Shown here one piece after another: positions 1 through 64,000 of a DNA stretch of 64,000 nucleotides (position 1 is the stretch's first letter; the number at the start of each line of letters is the position of its first letter). The stretch lies in NCBI RefSeq assembly GCF_001051995.2, contig NZ_CP014646.1, forward strand, positions 3,224,001-3,288,000, in the 5' to 3' direction. A program made the position numbers and the translations under genes. The DNA comes from Thauera humireducens (GTDB taxonomy: Bacteria; Pseudomonadota; Gammaproteobacteria; Burkholderiales; Rhodocyclaceae). The notes beneath the pieces were generated by a model that had not been told where the DNA came from, did not search any database, and saw only the letters and a program-made list of their open reading frames with translations.

Positions 1-1446
1 CGGGTCGTAGAGATGGACGACCGCCTCGTCCGACCGGTCGATGGCCAGCGTGTACTGGATCAGGTCGTTGGTACCGATCGACAGGAAGGACAGGCGGCGG
101 ATGAACATGCCCAGCGACAGCGCCGCCGCGGGAATCTCGATCATGCCGCCGATCTGCACGGCTTCGTCGAACTTCTGCTTCTCCGCACGCAGTTCGGTCT
201 TGGCCTTGTCGATCAGGGCCAGGCACTGGTCGATCTCCTGTGCATGGGCCAGCATCGGGATCATGATCTGCAGCTTGCCGTGTGCCGAGGCGCGAAGCAG
301 GGCGCGCAACTGGGTCAGGAACATCTTCGGTTCGGCCAGCGAGTAGCGCACCGCACGCAGCCCCAGGGCGGGGTTGGGCTCGACGCGCGCCGGGGCGCCG
401 GCCAGCGCCTTGTCGGCGCCGACGTCGAAGGTGCGGATCGTGACGGGTTTGGTCGGCAGCGCCTTGAGAACGGAGCGATAGGCTTCGTACTGCTCGTCCT
501 CGTCGGGCAGCGTGTCGCGGCCGATGAAGAGGAACTCGGTACGGTACAGGCCGATGCCGTCGGCGTTGGCGGTCTTGACTGCGGGCAGATCCTTGGGGCC
601 CTCGATGTTGGCGAGGAGATTGATCGTCTCGCCGTCGAGGGTGGAGGCGTGGGTGTCGCGCAGGCGGTTGAGCTTGGAGCGTTCGATCTCCAGTTCGCTG
701 CGGCGCAGGCGGTACTCCTCGACGATCCGTTCGTCCGGGCCGACGATGATCACGCCGCGGGTGCCATCGACGATGACGAGCTCGTCGGCCTGGAGGAGGT
801 CGCGTACGTGGTGCAGGCCGACGACTGCCGGGATCTTCAGGCTGCGGGCGACGATGGCCGTGTGGCTGGTGGGGCCGCCCACATCGGTGACGAAGCCGGC
901 GATATTGTGGTCGCGAAAGCCGATGGTGTCTGCGGGCGACAGGTCGTGGGCGACGATGATGGTGCCCAGCCCGTCGCGGCGCTTGGGCGGCAGGTGGCCG
1001 GGGTGGCCGAGCAGTACCTTGACCAGGCGCTCGACCACCTGCACCACGTCGGCCTGGCGTTCGCGCAGGTAGGGGTCCTCGATCTGGCGGAACTGCTCGA
1101 CCAGGTGATTCATCTGCTGCACCAGCGCCCATTCGGCGTTGCAGCGTCGCGTCTCGATCAGGTTGCGCGCCGAGTCGATCAGCAGCGGGTCGGCCAGCAT
1201 CATCAGCTGCAGGTCGACGAAGGCGCCGACCTCGCTGTGCGTCTGACCCGAGGTGGCGGCCGCCTTCAGGCCGACCAGCTCGCCCTGCACGGTGGCGACG
1301 GCGTCGTCCAGACGAGCCAGTTCGTCTGGCAGGTGCCTGGGCTGGACGAGGTAGTGGTTAACCTCGAGTAGGGCATGCGAGATCAGGTGCACATGGCCGA
1401 TCGCGATGCCCTGGGAAACAGGCAGGCCGTGGAGGGCGAAGGTCAT
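1..1446 (-). CDS. ptsI: Phosphoenolpyruvate-protein phosphotransferase (PTS enzyme I), C-terminus cut by window edge
   Basis: Enzyme I takes phosphate from PEP onto a histidine and passes it to HPr in the cytoplasm. The first 482 codons are visible; the family is about 575 residues, so roughly the last 90 lie before base 1. The protein opens MTFALHGLPVSQGIAIG. The phosphohistidine motif GGPTSHTAIVARSL is readable on the minus strand around 840-885, with the active histidine at about residue 195. The ATG at 1446 lies two bases after the ptsH stop, so ptsH and ptsI are co-transcribed. No sugar EIIBC is present nearby, which fits a regulatory PTS as in many betaproteobacteria (inference). Confidence 0.97.
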   Translation of the reverse strand, partial: MTFALHGLPVSQGIAIGHVHLISHALLEVNHYLVQPRHLPDELARLDDAVATVQGELVGLKAAATSGQTHSEVGAFVDLQLMMLADPLLIDSARNLIETRRCNAEWALVQQMNHLVEQFRQIEDPYLRERQADVVQVVERLVKVLLGHPGHLPPKRRDGLGTIIVAHDLSPADTIGFRDHNIAGFVTDVGGPTSHTAIVARSLKIPAVVGLHHVRDLLQADELVIVDGTRGVIIVGPDERIVEEYRLRRSELEIERSKLNRLRDTHASTLDGETINLLANIEGPKDLPAVKTANADGIGLYRTEFLFIGRDTLPDEDEQYEAYRSVLKALPTKPVTIRTFDVGADKALAGAPARVEPNPALGLRAVRYSLAEPKMFLTQLRALLRASAHGKLQIMIPMLAHAQEIDQCLALIDKAKTELRAEKQKFDEAVQIGGMIEIPAAALSLGMFIRRLSFLSIGTNDLIQYTLAIDRSDEAVVHLYDP

Positions 1447-1448
1447 GT

Positions 1449-1718
1449 TTATTCTCCCTCGCCGAACCTGTCCGCGATCAGGTCCTGGATGGCCTGCAAC
1501 GCCTTGTCGGCGTCTTCGCCTGCGGTGTCGATGGTGATCGTGCTGCCGCGGGCGGCCGCCAGCATCATCACGCCCATGATGCTCTTGGCGTTGACCCGCC
1601 GGCCGTTGCGCTCGAGCCAGACCTCGCAGGGGAAGCTGCTGGCGAGTTGCGTCAGCTTGGCGGACGCGCGGGCGTGCAGCCCCAGTTTGTTGATGATCTC
1701 GGCGTCGGCCTTCGGCAT
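1449..1718 (-). CDS. ptsH: Phosphocarrier protein HPr
   Basis: This is an 89-residue HPr, the usual family length. It carries phosphate from enzyme I to EIIA proteins. The active-site His15 sits in the motif KLGLHARAS. Ser46 is in AKSIMGV, the site equivalent to the serine phosphorylated by HPr kinase in other bacteria. The gene lies between an EIIA gene and ptsI on the minus strand, 42 bases after the EIIA stop and 2 bases before ptsI, so the three form one operon. Confidence 0.97.
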   Translation of the reverse strand: MPKADAEIINKLGLHARASAKLTQLASSFPCEVWLERNGRRVNAKSIMGVMMLAAARGSTITIDTAGEDADKALQAIQDLIADRFGEGE

Positions 1719-1760
1719 GGTGTGCTCCCCCGCAGTGTTCTCGTGCGCGCTCTCAGGCGC

Positions 1761-2150
1761 CTAGGTTGATTCGATGTGCAGCACGCCGTCACAGCCACCG
1801 GACACGGCGCGCTTGAGCAGCGTGTTCATGTCGCGCTCGCGGTAGGTGAGCACCCGCAGCAGCATCGGCAGGTTGACGCCGGCGACCGCCTCGACGCGAC
1901 CGGGCTCGATCAGCTTGGCGGCGACGTTGCACGGCGTGGCGCCGTAGATGTCGGTCATTACCAGCACGCCATACCCGCTGTCGGCCCAGCCGAGCATCTG
2001 CCGCGCCTGCGGCAGGATGTCGAGCGGGTCGTCCTGCGCTGACAGCCCGAGTTGAACAATCTGTAGGGGGCGTTTGTTGAGCACGTGGCAGGCGCACTGG
2101 ATCAGCGATTCGCCGAGCGTGCCGTGGGTTATGAGGAAGATTCCGATCAT
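1761..2150 (-). CDS. PTS EIIA component, mannose/fructose (ManX-like) family
   Basis: A 129-residue single-domain EIIA that should accept phosphate from HPr. It opens MIGIFLITHG, placing the phosphorylatable histidine at residue 9 as in the EIIA-Man family, and contains the family segment MTDIYGATPCNVA. I chose ATG 2150; upstream codons in frame have no homologous look. It leads the operon with ptsH and ptsI. With no membrane EIIBC visible, a regulatory or polymer-metabolism signalling role is more likely than sugar uptake (inference). Residues such as Cys in CACHVLNKRP are a local peculiarity of unknown meaning. Confidence 0.93.
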   Translation of the reverse strand: MIGIFLITHGTLGESLIQCACHVLNKRPLQIVQLGLSAQDDPLDILPQARQMLGWADSGYGVLVMTDIYGATPCNVAAKLIEPGRVEAVAGVNLPMLLRVLTYRERDMNTLLKRAVSGGCDGVLHIEST

Positions 2151-2395
2151 GTCGTCTCGCTTTTCTCCGCTGGCGATTCTAGCCGATGGGGCGCAGCTCG
2201 GCTGGGACGTTAACGGGGTTTCAGGGCTCAATCTCGCAGTGGCCTGAAAATGGCAAATGAGAGGCGTGGGCGCCAAGTCCATGATCTGAATGGAAGATTG
2301 CGCTTTGTGGGTAGAGGTGCATTTGTTAGAATGCATTTGCTCAAATATTCCACAAACAACAACTGCCCCTGATCGGGCAATCAGCAGGAGAGCCA
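2151..2395. promoter_or_regulatory. Divergent promoter region between the PTS operon and the BCCT gene
   Basis: A 245-base gap separates two divergently oriented start codons, so it must hold promoters for both directions. It is more AT-rich than its neighbours near 2270-2360. The BCCT start at 2396 is preceded by a purine-rich ribosome-binding stretch (caggagagcca). I cannot assign individual -35/-10 boxes with confidence. Confidence 0.4.
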
Positions 2396-4027
<1,632 letters not shown>

Positions 4028-4044
4028 ACCTCGCATGACGGCCC

Positions 4045-4096
4045 GGTCCCGCCTGCACGGTGTATGTTCGCACCGTGCCGGCGGGACTGCTCCTTT
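4045..4096 (+). terminator. Rho-independent-like terminator after the BCCT gene
   Basis: A long near-perfect stem (tcccgcctgcacggtg pairing with caccgtgccggcggga around a loop tatgttcg) is followed by cctttt. It sits just after the BCCT stop and 40 bases before the next start, as expected for an intrinsic terminator with a short T run. Confidence 0.75.
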
Positions 4097-4136
4097 TCGC
4101 CCCGCTTCACAGACGCCCTTTCCACGGATCGAACCC

Positions 4137-6014
4137 ATGCAGGTCGAACAGCTCGAGATCCTCGATTTCCTTCGCGCGCACCCGCCGTTCGGCGACCTGC
4201 CGGACGACGTGCTGGAGCGCGTGGCCGCTGCGGTCGACGTCCGCTACTACAAGGCCGGCGAGCAGATCGTGGCCTTCGGCCAGCCGGCCGAGTTCTGGCA
4301 TGTCGTGCGCAGTGGCGCGGTGGAGGTCTTCCGTCGCAACGGCACGCTCTACAACCGCCTGACGGCAGGTGGCTACTTCGGCGAGTTCGGCCTGCTGCGC
4401 CACGGGCGCGTGCGCTTCCCGGTGACGGCGCTGGAGGACACGCTGCTGTACCTGATTCCGCAGCCGGTGTTCCTCGAGCTGTTCGAGAACAACGAGGCCT
4501 TTGCCGACCACGTCGAGATCGAGGACCGCACGCGGCTGCGCCAGGTCATGTCGCGCCGCGAGGACGCCAACGACCTGATGTCGGCCACCGTCGACACCCT
4601 GGTCGGCCGCGCGGCGGTCACCCTCGGCAGCACGGCGACCGCGCACGAGGCGGCACGGCGCATGACCGAAGAGGGCGTGTCCTCGCTGCTGATCGTCGAT
4701 GACAACCCGGACGTGCCGGAACTGCCCCTGCTGTCGGGCATCCTCACCGACCGCGACCTGCGCACCCGTCTGCTCGCGCCCGGCCTCGGCTACGACACCC
4801 CGGTGGCCGACATCATGACTGCCGGCGTGGTCACCGTGGCCCACAACCAACTCGTGTTCGAGGCCATGCTGGCGATGCTGCGTCACAACGTGCATCACTT
4901 GCCGGTGATGAAGAACCAGCGCCCGCTGGGCATCATTGCCCTGTCGGACATCATCCGCTACGAGTCGCGCAACAGCCTGTTCGTGGTCGGCAGTATCTTC
5001 CGTGCGCAATCCATGGACGAACTCGCCGCGCTGGTGCCCGATGTGCGCGCGTGCTTCGTGCGCATGCTGGGCGAAGACGCGAGCTCGCACATGGTGGGCA
5101 GCGCGATGGCCGCGATCGGGCGCAGCTTCAAGCAACGCCTGCTGGAGCTGGCCGAGGCCGAACTCGGCCCGCCGCCCGTGCCCTATTGCTTCCTCGCGCT
5201 CGGGTCGATGGCGCGGCAGGAGCAGCTCATCGTCACCGACCAGGACAATGCGCTGGTGCTGGACAACCGCTTCGACCGCGCGCAGCACGATGCCTACTTC
5301 GCGGCGCTCGCCGCCTTCGTCAGCGACGGCCTGGCGCGCTGCGGCTACAGCTACTGCAGCGGCGGGGTGATGGCGACCAACGAGAGATGGCGCCAGCCCC
5401 TGCGCGTGTGGGAGCGCACCTTCAGCGACTGGATCGAGCGGCCGACGCCGGAGTCCCTGCTCAACGCCGGCATCTTCTTCGACCTCGACGGGGTGTGGGG
5501 GCGGGTGGAGTGGGCGGCGCGCCTGCGCGAGCTGATCGCGCGCAAGGCGAAGGGCAACGCGCGCTTCCTCGCCTGCATGGCGCGCAACGCGCTGCTGCGC
5601 ACGCCGCCGCTGGGCTTCTTCAAGGACTTCGTGGTCGAATCCGACGGCCGCCACACCCGCGTCATCAACATCAAGCGCCGCGGCACCGCGCCGCTGGCCG
5701 ACCTGATCCGGGTGCATGCGCTGGCGATCGGCTCGGCCTCGCTGAACTCCTTCGAGCGCCTGAAGGACATCATCGACGCCGCCATCCTGCCGCTGGGCCG
5801 CGGGCAGGATCTGTACGATGCGCTCGAGTTCATCGCCATGGTGCGCGCCCGCCACCAGGCGGAATCCCTGGCGGCGGGCGAGGCGCCGGACAACAGCATC
5901 GATCCGGAAAAGCTGTCCGAGTTCGAGCGCAAGAGCCTGCGCGACGCCTTCCTGATCCTTGGCAACGCGCAGAAATTCCTCAAGTACCGCTACCAGCCCG
6001 GGCGGGCCAACTGA
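4137..6014 (+). CDS. cNMP-binding / CBS-pair / DUF294 nucleotidyltransferase-like protein
   Basis: A 625-residue cytoplasmic signalling protein with three modules in order. A cyclic-nucleotide-binding-like cradle occupies about residues 10-125, a CBS-domain pair about 155-280, and a DUF294 putative nucleotidyltransferase about 320-460 with its C-terminal helper about 490-615. The DUF294 part shows LGSMARQEQLIVTDQDNAL, the G-S and D-x-D pattern of nucleotidyltransferases related to the GlnD uridylyltransferase fold. I chose ATG 4137 because the domain begins directly after it and upstream codons overlap the terminator. Such proteins often sit beside transporters and a DEDDh exonuclease, as here; the exact reaction is unknown. 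Confidence 0.9.
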   Translation: MQVEQLEILDFLRAHPPFGDLPDDVLERVAAAVDVRYYKAGEQIVAFGQPAEFWHVVRSGAVEVFRRNGTLYNRLTAGGYFGEFGLLRHGRVRFPVTALEDTLLYLIPQPVFLELFENNEAFADHVEIEDRTRLRQVMSRREDANDLMSATVDTLVGRAAVTLGSTATAHEAARRMTEEGVSSLLIVDDNPDVPELPLLSGILTDRDLRTRLLAPGLGYDTPVADIMTAGVVTVAHNQLVFEAMLAMLRHNVHHLPVMKNQRPLGIIALSDIIRYESRNSLFVVGSIFRAQSMDELAALVPDVRACFVRMLGEDASSHMVGSAMAAIGRSFKQRLLELAEAELGPPPVPYCFLALGSMARQEQLIVTDQDNALVLDNRFDRAQHDAYFAALAAFVSDGLARCGYSYCSGGVMATNERWRQPLRVWERTFSDWIERPTPESLLNAGIFFDLDGVWGRVEWAARLRELIARKAKGNARFLACMARNALLRTPPLGFFKDFVVESDGRHTRVINIKRRGTAPLADLIRVHALAIGSASLNSFERLKDIIDAAILPLGRGQDLYDALEFIAMVRARHQAESLAAGEAPDNSIDPEKLSEFERKSLRDAFLILGNAQKFLKYRYQPGRAN

Positions 6015-6024
6015 GGACGGCCCG

Positions 6025-6792
6025 ATGCTGCATCTGGGGGATCTGAAAGGTACGCAAGGGCACGCTCCGCGCAGGCGAGGCGACCCGCCGGGCGCGCTCG
6101 ACTGGCCGCGGCGTTTCATCGATCTGGCCGCCGGTGCGGACGACCCGCGGCTGCGGGCCTTCTACGCGCGTGGGGTGCCTGCAGGCGATACCGTGCTGCA
6201 GGACGTGCCGATGGTCGCGCTCGACGTCGAGACCACCGGTCTCGACCCGGCGCATGACGAGATCGTCAGCATCGGCGTGGTGCCGATGACGCTCGGCCGC
6301 ATCGCCTCCAGTGCCTCGCGCTACTGGGTGCTGCGGCCCCGCAGCGAACTCAAGCCCGACTCGGTCACCCTCCATGCGATCACGCACGCGCAGATCGATG
6401 CGGCACCCGATCTCGGCGCGATCGTCGATGAGCTGCTCGCGACGCTTGCCGGCCGCGTGGTCGTCGTGCATTGCCGGGAGATCGAGCGGACGTTCCTCGA
6501 TCTGGCGCTGAAGGCGCGGATTGGCGAAGGGCTGGAATTCCCGGTCATCGACACCATGGCGCTGGAGGCACGACTGCACCGCCAGCCGGCGCCCGGCCTG
6601 TTCGCCCGCCTGTTCGGGCGCAAGCCGGAGCCGGTGTCGATCCGTCTTGCCGACAGCCGCGCGCGCTACCGCCTGCCGCGCTACCGCGCCCATCACGCGC
6701 TGACCGATGCGCTCGCCACCGCCGAGCTGCTGCAGGCGCAGGTGGCGCACCGGTTCTCGCCGGATACGCCGCTGCGCGCGCTCTGGCTGTGA
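6025..6792 (+). CDS. DEDDh 3'-5' exonuclease (DnaQ-like)
   Basis: A 255-residue protein of the DnaQ/PolC-epsilon exonuclease fold. Motif Exo I is VALDVETTGLD (about residues 64-74), Exo II lies near HCREIERTFLD (about 151-161) and Exo III is HHALTDALAT (about 222-231), giving the D-E-D-D set with the general-base histidine. It starts 10 bases after the DUF294 gene stop, so the two are very likely co-transcribed and functionally linked. There is no polymerase domain, so it is a stand-alone exonuclease; the nucleic-acid substrate is not known. Confidence 0.92.
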   Translation: MLHLGDLKGTQGHAPRRRGDPPGALDWPRRFIDLAAGADDPRLRAFYARGVPAGDTVLQDVPMVALDVETTGLDPAHDEIVSIGVVPMTLGRIASSASRYWVLRPRSELKPDSVTLHAITHAQIDAAPDLGAIVDELLATLAGRVVVVHCREIERTFLDLALKARIGEGLEFPVIDTMALEARLHRQPAPGLFARLFGRKPEPVSIRLADSRARYRLPRYRAHHALTDALATAELLQAQVAHRFSPDTPLRALWL

Positions 6793-7095
6793 TTACTCCA
6801 GCCCTTGCGAGTGCTCCTATGTGCGTGGTTGCGGCCCGTGGACAGTCCCCAAATGCCTTATAAACGCTGCTCTTTGGCCCATTCTCGCAGATGTCCACGG
6901 AAGGCACCATTTTCCGGCTGAACTCGAACAGGGATGTCCACACCGTTTATGCCAAGTAAGATACGGTGAGCATCGTGTGCATCCACAGGTCTGACTGCGC
7001 ATGGAAAGTAGGCTAACGATGAGTTTGAGTTGCCCCACTAATTTCGTCCTCCAACGTAGTCGTCGCAGGATCGACACAACGAGAGGAAGAGCGAC
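6793..7095. other. Gene-free left edge of the accessory region
   Basis: About 300 bases with no convincing gene. Composition turns more AT-rich than the preceding core gene. It runs into the decayed IS3-type element, and I take it as the left boundary of the accessory region. I could not find an integration repeat or tRNA end here. Confidence 0.4.
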
Positions 7096-7388
7096 GTGAA
7101 GCGCGTCTCGAAGCAGGAACACACGGCTGAGTTCAAGGAGCAGGCCGTCAAGCGGGCCGACGAGGTCGGTAGCATCGGCCGTGTTGCCGACGAGCTGGGG
7201 TTAGTTGAGCAGACGCTGCGCAACTGAGTCAAGGCGGCGAAGGCGGGCAAGCTGAATCCAGCCGGGGCAAGCAGATCATTGTCCAGCAGATGGAGCTGTC
7301 CCGGTTGCGCACTCAGGTGGCGCGGCTCGAGATGGATCTGGAGGTCAAAAGAGAAGCGGCGGCCTATTTCGCGATGGATCTGCTGTGA
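7096..7388 (+). pseudogene. IS3-family OrfA, broken
   Basis: It starts GTG 7096 as MKRVSKQEHTAEFKEQAV, the normal OrfA opening. A TGA at 7225-7227 interrupts at codon 44 where the family has a Trp (NW to N-stop). After a frameshift near 7262 the leucine-zipper-like segment LSRLRTQVARLEMDLEV continues to the end near 7388. It cannot yield a full OrfA. Confidence 0.85.
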
Positions 7389-8329
7389 AATATGCCTTGA
7401 TCGGGACGTAGCGCAGATCCTTTCCGTTGCCTGTCCTGCGCGACGCCTTATCGGTGCGCCGGCGCGACTTTGGGGCTTGGTGGGGCGGCGGAACGCCGGA
7501 CCGCAAGCGACTGACTGTTGTGCAGGCCCCGGGTGCTGATTCGCACGGGTCATTAGGTGGTCCGACAGGCATGCGAGGCACGACTCATCCACGCTGAGTT
7601 GCGTGGGCGTGGCTACCGGATTGCCTTGGCGCGCATTGACCAGTTGATGCGCGAGAATGGCATCCGGGTACAGCACAAGCGGCGCTACAAGGCGACGACC
7701 GACTCCGGGCATCACCTGCCCGTGGCAAAGAATGTGCTCGAGCGCCAATTCGCGCCTGAGGCGCGCAATCTCGTCTGGACGAGCGACATCACCGACATCG
7801 CCACCGACGAGGGAGCATTGTACCTGGCGGTCGTGATCGATCTGTTCGATCACGAAGTGATCGGATGGTCAATGAAGCCAATGCTGACGACCTGCCTGGT
7901 GATCGACGCGCTGTCGATGGCATGGTTTCCCCTGCGGCCGGGACCGGGCATGCTATTCCGCTCCGACAAGAAAAGTTGGTATGCCAGCCAGGCTTACCAG
8001 GCCCGGCATGGCCGCCATGCGTCATGCGCGGGTCGATGTCGCGCAAGGGCAACTGCTGGGACAGCGCACCGACTAAGGGCTTCTCCAACAGCCACAAGAA
8101 TGAGCGGGTGCATGGCGTGAGCTACCCGACCCGAAAAGAGGCCACGAGCGATGTGCTCCAAGACCTCGTCGCGTCCTACAACCGGCGCCTCCGCCGCGCC
8201 AGCTTGGGATGTCTGGCGCCGACTGCGTTCTTGCAGAACTGGATCGAACAACAGCATCAGCAAGAAGTGGCAGCCTTAGCGCGGCCAGTTAAACGGCGGA
8301 AAACGTTGGGTGCCTCATCAGCGCAATAA
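7385..8329 (+). pseudogene. IS3-family OrfB DDE transposase, broken
   Basis: The beginning (7385-7555) has stops in all readings. The core is open from 7557 (ELRGRGYRIALARIDQLM) and carries the first catalytic Asp in WTSDITDIATDEG. A frameshift near 7990 moves to another frame that ends RRASLGCLAPTAFLQNWIEQ. The second Asp region reads FRSDKKSWYAS instead of the usual HSDRGSQYAS, and the segment that should carry the catalytic Glu reads SAPTKGFSNS, so the DDE triad is lost. The element is dead. Confidence 0.88.
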
Positions 8330-8364
8330 AAAACATCTCGGCAGTGATTGTCCTGCACCTCGTC

Positions 8365-8769
8365 TCAGCGTCGACTTATCCCCGCATCTTCCAAAGCATC
8401 AAGTAGTTCAATAATCTGCAGGTCGGCATCGACTAATAGCCCCGCAACGATGTCCCGCTGAGTTCGCGCATCCACAAACCTCTCATTGATGCCCCTATTC
8501 CTGCCCCGCATTTTAAAAAGTCTTTGACGTTCGGAAGTCGACTGATCTTCGCTATGAGTCTTAACCCATTCTTGGATCTCGATCACCAGCAATGGAAAAC
8601 GAGACTTGCGCAGCGCACTTGGGTCGCAATCCGCCTCACGCGCCACATTGTTCTGCGTCACTCGCGTACCACGCGGTAGTAGTTCAGGTACCCCGTGTTT
8701 TAAGCGCTCAAAGGCGTCCCGAAACCTGCCCTCTGCATTGTCGGATCTATTCTCTGTTGATGTGAACAA
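8365..8769 (-). CDS. Small HTH-type accessory protein of a recombinase module
   Basis: A 134-residue basic protein with a helix-turn-helix-like stretch at about residues 38-60 (RVTQNNVAREADCDPSALRK). It overlaps the end of the upstream recombinase gene by 23 bases, so it is the last gene of a four-gene operon. Its size, position and HTH recall TnpC of Tn554 and the small partner proteins of multi-recombinase modules (inference from architecture; I cannot verify homology). It probably modulates recombination or binds the element ends. Confidence 0.7.
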   Translation of the reverse strand: MFTSTENRSDNAEGRFRDAFERLKHGVPELLPRGTRVTQNNVAREADCDPSALRKSRFPLLVIEIQEWVKTHSEDQSTSERQRLFKMRGRNRGINERFVDARTQRDIVAGLLVDADLQIIELLDALEDAGISRR

Positions 8770-10792
8770 AGTAGTTCTCCAGTCCTCGACGCTCCTGTTC
8801 CAGATGGCGATATCGAGGTGTGTCAGGTGCAGTCATCGCCAACTCCTCGACAATGCCTTCTAGGCGAAGCTTATTAGCTTCTGCTTGATTACGATCAAAC
8901 AAAACATTAATACAGCATGACTTTCCGTTTCCCCCAGCGCAGTCGCCAATCGATGAAATGCAGTCCCCTTCACAAGGACTATTCTTCATGCACGCACCCA
9001 ATACCGTTCGACGAAAGTTGATCTGTTTATTTCTTGCAGCCCGCTCGTAGTGCTGCGCGTCATTCTCCGAAATTAACACAATTTCACTTTGATCATGAGC
9101 TGTTGCCCCAAGCAACCTCGCCTTTTGCTCATCACCATATGGACTGATAAACCGATTGCTCTGAACATCAATAAGCGCCCGACCCATCGTCTCATACTGT
9201 GTTGAAACTAAAAGCTCCCGTGCTTTATCGCTAAGTTGTAGTGAAGAACTTCCTCTTCCATAATATAAAGCCATCATTCGACTTAGGTGCTTTAACTCAA
9301 ATTGAAGTGACGAGTCGCTCACGTCGCCTGACGCTAGAACATTAACTGCGCCAGTCCTTCTTAGTTGGTGCCAAGTAAAACGCCAAGGCTTTCCTGATTG
9401 AAAGGTACTTACATCCAGTGTTGGAGTCACCGCTCGTGCGAGGCGTAAATCATCATCGGTCACTGTAATCTGCCCTAAGTCGAGAAGGCGTGGATTTGCT
9501 GCTATCACCATGTTGAGCGTTAGAATACGTGGTCGAATAGACGAATTCCCATTTTCAGGTCTACTCCACGGCTCAAAAGCGCGATTCAATAAATAATGGG
9601 GATCCACTGATTTGGGCTGTGACAAGCAGTTTAGACGTAGTCTTGCAATAGACCTTAGCGCATCGATCGATGGTGCCACTGAGGGGCTTGTGATCCAAAG
9701 GGCATTGGGATCGGGGTCTGTCTTTGTCGTTTCACCTTTGATCAGTGGGACCCGCCCGAAGATCTCATCTTCGTGCCAGATGAGGCAGTCCGATCGCAAG
9801 CTTCCACCTTCAGTGCAGCGCATTAGGGTAAAGCTTAGGATGTCACCCAGTGCTGCATACTGAACCGTATTTAAATACGTGGTGAAGGAATGGATGCCGA
9901 GAATCGAGGGGCTTCCAATCCATCTTTCAAGCACGTCTGCAATTCCGAACTTGATTGCTGTCTCACGAAACGGGCCGTAGTATGTAGCGCCTATCCGTCT
10001 ACCTGTTTTTCCGTTAAGTGCGGACTGAAACGGGTGGCGAAACTTAAGTCGCCGCTCATTCGGTGAGTTCCGGGACCAGGCGCCGTTATCCTCATAGGCA
10101 TCAACAGCGAATTTGAAGCAGCTCTCGATCTGATGCTGATATTTAATATAGTCGGCAACGCAACTTGAAAAGCGGTTTACGAGGTATGTCCATATCCGCG
10201 GTGGAATATACTCCGTTTGCTGGCAAGTGTGCTCGGGCTGCGCTGCTTTTAGACGCCTAAGGCTAGATCTGTCTAAAAGTTCAAAGCCTAACGTATCCCG
10301 TGCGCCGCGCAGTCGCTCTAGTTCGGATAATATGTTTTCAAATTGGCTGGCGGAAATTGCCTTAGCAACTTCATCAATGATTCGGGGGTGGCGCGAAAGA
10401 TCGGATGCGATAATTTTATGCGAACTGCAAACGGCAATAATTTTTCTAAACTGCTTAGCAATATTTAGTAAAGTTGCGGGACTCTTTACGCCGCGTGGCC
10501 CCCATCCTCGCCATGTTATTATTAGCCGCAGGATATCGGCGTTTCTCTGGTCGATGACAGGTGATCGAGAGTTTAACTTTGGTCCATCACCAAAGTTTAT
10601 TGACGCTTGCGTGCCAGTCCAGGGCCAGAGAGGCCATATCGAGTCTCCCCATCGCGCAACGACTGTCCCTTTTGCATCTGTTATACAGGGCCAATCTCGA
10701 GGTGGTGGCCAACTTGGGGGGCGAAATGTGCAATCAGTGCCTTCGCTGCTTGGAGCGTCCAACTGAAGACCCCACTCACTCATAATTGACAT
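8747..10792 (-). CDS. Large tyrosine-recombinase-like protein (third of three), with Cys-rich tail
   Basis: A 681-residue protein whose C-terminal third resembles a tyrosine-recombinase catalytic domain. HQLRRTGAVN supplies the H-x-x-R box and LKHLSRMMALYYG the His and candidate nucleophilic Tyr. The first catalytic Arg region (MRCTEGGSLRSD) is atypical. After the catalytic part comes a cysteine cluster (CMKNSPCEGDC and GDCAGGNGKSCC) at about residues 605-635, probably a metal-binding module, and a charged tail. It starts one base after the upstream gene ends. The gene is more AT-rich than the flanking core genes, which suggests transfer. Confidence 0.8.
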   Translation of the reverse strand: MSIMSEWGLQLDAPSSEGTDCTFRPPSWPPPRDWPCITDAKGTVVARWGDSIWPLWPWTGTQASINFGDGPKLNSRSPVIDQRNADILRLIITWRGWGPRGVKSPATLLNIAKQFRKIIAVCSSHKIIASDLSRHPRIIDEVAKAISASQFENILSELERLRGARDTLGFELLDRSSLRRLKAAQPEHTCQQTEYIPPRIWTYLVNRFSSCVADYIKYQHQIESCFKFAVDAYEDNGAWSRNSPNERRLKFRHPFQSALNGKTGRRIGATYYGPFRETAIKFGIADVLERWIGSPSILGIHSFTTYLNTVQYAALGDILSFTLMRCTEGGSLRSDCLIWHEDEIFGRVPLIKGETTKTDPDPNALWITSPSVAPSIDALRSIARLRLNCLSQPKSVDPHYLLNRAFEPWSRPENGNSSIRPRILTLNMVIAANPRLLDLGQITVTDDDLRLARAVTPTLDVSTFQSGKPWRFTWHQLRRTGAVNVLASGDVSDSSLQFELKHLSRMMALYYGRGSSSLQLSDKARELLVSTQYETMGRALIDVQSNRFISPYGDEQKARLLGATAHDQSEIVLISENDAQHYERAARNKQINFRRTVLGACMKNSPCEGDCISSIGDCAGGNGKSCCINVLFDRNQAEANKLRLEGIVEELAMTAPDTPRYRHLEQERRGLENYFVHINRE

Positions 10793-10793
10793 T

Positions 10794-12521
10794 TCAGAGT
10801 CCTTCTGCGCTTTTTATTACGTAACGCCAATGAGGATGAAACTCCCCCTCTTCAACGCGATTGGCTGCCTCTTCAGTCCAGGCAAGACGTTTCGCGTTCG
10901 AAGAACGGAACCACGCCAACTTGGTCGTGAGCGCCTGAAGAGTAAATTCGACATGACGTACCGGATCTATACCCCTATTGGCAGGAAGTGATCCCTTTAA
11001 TAGCAACACATTGAGGTGCCGCATACTTGTCAGAGACCAAACATAGTCCAAGGTATCTATATCCCGATGCTGGTTGCAGAAGAGGCATCCCGCGGGGTGA
11101 GTACAATCGGGCTTGGGCGTTCCATCCGGCAAATCGGGTATTGCAGTTGCAACGCCACTGCATATACCCGGACCAACGGATGGTAGGGGCGCGGCGATCA
11201 GTCTTGGATCATTTTTTCTCCAGAAAAGCGTGAACTCCGATAGTGCCAACTGGAGGCTCGGTTTCTCGTAGTGTCGAAGGAGAGTCTCTCTTGTATGCTG
11301 AGCCTGCTCAGCCGTTAAAGCGGAATCGTTCGAGTAACGCAATAACCAGTTTATTCTTGTTTTGCGCAGCTCGCGCGGGGCGATGAAACGAATGTTCGTT
11401 AGCCTGCAATATTTGTATCGGATTCTATCGAAGCCAGGCGTTGTGGTGTCGCTCGATCCATGCGGACGTATGAACGGGAAAAGAAGTTGGGGACGTTCGC
11501 TCAAGAATATCTTATCGCACCAATTGAGATAGCGTTCGAAATGCGGTTTGTAGCTGGAAAAAATTTCAAAAAGAACGCTGCCTTGGCGTCGATGCTTGTA
11601 ATCTTTAACCTCATATCCGTCGGTCGTGCTCTTATAGCTAAATTGAGAGCGCTTCAATCTGCTCGCCTGACTGAGATTCATGCCGGTTTGAGCGATAAAA
11701 ACGAGTAGCTCGAGTGCTATACGAAGATTGATTGCCGGAAATCGAGTGCGAGTGCTACGCTCGGCTTCCCAAGCGGCCCTTAGTTTCAAGACAGTTGCGG
11801 TAGATGCTTTGTGCTCATATCCGTCCTTTAAGCAGGCTACTTTTTCTGGGTTGGCAAGCCAACACCACTCATCAGCGATTTTCCCGTCTGGCAGTGGAAT
11901 TCTTATTGGAAGGGATCCGTAGATGGCGTCAACATCGAGGTGTTCTATTAGTTGCACGCAAAGTTGGCCAAAGGCGAACGTTTCAGCGAGAATTTTTTTG
12001 TCCGCTGCGATTGAATCTGTGTGGCGGTGCTTCTTTGGAAAAGATATACATGACGTGAGAATCAATGGTTGTGCGAGTTCAAGGGCGGCGGTCAGGATGC
12101 TTGATACAACCAATGCCTCTGTGTAAACGGTGCTTTCGGAGTACTTGAGTTTGCGAACCTGAAGTTTCTTGGATTCGCACCATTGTCGATATTTGTCCTC
12201 GACAGTTTCTATGTCAAATACCCCTCCGGTGCTCTCGATCCAAGTAATGAAATGGCGAAGCCTTCTTATCGTATCCTCTGCTGTCCTTAAGGATCTGCCG
12301 CCTTGGATGCGCGCGAGAATTTCGTCGTGTATTTTTGTTAATAGCGGAATCCGTTCAGGTAGGGGTGGACCGAGTTGGTTATTGGCTATGGCTCGAATTG
12401 CAGCTTTTGGATGGGCTCGTGCGGCCCCGAGGTAGAACAGTGTGCTGAGGTTCCAGGGGGATTTATTTTTACTGAAATTTACTGACGGGAAAGTGAGATC
12501 TGGTAAGTCGGGATCTAGCAT
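10794..12521 (-). CDS. Tyrosine-recombinase-like protein (second of three), altered active site
   Basis: A 575-residue protein in the middle of the recombinase operon, one base from each neighbour. The C-terminal half has the integrase layout: FIAQTGMNLSQASRL where the first Arg box is expected, PRELRKTRINWLLR where H-x-x-R is expected, and ETLLRHYEK with a possible Tyr. The first box has Asn instead of Arg and the second has Arg instead of His. It may therefore be catalytically weak or a structural partner of the other two. A Cys/His group (CTHPAGCLFCNQH) near residue 490 could bind metal. Confidence 0.78.
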   Translation of the reverse strand: MLDPDLPDLTFPSVNFSKNKSPWNLSTLFYLGAARAHPKAAIRAIANNQLGPPLPERIPLLTKIHDEILARIQGGRSLRTAEDTIRRLRHFITWIESTGGVFDIETVEDKYRQWCESKKLQVRKLKYSESTVYTEALVVSSILTAALELAQPLILTSCISFPKKHRHTDSIAADKKILAETFAFGQLCVQLIEHLDVDAIYGSLPIRIPLPDGKIADEWCWLANPEKVACLKDGYEHKASTATVLKLRAAWEAERSTRTRFPAINLRIALELLVFIAQTGMNLSQASRLKRSQFSYKSTTDGYEVKDYKHRRQGSVLFEIFSSYKPHFERYLNWCDKIFLSERPQLLFPFIRPHGSSDTTTPGFDRIRYKYCRLTNIRFIAPRELRKTRINWLLRYSNDSALTAEQAQHTRETLLRHYEKPSLQLALSEFTLFWRKNDPRLIAAPLPSVGPGICSGVATAIPDLPDGTPKPDCTHPAGCLFCNQHRDIDTLDYVWSLTSMRHLNVLLLKGSLPANRGIDPVRHVEFTLQALTTKLAWFRSSNAKRLAWTEEAANRVEEGEFHPHWRYVIKSAEGL

Positions 12522-12522
12522 C

Positions 12523-13776
12523 CTACTTTCCTTGGATTTTTTCTTTCAAACAGAGAAAGGTTTCTGTGAATGCGTTTGCTACCTGTATTTTTGCTTCTGT
12601 GTGCTCGATAAATTGAATGTAGCGAAATGTAGTGCTAGCATTCTTGTGCAGCATTGCTTGTCGAACGAACTCTAGCGCTGCTTTGTGGTTGGCCACTTTT
12701 AGACATAGTGACATCAGCCATGTCCCAAACGTTGCTCTGGTCTGATGGAAATGGAATTTTTGGAGGAATTTCAAGCCGTTTTCTCGGCCCTTGCGGCGAA
12801 GATCAACCATCTCTCGACCGATGGAGGAGGGTTTGTATGGACGATTGAATCTGGTAAGGAACAAGAGTCTCTTATATTGGTGTTCGGATTTTATGGCGCG
12901 GTCTAGTCGGCGGCGTGATGTTGCGTATTGACGCAGGAGTGACATGAGTTCATTTGGGATCATGAGTTCACCGCTGACATCAAATTTTGTCGCAATTTGA
13001 GTTCCAGGGCCGACAGGAAGGACCCACATTCCAGGGGTATGGGGATCTTGTATTGCGCTCTCAAGTGCAGTGGTCGTGAATGATAGGATTGTTCCGAGTC
13101 GGGCTCCGGTGTAGAACCCGATTAATAGGATTAGGTACAGTTCGGATGATGTATTTTCACGGGCGAAAGAGATTAATGCGGACATATGTTCTTCCGTAAG
13201 GGGAAGGAGTCCGTCCTCTAGGATCAGCCCCGGCCGAGGACGATTTGGAATTGATATGTCCGTTGTAACGCGCTGAATTGTCCTTTCAAAGCCGACGCTA
13301 TCGTAGTAGTGAACGATGATTGAGCGGTCTTGCCACAACGGGGTGCTGGATCCGATGAAGCCGCGTGCGGCAGCGTATCGGTAGAATCGGATAACCGCCC
13401 TCATCCGTGCCGTGGTGGTGGATGGAGCCAAAGTGCCCTGATCGCGCTGTTCGACTAAAGCGCCGCGATAGCGGACTATGACTCGGCTTGCTTTGAGTTT
13501 TGGAAAGTGGCGCCAGTCTGCTTCGGTTGATTCCAGCCAATCAGCGTATTTGTGAAGGTGCTCGAAGAGGTTCCGGATCGTAGCTAGTTTTTGGTCTTTG
13601 GTTCGCGCCATTTCTAGTGACCAAAGGTTTGCTTCGCGCCAGGGTCTTCCATCCCGCCAGTAGATCTGTGGGAGTCGGTCAACGACCTTAATGGTTGTAT
13701 CAAGGACCCAAGTGACCTTGCGATCGATTACTTCTACGCGGTGAGGAACGTAGTGGATGTATTCGAGGTTCGCCAT
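12523..13776 (-). CDS. Tyrosine recombinase/integrase (first of three)
   Basis: A 417-residue site-specific recombinase with an N-terminal SAM-like DNA-binding part (about 60-170) and a catalytic domain (about 190-400). The boxes are clear: TGARLGTILSF (Arg), HQTRATFGTW (H-x-x-R) and LHKNASTTFRYIQF (His and Tyr nucleophile). It is the most complete of the three recombinases and opens the operon. A divergent regulator pair lies just upstream. It should act on the ends of the element that carries it, but I could not locate attachment sites. Confidence 0.88.
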   Translation of the reverse strand: MANLEYIHYVPHRVEVIDRKVTWVLDTTIKVVDRLPQIYWRDGRPWREANLWSLEMARTKDQKLATIRNLFEHLHKYADWLESTEADWRHFPKLKASRVIVRYRGALVEQRDQGTLAPSTTTARMRAVIRFYRYAAARGFIGSSTPLWQDRSIIVHYYDSVGFERTIQRVTTDISIPNRPRPGLILEDGLLPLTEEHMSALISFARENTSSELYLILLIGFYTGARLGTILSFTTTALESAIQDPHTPGMWVLPVGPGTQIATKFDVSGELMIPNELMSLLRQYATSRRRLDRAIKSEHQYKRLLFLTRFNRPYKPSSIGREMVDLRRKGRENGLKFLQKFHFHQTRATFGTWLMSLCLKVANHKAALEFVRQAMLHKNASTTFRYIQFIEHTEAKIQVANAFTETFLCLKEKIQGK

Positions 13777-13806
13777 TGCGTAATTACTTTTGAGCTGATT
13801 CGTGGT

Positions 13807-14034
13807 TCAGTGTCGCTGGGTGGATTTGTGGCGGAGGGCTATTGCGATCAGGCGGGCCTCGCCTCGCTTTCCGAATGGGCGTCCTCTAAGGAGCGCATCA
13901 ACTACATGAGGGGGGAAACCGTGTGCTTTCGCCCAGGCCGCGATTGTCCGTCCCGTTTCGTTAAAACCGGGCTGATTGCATCGGTTCAAGCATCCGCCAC
14001 GCGGCACCCCGTCTCGAGTACGCATGAGATACAT
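13807..14034 (-). CDS. Small helix-turn-helix DNA-binding protein (Cro-like position)
   Basis: About 75 residues, with the segment GRTIAAWAKAHGFPPHVVDA followed by LLRGRPFGKRGEARLIAIAL, typical of short phage-type DNA-binding proteins. It lies 30 bases upstream of and in the same direction as the recombinase operon, and its start is 30 bases from the divergent XRE gene. The start may be ATG 14034 or 14025; neither has a clear ribosome-binding site. The back-to-back pair of regulators in front of recombinases looks like a phage-style switch (inference). Confidence 0.65.
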   Translation of the reverse strand: MYLMRTRDGVPRGGCLNRCNQPGFNETGRTIAAWAKAHGFPPHVVDALLRGRPFGKRGEARLIAIALRHKSTQRH

Positions 14035-14064
14035 TGAAGCTACGTTTGTCGGAAAAGTCAACAA

Positions 14065-14496
14065 ATGGAACAAAGCAATCCAAAACGAAACACCAAAGGG
14101 CTCGGCTACGGGGACAGGATCAGGGAGGAGAGGGCAAGGTTGCGGATGACCCAAGCGCAGTTCGCCAGTTTGGCGGGGGTATCGAGGGCTGCTCAGGTGC
14201 ACTATGAACTTGGGCAGCGGGTTCCAGATCTGAACTACCTCGCTGCGCTTGATTCGTATGCGGATGTGTCATACATCATCACTGGCGAGTCGACGCTGCA
14301 GCAGTGCTCCAAGGCCCTCGATTTGAGAATTTGTGAGGTGATCTTTGCTGCAATCGACGCTTGGGCAGATGAGTCAAACAGATCGGTGAGTGCGAAACTC
14401 AGGGCTGAGTTGTTTCTCTTGTTCTATCAGCAGTTCTCGGCGACTGGTAGGGTGGAGCCTGGATGGATTAAGACGACGCTGAGTCTTGTGAAGTGA
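14065..14496 (+). CDS. XRE-family transcriptional regulator
   Basis: A 143-residue protein with an N-terminal XRE helix-turn-helix (about residues 17-70: RLRMTQAQFASLAGVSRAA, then HYELGQRVPDLNYL and YIITGE). The C-terminal 65 residues are helical and probably for dimerisation. It is transcribed away from the recombinase operon and the small HTH gene, so it is a good candidate repressor of the recombinases. The next gene starts 7 bases after its stop. Confidence 0.85.
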   Translation: MEQSNPKRNTKGLGYGDRIREERARLRMTQAQFASLAGVSRAAQVHYELGQRVPDLNYLAALDSYADVSYIITGESTLQQCSKALDLRICEVIFAAIDAWADESNRSVSAKLRAELFLLFYQQFSATGRVEPGWIKTTLSLVK

Positions 14497-14503
14497 TGTT
14501 GGG

Positions 14504-14830
14504 GTGTTAGTCGTGAATGCTGAAGAGACGAAGATGTTTGACGCAGTGCGCCGTGTTCTCAGACTCGCTGACCAAGCCAATGAGCTTGCCGCCGATCGTA
14601 AATGCGAGTGGCAGTGTACGCATTCTTCCGAGGCAGGCAGGTACGATGCTGCTATCGCCGAAATCTGCTTCGGGCTAGGGATGCTGGCTATCGCGCTATT
14701 TGCGGCGCTCATAGCTGCCGTGATGATTGATGTCGTGAACAAAGTGTTGTTTTCCGCCTTTTCGTTGGTATCTCTGATCGGCTCAGTCATTCGGCTCGAC
14801 CGGATAGGGCGGGCGTTCAGAGCGAAATAG
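14504..14830 (+). CDS. Hypothetical small membrane protein
   Basis: About 108 residues starting at GTG 14504, 7 bases after the XRE gene. Residues about 53-95 form two hydrophobic helices (ICFGLGMLAIALFAALIAA and VLFSAFSLVSLIGSVIRL); the N-terminus is soluble and charged and the C-terminus is a short basic tail. I do not recognise the family. Its place behind the regulator suggests it belongs to the same mobile module. Confidence 0.5.
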   Translation: MLVVNAEETKMFDAVRRVLRLADQANELAADRKCEWQCTHSSEAGRYDAAIAEICFGLGMLAIALFAALIAAVMIDVVNKVLFSAFSLVSLIGSVIRLDRIGRAFRAK

Positions 14831-14995
14831 GAGTTCGGATGCCAGCGGACCTTGGAGCTGACGTTCCATAGAGACGTATGCTTTCGGTGGCGGCGGTAGG
14901 TCAGAGAGTAGATCGAGATCGGCATGCGAGCGGGTGCGAGTTGATGGGGTGCCGTGTGCGACAATCCCGCCCGAACTCAACCGCTCGAACACCCG

Positions 14996-15670
14996 ATGAC
15001 CACCCGCCAAGCCCCCGAAATCTTCCAGATCCCGCTCGACGAGCTCGACCCGGTGGGCCTGCCGCCACGCGGCACGGCCGAGTTCGAGCAGGCGGTGATC
15101 GGGCGCTACGCGCTCGACTACGCGGCGCGCGGTTGGCAGGCCGTGGTGGCGGTCGATGACGCGTTCGTGCGCGTGGTCGCGGTCCCCGAGCGCGGGGTCG
15201 AGCCGAAGGCCTACGTGCTGGGGCTGCTGCAAAACGGCTTCCTGGAGGATGCGCTGCCGGTGCTCGAGGCGCTCGACGGCATGCTCGACGACGCTGAACT
15301 CGCCTACAGCCACGGGTTGTGTTTGTCCGAACTGGGGCGACCGGCAGAGGCGGTCGCCCCGCTGCAGCGGGCGGTCGAACTCGACCCCACGCACGCGAAC
15401 GCGTTCATCGCGCTCGGGGTAGCGTTCGCGCGCACCGGGCGCGCCGACGAGGCGGCCAACGCGCTGCGCGACGCGGTCAAGCTCGAGCCCGAGAACGCCT
15501 TCGCCAAGCGCAACCTGGCGGCGGTGCTGATGCGGTCCGGCCGGGCGGCCGAGGCGCTGCCGTTCTTCCGCCAGGCGGCGAGCCTCGCGCCGGCCGATCC
15601 GGGTGTCACTGACCGCCACAATAGAGCCACCGATGATCGGCATATAGAAGCCACTCGAACCGGGCTCTGA
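14996..15670 (+). pseudogene. TPR-repeat protein, 3' end replaced by an IS21-type end
   Basis: From ATG 14996 the protein reads as a normal high-GC gene with tetratricopeptide repeats at about residues 70-200 (for example PLQRAVELDPTHANAFIALG, VKLEPENAFAKRNLAAVLM). Coding character stops at about residue 202 (LAPADPG). From 15604 the DNA is an IS21-type terminus, and the last 22 codons to the TGA at 15670 are translated element sequence. The lost C-terminal part is not found elsewhere in the window. The base composition of the intact part is core-like, so it may be a host gene broken by the island. Confidence 0.8.
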
Positions 15671-16020
15671 CGGACGTCGTTGGGGGGTCAAGAATCGATG
15701 TTTTTCGGGGTGGTGGCAAGGGCGCTTTTCGCCCGATTCGGTCCCTGTCGGGGCGCACGGTAGGAGGCCCCGTCGAGGGTGAGGCAGTAGGCGTTGTGGC
15801 GCAGGCGGTCGACGGTGGCCGAGGCCAGCAGCCGGTTACCGGGGAAGGCCTGGTCCCACTCGGTGAAGTCGAGGTTGCTGGTGACGAGGGTGGCAGCACG
15901 CTCGTAGCGCTCGGCGATGAGGTCGTGCAGATCCTCGTCGGCGGGGGCGCGAAGGGGTTTGAGGCCGAAGTCGTCGATGATGAGCACCGGCACGCGGGCC
16001 AGTTGCTGCAGCTTGCGCTC
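15604..16020 (-). mobile_element. Remnant of an IS21-family element (right end plus 3' part of istB)
   Basis: The stretch beginning tgtcactgaccgccac at 15604 has the look of an IS21-family terminus and abuts the broken TPR gene. It runs into the 3' half of istB on the minus strand. The istA gene and the other end are missing; the IS66 remnant takes over at about 16018. Confidence 0.75.
15688..16020 (-). pseudogene. istB ATPase, N-terminally truncated
   Basis: About 110 C-terminal residues of the IstB helper ATPase of IS21 elements. The Walker B segment PVLIIDDFGLKPL is present, as is the family segment SNLDFTEWDQAFPGN. The Walker A half, which should lie beyond 16020, is replaced by IS66 sequence. 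The fragment has no ATP-binding loop and cannot work. Confidence 0.85.
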
Positions 16021-16352
16021 ACAGCGAAGCTTTCAAGCGGTCGGTGGTCTCGGCGTGTTGTGAGCCAGGCGTCTCGGTGGCTGGGATTGCCTTGGCCAAC
16101 GGTCTGAACGCCAATCAGGTCCATCGCTGGATGCGCGAGCGCGGCATCGAGCCGCCGAGCCGGCGCAAGGCTGACAGCGCAGCGCTCACCGCTTTGGCTG
16201 AGCCGGGCTTTGTCCCCGTGCAGGTCGCTCCCGCAGTCGAGGCGCGGGTGATCCGCCTCGAGGCGCAGCGTGGCAACGCCCGCGTCAAGCTCGAGTGGCC
16301 GCTCGAGGCCGCCGAGGCGTGTGGTGTATGGCTGCGCGAGTGGCTCGCATGA
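16018..16352 (+). pseudogene. IS66 TnpA, 5' truncated
   Basis: An in-frame reading begins at about 16018 with HSEAFKRSVVSACCEPGVS and continues SVAGIALANGLNANQVHRW, the helix-turn-helix region of IS66 OrfA. The first residues and the start codon are lost at the junction with istB. It ends in an ATGA overlap with tnpB. Confidence 0.8.
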
Positions 16353-16678
16353 TCCGCATCGAGGCGCTGTGGCTGTCGGCCGCGCCACTGGACATGCGCG
16401 CAGGCATGGACACGCTGCTCGCGCAGGTGGTGCGCGTGTTCGGCGAGGCGCAGCCGCATCACGCGTATCTCTTCAGCAATCGGCGCGGCACCCGCTTGAA
16501 GGTGCTGGTCCATGACGGTTTCGGGGTGTGGCTCGCGTGCCGGCGCCTGAACCAGGGCCGGTTTCACTGGAGGGAGGGCCAGGACGGTGTCGCACTCACC
16601 CGGGCGCAGTTCGACGCGCTGGTGCTCGGGCTGCCATGGCAGCGGCTGGGCGACGGCGGTGTGATCCGGACACTCTGA
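16349..16678 (+). CDS. tnpB: IS66 accessory protein TnpB
   Basis: A complete 109-residue IS66 Orf2 protein. It starts in an ATGA overlap with tnpA and has the family core DMRAGMDTLLAQVV, HAYLFSNRRGTRLKVL and FHWREGQDGVALT. It is an accessory factor for IS66 transposition, but the element around it is broken, so it is orphaned here. Confidence 0.9.
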   Translation: MIRIEALWLSAAPLDMRAGMDTLLAQVVRVFGEAQPHHAYLFSNRRGTRLKVLVHDGFGVWLACRRLNQGRFHWREGQDGVALTRAQFDALVLGLPWQRLGDGGVIRTL

Positions 16679-16739
16679 ACACGCGCTATCGGCGGATGCC
16701 CCGATGGTGGCGGATGCGTGCAGCGGACATGATCGATCC

Positions 16740-17246
16740 ATGCCGCTGCCCGCCGACCTCGATCAACTGGATGCCGACGCCTTGCGTCGCCTGCTCATCG
16801 AGCAGGAGCGCGAACTCGTATGGCGCCAGACCAAGATCGAGCGGCTCACGCATGAGCTGGCGCTGCACAAGCGTCATCGCTTCGGCGTGAAGGCCGAGCG
16901 CCTGTCCACCGAGCAGGTGCAGCTCTTCGAGGAGACCGCCGAGGCCGATCTGGCGGCGATGAGCGAAGAGCTCGAGCAATTGCAACCGGATACCAGCAAG
17001 AGCCAGCAGCCCAAGGGGCAGGCCCGGCGCAAGCCGTTGCCGCCCGAGCTGCCGCGCACCGAGATCCGTCACGAACCCGACTCGACCACCTGCGCCTGCG
17101 GCTGCCAGATGCGCCGCATCGGCGAGGACGTGGCCGAGAAGCTCAACTGCGGCCGAAGCTTGTTCGGGCGCCGCTGCGAATGGTTGGATCTACTGGGGTC
17201 TCAAGAAACAATCCCCGAGATCATCCGGAGCGGCCTCAGGGGTTGA
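16740..17246 (+). pseudogene. IS66 TnpC transposase, truncated after about 140 residues
   Basis: It starts at ATG 16740 (MPLPADLDQLDADALRRLL) with the leucine-zipper-like N-terminus and the zinc-finger start TTCACGCQMRRIGEDVAEKL. After LNC (about 17150) the family sequence stops, and about 30 unrelated residues lead to a TGA at 17246. The catalytic DDE domain, which makes up most of the usual 500 residues, is absent. Confidence 0.85.
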
Positions 17247-17287
17247 TCGGCAAAAGAAGCGCAGCCGGTAGAAATAACGGCAAGTTG

Positions 17288-17788
17288 TTATATATTCGAT
17301 TCAAAGAAGTCGGCTAGTATTTTTGCGTCTTTTTCGAGCACGGTTGACTGCACTATTTTTCTGCTTGGTGTTATTTCTTGAATCTTTATTTCCTGGTGCC
17401 TGGGGCCCCAAAAAATATAAAATAATTTGCAATTCAGCTTACTGCTCAGCTTCAGCAAGACATCCAGTCGCCTCCAATCCTCTGATTGATAGTTCTCGCA
17501 CGATTCGCTGTCTATGGGGGATGGTAGGTTGTGGGTTTTGAATTCGCCAATTAAACGCGCGACACCATCTCTAATAAGAATAAAATCTAGGTCTCCTGGA
17601 AAAGGATCTGCGCTACCACTCTCTATAAATTCATTTGCGAGAAAACATTCGATCGCCGACGTTGCCACAGTGATGGGTTTAGGGTTTGAAAATGACCGGC
17701 CTCGATAAAACCTAATGTGCTCAGCAAGCCCGTGATAATCAACATACCGCCGTCTCGCTCTCCCAGAGTGGCGGCATGCTGCACCCAT
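17288..17788 (-). CDS. Hypothetical protein with PD-(D/E)xK-nuclease-like motif, N-terminus uncertain
   Basis: Up to 166 residues; clear coding character runs from about residue 15 (YVDYHGLAEHIRFYRG) to the end. The segment GDLDFILIRDGVARLIGEFK places an Asp 17 residues before an E-x-K (GEFKTHN), the pattern of PD-(D/E)xK nuclease folds (inference only). The gene is AT-rich compared with its neighbours. A second minus-strand frame over 17623-18030 also looks coding upstream (HRLPSVTDEVVDPIGAVAG), so the gene may be longer and frameshifted near 17740. I do not recognise the family. Confidence 0.5.
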   Translation of the reverse strand: MGAACRHSGRARRRYVDYHGLAEHIRFYRGRSFSNPKPITVATSAIECFLANEFIESGSADPFPGDLDFILIRDGVARLIGEFKTHNLPSPIDSESCENYQSEDWRRLDVLLKLSSKLNCKLFYIFWGPRHQEIKIQEITPSRKIVQSTVLEKDAKILADFFESNI

Positions 17789-18153
17789 CCGGCAACTGCA
17801 CCTATCGGATCAACTACCTCATCGGTGACAGAAGGGAGCCGGTGCCGCATGCCACCAACCCTGCGCCTTACGACCAGGGGCGTCGAGCATTTCGGGAGCG
17901 GTTCGTCACGGCCTGATCGAAGATCGAGTGACTGGGGACGGACGCAGGTAAAATTCCGGTAAACGGGAATCAACTGGCGTACTGTCTGATGCACTCGGCT
18001 GGCGACCACGGGGCTGGGCGCAACTGGCACGATCGTCTCCCGTGGCTGAATTCTGAGGGTTAGTGGGGCGCTTACGGCCCAAGGGGAAACTTGGTCGATG
18101 CGCGGCCAGCCTGCTCTTAGATTACTTCGCGTCTGGTGGCGTGAGTCCGGGAT
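17789..18153. other. Stretch without a convincing gene
   Basis: It may hold the frameshifted 5' part of the minus-strand gene that precedes it (open on the minus strand to 18030). Otherwise I see no gene, repeat or hairpin I can name. It separates two minus-strand hypothetical genes. Confidence 0.3.
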
Positions 18154-19068
18154 TCACGCCGAGAAAGCCGTGGAACGTAGAGGTGGCCCTGGATTGAGAT
18201 GGGGCACAACCTCCTCCGTCAAGAGCGCATACCACTCATCACTCCGCATTGAGCCTGGAGACTCGACCCGCAGTCGGAAGAAGGGCATGCCAAGTAGGCG
18301 AAAAATCGCATTCTTCATCTCATCGCGAACGCGAACCTTTGGCTGGTCGTGGTAGGCGCTGTCAAGCTCAAAGGCGGCAACCGGTCGACCATCATCGGGG
18401 ACCACCAGGACTGCATCAAGGCGACACTGCCGACCATATGCCCAGACTTTTTCGCCAAGCAGGTGCTTCATCTTTGAGACGTCCGCCACTTGGTCCAACG
18501 GATAGTTGGGTAGTGCCATGAAGGCTGGAAAGCGAAGGGTCAACGCATGAAGGAAGGTGCGCTCCTGCTCACTCCGAAAGACCGATCTGCGTCTACCTGC
18601 GGTTTCGGCGGCGGAGAGGGGCCCAAATTCCATGAAGGTGCTCTGCACGAAGCGGCGGACCTCGATAACAGGTCCCACCAGATCCTGGTTGCGCGCTCGA
18701 GGCGACGGCTGGCGACTCTGTGCGCGAGAGAGCCGATTCTCAAGCAGCCGGTTTCGCTCCCCCAACAACTGCAAGGTCTTGGACTTGAGGCGTGCGGCGA
18801 GTTCCAGAATGACGTCGTGCGGCGCGAGCAGCGTTCCGGCAAGCAGAAAGGTCTCGTAGGCTCTCATGAGGGGCTTTGGGGGATGTGCGCAATCCTCAAT
18901 GAGAAGACACAGTGCCTCCCCGCCGAGCGCCTTGACATAGTCATCGACCTTCGCCAGAGCCTGCAACGGAGGGGAACGGAAAGCTGTCAGAAAGGCCTCG
19001 TGCTCCCTCTGGTGCAGATGGGCACGCAACTGCCTTAGTAGTGCGATTCCGCTCGGGTTCTGGACCAC
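18154..19068 (-). CDS. DUF2726-like protein (putative PD-(D/E)xK nuclease-type domain)
   Basis: A 304-residue protein. The C-terminal part (about 190-290) matches the DUF2726 layout: FMALPNYPLDQVADVS, then RLDAVLVVPDDGRPVAAFEL, then DSAYHDQPKVRVRDEMKNAI and LLGMPFFRLRVE. The conserved D, E-x-D/S-x-H and K positions fit a restriction-endonuclease-like fold described for this domain. The N-terminal 180 residues are helical and unassigned. It is divergent from a small XRE gene 125 bases away. This could be an antiphage or DNA-repair gene; nothing here proves that. Confidence 0.7.
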   Translation of the reverse strand: MVQNPSGIALLRQLRAHLHQREHEAFLTAFRSPPLQALAKVDDYVKALGGEALCLLIEDCAHPPKPLMRAYETFLLAGTLLAPHDVILELAARLKSKTLQLLGERNRLLENRLSRAQSRQPSPRARNQDLVGPVIEVRRFVQSTFMEFGPLSAAETAGRRRSVFRSEQERTFLHALTLRFPAFMALPNYPLDQVADVSKMKHLLGEKVWAYGRQCRLDAVLVVPDDGRPVAAFELDSAYHDQPKVRVRDEMKNAIFRLLGMPFFRLRVESPGSMRSDEWYALLTEEVVPHLNPGPPLRSTAFSA

Positions 19069-19127
19069 AGTCTTTCAGCTAGGGGGGGATGGCGTGGGAT
19101 AGTACGGCGCGCCGCGCGCATTGTCAC

Positions 19128-19163
19128 TCATAGCGCGTGGCCTCATAGAGTGCCAGTTCATAG
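19128..19163 (+). promoter_or_regulatory. Three phased TCATAG repeats, probable XRE operator
   Basis: The hexamer tcatag occurs at 19128, 19143 and 19158, exactly 15 bases apart, in the gap between the divergent DUF2726 and XRE genes. Such regular direct repeats 30 bases before a small XRE gene suggest an operator for autoregulation. Confidence 0.45.
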
Positions 19164-19193
19164 CATCGGCCGAAATCGACTTTACGGCCACAA

Positions 19194-19433
19194 GTGCACT
19201 CCCTCGATCCCAGAATCCAGTTCGGCAAACATCTGGCAAGGCTGCGTCGCCAGCGCGGGTGGTCTCAGGAGCACCTTGCGCTTGAGAGCGGTCTGGCGCG
19301 GAGCTACCTGGGCGGTGTCGAACGCGGACAGCGGAACATCGCTCTCCTCAACATCTGCCGATTGGCTGAAACGCTGGGGCTACCCCCCTCGGAGTTGCTG
19401 AACTTTCCCTCGTCGGAAGAGCAATCCTCCTAA
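19194..19433 (+). CDS. Small XRE-family regulator (control-protein-like)
   Basis: A 79-residue single-domain helix-turn-helix protein starting at GTG 19194. The HTH is FGKHLARLRRQRGWSQEHLA followed by LESGLARSYLGGVERGQRNI and ICRLAETLGLPPSELL. Its size resembles controller proteins of restriction-modification systems and plasmid-type regulators. It is divergent from the DUF2726 gene, and the phased repeats between them are the likely target. Confidence 0.85.
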   Translation: MHSLDPRIQFGKHLARLRRQRGWSQEHLALESGLARSYLGGVERGQRNIALLNICRLAETLGLPPSELLNFPSSEEQSS

Positions 19434-19562
19434 AACCCTAGGCTGGCAGCCGTGGGCAGTTCGCGATGCACAATCACCCACGCTGCGGGGCGCACGTACG
19501 CGAGTCTCCGTTCGCCCACAAGCGCGCGTTGCGTGCTACACACAAGAGGCAATCTAAAGATA

Positions 19563-19797
19563 GTTGCCGTCGCGTGCGAAGTGTCAAAGCTGGCATGACG
19601 AGGGCATGGTATGGGCCGATGCTCGCCATCCGGTCCGGCTGTTGAGTCGCCCCGCAGGAGTCACAGCGCTCGTATTTCACGCGCCATCCGAGACGTCAGT
19701 CGGCCTCATCCAGACCGGAACAATTTGCACGTGAACGCCCGGTTGCGATTGCCGTGATCGAAATGGCGGCTGGTGACACGACTGCTTGATCTACCCC
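19563..19797 (-). repeat. Arm A of a 235 bp inverted repeat
   Basis: Read on the minus strand from 19797, this begins ggggtagatcaagcagtcgt and runs about 235 bases, matching 38703-38937 on the plus strand at roughly 90 percent with a few substitutions and single-base indels. The shared part stops near cgcacgcgacggca. A 68-residue reading frame over it is not conserved in the other arm, so I do not call a gene. The bases 19798-19964 to its right have no gene I can support. Confidence 0.85.
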
Positions 19798-19964
19798 TAG
19801 AAACCGCAGTTGTGACCCGCTTGCCGCTCCAAGCCGGCGTCGCGCAGGGACCTTCCGGCGTTCGCGACTTCTCTGAACTGCCGCTTTTAGGATCAAGGAA
19901 CCCCCAGAGCGAGAGATCGGGCAGCAACACAATCACTTGCGCTGGCAGGTCGGAGTCGGTCGTC

Positions 19965-21815
19965 CTACTCCCGCCGCAGCACAACAAAAGCAGGAGGCGA
20001 TCGTACGAGGGCATACTGCCAGAGTACGTCTACCTCGAATGGCAGACTGATACTTTCTGGCGCGAGTCCCCCTTTGTGATGGCCTTGCACCTGGAACTGG
20101 TAGCAAGTCTCTTTACCCGTGCGAACAGTGTGGCAAACAGCATACTCGCCGACACCGTTCGTGTTCTCATTGCATGAGCGGGAATGCTTCATATGCAGGC
20201 TCTTCAGCGAGAACCCAGAGCCGACTAGGGCGTAGTTCGGTGGGGACTCTCCGCTACATATCGAGTAAGGCGGTTCGTTTGATCTCCAGCCGTGACCGCT
20301 GCGCCAGCCCTCGCTGCTGCGGTATCGGACGTCGACGCGATCGGCGGAGTGGGCGCTATAGACGAAACTTAATGAGGCTACGGTCTCTCCGTTGGCTACG
20401 ACAGTCAACGTTGGGGGAAGCACACTCTTCTCCGTACCCTCGGTTGACACCCTGATCGGTGGAATCTCCACCGCGATCTCCTGCAGACCCGCGGGAGGAA
20501 GCACGAAAACGTGGCGCGGTAACTGGCGAGTGTCGATGCCCATTCGCTCGCGGCGTGTGCGGATCGACTCTTCATCGAGGGTCATCCCCTCGACGAAGAT
20601 GGCAACAGCCATCGAAGCGGCGTACCTAGATTGCATCAGGAAGGTCACCCGGGCCGCCTCTCCGACTACACGGGGACCGAGGTCAACTATCCCTACGCTT
20701 CCCTCTAGCCGGTTGCCTACACGCGTCAGGTGCAGTTCTAGCCTGGGTTGATTGTCAGACGAGTCCACCGGCGGCATCACAACCTTCCTTCGAAGGTCAG
20801 CGCCGGTCGACGTTTCTCCTTCGAACTGCAGGCGTGGAGACGCGTCCGATTCGCTCGCATCGAACTCTAGGCAAACACCGATGCACGGGAATTTATGTGG
20901 CCGTTTGCTACTTGGAGTTTCAAGGCTGCGCCATGATGCACCAGGAAGGGGTGCAACAGACTCCATTTGTTTCCGCAATGACTGCTGGTAACGTGACGCA
21001 CGCTCTTGCTCGGCAACCGACACTGCACTCACCCTGGCGTTGTGCTCGTTCTCCATGGCACGCCGTATAACTGACGACCCGACAAAACTGCGCTCCAAGT
21101 CCGCGGCCGCTTGGTATATATCCTTGATGATGCGGCCGATGGCCCCTCGTTGCCCCCTAAGAATCTCTTCTTGAAGCCGCGCCGGCGCATCGGTACGCAT
21201 TAAAGGACGGCGGCTGGTTACCCATCGATCGATTACCTCGTCTTTACGGGCATCCGGCAAAAGGGGAGGGTTGCAGACCAGCTTGCTCTGATTTCGAAGC
21301 AAGAGCTCGCGAAGGTACGCGTCAGGAAAAACTTGCTTCCAAGGCGGCGTATCGAGTCCGGCAATGCGCGCTAGCCGATCGACGAATCCGACACAATTTA
21401 CGGCCAAAGCCGAATAGTCTGGAGGATTGAGACGCCAATTCTCGATCTCGGTAATCATCCGGTCGAACGTGTCGTCATCGATGAACGTAGTTAGCGTTAG
21501 ATTTGCTGGGTTGTGAACGTAACGATGCGGTTCGTATCGAAGGGTTCCGGGCACCTCGGTGGTCACAGCCTTAGCCAGAACCACGTAGTACTTCATCGTT
21601 CCCTCTGAAGCCGTCTCCAAGTAGGAAAAGCCAAAAGCCCGGCGTGCAAGTGGCTGCCCCCTGTAGACCCCTTGAAACTCAACGAATGCGTGTGGGCTCT
21701 CTTTTGGCGACCAACTTTCTGGCTTTGCGTGGAAGATAACTTGCACCAGGGTTTCAGCCCTCGCTTGGCACACGAAGGCCAGAAGGAGCACGGCCGCTAC
21801 TACTACTGCTCTCAT
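19965..21815 (-). CDS. Exported protein with possible permuted NlpC/P60 (YiiX-like) peptidase domain
   Basis: A 616-residue protein starting at ATG 21815 with a signal peptide (AVVVAAVLLLAFVCQARA, cleavage after ARA). At residues 25-150 the order is His42 in SPHAFVEF, then DDDTFDRMITEIENW, then Cys141 in ALAVNCVGFVDRLA. A His before a Cys at the start of a helix is the arrangement of circularly permuted NlpC/P60-like peptidases or acyltransferases. This is inference from pattern, not a confirmed match. The middle (about 330-500) looks beta-rich; the end is Cys-rich (CSGESPPN, SRSCNENTN, CHTVRTGKETC). It overlaps the upstream exported-protein gene by ATGA, so the two are translationally coupled. 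Confidence 0.65.
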   Translation of the reverse strand: MRAVVVAAVLLLAFVCQARAETLVQVIFHAKPESWSPKESPHAFVEFQGVYRGQPLARRAFGFSYLETASEGTMKYYVVLAKAVTTEVPGTLRYEPHRYVHNPANLTLTTFIDDDTFDRMITEIENWRLNPPDYSALAVNCVGFVDRLARIAGLDTPPWKQVFPDAYLRELLLRNQSKLVCNPPLLPDARKDEVIDRWVTSRRPLMRTDAPARLQEEILRGQRGAIGRIIKDIYQAAADLERSFVGSSVIRRAMENEHNARVSAVSVAEQERASRYQQSLRKQMESVAPLPGASWRSLETPSSKRPHKFPCIGVCLEFDASESDASPRLQFEGETSTGADLRRKVVMPPVDSSDNQPRLELHLTRVGNRLEGSVGIVDLGPRVVGEAARVTFLMQSRYAASMAVAIFVEGMTLDEESIRTRRERMGIDTRQLPRHVFVLPPAGLQEIAVEIPPIRVSTEGTEKSVLPPTLTVVANGETVASLSFVYSAHSADRVDVRYRSSEGWRSGHGWRSNEPPYSICSGESPPNYALVGSGFSLKSLHMKHSRSCNENTNGVGEYAVCHTVRTGKETCYQFQVQGHHKGGLAPESISLPFEVDVLWQYALVRSPPAFVVLRRE

Positions 21816-22723
21816 TGCAACCCCGCCAGCAACGAATTCACCAACACGGCGCCAGTTGCGTCGGGCGTCGGCGTGCTTGTAACCGCGTAGTAAAGCTTCC
21901 AGTTCTCGAACTCTAGAACGAAAGGTAAGAAGTCGAAGCCAGTCCATGATGTGGATGCGCTGGCGGGGACGAAGGTTTTCGCTACAAAAGCGCTAATTGG
22001 GTAACCAGCGGCCTCAAGATCGGACGCTTGGGCCACGTAAACAGTTTTGGCAACTTTTCCCCCGTCGATGATAGCGAAAGGAAATCTCGACGGACCACCC
22101 CACAACCCCAAGGGCAGAAAGCTGTCGGAGTGATCGGAGGCGCTCCTAGATAATGTCTCCGTATGGCTGGTCAGCAAGTCTCGTACCAGGCGAATCGCTT
22201 TGGAGTTGTCGATCGGAATCGCTGAGTCGATGTGGACCGCCGTAACGCAAGCCGATTCGTAGACGACCGAACTCGGTGCGCGAACTACTGTATCTATCTC
22301 GATTGCCGTCACATCCATACTGTGGCCGAGTTTGACGCGAACGTGGTTCCTGTCTTCTGCGCCGCACGCAGTTCCTGCTAGCATCTTCCGCAGATCGGCA
22401 CCGAGAACCTGATAGCCAAGGCGTGTTGTCGCTTTGCCGCCAGACACGATGGCGTCGACAACCAAGGCATACCGCGGTGGCTCCAACTTGAGACGCGGGC
22501 GCGGGTACTTGTCACGGATGGGCCCAAGGACGTCGGCAAAAGGGGCGACCATAAACTCGCAGACCGAGTGGCGAACCATGTCCATGTTCAATGGGCAAAT
22601 CCGCCGCGGCGGCACAGAGTCTACGTCTTCGACCGAATCCCATCTTGCCATAGGCCCGGCTTGGGACTGCAGCCCGGCACTCGCCAAAACTGCAGCGAGC
22701 GTGCATCGCAATAAGATCTGCAT
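21812..22723 (-). CDS. Exported protein of unknown function
   Basis: A 303-residue protein with a signal peptide (MQILLRCTLAAVLASAGLQS, cleavage near QAG). The mature part has four cysteines in the first 150 residues (ICPLNMD, VCEFMVA, TACGAED, ESACVTA), possibly two disulfides. I do not recognise a family. Its stop overlaps the start of the downstream peptidase-like gene (ATGA), so the two exported proteins are made together and may act as a pair in the periplasm. Confidence 0.6.
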   Translation of the reverse strand: MQILLRCTLAAVLASAGLQSQAGPMARWDSVEDVDSVPPRRICPLNMDMVRHSVCEFMVAPFADVLGPIRDKYPRPRLKLEPPRYALVVDAIVSGGKATTRLGYQVLGADLRKMLAGTACGAEDRNHVRVKLGHSMDVTAIEIDTVVRAPSSVVYESACVTAVHIDSAIPIDNSKAIRLVRDLLTSHTETLSRSASDHSDSFLPLGLWGGPSRFPFAIIDGGKVAKTVYVAQASDLEAAGYPISAFVAKTFVPASASTSWTGFDFLPFVLEFENWKLYYAVTSTPTPDATGAVLVNSLLAGLQ

Positions 22724-22995
22724 GACGCCTCCAGACTGTAGTAAGCAAATGCCCGCGTTAGCTGACTCTGATCAGTTCAATATAGATACTGGCGTGATTG
22801 GACGAAAGTGTGTTTGCCAGGGTGGTCTCCTCAAGTGGGACCACCACTGCAGTGGGACCGTCACTGCACAAGACGGCAGAAACTATGTCCAGATGCGCGT
22901 TGGCCAGCCGGACCTGATGCCACGCTGGCTCTCAATCAACCAAGCACTACTCATCAAACCTGCGCATAGGGGTCGGCTTGACGGTGGCGGGCGTT
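22724..22995. other. Upstream region of the exported-protein operon; no gene seen
   Basis: About 270 bases between the operon start and a small inverted-repeat element. It should hold the operon promoter. No open frame here has convincing coding character on either strand. Confidence 0.3.
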
Positions 22996-23175
22996 GGCCG
23001 AGGCTGTGTAAGAACGCGCACACGGGTTGTCGCTGTGGGAAGCCGTGGCTGAAGCGCCGGCGTAGGATCGGTTGCGGTGGGAGCCCTTAGTCCTCCAGAG
23101 GAGCGATAGCAGCCATCGGTGGGAAAACTCTCAACCGACTTGCCGACTATTCACGTTTTTTACACAGCCTCGGCC
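22996..23175. repeat. MITE-like 180 bp element with 22-base inverted ends
   Basis: The left end ggccgaggctgtgtaagaac and the right end (reverse complement ggccgaggctgtgtaaaaaa) are near-perfect inverted repeats 180 bases apart, with no room for a transposase. The ggctgtgtaaaaa tip is common among IS ends. It is probably an internally deleted, non-autonomous copy of an insertion sequence. I could not see a target-site duplication. Confidence 0.7.
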
Positions 23176-23262
23176 GAGGCACTACGAAGGGCGGAGTTTC
23201 CCTCAGTCAGGTCAGGAGCCGACACGATTCAGCACGAATTCACTGCATAGGGTTGTTCCGTC

Positions 23263-23937
23263 TCAGGGCAATGGCAGTCTTTCGACCAAGCTCGAACCCT
23301 GCGTCCGCGGATTCCCCACCGCTAGCCCCACCGGATAGGCCTCCATTTCCGCTGACGGGTAGTCGCCGACGAGCTCGAGCACCATTTTCGCGTCGGTAAC
23401 ACCAGGATCCAGCCAAGCGGCGTAGTCCTCGGGCCGGATGAGGAGCGGCATCCGATCATGGATAGGCCGCATCAATTCATTCGCCGCAGTCGTCAGAATC
23501 GCGAAGGTGAGGACCGACCCCGTAGGGCCCTCCCAGTGCTCGAGGAGCCCACCGAAGCCGAACAGCGCCTCACCACCGACGGGCCGGATGAATTACGGCT
23601 GCTTGTACCCGGCAACCGGTACCCACTCGTAGAACCCCGACGCCGGCGCGAGCACGCGCGACCGCTTGAAAGCGTGCCTGAACATCGGCTTCTCGCCCGC
23701 GGTCTCGACCTTCGCGTTGATGGGCAGGGCGAGCTTGCCAGGTTCCTTCACCCAGGACGGCAGCAATCCCCAGCGTGCGGAGATCAGCTCGCGCTCTCCG
23801 TCGACGCCGCAGCGGACGATCTGCGCATCCTGCGACGGGGCGATGTTGTAGCGCTCCTCGAGGTTAGCCGGCTCGACGCCAAACTGCTCTCGTAGACGCG
23901 ATTGAGGGCCATACAGGGCATAGCGACCGCACATCAC
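23263..23937 (-). pseudogene. SRAP-family (YedK/HMCES) protein broken by a single stop codon
   Basis: A 225-codon frame that would encode a full SOS-response-associated peptidase-like protein, which crosslinks to abasic sites in single-stranded DNA through Cys2. It opens MMCGRYALYGPQSRLREQFG and has RYNIAPSQ, SGFYEW and IHDRMPLL. At 23593-23595 a TAA replaces the Tyr codon in KQPY-FIRP; reading continues in the same frame to 23263. One base change therefore separates it from an intact gene. A second, intact copy lies at 26900-27589. Confidence 0.85.
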
Positions 23938-24028
23938 AGTCTCCGGTCAGTACGTTGTAGCGACACCCTACACCGCTCGAACAAGCCCGGCATAAACTGT
24001 AGATGTTTACAGCAAATAACGCGCCACC

Positions 24029-24349
24029 ATGTTCGTTCGCATCCGCCGCCTGCGCCAAGGCGGTCGCCGCATTCCAGACCACGAAGCCGGTCGGCCCGAG
24101 CACCAGGCGGTCGGTGATTTGCAGTCGAAGGGCCGCAAGTTCGAGCTGCACCAGCCACTGGCGAACGCCGGCCCGAGATATTTGCTCCACGACGCTCGCG
24201 TGGTAGCCGTTCAGCCGGGCGTCGGCGGCATGCTCATTCGTGGGTTCGAGGAGTACCGCGGCGGCGCCGTGCTGCAGGAGTGGGAGGTCACGCCCCTCGA
24301 CCAGGTACTCGGCGACGACGGACTGAAGCACTGGAACTGGCCGCGCTAG
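24029..24349 (+). CDS. Hypothetical protein
   Basis: About 106 residues, 3 bases before the next plus-strand gene, so probably the first of three co-directional genes with the XRE-like and SNase genes. The end reads GGMLIRGFEEYRGGAVLQEW, which looks like genuine protein. The minus strand is also open here, so the call rests mainly on operon context. I do not recognise a family. Confidence 0.4.
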   Translation: MFVRIRRLRQGGRRIPDHEAGRPEHQAVGDLQSKGRKFELHQPLANAGPRYLLHDARVVAVQPGVGGMLIRGFEEYRGGAVLQEWEVTPLDQVLGDDGLKHWNWPR

Positions 24350-24379
24350 AATATGCCTTTGGAAAATCGAAAGCCCGCC

Positions 24380-24646
24380 ATGAAGCTCAAGATCTACACC
24401 GGCGCCGAGGTCCGCGAACTGCGGCGCAAGCTACGCCTCAACCAGCTGGAGTTTTGGACGCCCTTCCAGACGACTCAGAGCGGCGGCAGCCGATACGAGT
24501 CCGGTCGCGAGATCCCCAACCCCGTCCAGGTGCTGCTGAACATCGCCTTCGGTACCGATGCGAAGGCCGCGGCGATCTTCGACGAGCTGCGCGCGCACGG
24601 GAGACCAAAGAGGAAGGCCAAGACCACTAATGCCGAGGCCAAGTAG
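24380..24646 (+). CDS. Small XRE-like DNA-binding protein
   Basis: About 88 residues from ATG 24380 (ATG 24353 is an alternative start). The part GAEVRELRRKLRLNQLEFWT, then TTQSGGSRYESGREIPNPVQ, has the shape of an XRE helix-turn-helix in which the recognition region is followed by the usual Y-E-x-G-R-x-I-P. The C-terminus is basic (RPKRKAKTTNAEAK). Its stop overlaps the GTG start of the SNase gene. Confidence 0.7.
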   Translation: MKLKIYTGAEVRELRRKLRLNQLEFWTPFQTTQSGGSRYESGREIPNPVQVLLNIAFGTDAKAAAIFDELRAHGRPKRKAKTTNAEAK

Positions 24647-25068
24647 TGCCGGGCACCGCAGCGCTCATCGTCGGCCTCGTAGTGGCGATCGCCGACGGCG
24701 ACACGCTGACCGTGCTGAACGAGGACTTTCAGCAGGTCAAGATCCGGCTGGCGGAGATCGCCGCCCCCGAGAAGAAGCAGGCTTTTGGCACCCGCTCCAG
24801 GCAGTCCCTCGGCGAGTTGTGCCACGAGAAGCGCGCCGAGGTGAGGGTAGAGGACGTCGACCGCTATAAGCGCATCGTCGGCCGGGTCACCTGCGCGGGC
24901 GTGGATGCGAACGCCGCACAGGTGCGCCGCGGCATGGCGTGGGTGTATGACCGCTACGCGAAGGACAAGACCCTGTACCGGGCGCAGGACGAGGCGCGCA
25001 GTGCTGGGCGCGGACTCTGGGCAGATAGAGACCCCGTGGCGCCATGGGAATGGCGGAAACGCTCATGA
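24646..25068 (+). CDS. Thermonuclease-family (SNase-like) nuclease
   Basis: About 140 residues starting at GTG 24646, overlapping the previous stop. The staphylococcal-nuclease fold motifs are in order: IADGDTLTVL (metal-binding Asp), KIRLAEIAAPEKKQ (catalytic Arg and Glu region) and RYKRIVGRV (second catalytic Arg region), ending DEARSAGRGLWADRDPVAPW, the usual C-terminus. There is no clear signal peptide, unlike many secreted SNases. Close relatives occur on plasmids and integrative elements. It degrades DNA or RNA with Ca2+ in the characterised family members. Confidence 0.9.
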   Translation: MPGTAALIVGLVVAIADGDTLTVLNEDFQQVKIRLAEIAAPEKKQAFGTRSRQSLGELCHEKRAEVRVEDVDRYKRIVGRVTCAGVDANAAQVRRGMAWVYDRYAKDKTLYRAQDEARSAGRGLWADRDPVAPWEWRKRS

Positions 25069-25208
25069 CAACGATTATTTCCCGCAACGTCGTGGCCTGA
25101 TTCAAGGCCGCGGCGGACAGCACTCGGCCAGTGGCCAGCCAGGGCAATAGCACCCTAAAGTCACATTTCCAAGCAGCTCGGCGCGAAATTAAGCAATGGT
25201 CGCAGCCA

Positions 25209-25512
25209 TCATGCGCTTCGACTTGAAGCTCGCCTTGCGAGTCGCTGTGTCGTGTTGAGTTGCAGCAGGTTCATTACGATGTGGCGAACGATGGCCAGGT
25301 TGTTGGCGGCATAGCCGCTGCGCACCCGTGACTGATCCTCGTGGAACTGCACATCCACACACCCGTGAAGCTGATTCTTGATTTCCCAGTGGCTGCGTGC
25401 GGCCCGAGCGACGAGCTTTGCGTTGGCTCGCGAGCTGCTGATATAAAAGACGCGCTCGGTGTTGGTGTGATCGCCCACGGTGCGAATGCGCTCGACGACC
25501 GCGAATGTAGGT
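25209..25512 (-). pseudogene. ISAs1-family transposase, C-terminal fragment
   Basis: About 100 residues matching the end of ISAs1-type transposases: ERVFYISSSRANAKLVARAA, then HWEIKNQLHGCVDVQFHED and NNLAIVRHIVMNLLQ. The N-terminal two thirds and the element ends are absent. No start codon for the family reading lies in the remaining DNA. Confidence 0.85.
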
Positions 25513-25650
25513 TCACAGAAAAACTGAGAAAACTAACAAATAGTTGCTCAGCTACGGGCGGAAGACAAGATCACGATCGAGAAGGGGCGACGGCGACACC
25601 GCGGACGCCTCGTCGGCGAGTGTGGCCGCAACCCGGTCGAACACGTATTC

Positions 25651-25914
25651 TCATTCGACTTCATTACGCGAAAGGGCGAGCGGCTCTGTGGGGAGACTCA
25701 AAGGGGAATCGCTCGGCGCAAGATGAACGACCGATTGGGGCGTGGCCTCGCTATACCCGGCTGAGGCAGCCCTGTAAGCGTTGCAGCATACGAGGAACGA
25801 ATCGCACTCGGGACACACGAAACCCTCGACTCCCTCGCCAGCCACACGCTCATAGCGCTCAAGCGCCACAGGGGCGTGACACGCCGGACAGGTGAGGTGG
25901 GTCGGATGTTTCAT
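25651..25914 (-). CDS. Small zinc-ribbon protein, LexA-controlled candidate
   Basis: An 87-residue protein from ATG 25914 with two paired cysteine knuckles, CPACHAPV and CPECDSFLVCC, giving a likely zinc ribbon at about residues 10-50; the rest is low-complexity. The start lies 20 bases from a perfect CTG-N10-CAG LexA box shared with the divergent gene, so it is probably induced by DNA damage. I do not recognise a named family. Confidence 0.6.
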   Translation of the reverse strand: MKHPTHLTCPACHAPVALERYERVAGEGVEGFVCPECDSFLVCCNAYRAASAGYSEATPQSVVHLAPSDSPLSLPTEPLALSRNEVE

Positions 25915-25933
25915 CGCATACGCTCCTGCTAAA

Positions 25934-25949
25934 CTGTATTTTCGTACAG
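25934..25949. promoter_or_regulatory. LexA box (SOS operator)
   Basis: The 16-mer ctgtattttcgtacag fits the CTGT-N8-ACAG LexA consensus of beta- and gammaproteobacteria with an AT-rich left half. It lies midway between divergent starts at 25914 and 25971, so it can control both. It is the only such box I found in the window. Confidence 0.8.
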
Positions 25950-25970
25950 CCTTCAGCGAGAAGCAAGGAC

Positions 25971-26225
25971 GTGACCTGCCGCACTGTGGACATCGCGCTT
26001 GTCGAACTCGACGAAGCCGCGCTGCTTGCATCGGGCGCGGCGTTGCGGCGCAGCCTGCCCTGGCTCGGTGCCCAGCCGTCCGTCCAGCCGAGCCATGGCC
26101 TGCTCAATGCGTTGACGGCGAAAGCCTATCTGCATCGAGACAACCACCTCGAACTGCGTATCGAGGGCACATTCGGCAGCGAACTGGTACTGGTCGTCCC
26201 GGACGGCCAATGGTCATGGCGATGA
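25971..26225 (+). CDS. Hypothetical protein, LexA-controlled candidate
   Basis: An 84-residue protein starting at GTG 25971 (or GTG 25986), 21 bases from the LexA box. It has a patterned sequence (DIALVELDEAALLASGAALR; LELRIEGTFGSELVLVVPDG) with alternating hydrophobics that suggest a small beta-rich domain. I do not know the family. Its neighbours downstream are an H-NS gene and an SRAP gene, so it may belong to a DNA-damage or mobile-element maintenance group. Confidence 0.5.
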   Translation: MTCRTVDIALVELDEAALLASGAALRRSLPWLGAQPSVQPSHGLLNALTAKAYLHRDNHLELRIEGTFGSELVLVVPDGQWSWR

Positions 26226-26342
26226 ATGCTGATCACGCCGTCCATCACCGATTTCTCTACGACCAAAGACGTAGTTACGAAATGACGCGGGTACCATACG
26301 GGCGTGGCACACAGGTGCCGATCCTTCGAACGAGCCCTCTTC

Positions 26343-26795
26343 ATGACCAACCTTGCCGACTACAGTCTCCCCCAGCTCAAGCAACTCCAGACGCGCATCA
26401 CCAAGGAGATCGAGAAGCGCGAAAGTGACACTAAGGCATCCCTGCTGAAGCGTCTGCGCAAGCTTGCCCAGGAGGAAGGCATCAGCCTGGAAGATCTGCT
26501 GGGCCGTGACGCTGGCACGATCGCCCCGGCCGCAAAGCGGGGACGTCCCACCGCAAAGTCCGTTTCGGCGAAGAAGGAACCATTGCCAGCCAAGTACTGC
26601 AACCCCAACAATCTCGAACAATCCTGGTCGGGCCGGGGACGCAAACCGGGATGGTTCGAAGCTTGGGTGGCCAATGGCGGCAGCATTACTGCTCTGGAGA
26701 ACGCCGCGACCGTGGCGAACAAGGGACGCCGTGGTGCGCTGGCCATCACCCCCGCCGCGGCCGAACCGGTGCCCGAGGCCCCCGCTGCGGCGTAA
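26343..26795 (+). CDS. H-NS-family histone-like protein
   Basis: A 150-residue nucleoid protein. The N-terminal part (about 5-45) is a coiled coil (LPQLKQLQTRITKEIEKRES), and the C-terminal DNA-binding core is NLEQSWSGRGRKPGWFEAW at about residues 85-105, the G-R-G-R-x-P AT-hook-like loop of this family. A low-complexity Ala/Pro tail follows. H-NS homologues carried on mobile DNA often silence that DNA in the host; the AT-richer recombinase module nearby would be a natural target (inference). Confidence 0.9.
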   Translation: MTNLADYSLPQLKQLQTRITKEIEKRESDTKASLLKRLRKLAQEEGISLEDLLGRDAGTIAPAAKRGRPTAKSVSAKKEPLPAKYCNPNNLEQSWSGRGRKPGWFEAWVANGGSITALENAATVANKGRRGALAITPAAAEPVPEAPAAA

Positions 26796-26899
26796 GTCAC
26801 CGTCACGCGCAAACGCGCCACACTGCCTGTCCGGAAGCGGGAAATCAGTTCATTCTTCCGAAGGCCTGCGCCCTTCTCAGGTGTTCGGAGACAACCCTC

Positions 26900-27589
26900 A
26901 TGTGCGGCAGATACGCACTCTACGGCCCCGTATCACGGCTGCGTGAACGGTTCTCAGCCAACATCGATGAACTGGCGGCCGACTTCGGCCCACGCTACAA
27001 CGCAGCCCCGATGCAACTGCTGCCCGTCGTCCGCCAGCGCCCCAGCGGCGAACGCGTCGTGCACCTGCTGCGCTGGGGCCTGATCCCCGGCTGGGCGAAG
27101 GACGAGACCATCGCCACCCGGCTCAGCAATGCACGTGGCGAAACGCTGGCCGAGAAGCCCGCCTTCCGCACCGCCTACAGATCGCGCCGGTGCATCGTGC
27201 CAGCCTCCGGCTTTTACGAGTGGAAGGCGATCCCCGGCGGCAAGCAGCCCTACTACATACAGCCAGCCAACGACGAGCTATTCGGCTTCGCCGGGCTGTG
27301 GGAGCGATGGACCAGCCCCGCAGGCACCCCGATCGACACCTTCACCGTCGTCACCACCGAGGCGAACGAATCCATGCGCGCGCTGCACGAGCGCATGCCG
27401 GTGATCCTGCAGCCCGGGGATGACAACCTGTGGCTCAGCCGGGACACCACCCCCGAGCGCTTCGGCCAACTCATCGCGCCCTGCCCGGACGCCATGCTGC
27501 GCATGCATCCAGTGTCGAAGGCGGTCGGCAACGTGCGCAACGAGGGGCCGCAACTGATCGACGCATCGTCAGATCCACAGTCGCAATGA
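26900..27589 (+). CDS. SRAP-family abasic-site processing protein (YedK/HMCES)
   Basis: A 229-residue intact SRAP protein. It forms a stable thiazolidine crosslink to abasic sites in single-stranded DNA through Cys2. The start MCGRYALYG gives the needed Cys at position 2 after Met removal. Also present are RYNAAPMQ (Asn of the active site), SGFYEWK (Glu) and LHERMPVIL (His). It is close to the broken copy at 23263-23937, so the island carries a duplicate pair, and a LexA box lies 950 bases upstream. Confidence 0.93.
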   Translation: MCGRYALYGPVSRLRERFSANIDELAADFGPRYNAAPMQLLPVVRQRPSGERVVHLLRWGLIPGWAKDETIATRLSNARGETLAEKPAFRTAYRSRRCIVPASGFYEWKAIPGGKQPYYIQPANDELFGFAGLWERWTSPAGTPIDTFTVVTTEANESMRALHERMPVILQPGDDNLWLSRDTTPERFGQLIAPCPDAMLRMHPVSKAVGNVRNEGPQLIDASSDPQSQ

Positions 27590-27907
27590 CGCGGCTCAGT
27601 TATCCAGCCTTCCTGTGGATAAGACTGGGGATAGCGACTGGGAAGGTGCGCCAAGCCGTTGTGCGAAAGGAAACTCTGTCGGCTGCTTCAGGAATGGGCG
27701 ACAGTGGCAGCATGCACCTTGAGCGAGTCCTAGGTTTTCCTGGGCAGCAATTCGGCCTCAGCTGCCGGTGGCTTGATGGCGCAGTCAGGCAGCAATGTGC
27801 TGGTCACCTGCCGTTTAAGCGTGAGGCGACGGTGGACGGCGGCTTCTCCACCCTTCCAACTGGAACTACCGACCCAGAGCAGCCGTAGAGCTTTTGGGAA
27901 AGCTGTC
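27590..27907. other. No gene seen
   Basis: About 320 bases between the SRAP stop and an attC-like site. Open frames exist on both strands but show no family resemblance or consistent codon pattern. The last 100 bases contain aagctgtcgttcaacg-type repeats like those at other cassette borders. Confidence 0.3.
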
Positions 27908-27965
27908 GTTCAACGTTGGAATTCAGCGGCTGCCGTAGGCAGTCCGCTGGAATGACTTGTTGGGC
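27908..27965 (-). repeat. attC-like recombination site (cassette end), 58 bp
   Basis: On the minus strand it begins gcccaac (R'' box, RYYYAAC) and ends gttgaac (R' box, GTTRRRY). Between them a hairpin cagcgg-ctgcc-tac-ggcag-ccgctg can form. Length and layout fit a short integron attC. It follows the stop codon of the SnoaL-like gene by 37 bases, as expected for a gene cassette. Confidence 0.75.
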
Positions 27966-28002
27966 GATAGTTCCACTGTTTAGATACAGGGGGACAGTGG
28001 AT

Positions 28003-28563
28003 TTACTTGGGCTGGTACTCAAGTGATGAGTGGTGAAGGTTGATACGCAGATTTCCCGCATCATCTCTGACGTAACCCCACGTTTTGTCAACGGTAGTTA
28101 CTTTCCCATTCTTGTCGGTGAAGTGAACTTTCCCCATCGTAATTGCGCTATTACCATCAATAAAAATAGCAGAGTTCACAGGCTCGCATTTTCTCCAGCC
28201 TTTTAGAGCAAAGCCTGTGTCACTGGGGAAGGCGGTATCGCCACCCACGAAATAAGACAACGCACCAGCACGTGTTGGGCGAAACGTTTGGGGATTCACA
28301 GTAAGCGTTGGCTTAAAGAGGACTGCGCCCATCTGGTAGGCGTAAGCGGAATCAATGACTTTCCCAGCTAGCGCTTTCGCCGCCGCTTGCCCTTCCTTTT
28401 CGTACAAAGCGTTGATATCAAGCAGGGCACTACACCAAGCTCGCTGAGCCGCCACTGCTTCCTTCTCAGTGATTGCCTGATTTACAACGATAGGCTCATT
28501 TGCGGTTGCAATACTCGAAGTAAATGCGGCTACTGCTGTTAATGCTATGAATTTGACTTTCAT
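28003..28563 (-). CDS. Exported SnoaL/NTF2-like protein, gene-cassette position
   Basis: A 186-residue protein with a signal peptide (KFIALTAVAAFTSSIATA, cleavage near TANE). The mature part, with AQRAWCSALLDINALYEKEG, FKPTLTVNPQTFRPTRAGAL and HFTDKNGKVTTVDKTWGYV, has the look of the SnoaL/DUF4440-like fold seen in a family often labelled phosphoribosyl-AMP cyclohydrolase by error. The start has a good ribosome-binding site (aaaggag). It lies between two attC-like sites in the usual cassette orientation: start 50 bases after a gttaggc border, stop just before an attC. It is less GC-rich than its neighbours. Confidence 0.75.
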   Translation of the reverse strand: MKVKFIALTAVAAFTSSIATANEPIVVNQAITEKEAVAAQRAWCSALLDINALYEKEGQAAAKALAGKVIDSAYAYQMGAVLFKPTLTVNPQTFRPTRAGALSYFVGGDTAFPSDTGFALKGWRKCEPVNSAIFIDGNSAITMGKVHFTDKNGKVTTVDKTWGYVRDDAGNLRINLHHSSLEYQPK

Positions 28564-28613
28564 GGTTGAGACTCCTTTGGGTTGAGAAATGGGTTTCTGC
28601 AAATCTTTACTGC

Positions 28614-28697
28614 GCCTAACGAATAGGGTTTATCCCTCGCGCCGCAAGCGCCGTTCGGTGCGCAGGCGCCTGCCGCGAGGGATAAGCCTTGTTGAAC
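28614..28697 (-). repeat. attC-like site joined to the first IS91-type unit, 84 bp
   Basis: Borders are gcctaac on the left and gttgaac on the right (plus strand), matching RYYYAAC and GTTRRRY. The arms tttatccctcgcg and cgcgagggataa pair, as do inner gcgcc/ggcgc stretches, giving a long attC-type hairpin. The same site recurs at 54400-54483; bases 28616-28697 are identical there, and only the outermost border differs (gcctaac against ctctaac). Confidence 0.8.
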
Positions 28698-28956
28698 TGA
28701 ACCGCCGCTCAGGCGGTGATACTGGGGATTCTACGCGCGGGTCATCCACATCGGATAGCGCGCGGCAGGGTCGGGTCAGCAACGAGTATCCGACGCCGCT
28801 GAGCCGCTCGCGACCATCGCCGTAATGGGCCGCGATCGGGTGCCGGCCGTGCATCCGGCGTGCGGTGTCGGTCGCGTTCAGCAGACGGGGGACGTGCCAC
28901 GGCCTGCCGGTGCGGACGTTGCATCGGCAAGGGCCGAGACGGGGGAGCGTGAGTGT

Positions 28957-30141
28957 TCATGGCGGCCCATCCCGACAGCGCGGTGCAGGCGCGGGCGGAT
29001 CGTACCGGCGAGCCATGACGATCTCGACCGTGTGCCAACGCCCGACCCCACAGTGCGGGCAGCATCGCGGGTCCTCACCGCTCACGCGGGCGAGGAAGTC
29101 TGCGGCCGCTTCGATCACCGCCGGCTGCGGTGCCGGCGTCTGGAGTGCCACACGGGCGGCGGCGAGCCGGGCCCGCTTGTGGCCGCAGGCGAGCAGCCCG
29201 TAGTGGCGCAGGCGCTTGAAGCCGGCCGGCAGCACGTGGCGCAGGAAGCGTCCGATGAAGGTGTCGGTCGGCAGGCTGACCGTACGTTTGCCACCGGTCT
29301 GGTTGTCGCGCACCCGAAGGCGCACCTGGCCCGCATCGCAGCCAAGCAGGCGGTCGTTCGAGAGCGCCACGCGGTGCGTGTAGCGGGCAAGGTAGTCGAG
29401 CACCTGGGCGGGTCCGCCGGGCGGCGGCTTGGCGTAGACCACCCAGTCGTGCGCGAGCAGCGCACGACGTCGGGCTTGCCATGCACCCGGCGCAGCGCTC
29501 GGATCGTCGGCCAGCTCGCCGCTGCGGTGGGCCGCGTCGAGCCGCGTGAGGAGCTTGCCGCGAAACACCTTCGAGGCGGCCTGGACGGGAAACAGGAAGC
29601 GCGTACCGCGCGCCGGTGTGCGCCATCTGCCCTCGGCGTCGAGCCCGCCACAGGTGATCAGGGCGTGCACATGCAGGTGCATGCGCAGGTCCTGGCTCCA
29701 GGTGTGGAGCACGAGGCTGAAACCGGGCACGGCGCCCAGCCAGCGCGGGTTGGCGGCGAGCTCGAGCAAGGTGGCCGCCGCACTATCGAACAACGCACCG
29801 TAGAGCCAGCGCGGGTGCCGGATCGCCAGTGGATTGAGCGCGTGGGGCAGCGTGAACACCCAGTGTGCGTAGGGCACCGGCAGCACCTCGCGCAGGCGCG
29901 CCGCACGCCAGGCCTCCTTGGCCCGCGTCTGGCACTGCGGGCAATGGCGGTTGCGACACGAGCGCCAGACATGGCGCTCGGCGCCGCAGTTTGCGCAACG
30001 CTCGCGTACGCCGCCGAGCGCGGCGGTGCGGCAGTCGACGATGGCACGCCAGGCCCGCGCCTGGGTGGGCGACAGCGCATGGCTGCTGCGGTAGCTGCTG
30101 CCGTGCGTGCGCAGGATGCCGGCCAGCGTGGGCCGGTCCAT
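28957..30141 (-). CDS. IS91-family HUH (Y2) transposase, copy 1
   Basis: A 394-residue rolling-circle transposase. In order: an N-terminal zinc-binding part (CANCGAERHVW, then CRNRHCPQC) at residues 49-70, the HUH metal site MHLHVHALITCGG with His157 and His159, and the Y-x3-Y tyrosine pair in DYLARYTHRVALSN at residues 250 and 254. It nicks and joins single-stranded DNA. The gene starts 12 bases after the stop of the upstream recombinase gene, so the two are co-expressed. All motifs are intact and the element should be active. Confidence 0.95.
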   Translation of the reverse strand: MDRPTLAGILRTHGSSYRSSHALSPTQARAWRAIVDCRTAALGGVRERCANCGAERHVWRSCRNRHCPQCQTRAKEAWRAARLREVLPVPYAHWVFTLPHALNPLAIRHPRWLYGALFDSAAATLLELAANPRWLGAVPGFSLVLHTWSQDLRMHLHVHALITCGGLDAEGRWRTPARGTRFLFPVQAASKVFRGKLLTRLDAAHRSGELADDPSAAPGAWQARRRALLAHDWVVYAKPPPGGPAQVLDYLARYTHRVALSNDRLLGCDAGQVRLRVRDNQTGGKRTVSLPTDTFIGRFLRHVLPAGFKRLRHYGLLACGHKRARLAAARVALQTPAPQPAVIEAAADFLARVSGEDPRCCPHCGVGRWHTVEIVMARRYDPPAPAPRCRDGPP

Positions 30142-30153
30142 GGCCGCTCGGCC

Positions 30154-31002
30154 TCAGAGCCGGCGCAGCAGATCGAGCGGGCTGTCGTGGGGGATTGAAC
30201 CCGGACGCGCCAGATGCAGGTAGCGCTGCGTGGTCGACAGGTGGCCGTGGCCCAGGAGCTTCGCGAGCGTGGCAAGATCGACGCCGGCCTCCAGCAGATG
30301 GGTGGCGAAGGCGTGGCGTAGCGTGTGGATGCCGCCCGTCTTGGTGATGCCGGCCCGATCGCGGGCACGGTAGTACGCACGTTGCGCACTGCTGACGTCG
30401 AATGGCCGGGCGGCGTCGGTGGTGCGAGGGAACAGCCAGTCGCGGGGTTTGCAGATGCGCCAATAGACGCGCAGCGCTTCGAGCAGGCTCGGACTGAGCA
30501 GCGTGTAGCGATCCTTGCCACCCTTGCCCGCCACCACCCTGATGCACATGCGATCCGGCGCGCTGTCGATGTCGGCGACGCGCAGCGCGCACACCTCGGA
30601 CACCCGCAGTCCGGCCGCGTAAGCCGTCATCAACAGCGTGCGCGTGCGCAGATTGGCGGCCGCCTCGAACAGGCGCGCCAGTTCCTCGCGCGAGAGGATC
30701 TCCGGCTGACGCTGCGGCGTGTGCGCGTAGGGAATCGTGATGGCCTCGGCCGTGCGGCCCAGCACGATGTCGAAGAAGAACTTCAGGGCGCACACGGCTT
30801 GGTTCACGGTGGTGTAGGCCAGGTGCCGCTCGGTGATCCGGTGCAGCAGCCAGGCCTTCACCTGTGCGGCATCGAGGCGGTCGGGACTGCAGTGGTAGTG
30901 CGCGGCCAACTGCGCCACCACCGACAGGTAGGCCTGCTGCGTGCGCCGTGCCAATCCGCGCAGCACCATCGCGTCGATCATCTGCTGACGTAAGGGGCTC
31001 AT
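30154..31002 (-). CDS. Tyrosine recombinase of the IS91-type unit, copy 1
   Basis: A 282-residue XerC/D-like recombinase starting at ATG 31002 behind an aaggag ribosome-binding site. The N-terminal SAM-like domain is at about 1-85. Catalytic boxes are GLRVSEVCAL (Arg), VAGKGGKDR (Lys), HTLRHAFATHLLE (H-x-x-R), LGHGHLSTTQRYLH (His and Tyr). It lacks the extra helix insertion typical of integron IntI, so it is not an integron integrase by sequence. Pairing of such a gene with an IS91 transposase is seen in other proteobacteria, but its job in the element is unclear. Confidence 0.92.
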   Translation of the reverse strand: MSPLRQQMIDAMVLRGLARRTQQAYLSVVAQLAAHYHCSPDRLDAAQVKAWLLHRITERHLAYTTVNQAVCALKFFFDIVLGRTAEAITIPYAHTPQRQPEILSREELARLFEAAANLRTRTLLMTAYAAGLRVSEVCALRVADIDSAPDRMCIRVVAGKGGKDRYTLLSPSLLEALRVYWRICKPRDWLFPRTTDAARPFDVSSAQRAYYRARDRAGITKTGGIHTLRHAFATHLLEAGVDLATLAKLLGHGHLSTTQRYLHLARPGSIPHDSPLDLLRRL

Positions 31003-31120
31003 GACACTTCTCCTTGAACGCGGGGACATCCCCGGTTTCAAGGTAGGTCGTCGTCGCAGACGTCATGAAAAACGCGGTGGCGCTTGGGTTCGCGGCCACC
31101 GCGTCAGCGGTTTAGTTCAA

Positions 31121-31153
31121 CGTGCTTTATTTTCCGTTTTCTGAGACGACCCC
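31121..31153 (-). repeat. Truncated terminal inverted repeat of a Tn3-family transposon
   Basis: Read on the minus strand from 31153, ggggtcgtctcagaaaacgg followed by aaaataaagcacg matches the 38-base terminal repeats of Tn3-family (Tn21/TnAs type) transposons. The last five bases (usually ctaag) are replaced by the IS91-type unit. The GGGG tip faces right, so the lost transposon body lay to the left, where the unit now sits. No second copy of this repeat is in the window. Confidence 0.85.
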
Positions 31154-31172
31154 AACCAGATGGAGCTAACCT

Positions 31173-31481
31173 GTGATTCTGGCAACCGAAAAACGCGTTC
31201 TGTTTACCGTGATCACCGAAGCGACGCTTGAACAGCCCTTGCTGCGCGAGCTAGATCGCTTGGGCGTTCGTGGCTACACCATTTCTGACGCCCGCGGCAA
31301 AGGCAACCGCGGCGTGCGTGATGCTGCTTGGGGGGAGACCGCGAACATCCGAATCGAAGTCATTTGCACTCGCGAACTTGCCGAACGCGTGCTCGAGTTC
31401 CTGCACAAACACTATTATGCCAACTACGCGATGGTCGCATTCGTGCAGGACGTAGAGGTCATTCGCCTCGACAAGTTCTGA
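31173..31481 (+). CDS. PII-like signalling protein
   Basis: A 102-residue protein starting at GTG 31173 with the ferredoxin-like layout of PII/SbtB-like proteins: KRVLFTVITEATLEQPLLRE, then GVRGYTISDARGKGNRGVRD (T-loop region) and WGETANIRIEVICTRELAER. It lacks the conserved uridylylation Tyr of GlnB, so it belongs to the PII-like group that binds adenine nucleotides and controls neighbouring transporters. It heads a cluster of stress and ion-transport genes, but the transporter it partners is not obvious. Confidence 0.8.
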   Translation: MILATEKRVLFTVITEATLEQPLLRELDRLGVRGYTISDARGKGNRGVRDAAWGETANIRIEVICTRELAERVLEFLHKHYYANYAMVAFVQDVEVIRLDKF

Positions 31482-31551
31482 CCATGCCCCATCGGCACCG
31501 AATGTTCGGAGACGGGGTTGTCCAGACAACAGCATTCATGGGGGGGGGATC

Positions 31552-32427
31552 ATGATGAGTGCGATAAAACGGATCCACGCAGCAACCGATTTTTCTGAGC
31601 TGGGTAACGAAGCAGTGCGTCGAGCAGCGATCATCGCAGCACGCGAGGATGCGGAATTGCTGGTGACCCACGCGTTCCCCCGGCAGAGTGCGTTTGACGC
31701 CGTCTTTGCCGGCGAACACGACCTTCAGGATCGGATGCGTGCCCTAGCCGAGGAAAATCTCGCTGCGCAGATCAAAGCGGCGCAAAGTTGCGGTGCGACT
31801 CGTGCTCGCGGTGAGATCTTGACCGGCTCCGCGCGTCGTGTGCTGGCGGAGACTTCTGACATCTTTCGCCCAGACCTTTGGGTGATCGGAGCGCACGGCA
31901 GCGGTCTGTTACAACAGTTCCTGCTCGGCGGTACAGCAGCGCACATTCTGAACAAGGCCTCGTGTCCGGTACTGGTCACGCGCAGGGCGGTCGAAGGAGA
32001 CTATCGTCGTGCATTGGCTGCGGTGGACCTGGGCCCACGCTCAGAGGCGGTGTTGCGCGCGGCCTTGATCGTGGCGAAGCACGCCGGGGTCAAGTTGCTT
32101 CATGCCTACGCTGCGCCATTCGAGGCCAAGTTGCGGAACAAGCGCTTCCCAGAAACCGAAATCAAGCGTCTGGCGGAAAGGGAGTTCCTTGTTGCCCAGC
32201 GCAACCTCGATGCCCTCCTTGCTGACCCGGAGCTGGTCGGGATCGACATTGAGAGCGAACTCTCACACGGAAAACCCAATACGGTCGTGCCAGATGCGGC
32301 TCGCGCACTCGGCGCGGACGTGATCGTTGTTGGCAGACACGGGGGAGGCCGTATTCGCGAGTCCTTGATCGGGAGCGTTCCGCGCTTTCTTGCCTATTAC
32401 GCCCCCTGCGACGTGCTGGTGGTCTAG
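31552..32427 (+). CDS. Tandem universal stress protein (two UspA domains)
   Basis: A 291-residue protein with two Usp domains, at about 5-140 and 150-290. Each ends in a nucleotide-binding-loop-like segment: GAHGSGLLQQFLLGGTAAHI and VVGRHGGGRIRESLIGSVPR. Usp proteins bind ATP and support survival under stress. It starts at ATG 31552 or 31555. Its end overlaps by four bases the end of the convergent MscS gene. Confidence 0.92.
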   Translation: MMSAIKRIHAATDFSELGNEAVRRAAIIAAREDAELLVTHAFPRQSAFDAVFAGEHDLQDRMRALAEENLAAQIKAAQSCGATRARGEILTGSARRVLAETSDIFRPDLWVIGAHGSGLLQQFLLGGTAAHILNKASCPVLVTRRAVEGDYRRALAAVDLGPRSEAVLRAALIVAKHAGVKLLHAYAAPFEAKLRNKRFPETEIKRLAEREFLVAQRNLDALLADPELVGIDIESELSHGKPNTVVPDAARALGADVIVVGRHGGGRIRESLIGSVPRFLAYYAPCDVLVV

Positions 32428-33314
32428 TTATCAGTCATCAAGCTCGGCGCAGCCCATCCAGTTGCCCCTAAATCAGAACGTTGCCGACTGACTTCGAGCC
32501 AGATCGCTCTGAACACCGACTGTTCGACCTTCAGTCGCATTGCGACCGGGCAGGTTATACGGATGATGAGCATGAGATGCTCAGGATCAACAAAATCCCA
32601 GAGCACCTTGATCCGGCCTGACGAGTAGGAGATGAAGTCCTCGTTCGCGAGTTTACGGAAGTGCGCTTCAGCCTGCTCCTGCCATTCACGGGTCGCAAGT
32701 TCTGCAGCCGTTCTAGCGGTGTCTTCGATGCTGACAAGGTCGCACACCATCGCAGCCGGAACGGGAACCCTCATCAGGTGCAGCACGTATTCGCCGGTGG
32801 GCGATACATTCTTGACCGGTGTGGTCAGCAGCAGGCCGTTGGGAAACTCGACAACCTTCCCCGTGACTTGCCCTGCATGGCCATACTCGGCCAAGGTGGT
32901 CGCGAACATGTCGATATCGACGACTCGGCCGCTGAACAGGCTGGATTCAATAAGGTCTCCTACCTTGAAAGGCCGGACCAGTGTCAGATAGAGGTAGCCG
33001 AGCACACACATCAGCAGTTCCTTGCTGACGATCAGCATAGCACCCGCGACCGCAGCGAGTGACAAGGCAAAGCCCGCGATCGTTGACGCCCAGACCGAAA
33101 TGATCACGAACAATACGACAAACCAGATGGTGTTGCGGACCCACACCAGGTGAACCCGACGCTTCTCGTTGGAGATGACCTCTCCGCGCGCCAGGTAGCG
33201 AGCCCAAAGATGTGTCAGCGTGGCGCCCACCAAAACCATAAGGACGGTTGCGATCGCCCTCTCCCATTGACCAGGAATGGCAATGAAGAGGCGCTCGAGG
33301 CTATCGATTGGCAT
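32424..33314 (-). CDS. MscS-family mechanosensitive channel
   Basis: A 296-residue inner-membrane protein with about three helices in residues 15-115 (TVLMVLVGATLTHLWARYLA; TIWFVVLFVIISVWASTIAG). A pore-lining segment rich in Gly/Ala (LSLAAVAGAMLIVSKELLMC) is followed by RPFKVGDLIESSLFSGRVVD, the family beta-domain start. It releases solutes on hypo-osmotic shock. It lies 3 bases from the psiE-like gene in the same direction, so both are probably co-transcribed. Confidence 0.9.
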   Translation of the reverse strand: MPIDSLERLFIAIPGQWERAIATVLMVLVGATLTHLWARYLARGEVISNEKRRVHLVWVRNTIWFVVLFVIISVWASTIAGFALSLAAVAGAMLIVSKELLMCVLGYLYLTLVRPFKVGDLIESSLFSGRVVDIDMFATTLAEYGHAGQVTGKVVEFPNGLLLTTPVKNVSPTGEYVLHLMRVPVPAAMVCDLVSIEDTARTAAELATREWQEQAEAHFRKLANEDFISYSSGRIKVLWDFVDPEHLMLIIRITCPVAMRLKVEQSVFRAIWLEVSRQRSDLGATGWAAPSLMTDN

Positions 33315-33317
33315 GCG

Positions 33318-33803
33318 TCACCCTTCTCCGCAGACTACTTTGTGCTTTCTCGGTCTGATCACGATCAGGTAGTAGCCAACTGCGAGGGCGAATGTGATCG
33401 CCGCGGTACCGTAGAGATAGCTGGGTTCGACGTCGTTGAAGTCGAGAATGATCACCTTGCGTGAGATCGCCATCAGCGCAGTTCCAAGCACGATCTCCAC
33501 CGCAAGGTGGTGGCTTTTGTCACTCTCGGCGTAAAGGATGATGTTGTGATAGATCTCTATCGCTATCAGAACCGCCATGAAGGCCCCGAAGGTCGCCAGT
33601 ATGTCCTTGATCTCGAGCAGCATGAATGGCGGCGACATCAACCTCTGATACAAGACATAAAGAACGTCGGCGACTCCCCAGATGATCACCAGAACCATGA
33701 TTACCGCCAGCACGCGGGCAACCCGCCCGATGATCCAGTTCAGTAAAGGGATCGTGCCCCCCATGGTCTCTTGCTTAACGCCCTTCTCGTTGCTTGTATT
33801 CAT
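33318..33803 (-). CDS. psiE: PsiE-family membrane protein
   Basis: A 161-residue protein with four hydrophobic helices (RVARVLAVIMVLVIIWGVAD; ATFGAFMAVLIAIEIYHNII; VEIVLGTALMAISRKVIILD; YGTAAITFALAVGYYLIVI), the layout of phosphate-starvation-inducible PsiE. Its biochemical role is unknown. PsiE genes are common in mobile heat- and stress-resistance islands, which fits the company of Usp, MscS and a P-type ATPase here. Confidence 0.88.
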   Translation of the reverse strand: MNTSNEKGVKQETMGGTIPLLNWIIGRVARVLAVIMVLVIIWGVADVLYVLYQRLMSPPFMLLEIKDILATFGAFMAVLIAIEIYHNIILYAESDKSHHLAVEIVLGTALMAISRKVIILDFNDVEPSYLYGTAAITFALAVGYYLIVIRPRKHKVVCGEG

Positions 33804-33878
33804 CTACGCCTGCGTGAAATAACTTGATTCCAAGGGGGTGCGCACCGTTACTCGGCCGGCCCGCGCGAGCCGCCGGTT

Positions 33879-36587
33879 TCAGTGCGTTACCGTGCTGCTT
33901 GCGCCACGTCTTCTCCAAGCCTTCTCGCCTTCGATCACCAGATAAATGGCGAGGCCGACGGCAACGATCAGCCCCCAGTCGATCCAGCCGATCGGCGCCG
34001 TGTGGAAAAGCTTGTTCATCAGCGGAATATAGGTGAACAGCAACTGCACAGCCATCATCGCCCCGATGCCTGCCCAGATCCAAGGATTACTGAACAGCCC
34101 GAGACGGAACATGGAGTACCGCAGCGAACGGCAGTTGAGCAGATAGAATGATTGCCCGACCGCGAAGACGTTCACTGCGATCGTCCTCGCCTCCTGCTCG
34201 CTGCGCCCGCTATACAACGCCCATTCGAACAGGCCGAAGCTACCCACGAGAAGCAGCAGGCCGACCAGCAGGATGCGTTTGATCAATTCGCCGTTGAGGA
34301 TCGGTGCCGCGGACAACCTTGGCGGGCGACTCATTATGTCCCGCTCCCGTGGCTCGAAAGCCAGGGTGAGGCCAAGTAGCACGGCCGTGGTCATGTTGAT
34401 CCACAGCGCCTGAACCGGCAGCACCGGCAGCGGCTGCGCCGCCATCACCGCAGCGATGATCACCAGTCCCTGACCGGCGTTGGTCGGCAAGATCCAGGTG
34501 ATGAACTTGATCAGGTTGTCGAATACGCCGCGGCCCTCTTCTACAGCAGCTTCGATGGTGGCGAAATTGTCATCGGTGAGCACCATGTCCGCGGCCTCCT
34601 TCGAGACATCCGTGCCGGTGATGCCCATCGCGACACCAATGTCGGCCCTTCGCAGCGCCGGCGCGTCGTTTACGCCATCGCCGGTCATCGCGACCACCTC
34701 CCCGCGTGCCTGCAAGGCCTCGACCAAGCGCAGCTTCTGTTCGGGCGTCACGCGTGCAAACACCGCCGTGTGCGCGGCAACGTCGATCAAGTCGGCATCA
34801 GGGATCTCTTCGAGCGCGCGCCCAGTGAGTACCCCCGCATGTCCCGAGGTGTGCAACAAGCCTATCTGGCCGGCAATGGCAGCGGCGGTCGCGGCGTGAT
34901 CGCCCGTGATCATCTTGACCTTGATCCCCGCTTCCTGGCAGGCTCGCACTGCGTGGATCGCCTCCTCGCGTGGCGGATCGATCATGCCCTGCAGACCCAG
35001 AAAGGTGAGGCCGTCGCAGACATCCTGATGATCGATGTCGGTAGTCCCGCGCGCTACGGCCATCCGGGCAAACGCCAGCACCCGTAGTCCGTGACCGGCC
35101 ATTGCATTGACCTGACGAAGGACCTCATCAGCGTCGAGCGCGCCCACCGAACCGTCTACTCCGAGCATGACCGTGCAACGCTCGAGGATCTTTTCAACCG
35201 ACCCCTTGAGATAGACGACCGGGTTGTCGCCGCCGTGCAGGGTGACCATGTATTGATGTTGCGATTCGAACGGAATCGTCTCCAGCCTGGCGGCACGAGC
35301 GTTTTCGGTCCTAGCATCGAGACCGGCCTTGCTGGCCGCGACCAGCAGCGCCCCCTCGGTGGGGTCACCCTCGATTCGCCAGGCATCACCGTCACGCTTG
35401 AGCACCGCGTCATTACAGAGGAGGCCGGCACGCAGCAACTCGCGCACAACCCCGTGCTCGGCGGCTGAGTGACGCTCGCCATCAAGTCGCAACTCGCCCT
35501 CCGGCGCGTAGCCGATGCCGCTGAGCTCGAACGACTGTCCGTCGACCCAGAGTCGCTGGACCGTCATCTCATTGCGAGTAATTGTTCCTGTCTTGTCCGA
35601 GCACACCACGGTAGTGCTGCCGAGCGTCTCGACCGCAGGCAGGCGACGGATGATCGCGTTGCGTTTTGCCATGCGCGCTACGCCAATGGCAAGTGTGATG
35701 GTGAGCACTGCGGGCAGCCCCTCCGGGATCATCGCAACCGACAAGGCAACGGCGGCCATGAAGAGGTCCACCCAATACTGCCCATGCCACAGGCCCACGG
35801 CAAAGGTCAGGCCAGCCAGCCCCAGGATCGCGTAGAGTAGCAGCCTGCTGAAGTGGGCGATCTTGCGCGTCAGCGGTGTGGCGATTACCTCGGCGCTGGC
35901 TATGAGCTCCGAAATGCGGCCGATCTCGGTGCTGTCCCCGGTGGCGACAACGACGCCGACCCCTGTACCGTAAGTGACCAGGGTTGAGGAATATGCCAGG
36001 TTCGTGCGGTCGGCGAGTGGCGTCTCGAGTTCCAGAATGCCAGGGAACTTGTCCACCGGCACTGATTCACCAGTCAGAGCCGACTCATCGATTTGCAGGC
36101 TGCGGCTGCGCAACAGAAACAGGTCTGCGGGCACCTTATCGCCGGAGGCGAGAAGGACGATGTCACCTGGTACGAGCCCGGCTGCGTCGATGCGCTGCTT
36201 TTCTCCGGCCCGCAATACGGTGGTCTCCATCTTCAAGGTGCGCGACAGCGCCTCGAGCGCATTGAGCGCCTTACCCTCCTGCACGAATCCGATGATCGAG
36301 TTGAGCAGCACCACGCCGAAGATCACCGCTGCATCGACGAAGGCCCCCAAAGAGAGCTTGATGATCACTGCAATAAGCAGAATGTAGACCAGCGCCTGAT
36401 TGAACTGCAGCAGAAACCTCAACAAGGGTCCATCGCCAACTCGCCTGGCCAGCGAGTTTGGTCCATGTTGATGTTGTCGCTCTTCTACCGCAACCCGATC
36501 CAGGCCTGTCTGCCCATTCGTGGCAAGCAGTCTCAGCACCTGTTCGCCGGTCAGATGGTGCCAGTGCTTCTGCTTCGGGTCGCTCAC
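33879..36587 (-). CDS. P2-type cation-transporting ATPase
   Basis: A 902-residue P-type ATPase with the normal order: cation-ATPase N-terminus (about 10-80), actuator motif LTGESVPVD near residue 172, M4 motif MIPEGLPAVLT, phosphorylation site CSDKTGTITRNEMTV near residue 330, MTGDGVNDAPALRRADIGVA hinge, and a C-terminal six-helix block. It resembles Ca2+-ATPases, but the M6 segment LWINMTTAVLLGLTLAFEP lacks the Asp of canonical Ca2+ pumps, so the transported ion is uncertain. It ends 76 bases upstream of psiE. Confidence 0.9.
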   Translation of the reverse strand: MSDPKQKHWHHLTGEQVLRLLATNGQTGLDRVAVEERQHQHGPNSLARRVGDGPLLRFLLQFNQALVYILLIAVIIKLSLGAFVDAAVIFGVVLLNSIIGFVQEGKALNALEALSRTLKMETTVLRAGEKQRIDAAGLVPGDIVLLASGDKVPADLFLLRSRSLQIDESALTGESVPVDKFPGILELETPLADRTNLAYSSTLVTYGTGVGVVVATGDSTEIGRISELIASAEVIATPLTRKIAHFSRLLLYAILGLAGLTFAVGLWHGQYWVDLFMAAVALSVAMIPEGLPAVLTITLAIGVARMAKRNAIIRRLPAVETLGSTTVVCSDKTGTITRNEMTVQRLWVDGQSFELSGIGYAPEGELRLDGERHSAAEHGVVRELLRAGLLCNDAVLKRDGDAWRIEGDPTEGALLVAASKAGLDARTENARAARLETIPFESQHQYMVTLHGGDNPVVYLKGSVEKILERCTVMLGVDGSVGALDADEVLRQVNAMAGHGLRVLAFARMAVARGTTDIDHQDVCDGLTFLGLQGMIDPPREEAIHAVRACQEAGIKVKMITGDHAATAAAIAGQIGLLHTSGHAGVLTGRALEEIPDADLIDVAAHTAVFARVTPEQKLRLVEALQARGEVVAMTGDGVNDAPALRRADIGVAMGITGTDVSKEAADMVLTDDNFATIEAAVEEGRGVFDNLIKFITWILPTNAGQGLVIIAAVMAAQPLPVLPVQALWINMTTAVLLGLTLAFEPRERDIMSRPPRLSAAPILNGELIKRILLVGLLLLVGSFGLFEWALYSGRSEQEARTIAVNVFAVGQSFYLLNCRSLRYSMFRLGLFSNPWIWAGIGAMMAVQLLFTYIPLMNKLFHTAPIGWIDWGLIVAVGLAIYLVIEGEKAWRRRGASSTVTH

Positions 36588-36799
36588 TTGTGATCCTTCA
36601 TTCGAATTGCGGCCGCAGGCAGATGGATGAGTGGGATTTTACCGCGTCACTCTGCGGGCCGGTCAAACTCATGCACTGGCCTGCGCTTGACGCGCCGCCA
36701 GCCCGTTGGCCGGCAAGGCGTCTGGGCGCTGCGCGACTCCCCAGCGGTGGGGGTGTCGCCGCCGCCCCCCTCCGCTGCGACTGCCGGCGCGCTGAGCGC

Positions 36800-37174
36800 T
36801 CAGCGCACGGTGAAACGCACGGTAATGGCCTTCTGGTCGGCGGTGTTGATTGCGGCCACCACCTTTGCCCCCTTGGCGATCGTGACGCCCCTGGCTTCGA
36901 GCTTGTCGCCGCTCACGACCAGCGGGGCTTCCGATTTCTCGGTGCCGTTGAGCACAGTCAGCTTGCCGCTCATGCCGGTCGGGACCATGGGCTTGCCGTG
37001 ATCCTCGACATACAGCATGGCAGCCCCCTCGCCGGCAACGAGTTCGAACGACAGGTCGCTTGCGGTCTGCACGACGCCGCCGTGCTTGGGGGCGGCACCG
37101 CCATGCGCGAGTGCCGGGGCGGATGCAAGGGTGGAGCAGGCCAGGATGGCAGCTGCGAGGAACTTGGTGATCAT
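36800..37174 (-). CDS. Small exported protein accompanying a heavy-metal RND pump
   Basis: A 124-residue protein with a signal peptide (FLAAAILACSTLASAPALA). The mature start is His-rich (HGGAAPKHGGVVQTASDLSF), and the rest is a beta-rich domain ending KAITVRFTVR. It is a paralogue of the 128-residue protein at 43556-43942, and both lie just downstream of a czcA gene, so a periplasmic metal-binding or chaperone role is likely (inference). A perfect 18-base palindrome (36789-36806, gcgctgagcgctcagcgc) covers the stop codon and may act as a terminator stem. Confidence 0.75.
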   Translation of the reverse strand: MITKFLAAAILACSTLASAPALAHGGAAPKHGGVVQTASDLSFELVAGEGAAMLYVEDHGKPMVPTGMSGKLTVLNGTEKSEAPLVVSGDKLEARGVTIAKGAKVVAAINTADQKAITVRFTVR

Positions 37175-37252
37175 GGGTGATCTCTCCTTGGAAACGCGGT
37201 GCGCTTGGCGCAGGCGGCACCGCGAGTGCCTGGTTCTTTAACGAGCGCGTGC

Positions 37253-38728
37253 TCAGAAAGCCTCGCGCGCGTCGGCCACTGCCGGCGTTTGCGCATCCTC
37301 GCCGAGCAGCCGCTCGGTCGGCTTGCGACCGAACATCCAATACATGACCGGGGTAAGCAGGGTATCGAGCAGCGTCGAGCTGACCAAGCCACCGAAGATC
37401 ACGACCGCGACCGGGTGCAGGATCTCCTTGCCCGGGGCATCGGCGGCCAGCAGCAGCGGCGTCAGTGCGAAGGCTGCAACCAGGGCCGTCATCAGCACCG
37501 GCGTCAGCCGCTCGAGCGAGCCGCGCACGATCATGGCCTGGCTGAAAGTCTCGCCTTCGAACTTGCACAGGTTGATGTAGTGACTGATCTTGAGGATGCC
37601 GTTGCGCGTGGAGATACCCGCCAGCGTGATGAAGCCCACCATCGACGCCACCGACAGTTGTACCCCGGCGATCCACATCGCCAGCACAGAGCCGATCAGG
37701 GCCAGCGGGATGTTCGCCATCACGATGCCGGCCAGCACCGCCGACTGGTAGCGCGAGTACAGCACCAGAAAGATCATCACCAGCGACACCACCGACAGGC
37801 CCGCGATCAGGCGCGTGGCCTGCTCCTGGGCCTGGAACTGACCTTCCAGACTGATGAAGTAGCCGGTGGGCAACGCCTGCCCGGCGATCACGCCGCGCAC
37901 GGCAGCGATCACCTCGCTCATGTTGCTGCCATCGGTGTTGCCATAGACGACGATGCGGCGACGACCGTTCTCGCGTCCGACCTGGTTGGGCCCATCGGTC
38001 TCCTCGACGCTGGCGATGGCCGACACCGGCACGCGGCCGGCAGGGGTGTCGATCAGCATCCGCGCCAGATCCTGCGGGCCGCGCCGCTCATCGGGCAGAC
38101 GCAGCACCAGCTCGTAGCGGCGCGGACCGTCCACGATCTGCGCGCCGTGAGCGCCATCGGTCAGCGCCTGCAGCACGCGGATCGCCTCGCCGGGCGACAG
38201 CCCGAGCTGGGCGGCCTTGCGATGGTCCAGCCGCACGGTGATCTGCGGAATCAGCACCTGCTTTTCGACCGTCAGGTCGACCAGGCCGGGCACCCCGCTC
38301 AGCCCGGATCGCATCTGTTCGGCCAGGCCGCGCAGCGTGTCGATGTCGTCGCCGAATATCTTCACGGCCACCTGGGCGCGCACGCCCGACAGCAGGTGAT
38401 CGAGGCGGTGGCTGATCGGTTGGCCGATGGCCACCTGCGCCGGCAGCACCGAGAGCCGGTCCCGGATGTCGGCCATGATGGCCTCGCGGTCGCGCCCGCT
38501 GCGCTTGAGGTCCACGTCGATCTCGGCCGAGTGCACGCCTTCGGCATGCTCGTCGAGCTCGGCACGGCCGGTGCGGCGGCCGACCTGGGTCACCTCGGGA
38601 ACCTGGCCGATCAGCAGTTCGGCCTCACGCCCCATCCGGTTGGCTTCGGCCAGCGAGGTGCCGGGCTGCATCACCAGGCCCAGTACCAGCGAACCCTCGT
38701 TGAGGGGTAGATCAAGCAGTCGTGTCAC
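37253..38728 (-). pseudogene. Heavy-metal RND efflux pump (czcA-like), 5' half missing
   Basis: The C-terminal 480 or so residues of a CzcA/CusA-type pump (full length about 1040). The family reading begins LNEGSLVLGLVMQPGTSLAE at about 38702; the first 8 codons to 38728 come from the inverted-repeat arm. Present are GRAELDEHAEGVHSAEIDVD, DIDTLRGLAEQM and the last transmembrane bundle up to MYWMFGRKPTE. The N-terminal bundle with the proton relay is lost, so it cannot pump. It resembles but is not identical to the intact copy at 43984-47103. Confidence 0.9.
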
Positions 38729-38937
38729 CAGCCGCCATTTCGATCACGGCAATGGCAGCCGGGCGTTCACGTTCAAATTGTTCCGGTCTGGATGAGGCCG
38801 ACTGACGTCTCGGATGGCGCGTGACATACGAGCGCTGTGACTCCTGCAGGGGCGACTCAACAGCCTGACCGGACGGCGAGCATCGGCCCTTCTCACGTAT
38901 TCGTCATGTCAGCTTTGACGCTGCGCACGCGACGGCA
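38703..38937 (+). repeat. Arm B of the 235 bp inverted repeat
   Basis: It begins ggggtagatcaagcagtcgt directly at the break in czcA and matches 19563-19797 in inverted orientation. The sharp junction with czcA at about 38703 marks this base as a true element end or recombination point. The following 200 bases to the CDF gene have no gene I can support. Confidence 0.85.
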
Positions 38938-39143
38938 CCCGACCCCGAGCGGTCGTTGCGACTTCCGCAAAGCTGCCGGTCAGGTACCCAGGGATTCCAC
39001 GAGTTTCGCTGCTCCGAAGCTGCCGTTCGTGACCTCACGCACCCGGCCATCAGCTGCCCGTCCTCCTCTCCACAATCCTGCCATCCTGATGGCCGCTGGG
39101 CCTCGAAACCTGTCATTGCCTCAAGCACGTCGCTCCGCTGTCC

Positions 39144-39779
39144 TCATCCCTTCTGATGGACTTGTCGTGCGTCGCCGATGTCGCGCCGGGCGTGAGCGAC
39201 GATGACAAGCCCCGACCACAGCGCGAGCCCGGACATCACCAGTGCAACGACAAGGTCCGGCAATGCGCTTCCGGTACCGAAGACGCCTGCCGCCGCCAGG
39301 ATCACCGCGAGATTGCCGATCGCATCGTTGCGGCTGCACAGCCACACCGAACGCATGTTCGCGTCGCCCGCGCGAAATCGATACAACATCATCGCCACCC
39401 CTGCGTTGGCGAGCAGTGCGAGGATGCCGACCACGCCCATCGTAATCGGCTCAGGCGTCACGCCGTGCTGGAAGGCCCACAGGGCGCGTGCCATTACAAC
39501 GGCGCCGAAAAGCACCATCGCCACGCCCTTGAGCAAGGCCGCGCGTGCCCGCCATATCAATCCCCACGACAGCACCGTCAGCGACAGCGCATAGTTGGCG
39601 GCATCTCCTGCGAAATCGAGGGCGTCGGCCCATAGGGCGACCGAACCGACTGCAAGGCCGGCGACGAATTCGACCAAGAACATCGCCGCATTCACGATCA
39701 ATGCAATCCACAGTGCTTGGCGGAAGCGCGGGCTCGCTGCGCTGGCATCGCAGGTGGAGTGGGAACAACAGCCGGCCAT
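39144..39779 (-). CDS. Cation diffusion facilitator-like metal exporter
   Basis: A 211-residue inner-membrane protein of the CDF type, six helices, starting ATG 39779 with a Cys-containing N-terminus (MAGCCSHSTCDASA). The first helices carry NAAMFLVEFVAGLAVGSVAL and WADALDFAGDAANY, equivalent to the metal-site D-x3-D/H of CDF proteins, and CSRNDAIGNLAVILAA on helix V. It lacks the long cytoplasmic C-terminal domain. It is divergent from the CadR/PbrR-like regulator, so it probably exports Cd, Zn or Pb. Confidence 0.87.
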   Translation of the reverse strand: MAGCCSHSTCDASAASPRFRQALWIALIVNAAMFLVEFVAGLAVGSVALWADALDFAGDAANYALSLTVLSWGLIWRARAALLKGVAMVLFGAVVMARALWAFQHGVTPEPITMGVVGILALLANAGVAMMLYRFRAGDANMRSVWLCSRNDAIGNLAVILAAAGVFGTGSALPDLVVALVMSGLALWSGLVIVAHARRDIGDARQVHQKG

Positions 39780-39816
39780 GGTTTTCTCCTTTACGTGGGC
39801 GAGGGGTGCATCACAC

Positions 39817-39837
39817 ACCCTGTAGCCACTACAGGGT
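39817..39837 (-). promoter_or_regulatory. MerR-type operator/promoter (CadR/PbrR class)
   Basis: The near-perfect palindrome accctgtag-tgg-ctacagggt lies in the gap between the CDF gene and the MerR-type gene. On the minus strand it follows ttgacc (-35) so that the dyad occupies the overlong spacer, the classic MerR-family arrangement driving the CDF gene. Confidence 0.88.
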
Positions 39838-39882
39838 CAAGCGGTTAAGCTGTTGGGCGGTTGCAATGAGGAGATGCAGGCG

Positions 39883-40317
39883 ATGAAGATCGGTGAATTG
39901 GCCAAGGCCGCGCACGTCGAGGTCGAAACCATCCGCTACTACGAACGGATCGGTCTGCTCCCGGCGCCTTCCCGCAGCCCCAATGGATATCGGGCCTACG
40001 CGGGTGGGCACCTTGAGCGCCTCGCGTTCATCCGCCACTGCCGGGCACTGGACATTGCCTTGGTCGACGTCGCGCAACTGCTGCGCTTCGTGGACGACCC
40101 CACAACCGACTGTGCTGAGGTCGACGCGTTGATCGACTCCCAACTCACCCGTGTCCGCGCGCGTCTCGACACCCTGCAAATGCTCGAGCGCCAACTCGTC
40201 GCCCTGCGCAACCAGTGCGGTGCCCCCGATCGTGCGGCGCAATGCGGCATCCTGCATGAGCTCGAGGCGCCGACGCGGGGGGATGTCTGTGTGTGCCACG
40301 ATGAGCATGCGCAATGA
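39883..40317 (+). CDS. MerR-family heavy-metal regulator (CadR/PbrR-like)
   Basis: A 144-residue regulator from ATG 39883. The HTH is MKIGELAKAAHVEVETIRYY followed by ERIGLLPAPSRSPNGYRAYA. A dimerisation helix follows, with metal-binding cysteines Cys77 (DPTTDCAEVD), Cys112 (RNQCGAPDRA) and Cys121 (QCGIL), matching the Cys77-112-119 pattern of Cd/Pb sensors, plus a Cys-His tail (CVCHDEH). It should twist the operator at 39817-39837 on metal binding and switch on the divergent CDF exporter. Confidence 0.92.
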   Translation: MKIGELAKAAHVEVETIRYYERIGLLPAPSRSPNGYRAYAGGHLERLAFIRHCRALDIALVDVAQLLRFVDDPTTDCAEVDALIDSQLTRVRARLDTLQMLERQLVALRNQCGAPDRAAQCGILHELEAPTRGDVCVCHDEHAQ

Positions 40318-40426
40318 TCTGCGGTTCGGTGGCGGCGTGACCACAATGTGGGGTGCCAGCGCTCCGGTACGTTCATGGTCGCGATATGAGCCGTCAGCCA
40401 ACGGGCCGGAGTTAAAATCGTCGCCC

Positions 40427-40765
40427 ATGCACCGTTGGCTTGCCATCTTCTTCCTGCTGCTCGTTCCACTTCAGTTCGCTTCGGCGGGCCTGGAGGCGTA
40501 CTGCTTGGAATCGGCCGGTTTCGCGACCAGCCACGGCGACCACCATCCACATACCTGTCAGGTGGATGAAGGCGATGAAGGGATGAAAGGGCAGCTTCAC
40601 GCCGACTGCGGTTTCTGCCAGATCCTGGCGAGCGCGGCACTGCTCGATGCGGGTCGTCTGCCATTGACAGGACTGGGCCATGTCCTCGTCGACGCCGGGC
40701 GGGACTTCAACGCGTCTGCGCTGGTCACCGAGCCTGAACGCCCCAAGTGGCGCCTCGCTGCCTGA
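40427..40765 (+). CDS. CzcI-like exported protein
   Basis: A 112-residue protein with a signal peptide (WLAIFFLLLVPLQFASAG). The mature part is rich in His and Cys (YCLESAG, HGDHHPHTC, HADCGFC) and ends EPERPKWRLAA. It is a paralogue of the 116-residue protein at 50208-50558 (same start M-x-RWLAIF and same end PERPKW). Members of this CzcI-type group precede czc operons and are thought to tune metal response in the periplasm. Confidence 0.8.
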   Translation: MHRWLAIFFLLLVPLQFASAGLEAYCLESAGFATSHGDHHPHTCQVDEGDEGMKGQLHADCGFCQILASAALLDAGRLPLTGLGHVLVDAGRDFNASALVTEPERPKWRLAA

Positions 40766-40907
40766 GCGGCAGCCCACCCCTGTCTTCCCCTCGTCTTCGA
40801 GCGCGCGCCGCACGGTAGCGGCGGTGTGCTCCATTGCGGACGTCCGGGCACTGCCTATGGCGTCCGCCCCTCCCGAAGCCTGGGAACCAACCCTCGAGAT
40901 CGACTCG

Positions 40908-41333
40908 ATGCACGACAAACGAACCCAATGGTGGTGGCTGATGGCCGCCTGGGCCGTGGCTCTGGTATCCACGCTGGGCGCGCTCTTCATCGGTGAAGTG
41001 ATGGGCATGACGCCCTGCGTGCTGTGCTGGTACCAGCGGATCGCCATGTTCCCGCTCGCCCTCATTCTGGGCATGGCCGTGTTCGCCGAGGACCGGCGCG
41101 GTGCGGTGTATGCGCTGCCATTCGCGCTCGCTGGTCTCGCGCTGGCCGCCTATCACAGCGCACTGATCGCAGGCTGGGTGCCACAGTGGTGGGTGCCGTG
41201 CGGCACCGGCCCCTCGTGCAGCCAGCAAGCCCTGGTCATCCTTGGCGACATCCAGATTCCCTGGCTATCGCTGGCGGCCTTCCTCGCCATCGCCGCCGCC
41301 CTGACGATTTATCTGATAAGGACCCGTAAATGA
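40908..41333 (+). CDS. dsbB: Disulfide bond formation protein, DsbB family
   Basis: A 141-residue protein with four membrane helices. The first active pair is Cys37-V-L-Cys40 in TPCVLCWYQRIAM, and the second pair is in the loop VPCGTGPSCSQQ. It reoxidises a DsbA-type partner using quinones. It overlaps the dsbA-like gene by ATGA, so the two form a dedicated oxidising pair inside the metal island. Its small size and CVLC motif resemble BdbC-type members. Confidence 0.93.
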   Translation: MHDKRTQWWWLMAAWAVALVSTLGALFIGEVMGMTPCVLCWYQRIAMFPLALILGMAVFAEDRRGAVYALPFALAGLALAAYHSALIAGWVPQWWVPCGTGPSCSQQALVILGDIQIPWLSLAAFLAIAAALTIYLIRTRK

Positions 41334-41986
41334 ACACACGAAAACTCCTGGCACTCGCCGTGTTGCTGATCCTCGGCCTGGCCTTTTACTTCGGCATGGA
41401 TGCCTATCGCGACCGCACACAGGCCGAGCAGGACACGCGCGTCGCTGTGGAAGGAAGCCGCCTCGTGCGGATGCATACCCCGATCATCGGGCCGCAGAAC
41501 GCGCCGGTCACCATCGTCGAGTTCTTCGATCCCGCCTGCGAGACCTGCCGCGCCTTCTATCCGATCGTCAAGCAGATCATGGCCCAGCATCCGGACAAGG
41601 TCCGGCTTGCGCTGCGCTATGCGCCCTTCCATCACGGCTCGGACCAGGTGGTGAAACTGATCGAGGCTGCGCGCAAGCAGGGACTCTACACCCCGGTGCT
41701 CGAGGCGCTGCTGGCCACGCAACCGGAGTGGGCCGACCACGCGGCGCCCAACATCGGCATCGCCTTCGAAGCAGCCGCCCGCGCCGGCCTGGACATGGGA
41801 CGCGCCCGGCAGGACATGGAGACGCCCGAGATCCAGGCCGTGCTCGCGCAGGACATCGAGGATCTGACCGCGTTGCAGGTCAGCAAGACACCAACCTTCT
41901 TCGTCAATGGACGCAGCCTGCCGAGCTTCGGCCCCGAGCAGTTGGCACGCCTGGTAGCGGAGGAAGTGGGTAAAGTGCAGCCGTGA
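41330..41986 (+). CDS. DsbA-like thiol-disulfide oxidoreductase, membrane-anchored
   Basis: A 218-residue protein with one N-terminal membrane segment ([18 protein letters not shown]) and a thioredoxin/DsbA fold. The active site is Cys70-E-T-Cys73 in [12 protein letters not shown], with the cis-Pro loop [10 protein letters not shown]. It is expected to be a periplasmic oxidase or isomerase working with the overlapping dsbB, possibly protecting cysteine-rich exported proteins under metal stress (inference). Confidence 0.92.
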
Positions 41987-42321
41987 TCGGTTTGTTCAAG
42001 CTCGCCGGCCTGTTCGCCTTGACGGCCGTGGCCGAGATCGTCGGCTGCTATCTGCCCTGGCTCGTGTTGAAGCAGGGCCGGAGTGCCTGGCTGCTCGTGC
42101 CCGCAGCGCTGTCGCTCGCCGCCTTCGCCTGGCTGCTGACACTGCATCCGACTGCAGCCGGGCGAACCTATGCCGGTTACGGCGGCATGTACATCGCGGT
42201 CGCGTTGGTGTGGCTTCGCGTCGTGGATGGCGTTGCGCTGACCCGCTGGGATGTCGCGGGCGCCGGCGTCGCGCTGGTCGGCATGGCCATCATTGCGCTG
42301 CAACCGGCCGCCTCTCCCTGA
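41983..42321 (+). CDS. YnfA-family small membrane protein
   Basis: A 112-residue four-helix membrane protein starting at GTG 41983, overlapping the previous stop. YnfA family marks are [32 protein letters not shown] and [14 protein letters not shown]. YnfA proteins are SMR-superfamily relatives. In metal and disulfide contexts they are presumed exporters, but a substrate is not established from the sequence. Confidence 0.92.
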
Positions 42322-42369
42322 AAGTATCATTGTTGCTTCTCGGGGCGCTCTGGCGACCGCAAACACCGC

Positions 42370-42867
42370 TCACCTCATCCACATGTACTGCTGGTGTCGC
42401 ATCATGTGGTCCATCATCATCTGCTGCATCGGCATGTATTGATCCATCATGTACTGGCGCTGCCTTTGTTGTTCGGGCGTAAGCGTCGAGTAGTAGCCGC
42501 CCATATGGCCCCATCCCATCATTGGGCCCATCGTCATTCCGGGCCCCATCCCCGGGCCGCCCATGCAGCAGCCCATGCCGCCGCCCGGCCCCCACATGCC
42601 GTGCATCAGCTGCATGTTGTTCTGCATCGTGGCCCAGTGCTCCTGGAGTAGTTTTTGCCGCGCTTCGGGATCCTGAGTCTGGTTGATCTTGTCCATCTGC
42701 TCTTGCATCTTCTTCATGTTCTCCTGCGCCTGCGCCATCCGCTTGTCGAACTCCTGCACGTTGGGCGGCTCGAGGTTCGCTTGGGCACCAGACGCCGGCT
42801 GGGCGAGAGCGGGCATGGACGAAAGTACAACGGCGGACAACGCGGCTGCCAGGATCGTGTTCTTCAT
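42370..42867 (-). CDS. Met/His-rich exported protein
   Basis: A 165-residue protein with a signal peptide (AAALSAVVLSSMPALA). After a coiled-coil stretch (KRMAQAQENMKKMQEQMDKI) comes a methionine- and glycine-rich tail (MHGMWGPGGGMGCCMGGPGM; QQRQRQYMMDQYMPMQQMMM; MMRHQQYMWMR). Methionine-rich periplasmic proteins of this kind bind Cu(I) or Ag(I). It lies between the dsb/ynfA operon and an arsR gene, so a metal-buffering role is likely (inference). Confidence 0.8.
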   Translation of the reverse strand: MKNTILAAALSAVVLSSMPALAQPASGAQANLEPPNVQEFDKRMAQAQENMKKMQEQMDKINQTQDPEARQKLLQEHWATMQNNMQLMHGMWGPGGGMGCCMGGPGMGPGMTMGPMMGWGHMGGYYSTLTPEQQRQRQYMMDQYMPMQQMMMDHMMRHQQYMWMR

Positions 42868-42989
42868 CTCGATTCTCCTATGTCACAAGCGGAGGCCATG
42901 ACGGTCTTGTTACGACGGACCGATGACCACTGGGGATTGCGCCCGGGGACGGGCAGCGGGGGGAAACGGCGCGCATCGGCGATTGATGT

Positions 42990-43391
42990 TCATCTGGCCC
43001 CCGTCGCTAAGTCAGAAGTCTGGATGCCCACCCGGCAACGGCCGTCTTCGCGCAAGCAGATGCGCTCGCGGAATCGTCCAAGATCACCCGAGAAGACATC
43101 ATCCTCATCGGGTACCGAGCGAATCAGATCGGACAGGGGCCCCATCGTCGGCGAGCCGGTTACCAGCCGATGGTAGAGCCAGCGGCCATCCTTGATGGCG
43201 CTCAGCAGGCCAGCCTGACGCAGCGTTTTCAGGTGGCGAGAGAGCTTGTATTGCAGCTCTTGGAGGCTGTCCACCAATTCGCATAGACAGATCTCTTCGC
43301 CGGTGTCTACGAGCAGACGCATGATGCGAATGCGGGTGCGGTCGGCCAAGGCTTGGAAGACTTCTTCGGGTTTGACGGTGATGAGATGCAT
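42990..43391 (-). CDS. ArsR/SmtB-family metalloregulator
   Basis: About 133 residues from ATG 43391 (ATG 43409 also possible). The winged helix contains ALADRTRIRIMRLLVDTGEE, then the Cys pair ICLCELVDSL at the alpha-3 position, the classic metal-sensing site of ArsR-type repressors, and QYKLSRHLKTLRQAGLL. Extra C-terminal cysteines (ERICLREDGRC) may add a second site. An imperfect dyad gcatagttgcatcatagtgc overlaps the start and is a candidate operator. Its target may be the Met-rich protein gene or itself. Confidence 0.9.
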   Translation of the reverse strand: MHLITVKPEEVFQALADRTRIRIMRLLVDTGEEICLCELVDSLQELQYKLSRHLKTLRQAGLLSAIKDGRWLYHRLVTGSPTMGPLSDLIRSVPDEDDVFSGDLGRFRERICLREDGRCRVGIQTSDLATGAR

Positions 43392-43555
43392 AGTTGCATC
43401 ATAGTGCAAGCGTGCAGAACCGCTGAGCCGTCTGCGCCGCGAACAACATCTGCGGGGCAGGCCGCTGGTTAACTCACAACAGTGCTTTCAACTTGCTACC
43501 GCCGAGCGCCTGAGGTGACCGCCTGCGCGCCGTTGCCGCAGGCGGTCGGGCGGAG

Positions 43556-43942
43556 TCACTTCAGTGTGAAGCGTGCCGTGGTGGAAGGCTTGCCCGGAAG
43601 GGTGACAACCGCGACCAGCTTGGTGCCGGCGCCGACCTTGAAGCTACCCTTGGCTTCGAGTCGATCACCTGCAGGCTTGAGTTCGACATCTTGCTTGTTT
43701 GCGCCAGACAGCAGCGTGAGCTTGGCACTGCCGTTTGCCACATCAACAGGCTTGCCGTGATCGCGAAGATGCAACTGGATCACCTCGGGCTTGGCAACGA
43801 GTTCGAGATCGAGATCCTTGACCTCGACCACCACGCCTCCATGCATCGATTCATGCTCGTGAGCATGGTCATGCTCGTCGGCTGCAAAGGCGGGGCCCAC
43901 AGACACGAGAGCAGCGAGGGCGACGACTTTTGAGAACTTCAT
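43556..43942 (-). CDS. Small exported His-rich protein of the czc operon
   Basis: A 128-residue protein with a signal peptide (VVALAALVSVGPAFA) followed by a His/Asp/Glu-rich start (ADEHDHAHEHESMHGG) that should bind divalent metal. A beta domain follows, ending STTARFTLK. It is the last gene of the complete czc operon, 41 bases after czcA, and a paralogue of the protein at 36800-37174. Confidence 0.8.
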   Translation of the reverse strand: MKFSKVVALAALVSVGPAFAADEHDHAHEHESMHGGVVVEVKDLDLELVAKPEVIQLHLRDHGKPVDVANGSAKLTLLSGANKQDVELKPAGDRLEAKGSFKVGAGTKLVAVVTLPGKPSTTARFTLK

Positions 43943-43983
43943 GGTTTTTCCTTTCTGGTTTGCATGAGGCGGGTTAAGCAGCG

Positions 43984-46900
43984 TCAGAATGCTTCGGCGT
44001 TTCGATCGTCGAGCAGACTCTCTGCATCGCGGCGGCCGAAGAGCCAGAACATTGCAGGGGTAAGGAAGGTATCCAGCAGGGTCGAACTGATGAGGCCCGA
44101 GAAGATCACCACGGCCACCGGATGCAGAATCTCGGTACCCGGGCGCTCGGCCTCGAACAGCAGCGGTGCAAGCGCAAACGCGGTTACCAGTGCGGTCATC
44201 AGCACCGGCGACAGGCGCTCGATCGAGCCCCGCAGGATCATCGTGTGGTCGAAGCTCTCGCCCTCGATACGCATCAGGTTGAGGTAATGACTCACCTTGA
44301 GGATGCCGTTTCGCACCGAAATACCTGCAAGCGTGATGAAGCCGACGAGTGCCGCCACCGACAGCGGCTGACCGGAGATCCACAGTCCAATCACCGCCCC
44401 GACCAGTGCGAGCGGAATGTTCGCCATGATGAGCGCCGAGAGTCGAACCGACTTGTAGCGGCTGTAGAGCACGACGAACATCAGCACGAGTGAGACGATC
44501 GAAAGCAACCCGACCAAACGGGATGCCTCTTCCTGAGCTTGGAACTGCCCGCCGAGGGTGATGAAGTAGCCCTCGGGCAACTTAAGGTCGGCCACGACGG
44601 TGCGGATGTCCTCGACGACCTCCGATAGCGGACGCTGCTGCGCATTGGCCGAGAGCACGATGCGGCGCTTACCGTCGTCCCGGCTCACTTGGTTCGGACC
44701 GTCACCATCCTCGATCGACGCCAGCTTCGACAAGGGCACATGTCCGGTCGGCGTTTCGATCAGGATCTGAGCCAGCCCGTCGACCGAGCGCGCCGTTTCC
44801 GGTAGGCGAACGACCAATGCGAACCGTCGACCACCCTCGACGATCTGGGTGACCTTCTCGCCCTCGACGAGGTTTTGCAGCGCGGCCAGAATCTGCGGTG
44901 CCGGCACCCCGTAACGGGCAGCGGCCGCATAGTCGATCCGCACCTTGATCTGCGGCGCGAGCACTTGCTTCTCGATCTCCAGGTCAGCGAGCCCCGGAAT
45001 GGCGGCAAGCCGCGTTCGCAATACGTCAGCCTGACCGCGCAGGGTGTCGAGATCCTCGCCGAAGATCTTGATCGCGATCTGCGAGCGCACGCCCGACAGC
45101 ATGTGGTCGATGCGGTGTGAGATCGGTTGCCCGATCGCGATCGCAGCTGGCAGATTGACCAGTCGCGACCGGATGTCTGCGGTGATCTCACCCATTGAGC
45201 GGCTCAGCTCACCGGCGGGTTTCAGCCCCACATCGAGCTCGCTGACGTGGACACCTTCCGCATGCTCGTCAAGCTCGGCCCGCCCGCTTCGGCGCCCGAC
45301 GTGCGTCACTTCGGGAACCTGTTTCACGAGCACTTCCGCTTGCTGCGCGAGCACGGTCGACTCCGCCAGGGTAACGCCCGGGTTGAGCCGCATGCCGATC
45401 AGCAAGGTGCCTTCGTTGAACGGCGGCAGAAAGGTCGTGGGGAAGAACGGTACCGCAGCGGCAGCAATTGCCACCGCAACCGCACCCGCGGTGACGGCCG
45501 CCCTGGGGTGCTCGAGCACCCCCTGCAACGCCCCGCGATAACGTGCCTTGAGCCAGGCGAGCAAGCGCGTGTCACCGTGATCGAGGGACTTCATCCGGGG
45601 AAGCAGGTAAAAGGACAGCACCGGCGTCACGGTCACCGAAACGACCAACGAGGCGAGCGTGGAGACGATGAACGCCACGCCGAGCGGCACGAACAGCCGC
45701 CCCTCCATGCCAGGCAGCGCGAACAGCGGCAAGAACACCAGCACGATGATGATCGTCGCGTAAAGGATGGCCGAGCGCACTTCCATCGTTGCGCGCGCCA
45801 CGAGTTCGATCGGGTGAAGCCGATGGTCGTGATGCTTTGCGCGGTCCTCCTTCAATCGGCGCAGCACGTTCTCTACGCCCACAACCGCATCGTCGACCAA
45901 GCCGCCAATCGCAATCGCGAGACCACCAAGGGTCATCGTGTTGATCGACTGCCCGAAATACTTGAAGACCAACGCCGTCATGAAGATGGACACCGGAATC
46001 GCGGTGAGCGCGATGATCGTCGGGCGCAGGGTGCCGAGAAAAAAGAAGAGGATTGCCGCAACGAACACCGATGCGCCAATCAGCTTACCCTTGAGCGTGC
46101 TGATCGATGCCTCGATGAAAGTCGCCTGCCGGAAGGTCACCTCCGGCGCATCCATCCCGGCCGGGAGCGATATCTTCATCTCTTCGAGCGCGGTTTCGAT
46201 CGAGCGAGTCAGGTGAATGGTGTCCGCCGTAGGCTGCTTCTGAATGCCGAGGATGACGGCCGGCTTGCCCTCGAAGCCCGCATCCCCCCGTTTGGGCGCC
46301 GCTGCGAAGGTCACGGATGCGATCTGACGCAGCAGGATCGGCTGGCCATCTCGCGCAGTGATCGCGAGGTTCTTCAGATCCTCCAGGCTCGAGGTCCGAC
46401 CGAGATGGCGGATGAGATACTCGCGCCCGTTCAGTTCGAGAAAGCCCCCCGAGGTGTTCGACGAGAAGCCTCGAATCGCCCCTTCCAACTGCTCCAACGA
46501 AACACCGAGCTCAGCCATACGGCGGGTGTCGGGCTGAACCTGGAACTGCCGCACCTCTCCGCCAATCGGGATGACTTGCGCGATGCCGGGGATCGCCATC
46601 AGGCGCGGACGAAGAACCCAGTCCGCATACTCTCGGACCTGCATCGGCGAGATCTTCGCCGTGTCGATCGGGATCGCGATCTGCATGATCTCGCCCATGA
46701 CCGAGCTGATCGGCCCCATGCGCGGAATCACGTCTTCAGGCAACCCTTCCTCCATGGCTGAGAGGCGTTCCGACACCATCTGCCGGGCGCGGAAAATCTC
46801 GGTACTCCAGTCGAAGGTCACGTAGATGAAGGACAGCCCCGAGCTCGAGGTAGAGCGCACTGACTCCACGCCGGGCAAACCATTCATGGTGGTCTCGAGC

Positions 46901-47103
46901 GGAAAGGTGATGAGTTGCTCGACCTCCTCCGCCGCCATGCCGCCGGCTTCGGTCATGATCGTGACCGTCGGCTTGTTGAGATCCGGAAATACGTCCACGG
47001 GTGTTCGCGAAAGCGTGAACGCACCGTAGGCCATCAGTACCAGGCTGGCGATAATCACCAGCAGCCGGTTACCAAGGCTGTTGTCGAGTAGCCACTTGAA
47101 CAT
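43984..47103 (-). CDS. czcA: Heavy-metal efflux RND pump, CzcA type
   Basis: A 1039-residue inner-membrane RND transporter, complete in length. It has twelve helices and two large periplasmic loops. It opens MFKWLLDNSLGNRLLVIIAS; the TM4 segment is GGLAIAIGGLVDDAVVGVEN, with the acidic residues D-D and E that serve proton relay but without the Asp that CzcA has earlier in the helix. Also present are RAELDEHAEGVHVSELDVG and the C-terminal bundle. It exports divalent cations from the periplasm through CzcB and CzcC. It starts 15 bases after the czcB stop. The exact metal cannot be fixed. Confidence 0.94.
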   Translation of the reverse strand: MFKWLLDNSLGNRLLVIIASLVLMAYGAFTLSRTPVDVFPDLNKPTVTIMTEAGGMAAEEVEQLITFPLETTMNGLPGVESVRSTSSSGLSFIYVTFDWSTEIFRARQMVSERLSAMEEGLPEDVIPRMGPISSVMGEIMQIAIPIDTAKISPMQVREYADWVLRPRLMAIPGIAQVIPIGGEVRQFQVQPDTRRMAELGVSLEQLEGAIRGFSSNTSGGFLELNGREYLIRHLGRTSSLEDLKNLAITARDGQPILLRQIASVTFAAAPKRGDAGFEGKPAVILGIQKQPTADTIHLTRSIETALEEMKISLPAGMDAPEVTFRQATFIEASISTLKGKLIGASVFVAAILFFFLGTLRPTIIALTAIPVSIFMTALVFKYFGQSINTMTLGGLAIAIGGLVDDAVVGVENVLRRLKEDRAKHHDHRLHPIELVARATMEVRSAILYATIIIVLVFLPLFALPGMEGRLFVPLGVAFIVSTLASLVVSVTVTPVLSFYLLPRMKSLDHGDTRLLAWLKARYRGALQGVLEHPRAAVTAGAVAVAIAAAAVPFFPTTFLPPFNEGTLLIGMRLNPGVTLAESTVLAQQAEVLVKQVPEVTHVGRRSGRAELDEHAEGVHVSELDVGLKPAGELSRSMGEITADIRSRLVNLPAAIAIGQPISHRIDHMLSGVRSQIAIKIFGEDLDTLRGQADVLRTRLAAIPGLADLEIEKQVLAPQIKVRIDYAAAARYGVPAPQILAALQNLVEGEKVTQIVEGGRRFALVVRLPETARSVDGLAQILIETPTGHVPLSKLASIEDGDGPNQVSRDDGKRRIVLSANAQQRPLSEVVEDIRTVVADLKLPEGYFITLGGQFQAQEEASRLVGLLSIVSLVLMFVVLYSRYKSVRLSALIMANIPLALVGAVIGLWISGQPLSVAALVGFITLAGISVRNGILKVSHYLNLMRIEGESFDHTMILRGSIERLSPVLMTALVTAFALAPLLFEAERPGTEILHPVAVVIFSGLISSTLLDTFLTPAMFWLFGRRDAESLLDDRNAEAF

Positions 47104-47118
47104 CGGATAGACTCCCGG

Positions 47119-48231
47119 TCAGCGGATCTGGTTGATCAGCGTGGCGGCACGGGAGGCGACCCGCTCGCCGGCTTCGAGGCCGGACGTCACCGCAATGTTC
47201 ACGCCGTCCAGCGGCGCGATCGTGACGGTCCGGGACTCGAAACGTTCGGGCGCCGTCTTTACCCAGACGATGGTTTGGTTTGCCGAATTCTTCAGCACCG
47301 ATGCTGCGGGAACGCTTACACCCTGCTGCGTGCTGCGCGACTGGACGAAGACCTCGACCGGCTGCCCCACGGCAAGAAAGGCCAGCGCTTCCCCTTCGGC
47401 TGCAAAGGTGAGCGGCAAGGCCTGCTCGCGCAGGCTGCGGGCGGCGCCGATGAAGGTGAGCGGGATCCGCTGGTCGCCGACCGCAAGACTTGCAGAGGCG
47501 ACATCCGCCGCTATTTCTGGATCATAGGAGAGCGCCTCGACACGCAGCCGCTTCGGGTCGACGATCTCGAACACGAGCTCGCGCGCATCGACCACTTGGC
47601 CTGACACGGCGTTAGTCGATGCGATCACACCGCTGACGGGTGCGGTCAGGACATCACGGGCATTGAGGCCACCACCGATCGCTTTCGATCTGGCCCTCAG
47701 GCTGGCAAGCTCGCTTTCGGCCGCCTCGATCTCCTTGCGCGGTACCGTGTCGGCGAGTTCCTTCAGACGCGCAAGGCGCTTTTCCACAAGGGCCCTGGCC
47801 GCGTGCAGCTCGGCCAATTGCGCCATCTGGTTAGACCGCTCGATCTGGTCCGTCGAAGGACTAACGTAAGCCAGCACGTCCCCCTTCTTCACGGCCTGAC
47901 CGACGCTTGGCAACCCCTGCGGGCCCGCCTCCAGGCGCCCAGCCACCATGGCCTGCACCTTTCCGCCGGCATTCGGGTCCATGACCACCTTGCCGGCCAG
48001 CGCGGTGGTACGCGGCAATTCGCCGGCTTCCGTAACCAACGTGCGAACACCGATCTGGCGTTGTGCCGGCTTTGGCAGAAAGACACTGCCATCGGCTTGC
48101 CGTTGTGGCCCATTGCCTCCTGCCACAACTGGACCTTCATCGCCATGATCATGGCCTTCGCCAGCAAAGGCATTCCACGAGGCACTGGCCGATACCAGCG
48201 CCAGCGCAGCAAACAGTACGCTCAGCTTCAC
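47119..48231 (-). CDS. czcB: RND efflux periplasmic adaptor, CzcB type
   Basis: A 370-residue membrane-fusion protein with a signal peptide (FAALALVSASASWNAFA) and a His-rich start of the mature part (GEGHDHGDEGPVV). Next come a barrel-sandwich segment (VKKGDVLAYVSPSTDQIERS), a helical hairpin (ARALVEKRLARLKELADTVP) and the beta-barrel half (LTAPVSGVIASTNAVSGQVV). It bridges CzcA and the outer-membrane channel. Its start overlaps the upstream membrane-protein gene by four bases. Confidence 0.93.
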   Translation of the reverse strand: MKLSVLFAALALVSASASWNAFAGEGHDHGDEGPVVAGGNGPQRQADGSVFLPKPAQRQIGVRTLVTEAGELPRTTALAGKVVMDPNAGGKVQAMVAGRLEAGPQGLPSVGQAVKKGDVLAYVSPSTDQIERSNQMAQLAELHAARALVEKRLARLKELADTVPRKEIEAAESELASLRARSKAIGGGLNARDVLTAPVSGVIASTNAVSGQVVDARELVFEIVDPKRLRVEALSYDPEIAADVASASLAVGDQRIPLTFIGAARSLREQALPLTFAAEGEALAFLAVGQPVEVFVQSRSTQQGVSVPAASVLKNSANQTIVWVKTAPERFESRTVTIAPLDGVNIAVTSGLEAGERVASRAATLINQIR

Positions 48232-48791
48232 GCGGCACCTCCAGTCGAGCGATTACGCGAATTCCCCTTGCGAAGCACAACCCAGCCGATGAGGCCTAGC
48301 ACAAGCCCCCCCGCGCCTGCCCCAATTGCGTAGGGTTTCATGTCCAATTCGGCAACCTCTTCGTGCGCCTCGGCGGCGGTCTCATGCAAGTCGAGCTCAC
48401 CAGCGAGCAAATCGGCGTCCTGACCGGCAATCACCGTTGCCGTGACAGAGACGACACCCGGCTTGAGCGTCTCCTCGAGCGTGGCCTCGAACTCACCGTC
48501 GGCATGGGGCGTGAGCGCAACGGCCTTCCCATCGAGTTCCAGATCGACCTTTGCGTCCTTGACCGGACTGTTGTCAGCGAAGTGGTCAAGATAGACGGTG
48601 ACGTTCTTGCCATTCACTACGCCGACCAGCTCGAAGAGTTCCGAGACGGCGGTAAATCGCGGCAATGCCGGGCCCGCTGTGGTCGCGGGCGCTTCTCCAT
48701 GGTCGTGTCCGTCACCGGCCAGCGTTTGCGGGGCAAGCCCGGCAAGCACGGCAGCGAGGCTCCATGCCGCGAGGGTATGAGTGGATTTCAT
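48228..48791 (-). CDS. Exported/membrane-anchored protein inside the czc operon
   Basis: About 187 residues from ATG 48791 (ATG 48812, overlapping the czcC stop, is the other option). It has a signal peptide (LAAWSLAAVLAGLAPQTLAG), a metal-binding-looking start (GDGHDHGEAP), a beta-rich middle (VVNGKNVTVYLDHFADNSPV) and a C-terminal membrane helix (IGAGAGGLVLGLIGWVVL). Proteins of this layout sit between czcC and czcB in some operons; their role is not established. Four-base overlap with czcB implies coupled synthesis. Confidence 0.75.
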   Translation of the reverse strand: MKSTHTLAAWSLAAVLAGLAPQTLAGDGHDHGEAPATTAGPALPRFTAVSELFELVGVVNGKNVTVYLDHFADNSPVKDAKVDLELDGKAVALTPHADGEFEATLEETLKPGVVSVTATVIAGQDADLLAGELDLHETAAEAHEEVAELDMKPYAIGAGAGGLVLGLIGWVVLRKGNSRNRSTGGAA

Positions 48792-48808
48792 TTTGGGGAT
48801 CCTGTTAT

Positions 48809-50077
48809 TCATTCGGGAAGCAGGCCCAACGCTTGGCGCTGGGCCGAGATGGCGGCTGCCAGATCAATACGCGCGCGCGCGCGCTCGCGTTCGGCCTCGG
48901 CCGCCTCGAATTCGATGCGCAGACGGGTCGGCAGATCGGCCTCACCGAGGCGGAACGCCTTCTCGAAGAAGCCGCGTGACGCCTGTGCGAGGTCGGAGCG
49001 CCGTTCAGCAGCGGCGACCTGCTGCCGTCTCAATTCGACGCGCTGGTGCGCCATCTCTGTTTCGGCCAGCAGACGTTCGAGTTCGATCTGGAGTTGCGCC
49101 TCGGCCTCGATGGCCTCTGCATTGGCGCTTGCAACGCGGGACCGGCTGCGCGAACCGGAACCAAGCGGAATGCGCAAGCCCAGCGTGACTGTCTGTTCCC
49201 AGGATTCACCCGATGCGCCGCGTTCGCGGGTGGTCGTGACACTCAACTCCGGATTCGCGCGGCCCTGAACGCTGGCAAGGGTCATCGTGCGCCGCGCAAC
49301 GTCGACCCGATCACGCAGCTCGGCCACTGCAGGGTGCGCCGTCTCAAGAATCTGTGTCGGTGTCGCAGCGGACGGGACGGGCTCCGGCGCAGACACCCCG
49401 CCGGATGAGCGTTCTGGCCCGATTCCAGTGAGCGTGCGCAACTGCTGTGCAGCATCTGCAAGGGCGCTTTCTGCCTCGGCGACGGCGGCTTCAGCTGTAG
49501 CTTGCACACCGTCGGCCTGATGCTGATCTGCGCGCGCCAGATCACCCGCCTTGATGCGCTTGGCCACGTCGGCGGCCAGTTCGCGGGCGTTCTCGAGACC
49601 CGCCCTCGCCAGCGTCACATCTACGCGCGCGCGTTGCCAATCCCAATATGCTGTGCGTACCGCTGCAGCGGTGCGCAACTGCGCGCCGCGAGCCCGGCTC
49701 GCCGTGGCAGCTATTTCGGCAGTGGCGAGGGCTGCAGTGCTCGAACGTTCGCCCGACAGCCAGATCGGAACCGCGATGCCGACCTCGTACTCACGGCTCC
49801 CGCGATTGCTGTCCAACTGATCGGTTTTTCCGGCTACCTCTAGGGCGGGCGGTTCGACAAACCAACTGTCGGCACTGTCGCGGCGCGCTTGCGCCGCTTC
49901 CTGTTGAGTCGTGAGCGACAGCGCTTCAGGCTGGCGTGCCCATGCTGCCTCGAAAGCGTGCTTGAGGGATAGGGCGGTACTTGGAGCCGGGGGGGCGGGC
50001 TGCTGCGCCCAGGCACCATTGACGGCAAGGCCGAGCATTAGCCCAGGCAGCCATTTGAGACGAAGTTGCTGAAACAT
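48809..50077 (-). CDS. czcC: Outer-membrane channel of the metal efflux complex, CzcC/TolC family
   Basis: A 422-residue TolC-family outer-membrane protein with a signal peptide (LPGLMLGLAVNGAWA) and two repeated helical-hairpin halves (for example LKHAFEAAWARQPEALSLTT in the first and ILETAHPAVAELRDRVDVAR in the second). It completes the CzcCBA tripartite pump. It is the first large gene of the operon after czcI, 130 bases downstream. Confidence 0.93.
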   Translation of the reverse strand: MFQQLRLKWLPGLMLGLAVNGAWAQQPAPPAPSTALSLKHAFEAAWARQPEALSLTTQQEAAQARRDSADSWFVEPPALEVAGKTDQLDSNRGSREYEVGIAVPIWLSGERSSTAALATAEIAATASRARGAQLRTAAAVRTAYWDWQRARVDVTLARAGLENARELAADVAKRIKAGDLARADQHQADGVQATAEAAVAEAESALADAAQQLRTLTGIGPERSSGGVSAPEPVPSAATPTQILETAHPAVAELRDRVDVARRTMTLASVQGRANPELSVTTTRERGASGESWEQTVTLGLRIPLGSGSRSRSRVASANAEAIEAEAQLQIELERLLAETEMAHQRVELRRQQVAAAERRSDLAQASRGFFEKAFRLGEADLPTRLRIEFEAAEAERERARARIDLAAAISAQRQALGLLPE

Positions 50078-50207
50078 CCAATTCTCCGTTGATGTAAAGA
50101 CACGGGGAATCGGCAGAGGGCGATCGGACCGATCGCAATGGACGCGTGACGCTACCGCTCAAAGCGGTAGGAACATCAAGAGGGAATGAAGGCGACCGCC
50201 CTGCCGA

Positions 50208-50558
50208 TCAGGCTGGGCGGGCCCATTTAGGGCGTTCGGGCTCTGCGGGATGCTCCGCAAGTGAGCACCCAGGTGTGACGCCGATGGGGAGGGATGCCTG
50301 ATGCTGTGTGAATAGCGCGCTGGACTCACTCGTTACTGCTGAAGAGCCCACCACCTGGCACGATGCGCAGTCTGTGTGTGCGCCCTTCGTGAAGCCCCCT
50401 TTTTCCTTGCCTTTTGCATCTTCGGTGTGACGATGCGCGTGATGACCAAAATGATTGGCTGCGGCACCGGATTCGTGCGCGCAGTAATCGCCCACCGCCG
50501 CCCAACTCAGTTGGGCAGGCAGCAGGATCAAGAGGAAAATCGCAAGCCAACGACGCAT
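50208..50558 (-). CDS. czcI: CzcI-like exported protein
   Basis: A 116-residue protein: signal peptide (WLAIFLLILLPAQLSWA), then YCAHESGAAANHFGHHAHRH, HTDCASCQVV and a C-terminal PERPKWARPA, the CzcI pattern. It stands at the head of the czcCBA operon as in Cupriavidus. The paralogue at 40427-40765 stands alone. Probably a periplasmic modulator of czc induction. Confidence 0.85.
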   Translation of the reverse strand: MRRWLAIFLLILLPAQLSWAAVGDYCAHESGAAANHFGHHAHRHTEDAKGKEKGGFTKGAHTDCASCQVVGSSAVTSESSALFTQHQASLPIGVTPGCSLAEHPAEPERPKWARPA

Positions 50559-50691
50559 GGCGCGGATTCTATCAATAAGGATTTGCTATCGTCGACAGCG
50601 ACGGTACCAATGGGCAGACCAAACGGCGCTTTACGAGAACCTGCTGGGCGAAACGCCTGGACGGCCCGACGTCTCGCGCCGATAGGTGGCT

Positions 50692-51030
50692 TCAGGAGCC
50701 ACTGTACAGTTCATTCATGTACGCGCGCTCTGTCGGGGTCATGTCGACCAGCTCCTTGAGGACTTCTGCACGGGTCTTGCCGGGTCCGGAAGCACGCGAG
50801 GGCACCGCGAGGCCACGCTGCAGGTAGAAATAGCTGCCATCGGCCTTTGCCTGTTCGAGCTCGCGCAACACCTCGGCGCGGGTTTTCGTGCTCGTGGAGT
50901 GATCCGGATGGAACGTGAACCCCTGCTCGCCGGGAGCGGGATGCCACAGCGAGCTGGCTTGCGCAGCCGCAGGAACGACAAGGACGGCAGCAAGAAGCGA
51001 AAAAAGGGCAGTGGTGCGAGTTTTCGACAT
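50692..51030 (-). CDS. DUF4148-like exported protein
   Basis: A 112-residue protein with a signal peptide (ALFSLLAAVLVVPAAAQA). It holds two copies of the short motif KTRAEVLRELEQAKADG and KTRAEVLKELVDMTPTERAY, the mark of DUF4148 proteins common in betaproteobacteria and often metal-induced. It lies between the czc operon and the divergent czcRS genes, so it is probably under the same two-component control. Confidence 0.82.
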   Translation of the reverse strand: MSKTRTTALFSLLAAVLVVPAAAQASSLWHPAPGEQGFTFHPDHSTSTKTRAEVLRELEQAKADGSYFYLQRGLAVPSRASGPGKTRAEVLKELVDMTPTERAYMNELYSGS

Positions 51031-51199
51031 GACGAGACTCCTTCGTTCAACGTGAGAGGTGGCGTTCGGCATAAGCCGCTTGGCGTCGCCTTGCACCGAA
51101 CACGTCGCGGACTTTAAGGGTCCATCCTCGTCGAATCGCGAACTGCCAGATTACGATTTCGTAATGTGATGGTTTCGGCATCTCCGCGATAATCGCTGC

Positions 51200-51886
51200 A
51201 TGAAGATTCTGGTTGTGGAAGACGAGCCCAAGCTCGCCGAATACCTACGCAGGGCGCTCACCGAAAGCAATTACATCGTGGATGTCGCGCACAGCGGCAC
51301 GGATGGCCGCTATCTCGCGACCGAAGGGCATTACGACCTCGTCCTCCTCGACGTCATGCTTCCGGGGCTGGATGGCTATGCCGTCTTGCAAGAACTGCGT
51401 CGGGGCAAACACGTACCCGTCCTGATGCTGACCGCGCGGGACGAGGTCGAGGATCGGGTCAGAGGCCTGCAGGCGGGTGCCGACGATTACCTGGTGAAGC
51501 CGTTTGCTCTGTCCGAGTTGCTCGCTCGCGTGCAGGCCTTGTTGCGGCGCGGTGCCTTGCGCTCGGATAGCCAGGATTCAACGGTGCTCCGTTTGGCGGA
51601 CCTCGAACTCGACCTGGTTCGGCGCAAGGCGTCACGATCCGGGCAGCGCCTCGACCTGACCGCCAAGGAGTTCACGTTGCTGACGTTGCTGCTGCGCCGG
51701 CAAGGGCAGGTCCTTTCCCGTACCGCGCTCGCAGCGCAGGTGTGGGACATGAATTTCGACAGCAATACGAACGTGGTCGAAGTTGCGGTGCGCCGGTTGC
51801 GCGGCAAGATCGACGACGCTTTCGAGAAGAAGTTGTTGCATACCGTGCGCGGCATGGGATACGTCCTTGAGGACCGGAAGCCCTGA
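51200..51886 (+). CDS. czcR: OmpR-family response regulator (CzcR/CopR type)
   Basis: A 228-residue regulator. Receiver at 1-115 with Asp51 in [13 protein letters not shown] and the acidic pair VVEDEP; winged-helix DNA-binding domain at about 130-225 ([34 protein letters not shown]). It is divergent from the czc operon and 2 bases before the sensor gene. It should activate czcI-CBA when phosphorylated. Confidence 0.94.
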
Positions 51887-51888
51887 GA

Positions 51889-53226
51889 ATGCGCAATCCG
51901 CGTTCGCTTAGCCGCTGGTTATCGTGGTGGCTCGCCGTGCTGGCCTCGCTGGGGCTCGGCTTGGTCTGCTCGATCGTTTACGTGGGCGCGAGTCTAAATC
52001 TCTCCAACAAGCAGACGGACGAACTGCGGCACAAGCGGGACATAGTGCGCCATCTCGTCGGCGAGATCGCAACGCGGGACGCGTTGCCGAGCCTGCGTCA
52101 CAAGCTCGACGACTTCTTTGTGGGCCATGCCAACCTCGAGTTACGGCTGATCCAGGGATCTGACGCTCTTCTGTACGCAACTCCGGCGCGTTCAAGCCCC
52201 GGCGCAATCCTGCGGCGGGATGAGTTCGAAATCTCCGTGCCATGGTCGCCCACAACCATGCTGCGCGCCGAATTGATACTCGACAGCAGCGCCGACGCGC
52301 TGCTTTTGGAGCAGTTGGCCTGGACGCTACTCGCGAGCGCCCTTGGTGGAGCGGCGGCCATCTCAGTGGGCGGCGCATGGCTCGTTCGTAGAGCGCTCTT
52401 GCCTGTTCGCGACCTGGCTCGACAAGCAGCGGCCCTAAGCCCGGAAAGCGTTGGACAGCCGCTTGACGGCTCCGCCCAGGCACAGGAGCTTCAGCCGTTG
52501 GTCACACAATTCAACGCGCTCCTGGTTCGATTGAACCGCGCATATCAACAACTGGAAGGGTTCAACGCCGATGTCGCTCACGAGCTGCGCACACCGCTGG
52601 CGACCTTGATTGGTGAGACCGAGCTAGCTCTGAGTCGTCAGCGCGATGTCGCCGAACTGCGCGATGTGCTCGGATCGAACCTCGAGGATCTTCAACTTTT
52701 AGCGGGGCTGGTCAATGACATGTTGTTCTTGTCCCGGGCCGATCGCGGGGAGCGCGCCCGTCGCCACCGTGTGGATAGCCTGGCCGAACTGGTGTCCGAG
52801 GTCATCGAATTCCACGAAGCGTCAATGCAGGAGGCCGGCGTGACTGCGCGCTTACGCGGTGACGGCATGGGCACAGTCGATGCTGGGTTGGTTAGGCGTG
52901 CGCTCTCGAACCTGCTCGCCAATGCGACCCGTTTTGCAGAGCGCGGATCGGTGATCGAGGTCGATATCAAGCAGGACGCAGATGGCCGCATTTGCCTGTC
53001 TGTCAGCAACACGGGCCCTGTCATCCCCCCGGAGCATTTGCCTCGTCTATTCGACCGCTTTTATCGGGTTGATGGGGCCCGCGAACATCGCGACCATAAC
53101 CACGGGCTCGGCTTGGCGATCGTAGCTGCGATCGCGCGAATGCATGGCGGCGCCACCTTTGTGCGGTCAGCTGCCGGAACGACGAGCGTTGGCCTTACCA
53201 TGACCGTTATGGATAGCTGTTCATAA
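51889..53226 (+). CDS. czcS: Heavy-metal sensor histidine kinase (CzcS/CusS type)
   Basis: A 445-residue sensor kinase. Two membrane helices (about 12-33 and 143-165) bracket a periplasmic sensor of about 110 residues; then a HAMP linker, the H box with His231 (DVAHELRTPLATL), N box (LSNLLANATRFAERG), and the ATP lid (YRVDGAREHRDHNHGLGLAI). It partners CzcR. The periplasmic domain is short and has few obvious metal ligands. Confidence 0.93.
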   Translation: MRNPRSLSRWLSWWLAVLASLGLGLVCSIVYVGASLNLSNKQTDELRHKRDIVRHLVGEIATRDALPSLRHKLDDFFVGHANLELRLIQGSDALLYATPARSSPGAILRRDEFEISVPWSPTTMLRAELILDSSADALLLEQLAWTLLASALGGAAAISVGGAWLVRRALLPVRDLARQAAALSPESVGQPLDGSAQAQELQPLVTQFNALLVRLNRAYQQLEGFNADVAHELRTPLATLIGETELALSRQRDVAELRDVLGSNLEDLQLLAGLVNDMLFLSRADRGERARRHRVDSLAELVSEVIEFHEASMQEAGVTARLRGDGMGTVDAGLVRRALSNLLANATRFAERGSVIEVDIKQDADGRICLSVSNTGPVIPPEHLPRLFDRFYRVDGAREHRDHNHGLGLAIVAAIARMHGGATFVRSAAGTTSVGLTMTVMDSCS

Positions 53227-53433
53227 CGGCCAGTAGCGGCCCGTGGCCTATGTGCGTTGGGCTGCCTGCTTCACGCAGAGACCTGCCACAGGACCAGCTA
53301 CGCCATGAGTGTCTCTTGTGGGTCGGGACGCGACGAGCAACCTTCTTAGTTCGGCGCCGGAAACCGGCCGCTCAAGTTTCGCATCCCGAAAGCTGCCGGA
53401 CGCCATCGAGTGCAGCCGACCCGATGCTGCCGT
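53227..53433. other. Degenerate stretch next to the second cassette cluster
   Basis: About 200 bases after czcS with no gene. It contains repeated gctgccg-type words like the sequence at 27810-27907 and 38940-39050, typical of degenerate cassette-border or intergenic repeat DNA. I could not complete an attC here. Confidence 0.3.
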
Positions 53434-53970
53434 TCAGCTTTGATGGAAGCTGCCAGTCAACGTGTTAGGCCGCTTACGGTTGGAAAGATGACTGAGTAGC
53501 AAGCCGGCGAGGCCGCCAACGAGCAGCGCAAGAATGCCGCCTGGCGACAAAACTATGACGAGCCCAAAAGCCGCGAAATAGGAGTTGAGCGGACCAGGAG
53601 CGAAGAAGACAGCGAACAGCGTAGATGTGCTGAGAGCCGTAAGAATTGTGATGGTAACGCCCGTAATGCTTGCAACGACTTTGGAGCGGCCGACCAGAAA
53701 ACGATGACTGGCCGCTGCGATTAACGCAGCAATCACGGCTGCGGGGATACCCAAGAAGAGGCCAATAGCAGGAGAGTATTCAGGCCCGGTGCCTCGGAAT
53801 ACCCACAGCACAGCCAGCAAGGCGGCCACTGCGAACACAAACGCGCAGAAACGCCGACTGACGGGATGGTGGTCGAAAAGGTTGCGTTCCACCTCAGTCG
53901 CCTTGACGGTGAGAAAGACGATGCCAAGAGGAATCGAGATCGCTAGCAGAAGCACAATCAGTCCAAGCAT
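53434..53970 (-). CDS. Hypothetical multi-helix membrane protein, cassette position
   Basis: A 178-residue protein with about five hydrophobic helices (LIVLLLAISIPLGIVFLTV; FCAFVFAVAALLAVLWVF; LFLGIPAAVIAALIAAASH; VTITILTALSTSTLFAVFF; GILALLVGGLAGLLLSHL). ATG 53970 lies 11 bases after a gttaggc border, and its end runs through a gcctaac box (53464-53470), as genes in integron cassettes often do. I do not recognise a family. Confidence 0.65.
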   Translation of the reverse strand: MLGLIVLLLAISIPLGIVFLTVKATEVERNLFDHHPVSRRFCAFVFAVAALLAVLWVFRGTGPEYSPAIGLFLGIPAAVIAALIAAASHRFLVGRSKVVASITGVTITILTALSTSTLFAVFFAPGPLNSYFAAFGLVIVLSPGGILALLVGGLAGLLLSHLSNRKRPNTLTGSFHQS

Positions 53971-53980
53971 GGGGTGTGTG

Positions 53981-54067
53981 GCCTAACGTGTAGGTGACCG
54001 GCCTCGCGCGGCCTTGTCGCGCGAGGTCCAGCGACCGAAGGGAGCGAGGTCGACCGGAAGGTTAGAG
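53981..54067 (-). repeat. attC-like site between two cassette-type genes, 87 bp
   Basis: Borders gcctaac (plus-strand left) and gttagag (right) fit RYYYAAC/GTTRRRY apart from the last base. The interior is a dyad: tgaccggcctcgcgc and ggtcgaccgg arms with central gcgcggc/gtcgcgc. The gttagag border is complementary to the ctctaac border at 54400, as expected for the two ends of one cassette. Confidence 0.75.
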
Positions 54068-54074
54068 GTTTCGT

Positions 54075-54392
54075 TCACGACAACCATGAGAATAGAGAGC
54101 ATCCAAGACACGCCCCCTCCGCGCAGTAATCGGCCTTTCTTCCGGATGCGTCCTTCCCAGACTTAGACTGGCGAATCTCTTCTGCGGCCTGGGCACACAA
54201 GACGAAACGACGTCGCATTTGCCGCCAACCAACAACGAGCCCATGTTGTTGGAAGGCGACCTTGGCATGAGCTGAACATGATTGGCCACCGTGGTGTACC
54301 CGGAAAGCACACACGAAGCCCTTGTGAGGAGAAATGAAGCGTTGATATGCCGTGATAAGTGAGGCAACGACAGTGGCGGCGCACGACGTCAT
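54075..54392 (-). CDS. YidD-like protein, cassette position
   Basis: A 105-residue protein. The N-terminal half reads LITAYQRFISPHKGFVCAFR and VHHGGQSCSAHAKVAFQQHG, matching the YidD domain (LI-x-x-YQRFISP ... C-S-x-x-A ... HG). YidD associates with the YidC/SRP membrane-protein insertion route in E. coli. A Cys-rich tail (DYCAEGACLGCSLFSW) follows. ATG 54392 lies 8 bases after the cassette border, and the stop is next to the attC-like site at 53981-54067. Shadowed starts on other frames are less convincing. Confidence 0.8.
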   Translation of the reverse strand: MTSCAATVVASLITAYQRFISPHKGFVCAFRVHHGGQSCSAHAKVAFQQHGLVVGWRQMRRRFVLCAQAAEEIRQSKSGKDASGRKADYCAEGACLGCSLFSWLS

Positions 54393-54399
54393 TGATAAC

Positions 54400-54483
54400 C
54401 TCTAACGAATAGGGTTTATCCCTCGCGCCGCAAGCGCCGTTCGGTGCGCAGGCGCCTGCCGCGAGGGATAAGCCTTGTTGAAC
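54400..54483 (-). repeat. attC-like site joined to the second IS91-type unit, 84 bp
   Basis: Same hairpin as at 28614-28697; identity begins at 54402 and runs into the IS91-type unit without a break. The outer border is ctctaac here rather than gcctaac. On the minus strand this is the site between the unit and the YidD-like cassette. Confidence 0.8.
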
Positions 54484-54742
54484 TGAACCGCCGCTCAGGC
54501 GGTGATACTGGGGATTCTACGCGCGGGTCATCCACATCGGATAGCGCGCGGCAGGGTCGGGTCAGCAACGAGTATCCGACGCCGCTGAGCCGCTCGCGAC
54601 CATCGCCGTAATGGGCCGCGATCGGGTGCCGGCCGTGCATCCGGCGTGCGGTGTCGGTCGCGTTCAGCAGACGGGGGACGTGCCACGGCCTGCCGGTGCG
54701 GACGTTGCATCGGCAAGGGCCGAGACGGGGGAGCGTGAGTGT

Positions 54743-55927
54743 TCATGGCGGCCCATCCCGACAGCGCGGTGCAGGCGCGGGCGGATCGTACCGGCGAGCC
54801 ATGACGATCTCGACCGTGTGCCAACGCCCGACCCCACAGTGCGGGCAGCATCGCGGGTCCTCACCGCTCACGCGGGCGAGGAAGTCTGCGGCCGCTTCGA
54901 TCACCGCCGGCTGCGGTGCCGGCGTCTGGAGTGCCACACGGGCGGCGGCGAGCCGGGCCCGCTTGTGGCCGCAGGCGAGCAGCCCGTAGTGGCGCAGGCG
55001 CTTGAAGCCGGCCGGCAGCACGTGGCGCAGGAAGCGTCCGATGAAGGTGTCGGTCGGCAGGCTGACCGTACGTTTGCCACCGGTCTGGTTGTCGCGCACC
55101 CGAAGGCGCACCTGGCCCGCATCGCAGCCAAGCAGGCGGTCGTTCGAGAGCGCCACGCGGTGCGTGTAGCGGGCAAGGTAGTCGAGCACCTGGGCGGGTC
55201 CGCCGGGCGGCGGCTTGGCGTAGACCACCCAGTCGTGCGCGAGCAGCGCACGACGTCGGGCTTGCCATGCACCCGGCGCAGCGCTCGGATCGTCGGCCAG
55301 CTCGCCGCTGCGGTGGGCCGCGTCGAGCCGCGTGAGGAGCTTGCCGCGAAACACCTTCGAGGCGGCCTGGACGGGAAACAGGAAGCGCGTACCGCGCGCC
55401 GGTGTGCGCCATCTGCCCTCGGCGTCGAGCCCGCCACAGGTGATCAGGGCGTGCACATGCAGGTGCATGCGCAGGTCCTGGCTCCAGGTGTGGAGCACGA
55501 GGCTGAAACCGGGCACGGCGCCCAGCCAGCGCGGGTTGGCGGCGAGCTCGAGCAAGGTGGCCGCCGCACTATCGAACAACGCACCGTAGAGCCAGCGCGG
55601 GTGCCGGATCGCCAGTGGATTGAGCGCGTGGGGCAGCGTGAACACCCAGTGTGCGTAGGGCACCGGCAGCACCTCGCGCAGGCGCGCCGCACGCCAGGCC
55701 TCCTTGGCCCGCGTCTGGCACTGCGGGCAATGGCGGTTGCGACACGAGCGCCAGACATGGCGCTCGGCGCCGCAGTTTGCGCAACGCTCGCGTACGCCGC
55801 CGAGCGCGGCGGTGCGGCAGTCGACGATGGCACGCCAGGCCCGCGCCTGGGTGGGCGACAGCGCATGGCTGCTGCGGTAGCTGCTGCCGTGCGTGCGCAG
55901 GATGCCGGCCAGCGTGGGCCGGTCCAT
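54743..55927 (-). CDS. IS91-family HUH (Y2) transposase, copy 2
   Basis: A 394-residue protein identical to the one at 28957-30141, including the zinc-binding cysteines, the HLHVH metal site and the Y-x3-Y nucleophiles. No decay is visible, so the duplication is recent. Confidence 0.95.
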   Translation of the reverse strand: MDRPTLAGILRTHGSSYRSSHALSPTQARAWRAIVDCRTAALGGVRERCANCGAERHVWRSCRNRHCPQCQTRAKEAWRAARLREVLPVPYAHWVFTLPHALNPLAIRHPRWLYGALFDSAAATLLELAANPRWLGAVPGFSLVLHTWSQDLRMHLHVHALITCGGLDAEGRWRTPARGTRFLFPVQAASKVFRGKLLTRLDAAHRSGELADDPSAAPGAWQARRRALLAHDWVVYAKPPPGGPAQVLDYLARYTHRVALSNDRLLGCDAGQVRLRVRDNQTGGKRTVSLPTDTFIGRFLRHVLPAGFKRLRHYGLLACGHKRARLAAARVALQTPAPQPAVIEAAADFLARVSGEDPRCCPHCGVGRWHTVEIVMARRYDPPAPAPRCRDGPP

Positions 55928-55939
55928 GGCCGCTCGGCC

Positions 55940-56788
55940 TCAGAGCCGGCGCAGCAGATCGAGCGGGCTGTCGTGGGGGATTGAACCCGGACGCGCCAGA
56001 TGCAGGTAGCGCTGCGTGGTCGACAGGTGGCCGTGGCCCAGGAGCTTCGCGAGCGTGGCAAGATCGACGCCGGCCTCCAGCAGATGGGTGGCGAAGGCGT
56101 GGCGTAGCGTGTGGATGCCGCCCGTCTTGGTGATGCCGGCCCGATCGCGGGCACGGTAGTACGCACGTTGCGCACTGCTGACGTCGAATGGCCGGGCGGC
56201 GTCGGTGGTGCGAGGGAACAGCCAGTCGCGGGGTTTGCAGATGCGCCAATAGACGCGCAGCGCTTCGAGCAGGCTCGGACTGAGCAGCGTGTAGCGATCC
56301 TTGCCACCCTTGCCCGCCACCACCCTGATGCACATGCGATCCGGCGCGCTGTCGATGTCGGCGACGCGCAGCGCGCACACCTCGGACACCCGCAGTCCGG
56401 CCGCGTAAGCCGTCATCAACAGCGTGCGCGTGCGCAGATTGGCGGCCGCCTCGAACAGGCGCGCCAGTTCCTCGCGCGAGAGGATCTCCGGCTGACGCTG
56501 CGGCGTGTGCGCGTAGGGAATCGTGATGGCCTCGGCCGTGCGGCCCAGCACGATGTCGAAGAAGAACTTCAGGGCGCACACGGCTTGGTTCACGGTGGTG
56601 TAGGCCAGGTGCCGCTCGGTGATCCGGTGCAGCAGCCAGGCCTTCACCTGTGCGGCATCGAGGCGGTCGGGACTGCAGTGGTAGTGCGCGGCCAACTGCG
56701 CCACCACCGACAGGTAGGCCTGCTGCGTGCGCCGTGCCAATCCGCGCAGCACCATCGCGTCGATCATCTGCTGACGTAAGGGGCTCAT
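55940..56788 (-). CDS. Tyrosine recombinase of the IS91-type unit, copy 2
   Basis: A 282-residue protein identical to the one at 30154-31002, with all six catalytic positions present and the same ribosome-binding site before the ATG. It ends 12 bases before the transposase start. Confidence 0.93.
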   Translation of the reverse strand: MSPLRQQMIDAMVLRGLARRTQQAYLSVVAQLAAHYHCSPDRLDAAQVKAWLLHRITERHLAYTTVNQAVCALKFFFDIVLGRTAEAITIPYAHTPQRQPEILSREELARLFEAAANLRTRTLLMTAYAAGLRVSEVCALRVADIDSAPDRMCIRVVAGKGGKDRYTLLSPSLLEALRVYWRICKPRDWLFPRTTDAARPFDVSSAQRAYYRARDRAGITKTGGIHTLRHAFATHLLEAGVDLATLAKLLGHGHLSTTQRYLHLARPGSIPHDSPLDLLRRL

Positions 56789-56897
56789 GACACTTCTCCT
56801 TGAACGCGGGGACATCCCCGGTTTCAAGGTAGGTCGTCGTCGCAGACGTCATGAAAAACGCGGTGGCGCTTGGGTTCGCGGCCACCGCGTCAGCGGT

Positions 56898-58523
<1,626 letters not shown>

Positions 58524-58597
58524 GGAAAATCCTGTTTTTCAGATAAAACAAAGCCTTGCATTATAGCGCAGGCAAAGGCGCTGGTGCCGCGCGGCCT

Positions 58598-60004
58598 TCA
58601 GGCGTTCGCGTCGGGGAGATCGGGTTCGCAGCGATTGCGCCCGCCCTGCTTGGCGCGATACAGGGCGCCGTCCGCGCGATTGACCAGGCGCTGGTAGTCG
58701 GGATGGCCGTCGTGCATGGCCACGCCGATGCTGACGGTGACGTTGAGCTGTCCGCCGTTCGAGATCAGCAACGGTTCGGCCGCGATGCGCGTGCGGATCT
58801 TCTCGGCCACCCGCATCGCGCGGGTGTGGTCCATCTCGACCAGCACGATCAGGAACTCCTCGCCGCCATAGCGGAACACGAAGTCGCCCGAGCGCACGCT
58901 GTTCTGCAGGATCGCGGCGACTTGTTGCAGCACGCGGTCGCCCGCCTGGTGGCCGTGCGCGTCGTTGATGTGCTTGAAGTGGTCGACATCGACCAGCAGC
59001 AGCGCAAAGGGTTTCCCCTCGCTGCGGGTGATCTCGCATTCGCGCGCCAGGATGGCGGGCAGGAAGCGGCGGTTGAGCAGCTGCGTCAGGGCGTCCTTGC
59101 CGGACTCGAGGTCGACGAGGTGCTCGAACATGCTCTCGATGAGGAACTTGAGTTCGCCGACCTCGGCCTGGACCTGCTTGAGCAGGTGGCGTACCTCGCT
59201 CAGGTTGCCCGCGCCGAGCTGCTGCGCGCACAGCGGCAGCAGGGTCTCGTCGATCGAGCGCATCAGCTTGCGCACCGTCGCGTGTTCCGACGCGCCACGG
59301 AACAGGGCCGAGGCCTTGTGCTGCATCCACAGGCCGAAGGACGAGCCGCTGACGCTGGGCAGGTCGTCGCCGGGCTGGCCGGTCATCACCGTCTGCAGGA
59401 GGCGGTTCTCCCAGTCCAGCAGGGCCGAGCGCTGGCGCTCGCGTTCGAGCGACATGTTCTGCCCGGAGGAGAACGAGCGGTAGGCCTCGTCGATGCGTGC
59501 GGTGCGCTCGTGCGAGGCGACGAAGGCGGAGCTCATGACCTCGAAGGCAAGGTCGATGAGGCTGTCCACGTAGATCACCGCCTCGACCAGTTCGTCGCGT
59601 CCGAGCGGGCTGCGCGCAAGGTAGCCGCCGATGCGGTTCTTCAGCACGCGGGCGCCGCGCGCGACGATGTTGACCGGCACATCCACGCGCGAATGCACTT
59701 CGCCCACATGCCGCTGCATCGCCATCGCGGTGAGGAACTGCTCGCGTGTCTCGCACGAGAACAGCGTCGTCAGCCAGCGCTGCATGGACGCATGCAGGCG
59801 CTCATGGACGACCTCGCTGCTGAGGAAGGCGCGTGCCTCCGGGTCCTGCATCATGCGTTCGTAGAAGGCGTCGGCCATCGCCTCGCGATGGGTCGCGATG
59901 ATGTCGCGTACCGCGGCGCGCGCGCCCAGCGGGGCCTGATCGAACAGGGCGAGCCAGTCGTTCTCGATGGTCTCGGTGGTCTGGGCGGGCAGTGATTTGT
60001 GCAT
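58598..60004 (-). CDS. Globin-coupled diguanylate cyclase
   Basis: A 468-residue signalling enzyme that makes cyclic di-GMP. The N-terminal 160 residues are a globin-sensor domain with the likely haem-ligand His104 in VGEVHSRVDVP. A helical middle domain (about 180-300) follows, as in DosC/BpeGReg-type proteins. The GGDEF domain is at about 300-465 with the catalytic loop RYGGEEFLI at 378-386 and a product-inhibition site RSGD five residues before it. It should sense O2. It is transcribed toward ybiT, 74 bases away. Confidence 0.93.
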   Translation of the reverse strand: MHKSLPAQTTETIENDWLALFDQAPLGARAAVRDIIATHREAMADAFYERMMQDPEARAFLSSEVVHERLHASMQRWLTTLFSCETREQFLTAMAMQRHVGEVHSRVDVPVNIVARGARVLKNRIGGYLARSPLGRDELVEAVIYVDSLIDLAFEVMSSAFVASHERTARIDEAYRSFSSGQNMSLERERQRSALLDWENRLLQTVMTGQPGDDLPSVSGSSFGLWMQHKASALFRGASEHATVRKLMRSIDETLLPLCAQQLGAGNLSEVRHLLKQVQAEVGELKFLIESMFEHLVDLESGKDALTQLLNRRFLPAILARECEITRSEGKPFALLLVDVDHFKHINDAHGHQAGDRVLQQVAAILQNSVRSGDFVFRYGGEEFLIVLVEMDHTRAMRVAEKIRTRIAAEPLLISNGGQLNVTVSIGVAMHDGHPDYQRLVNRADGALYRAKQGGRNRCEPDLPDANA

Positions 60005-60272
60005 CTTTCTGCTGGATTCGGACTAAAACAGCATTTTGCCACGCAACATCAGCGCATTCTGTTTGATGAAGGGGGCGATGTCGGAATCGTCCGACGCGGG
60101 TTTCGGAGCGGGCTGATGGGGCGGGCAGGGGGGCCTGCCTACAGTGGAGTCGGGCGCCGGACAACGGCACGCACCGCGCACCGCGCAGCGCGCCGTCGCC
60201 GAGGCGGCCCACCCGCCGCCGGGAGGCCGCTGCGGCTGGCGTCCGGCGGGTCTTCCGACAAAGGAGAGCAAC

Positions 60273-60437
60273 ATGCTGCACTATGCCGTCGTTTTCTTCG
60301 TCATCGCCCTGATCGCCGCCGTGTTTGGTTTCAGCGGCATCGCCGCCGGTGCCGCGGGCATCGCCAAGATCCTGTTCGTCGTGTTCCTGGTGATGGCCGT
60401 TGCCAGCTTCCTCATCAACCTCGCCAAGGGACGATGA
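60273..60437 (+). CDS. DUF1328 small membrane protein
   Basis: A 54-residue protein of two membrane helices ([38 protein letters not shown]), the typical DUF1328/YtjA form. A good ribosome-binding site (aaaggag) precedes ATG 60273. Function is unknown; such genes are often stress-induced. Confidence 0.92.
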
Positions 60438-60563
60438 CGCCGGATACCGCCCCCGTGCTGGCCCAAGTCCGCCGCGGGGTGATCGCCGAGGGCCGGCGCC
60501 TGGATGGGCGACCGGCCGCTCGACTATCCTTCAACCGCTGGATCATGAATCGGACTACCGGCC

Positions 60564-61199
60564 ATGTTGCGTATCGCCATCGTCGATGATCACCAGATCG
60601 TGCGCGCGGGCTTCCGCGAGATGCTTGCCGACGAACTGGGTTTCGAGTTCCCGTTCGAGGCCGCTTCCGGGGAGGAGGCGCTGCAGGGCCTGCGCCAGCA
60701 TGAGACCGACGTGCTGCTGCTCGACCTCTCGTTGCCCGGTCAGAGTGGCGTCGATGTGCTGCGCGCCGCGCGCCAGCGCTACGACGCGCTCCGCATCCTG
60801 GTGCTGTCCGGCTTCCCGGAGGACCGCTATGCGCTGGCGATGATCCGCAACGGTGCCGACGGCTACCTGTGCAAGGACTGCACGCGCGAGGAGCTGATCA
60901 ATGCGATCCGCACCGTGGCCCAGGGGCGCCGCTACCTGTCGCCGCGCACCGCCGAACTGCTGGCGCAGGAACTGACCGGCGGCGGCGCCAGCGCGCCGCA
61001 CGAGAAGCTGTCCGACCGCGAGCTGCAGGTCTTCCTGCGGCTCGCGCGCGGCGAATCGGTGTCGGACATCGCCGCGGTCCTCAACCTGAGCGTCAAGACC
61101 GTCAGCACCTACCGCTCGCGGCTGCTCGAGAAGCTCGACGTGTCGAGCAACGCCGAACTGGCGACCTATGCCCTGCGTCACGGGCTCATCCTCGAATGA
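60564..61199 (+). CDS. NarL/FixJ-family response regulator
   Basis: A 211-residue regulator: receiver with Asp54 (VLLLDLSLPGQSG) and LuxR-type HTH at about 148-205 (LSDREQ-like LSDRELQVFLRLARGESVSD; LNLSVKTVSTYRSRLLEKL). It overlaps the next gene, a stand-alone receiver, by ATGA. The convergent NarX-like kinase lies just beyond, so the three are likely one signalling system. Confidence 0.93.
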   Translation: MLRIAIVDDHQIVRAGFREMLADELGFEFPFEAASGEEALQGLRQHETDVLLLDLSLPGQSGVDVLRAARQRYDALRILVLSGFPEDRYALAMIRNGADGYLCKDCTREELINAIRTVAQGRRYLSPRTAELLAQELTGGGASAPHEKLSDRELQVFLRLARGESVSDIAAVLNLSVKTVSTYRSRLLEKLDVSSNAELATYALRHGLILE

Positions 61200-61612
61200 C
61201 CGGTGCCCCTGCCATGGCCGAGTCCGACCCCCGTCCCCTCCGCGTCGTCCTCATCGAGGATTCGCCCATCCTCTGTGCGATGCTGCGCGACATGCTCGCC
61301 GAGCTCGATGGCGTCGAGGTCGTTGCCGCCGCCGGCGACGAGCAGGGGGCGCTGGCCGAGCTCGAGCAGCACCGGGCCGATGTCGCCATCGTCGACCTGG
61401 AGTTGCGCCAGGGCAGCGGGCTGGGCGTGCTCAGCCGCCTGAAGGCCGAGCCCGATCGTTTCGGGCGGCCGCGTGCGGTGGTGTTCTCCAACTACGGCCA
61501 CAGCACGGTGCGTGCGCGCTGCAGTGCGCTCGGCGCGGAGCACTTCTTCGACAAGTCCTTCCAGATGGACGAGCTGCTCGACTTCATCCAGGCCGCCGTG
61601 CCGCGCTGCTGA
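61196..61612 (+). CDS. Stand-alone receiver-domain response regulator
   Basis: A 138-residue CheY-like protein with no output domain. Phospho-acceptor Asp67 is in VAIVDLELRQGSG; the acidic pair is LIEDSPI; the switch Lys is in FFDKSFQMDEL. It is translationally coupled to the NarL-type regulator. It may compete for phosphate from, or feed back on, the neighbouring kinase (inference). Confidence 0.9.
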   Translation: MTGAPAMAESDPRPLRVVLIEDSPILCAMLRDMLAELDGVEVVAAAGDEQGALAELEQHRADVAIVDLELRQGSGLGVLSRLKAEPDRFGRPRAVVFSNYGHSTVRARCSALGAEHFFDKSFQMDELLDFIQAAVPRC

Positions 61613-61637
61613 CCCCCGCACGCGACGGCGCGAGCAC

Positions 61638-63008
61638 TTACGCTGCGGCGGCGTTCAGCGGGACGCGGGCTTCGATGCGGGTTCCGTGCCCCGGGCGGCT
61701 GGCGACCTCGAGACGGCCGGCCAGCATCTGCACGCGGTGGGCGATGCCGGTCAGGCCGTGGCGATTCAGGCGCTGCACCGACGGGTCGAAGCCGGTGCCG
61801 TCGTCTTCCACCTGCAACACGATCTCCTGCGGTTCGACCGTGAGGCTCAGGCGTACCCGCTTTGCCTGCGCATGGCGCCGAACGTTGGTGAGCGCCTCCT
61901 GCGCGATGCGGAAGAGCGCCAGCGATACGCTCGCCGGCAGCTCGGGAAGCGTTTCGGGCAGCTCCAGTTCGATCCGGCCCTCGTTCTCGCCCACCATCCC
62001 CGACTGTGCCAGCGAGCGCAGCGCCTCGATCAGGCCGAGCTCGGCCAGCAGGGGCGGGCGCAGGTCGGCGACGACGCGGCGCTTGATGGAGATCACCTGG
62101 CTCAGCGTGTCGAGCAGGCGGTCGAAGCGGTCGCGCAGCGGCGCCATCGCCTCGGCCGGCAGCTTGCGCGCGATCCAGCCCGCGTCCAGCTTGGCGGCCG
62201 TCAGCAGGGCGCCGAGTTCGTCGTGCAGCTCGCGTGCGATGCGTTCCTGTTCGGCCTCGCGCGTGTTCGTCAGGTAGGTGGCGAGGTTGCTGAGATCGGC
62301 GGTGCGTGCCGCGACCTCGGCCTGCAGGCGCGCGTTTTCCGACTGCAGCAGCGCGGCCAGCCGGTCGCGCAGCCGTTCCTGACGGTACAGCAGCACGATG
62401 ATCGCCAGCAGCAACACCAGGACGCCCAGGCCGAGGACCGTATTCGTGCGGCGCGCCTCGGCGAAACGGTCGAACGAAGCCACGATCGTCGCGTTCATCT
62501 GCGCCACCGTCTGCGCCCGCAGCCCGAGGATGAGGCTGCGGATGTCGTCGGTGAGCTCCTTGCCGATCCCGCCGGTGGGGCCATCCGTCTTCGGCAATGC
62601 ACTTTGCTCGAGCGCCTGCGTCATCACCTTCCAGCGTGCCTCGATCAGCAGCGCCAGCTGGTCGAGGCTGCTGCGCTGGGCGGCGTTCTCCCATTCGCCG
62701 GCCTTCAGCGCGGCCAGGGTCTTGTCGACAACGGCACGGCCATCCTGATACGGCGTCAGGAACACCGGGTTGTTGCTGTTGATGAAGCCCCGCACGCCCG
62801 ATTCGGCATCGAGCACGTTCACCAGCAAGGTGTCCAGCTGGGCGATGCGGCTGGACCGTGCCTGCAGTTGCTGCAGCGCCTCGCGGCTGGTTGCGGACTG
62901 TCGCTGTGCGCTCAGCAGCCACACCACCCCGAGCGTGAAGCCGAGCGCCAGCACCATCAGGAGCAACAAGGTGGTGGTGCGGGGCAGAAGGGACGACGGA
63001 CGGGACAA
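61638..63008 (-). CDS. NarX/LiaS-type sensor histidine kinase with CHASE3-like sensor
   Basis: A 456-residue kinase. Two membrane helices (about 8-30 and 193-213) flank a helical periplasmic domain with DAESGVRGFINSNNPVFLTP, the CHASE3 pattern. Then a coiled coil (SENARLQAEVAARTADLSN), the HisKA_3 box ARELHDELGALLTAAKLD, and the ATP-binding end QVEDDGTGFDP and LNRHGLTGIAHRVQMLAG. It converges on the two response-regulator genes with a 25-base gap. Confidence 0.92.
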   Translation of the reverse strand: MSRPSSLLPRTTTLLLLMVLALGFTLGVVWLLSAQRQSATSREALQQLQARSSRIAQLDTLLVNVLDAESGVRGFINSNNPVFLTPYQDGRAVVDKTLAALKAGEWENAAQRSSLDQLALLIEARWKVMTQALEQSALPKTDGPTGGIGKELTDDIRSLILGLRAQTVAQMNATIVASFDRFAEARRTNTVLGLGVLVLLLAIIVLLYRQERLRDRLAALLQSENARLQAEVAARTADLSNLATYLTNTREAEQERIARELHDELGALLTAAKLDAGWIARKLPAEAMAPLRDRFDRLLDTLSQVISIKRRVVADLRPPLLAELGLIEALRSLAQSGMVGENEGRIELELPETLPELPASVSLALFRIAQEALTNVRRHAQAKRVRLSLTVEPQEIVLQVEDDGTGFDPSVQRLNRHGLTGIAHRVQMLAGRLEVASRPGHGTRIEARVPLNAAAA

Positions 63009-63112
63009 GGGGCTTCTCCGTGACGCGATCGGGACCGGAAGGGACCTTATAGCGGATGTTGCGCGACGACGGGCGGCCTGCGAGGAATCGAACCCGGGCC
63101 CCCCGGAATGCG

Positions 63113-63135
63113 AAAAAGGGGGATCGCTCCCCCTT
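63113..63135 (-). terminator. Rho-independent terminator of the BON gene
   Basis: On the minus strand, aagggggagcgatcccccttttt gives a seven-pair GC-rich stem with a six-base loop and a run of five T, 21 bases after the BON gene stop. Confidence 0.88.
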
Positions 63136-63156
63136 CGTCTGTTTCCTTCGCCGTGC

Positions 63157-63468
63157 TTACGGACGGACGGCGATGTCGTTCTTGACCGCCTTCACGCCCG
63201 GGGTGCCGCGGGCGATCTCGGCGGCGCGGTTGCGTTCGGCGGTGCTCTTGGCGAAGCCGGACAGCTGTACGGTGCCCTTCAGCGTCTCGACGCTGATCGA
63301 CATCGCGCTGACCGTCGGGTCCTCGGCGAACTTGGCCTTGACGCGGGTGGTGACGGTCGCGTCATCGACGTATTCGCCCACGGTGGATTGGTCGCGCGTG
63401 ACGGCGCAGCCGACGGCGGTGAAGGCGAGCAGGCCCGACAGGGCGAGCGTGGCAGCGGTGTGCTTCAT
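63157..63468 (-). CDS. BON-domain lipoprotein
   Basis: A 103-residue exported protein. The lipobox is LLAFTAVGC, with lipidation at Cys21. One BON domain follows (DATVTTRVKAKFAEDPTVSA; VQLSGFAKSTAERNRAAEIA; GVKAVKNDIAVRP). BON proteins bind membranes or are induced by osmotic stress. It has its own terminator. Confidence 0.92.
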   Translation of the reverse strand: MKHTAATLALSGLLAFTAVGCAVTRDQSTVGEYVDDATVTTRVKAKFAEDPTVSAMSISVETLKGTVQLSGFAKSTAERNRAAEIARGTPGVKAVKNDIAVRP

Positions 63469-63694
63469 GATGGACTCCTGATGGGTGGCGGGTCTCCCCG
63501 CGAGCGGGATGCAAGTCAAATATAGACAAGGCCGGCCCGACCGGCTGTCCGACGAAACGGATCGCGCTGTAGGACGATTCTGTCGGCGCTGCGCACGCGC
63601 GTCCGCCAAGCCTGCGGGCGGCCGATGTGCCGTATCCTTCCGCTCGCGCCGGTGCGGACGGCCGCACGACTGCAAACCAACCCAGCGAGGCAAG

Positions 63695-64000
63695 ATGCGA
63701 TTCCTCCACTCCGCCGACTGGCATCTCGGCCGTGTCTATCACGGCGTTTCCCTGCTCGAGGACCAGGCCCACGTGCTCGGCGAATTCGTCCGCCTGGCCG
63801 CGGACACGCGACCCGACGCCATCCTGCTCGCCGGCGACATCTACGACCGTTCGGTGCCACCGGCCGAGGCCGTGCGCCTGCTCGACATGGTGCTGACCGA
63901 GCTGGTGCGCGGGCTGCGCATTCCGGTGGTGATGATCGCCGGCAATCACGATGGTCCCGATCGCCTCGCCTTCGGTGCGGACCTGCTCGGCGGCGCGGGG
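63695..64000 (+). CDS. sbcD: Nuclease SbcCD subunit D, 3' end outside window
   Basis: The first 102 codons of the Mre11-like exonuclease subunit. Metal-site motifs are FLHSADWHLGRVYHG, LLAGDIYDRSVPP and MIAGNHDGPDRLAFG, the calcineurin-type phosphoesterase order. It works with SbcC to cut hairpins and double-strand ends. The rest of the gene continues past 64000. Confidence 0.94.
   Translation, partial: MRFLHSADWHLGRVYHGVSLLEDQAHVLGEFVRLAADTRPDAILLAGDIYDRSVPPAEAVRLLDMVLTELVRGLRIPVVMIAGNHDGPDRLAFGADLLGGAG

What the first reader, a model, noticed from the sequence alone, without database searches (positions are those of the whole stretch)
27908..31121. IS91-type transposase + tyrosine recombinase unit packaged like an integron gene cassette (copy 1)
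The identical 2.5 kb unit is shared from base 28616 to 31121. Its two limits coincide with the G/TT recombination points of integron borders: gttgaac on the recombinase side, and ctaac (R box) of an 84-base attC-like hairpin on the transposase side. The attC border gttcaac is complementary to the unit's own first bases, as in a true cassette. Two explanations compete. The whole unit plus attC may move as a giant cassette, or the IS may insert specifically at an attC, since its own tips carry gttgaactRaaccgc. The first would be a transposon travelling inside an integron cassette.
Basis: partly seen in the sequence, partly recalled or inferred. Interest (0 to 1): 0.85.

Follow-up and report, generated by a model that had tools for sequence, protein, structure and literature searches.

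The report
Transposon packaged as an integron cassette
A small bacterial jumping element carrying two DNA-moving enzymes ends in what looks like its own integron recombination site, so it sits in integrons the way a resistance-gene cassette does, including in a class 1 integron on a hospital E. coli plasmid.

Summary
The unit occurs three times in this Thauera-like genome, identical over 2,505 bp. It encodes an IS91-type HUH transposase and a tyrosine recombinase. It ends in an 80-nt attC-like hairpin that belongs to the element: 72 termini carry it, own copies included, with compensatory stem changes. The limits are G|TT recombination points.

Copy 3 sits at attI1 of a class 1 integron, before ereA and aadA cassettes; the attI1|ereA junction exists without it. 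A relative, 67% identical in DNA, lies between aac(6')-IIa and aadA4 on an E. coli plasmid. Of 72 elements with a 5' tip, 17 lie beside a divergent intI or intI fragment and 9 follow an attC ending at the tip. 64 of 67 detected attCs are on the element's strand.

Against: models of ordinary attCs miss the element's own hairpin; 30 of 72 elements show no integron context; two of three Variovorax copies lack the 3' TT. Best reading: a self-mobile element that is also a cassette, moved by IntI. One paper notes one such case (PMC9229058, passages).

The parts
28620..31120 (-). Copy 1 of the element as an integron cassette (TTGAAC...ATTCG on the minus strand); the repeated block as seen is 28616-31121
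   Evidence: identity of copies; G|TT limits from copy 3 and relatives
54406..56906 (-). Copy 2 of the element as a cassette (block 54402-56907)
30154..31002 (-). Tyrosine recombinase, 282 aa, catalytic residues present; Xer/IntI-like but not an IntI
   Evidence: PF00589 128.6 bits; TIGR02249 174.9 bits, under its cut-off of 265; tree; alignment
28957..30141 (-). IS91-family Y2 HUH transposase, 394 aa
   Evidence: PF04986, PF14319; NF033538 405 bits, cut-off 125
28618..28697 (-). attC-like 3' end: R'' box GTTCAAC (28691-28697), inner stem (13 pairs in the family alignment), closing GTT (28618-28620)
   Evidence: fold; pair counts on 39 termini
31107..31121 (-). 5' tip GTTGAACTAAACCGC, whose first 7 nt are complementary to the R'' box
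28691..28705 (+). Subterminal inverted copy of the tip, GTTGAACTGAACCGC
   Evidence: sequence
28003..28563 (-). Gene of the next cassette after copy 1: carbonic-anhydrase-like, 261 bits, under its cut-off of 350
27908..27965 (-). Ordinary attC of that cassette, same strand as the element
   Evidence: R1 63.6 bits (it is a training sequence of R1 and R2), R2 60.2 bits
53981..54067 (-). attC of the cassette after copy 2, same strand as the element
   Evidence: R1 31.9 bits (not in R1's training set), R2 46.3 bits
31122..31153 (+). 5' neighbour of copy 1: most of a Tn21-type terminal inverted repeat (name recalled, from no call)
   Evidence: sequence
56908..58523 (-). 5' neighbour of copy 2: 3' end of an ABC-F (ettA-like) gene (name recalled); the homologue in G205 reads AAGTACGTG|TT without the element

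Best explanation
The unit is a two-gene mobile element (tyrosine recombinase plus IS91-type HUH transposase) whose 3' end is a built-in attC-type site, so that it is at the same time a 2.5-kb integron gene cassette. Integron integrases supplied by the host integron take it up at attI or at an attC, cutting between G and TT, in the usual cassette orientation. This is inferred from junctions, not shown by experiment. The two encoded enzymes probably give it further movement outside integrons. That step is inferred and unshown, and the tyrosine recombinase is not itself an IntI.
For: (1) Own copy 3 reads ..CCCTAAAACAAAG|TTGAAC..element..ATTCG|TTATGCT.., then ereA. A truncated intI1 lies upstream, and Rfam's attI family RF02912 spans the junction at 60.6 bits, gathering score 56. 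(2) Junction without the element: attI1|TTATGCT..ereA2 in T. aromatica pKJK172, L153. (3) E. coli plasmid pM216_AC2, L137: the aac(6')-IIa attC ends ..CAGGTG|TTGAAC, and the element ends ..TGATCG|TTAGGC before aadA4. (4) Of 72 elements with a 5' tip, 17 have a divergent intI within 400 bp (10 aligned over 225 aa or more, 7 fragments of 33-106 aa) and 9 follow an attC that ends within 1 nt of the tip's 7th base. Around 17 loci of more distant relatives none reaches 0.01, one reaches 0.019. (6) Hairpin, 39 termini: 97.0% of cells paired, 32 double changes, covariation 0.149 against 0.043 shuffled, 0 of 500 as high for these three. L074 has a different stem between the same boxes. (7) In a sample chosen by tip sequence alone, 8 of 11 copies outside the own genome have intI or a fragment (3), the attI flank of one of those (3) or a downstream attC (2). 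(8) The own genome also holds a full-length intI1, NF011946 799 bits.
Against: Neither covariance model of ordinary attCs hits the element's hairpin: R1 at E<=1 in 44 sources, R2 at E<=10 in 86 sources. In one search two of five measures are not beyond the shuffles (pairs with a double change, 45 of 500; further pair types, 31 of 500). 30 of 72 elements show no intI or attC by these searches; three of these have an attI-like flank (L015, L036, L041), and some have short flanks or contig ends. L011 lies at G|TT where no integron part was detected; its counterpart L166 lacks the element (91% alike upstream; 71% over 87 nt downstream), so IntI need not be the only agent. In Variovorax the 3' limit is G|AT in L016 and G|GT in L017; only L018 has G|TT. 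No excised circle was seen; none can be seen with these tools.
Confidence: 0.8

Rival explanations
1. The element's own tyrosine recombinase does the site-specific work: it inserts the element at G|TT-type sites, of which attI and attC are favoured examples. IntI plays no part.
For: 30 of 72 elements have no detected integron context. L011, with counterpart L166, is a G|TT insertion without detected integron parts. Legionella antarctica copies L142 and L147 share about 15 bp on both sides with no attC detected, and the recombinase gene beside L142's copy is not IntI-like. Catalytic residues of the element's recombinase are present.
Against: The recombinase lies outside the IntI clade (IntI 100/99; the join of IntI with Xer is a long-branch one) and lacks the roughly 40-residue insert seen in the IntIs. 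Clean positions in two class 1 integrons match ordinary IntI products.
Confidence: 0.2
2. An IS that inserts specifically next to pre-existing attC sites, as IS1111-attC elements do.
For: The core tips without the hairpin look like plain IS ends; integron neighbourhoods are common.
Against: The hairpin is conserved with the element in 72 termini and covaries, while neighbouring attCs are of another type. No copy limited at the core tip was seen. Of ten elements checked one by one, hairpin sequence is visible in L016-L019 and L041 (the last two cut by the contig end), a different hairpin in L074, nothing in L034's second copy and L035's minus-strand copy, and L024 and L105 are too short to tell.
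Confidence: 0.03
3. The hairpin is simply the IS91-type replication origin (oriIS). Its likeness to attC and the integron neighbourhood are coincidence.
For: Distant relatives outside detected integrons also end in a sequence that folds as a hairpin: Leisingera L145/L146, Caballeronia L143, Terriglobia L082, Sinorhizobium L149 (folded without a shuffle control).
Against: Exact attI1 and attC junctions, strand agreement, and the junction without the element. An origin that also serves as attC remains possible and fits the best explanation.
Confidence: 0.05

Closest known systems
Integron gene cassettes (attC-bearing; attI1 / class 1 integrons)
   Same: Limits at G|TT, attC-like site at the 3' end, position at attI or after attC, orientation, junction known without the element
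   Different: Carries two recombination enzymes of its own; 2.5 kb; its attC is not recognised by my models of ordinary attCs
IS91-family elements with an upstream tyrosine recombinase (ISShvi3 is named as IS91-like in PMC9229058; other ISfinder members recalled)
   Same: Y2 HUH transposase plus recombinase gene; hairpin at the transposase end in the relatives folded here
   Different: Here the end works as a cassette border; the flanks are not the GAAC/CAAG target recalled for IS91
ISShvi3 in Shewanella sp. Choline-02u (PMC9229058, passages seen)
   Different: One sentence on one element in the passages seen; its ends were not compared here
IS1111-attC elements (Tetu and Holmes 2008; Post and Hall; seen only as cited in passages of PMC9229058 and PMC11089894)
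   Same: Mobile element found in cassette arrays
   Different: Those insert into an existing attC; this one brings its own

Membership tests
Integron gene cassette | Both limits at G|TT recombination points | tested here: met
   Three own copies, L137 and 72 termini. The search pattern for termini contained the TT, so that count is not independent; L016 has G|AT and L017 G|GT
Integron gene cassette | 3' site with R''/R' boxes and a foldable inner stem | tested here: met
   39 termini, 97.0% of cells paired, covariation reached by 0 of 500 shuffles. 40 non-redundant termini were drawn; L022 was left out because its R'' box was misread
Integron gene cassette | Recognised by a covariance model of ordinary attCs | tested here: not met
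   R1 from 14 and R2 from 52 neighbouring attCs do not hit the element's hairpin. Published attC models were not available, and recognition by such a model is a test of likeness, not a defining step of cassette movement
Integron gene cassette | Found at attI or directly after an attC, in cassette orientation | tested here: met
   17 (7 of them by intI fragments only) and 9 of 72; 64 of 67 attCs on the same strand; 30 of 72 without detected context
Integron gene cassette | Junction known without the element | tested here: met
   L153 for copy 3 (ereA2 cassette, 93% alike); L166, more diverged, for L011
Integron gene cassette | Excised as a circle and inserted by IntI | not testable with these tools
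   needs an assay
IS91 family (transposase) | Y2 HUH transposase with zinc-binding domain | tested here: met
IS91 family (mode of insertion) | Origin end abuts GAAC or CAAG (rule recalled) | tested here: not met
   3' flanks begin TTAG, TTAT, TTGG and others
Integron integrase (IntI) | Score over the family cut-off, IntI clade, IntI-specific insert | tested here: not met
   174.9 of 265 bits; outside the IntI clade; insert absent in the ten element recombinases aligned
IS1111-attC-like attC-targeting IS | Element ends inside a pre-existing attC | tested here: not met
   hairpin moves with the element

The most novel reading that the evidence does not exclude
The hairpin end is the native recombination site of the element's own enzymes (HUH origin, recombinase site, or both) and doubles as attC. 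The IS91-recombinase lineage would then be self-propelled cassettes and a source of new attC sites: solitary 3' ends without a recognisable transposase already lie beside other DNA (L187, L188, L190, L192 and others), and distant relatives outside detected integrons have terminal hairpins too.
Probability: 0.25. Interest if true: 0.9.

Novelty: new variant of a known kind. Interest (0 to 1): 0.75.

Why it matters
Cassettes are thought of as passive cargo that depends on IntI. Here a cassette carries its own transposase and recombinase, occurs in many betaproteobacterial genomes (record titles) and has reached class 1 integrons, one of them on a conjugative plasmid from a hospital E. coli. It gives a testable system for how attC sites and new cassettes arise, and for whether cassettes can spread without an integron.

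Tried and rejected
IS inserting at an attC: rejected, because the hairpin travels with the element. Recombinase as a captured intI: rejected by tree and alignment. Covariance models R1 and R2 as support for the element's own attC: failed. My first attC finder by pattern was poor, with 24 same-strand and 29 opposite-strand candidates because the sites are near-palindromic. Junctions without the element were sought for L014, L138 and L018 without success, and for L012 only the repeated flank was found. Nothing was found in viral contigs with the transposase or in phage records with the recombinase. A consensus promoter scan of the 3' end found none. Literature searches gave one relevant sentence (PMC9229058); that library lacks most subscription papers, so absence from print is not claimed. 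No structure prediction was run.
Full report
What is there. The window holds two identical 2.5-kb units (28616-31121, 54402-56907), and the genome holds a third (G000:C1:776652-779159). Read on the minus strand each is GTTGAACTAAACCGC.., a 282-aa tyrosine recombinase, a 394-aa IS91-type transposase, then GGCGGTTCAGTTCAAC and an 80-nt hairpin region ending ATTCG|TT. Both enzymes look intact: the recombinase keeps its R, K, H, R, H and Y, and the transposase keeps the HUH and paired-tyrosine motifs (motifs recalled, read in the sequence).

The hairpin belongs to the element. A scan of one genome per species kept the best 80 of 131 relatives of the transposase, and a survey of 199 genomes of the family gave more. 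DNA comparison shows the same 5' tip and the same 3' end in elements whose transposases are only about 50-73% identical to this one. By pattern, 72 termini carry the hairpin, the own three copies included; the pattern contains the TT, so the TT is not an independent result. On 39 non-redundant termini (40 drawn, L022 left out because its R'' box was misread), 97.0% of cells pair, 32 cells change on both sides and the covariation score is 0.149, against 0.043 in shuffles; for these three measures 0 of 500 shuffles are as high, while for the number of doubly changed pairs and of further pair types 45 and 31 of 500 are. The R'' box is GTCCAAC (38), GTTCAAC (14) or GCTCAAC (2) in 54 of 56 pairs with a tip GTTGAAC. 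L074 keeps the boxes with a different stem.

It sits in integrons as a cassette does. Copy 3 lies at attI1: Rfam's attI family spans the junction, a truncated intI1 lies upstream, and ereA and aadA cassettes follow. The same junction without the element, attI1 directly followed by ereA2, is present in T. aromatica pKJK172. In the E. coli IncC plasmid pM216_AC2 a relative, 67% identical in DNA over 74% of the query, sits between aac(6')-IIa and aadA4 with clean G|TT joins. It is the only PLSDB record with that copy (1 of 72,556 at 80% cover or more), and 0 of 5,426 E. coli genomes have it at 80% cover.

Counts over the set. Of 72 elements with a 5' tip (of 95 rows in all), 17 have a divergent intI within 400 bp, 9 directly follow an attC, 16 more have attCs nearby, and 30 have nothing detected. 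Of the 17, 10 align with an IntI over 225 aa or more and 7 over only 33-106 aa. Of 51 flanks outside the intI group, 6 are attI-like at 60% identity or more, where the highest control score was 47.5%; 3 of the 6 are among the 30. Of 67 attCs found at E<=0.01 in 86 sources, 64 lie on the element's strand; the exceptions are two in L030 and one in L065. The 14 training sites of R1 are all among the 64, so 50 of 53 without them; R2 was then trained on 52 R1 hits, all near these elements, which favours finding attCs here. Around 17 loci of more distant relatives (one, L105, is also among the 72) none reaches 0.01. A sample chosen only by tip sequence gave 8 of 399 genomes in the order, own included, and 1 of 398 in the phylum, the own one. 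Of the 11 tips outside the own genome, 3 have intI or a fragment, 3 have the attI flank of one of those, 2 have downstream attCs and 3 have none; at least two of the 11 (L207 and L209) are the same places as L041 and L097 of the main set.

What argues the other way. Ordinary-attC models R1 and R2 do not hit the element's hairpin, so its site is of a divergent type or is not an attC in the strict sense. Copies occur outside recognisable integrons: L011 lies at G|TT, and a diverged counterpart without it, L166, shows no attC. Copy 2 abuts the end of an ABC-F gene whose counterpart in G205 reads through the same AAGTACGTG|TT. In Variovorax L016 and L017 the base pair after the 3' limit is AT and GT, not TT; G|AT would fit the GWT rule recalled for integrase insertions outside integrons, G|GT would not. 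The recombinase is not an IntI: 174.9 bits against a cut-off of 265, outside the IntI clade, insert missing. Distant relatives without detected integrons end in foldable hairpins too (no shuffle control), so the hairpin may have begun as a transposition end and been taken over as attC.

Mechanism. Shown: the anatomy, the exact borders of the own copies and of L137, the integron positions, the orientation and the junctions without the element. Inferred: that IntI recombines the folded end with attI or attC, and that the element's own enzymes add movement outside integrons. I put the cassette reading at 0.8 and the self-driven reading at 0.2 to 0.25.

Known or new. [quoted passage not shown] I found no description of the attC as a conserved part of such elements in searches. 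I rate it a new variant of a known kind.

Noticed in passing
window 6812-56907: A stretch of about 50 kb carrying both copies is absent from G169 and G204, where the flanks are contiguous at the end of the ABC-F gene: a genomic island.
   Followed up: partly
window 19650-19798 and 38703-38851: Inverted repeat of 149 nt, 97% complementary, 18.9 kb between the arms.
   Followed up: no
L005 (G000:C1:770000-785500): Class 1 integron region with ereA, an aadA3-like gene, a sul1 fragment fused to a relaxase-like tail, and floR.
   Followed up: partly
L187, L188, L189, L190, L191, L192: Solitary 3' ends of the element, about 125 bp including the hairpin, with no 5' tip and no match to the transposase in the fetched stretch (L188 has only 386 nt before the end); a possible source of new attCs. 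L194, also fetched, keeps a transposase remnant.
   Followed up: partly
3' ends of elements, about 75-165 nt before the end: TACAAT or TAGAAT in 47 of 72 elements (no control), perhaps an outward promoter; the consensus scan of the window copy found none.
   Followed up: partly
L142 and L147 (Legionella antarctica plasmids): Two copies share about 15 bp on both sides (TGATGGATAAGGTACG / TTATCTATCTCAAAC), an imperfect palindrome like a Xer site (likeness recalled); the left arm occurs nowhere else in either plasmid at up to 2 mismatches.
   Followed up: partly
L012, L009, L157, L158, L160; own genome near 757 kb and 1,900 kb: A 180-bp flank repeated through Thauera genomes ends at G|TT before different sequences; two own-genome copies lie within 300 bp of a tyrosine recombinase gene of 256-267 aa.
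   Followed up: partly
L167 (own genome near 755 kb): A second, full-length intI1 (NF011946 799 bits) in the same genome.
   Followed up: partly
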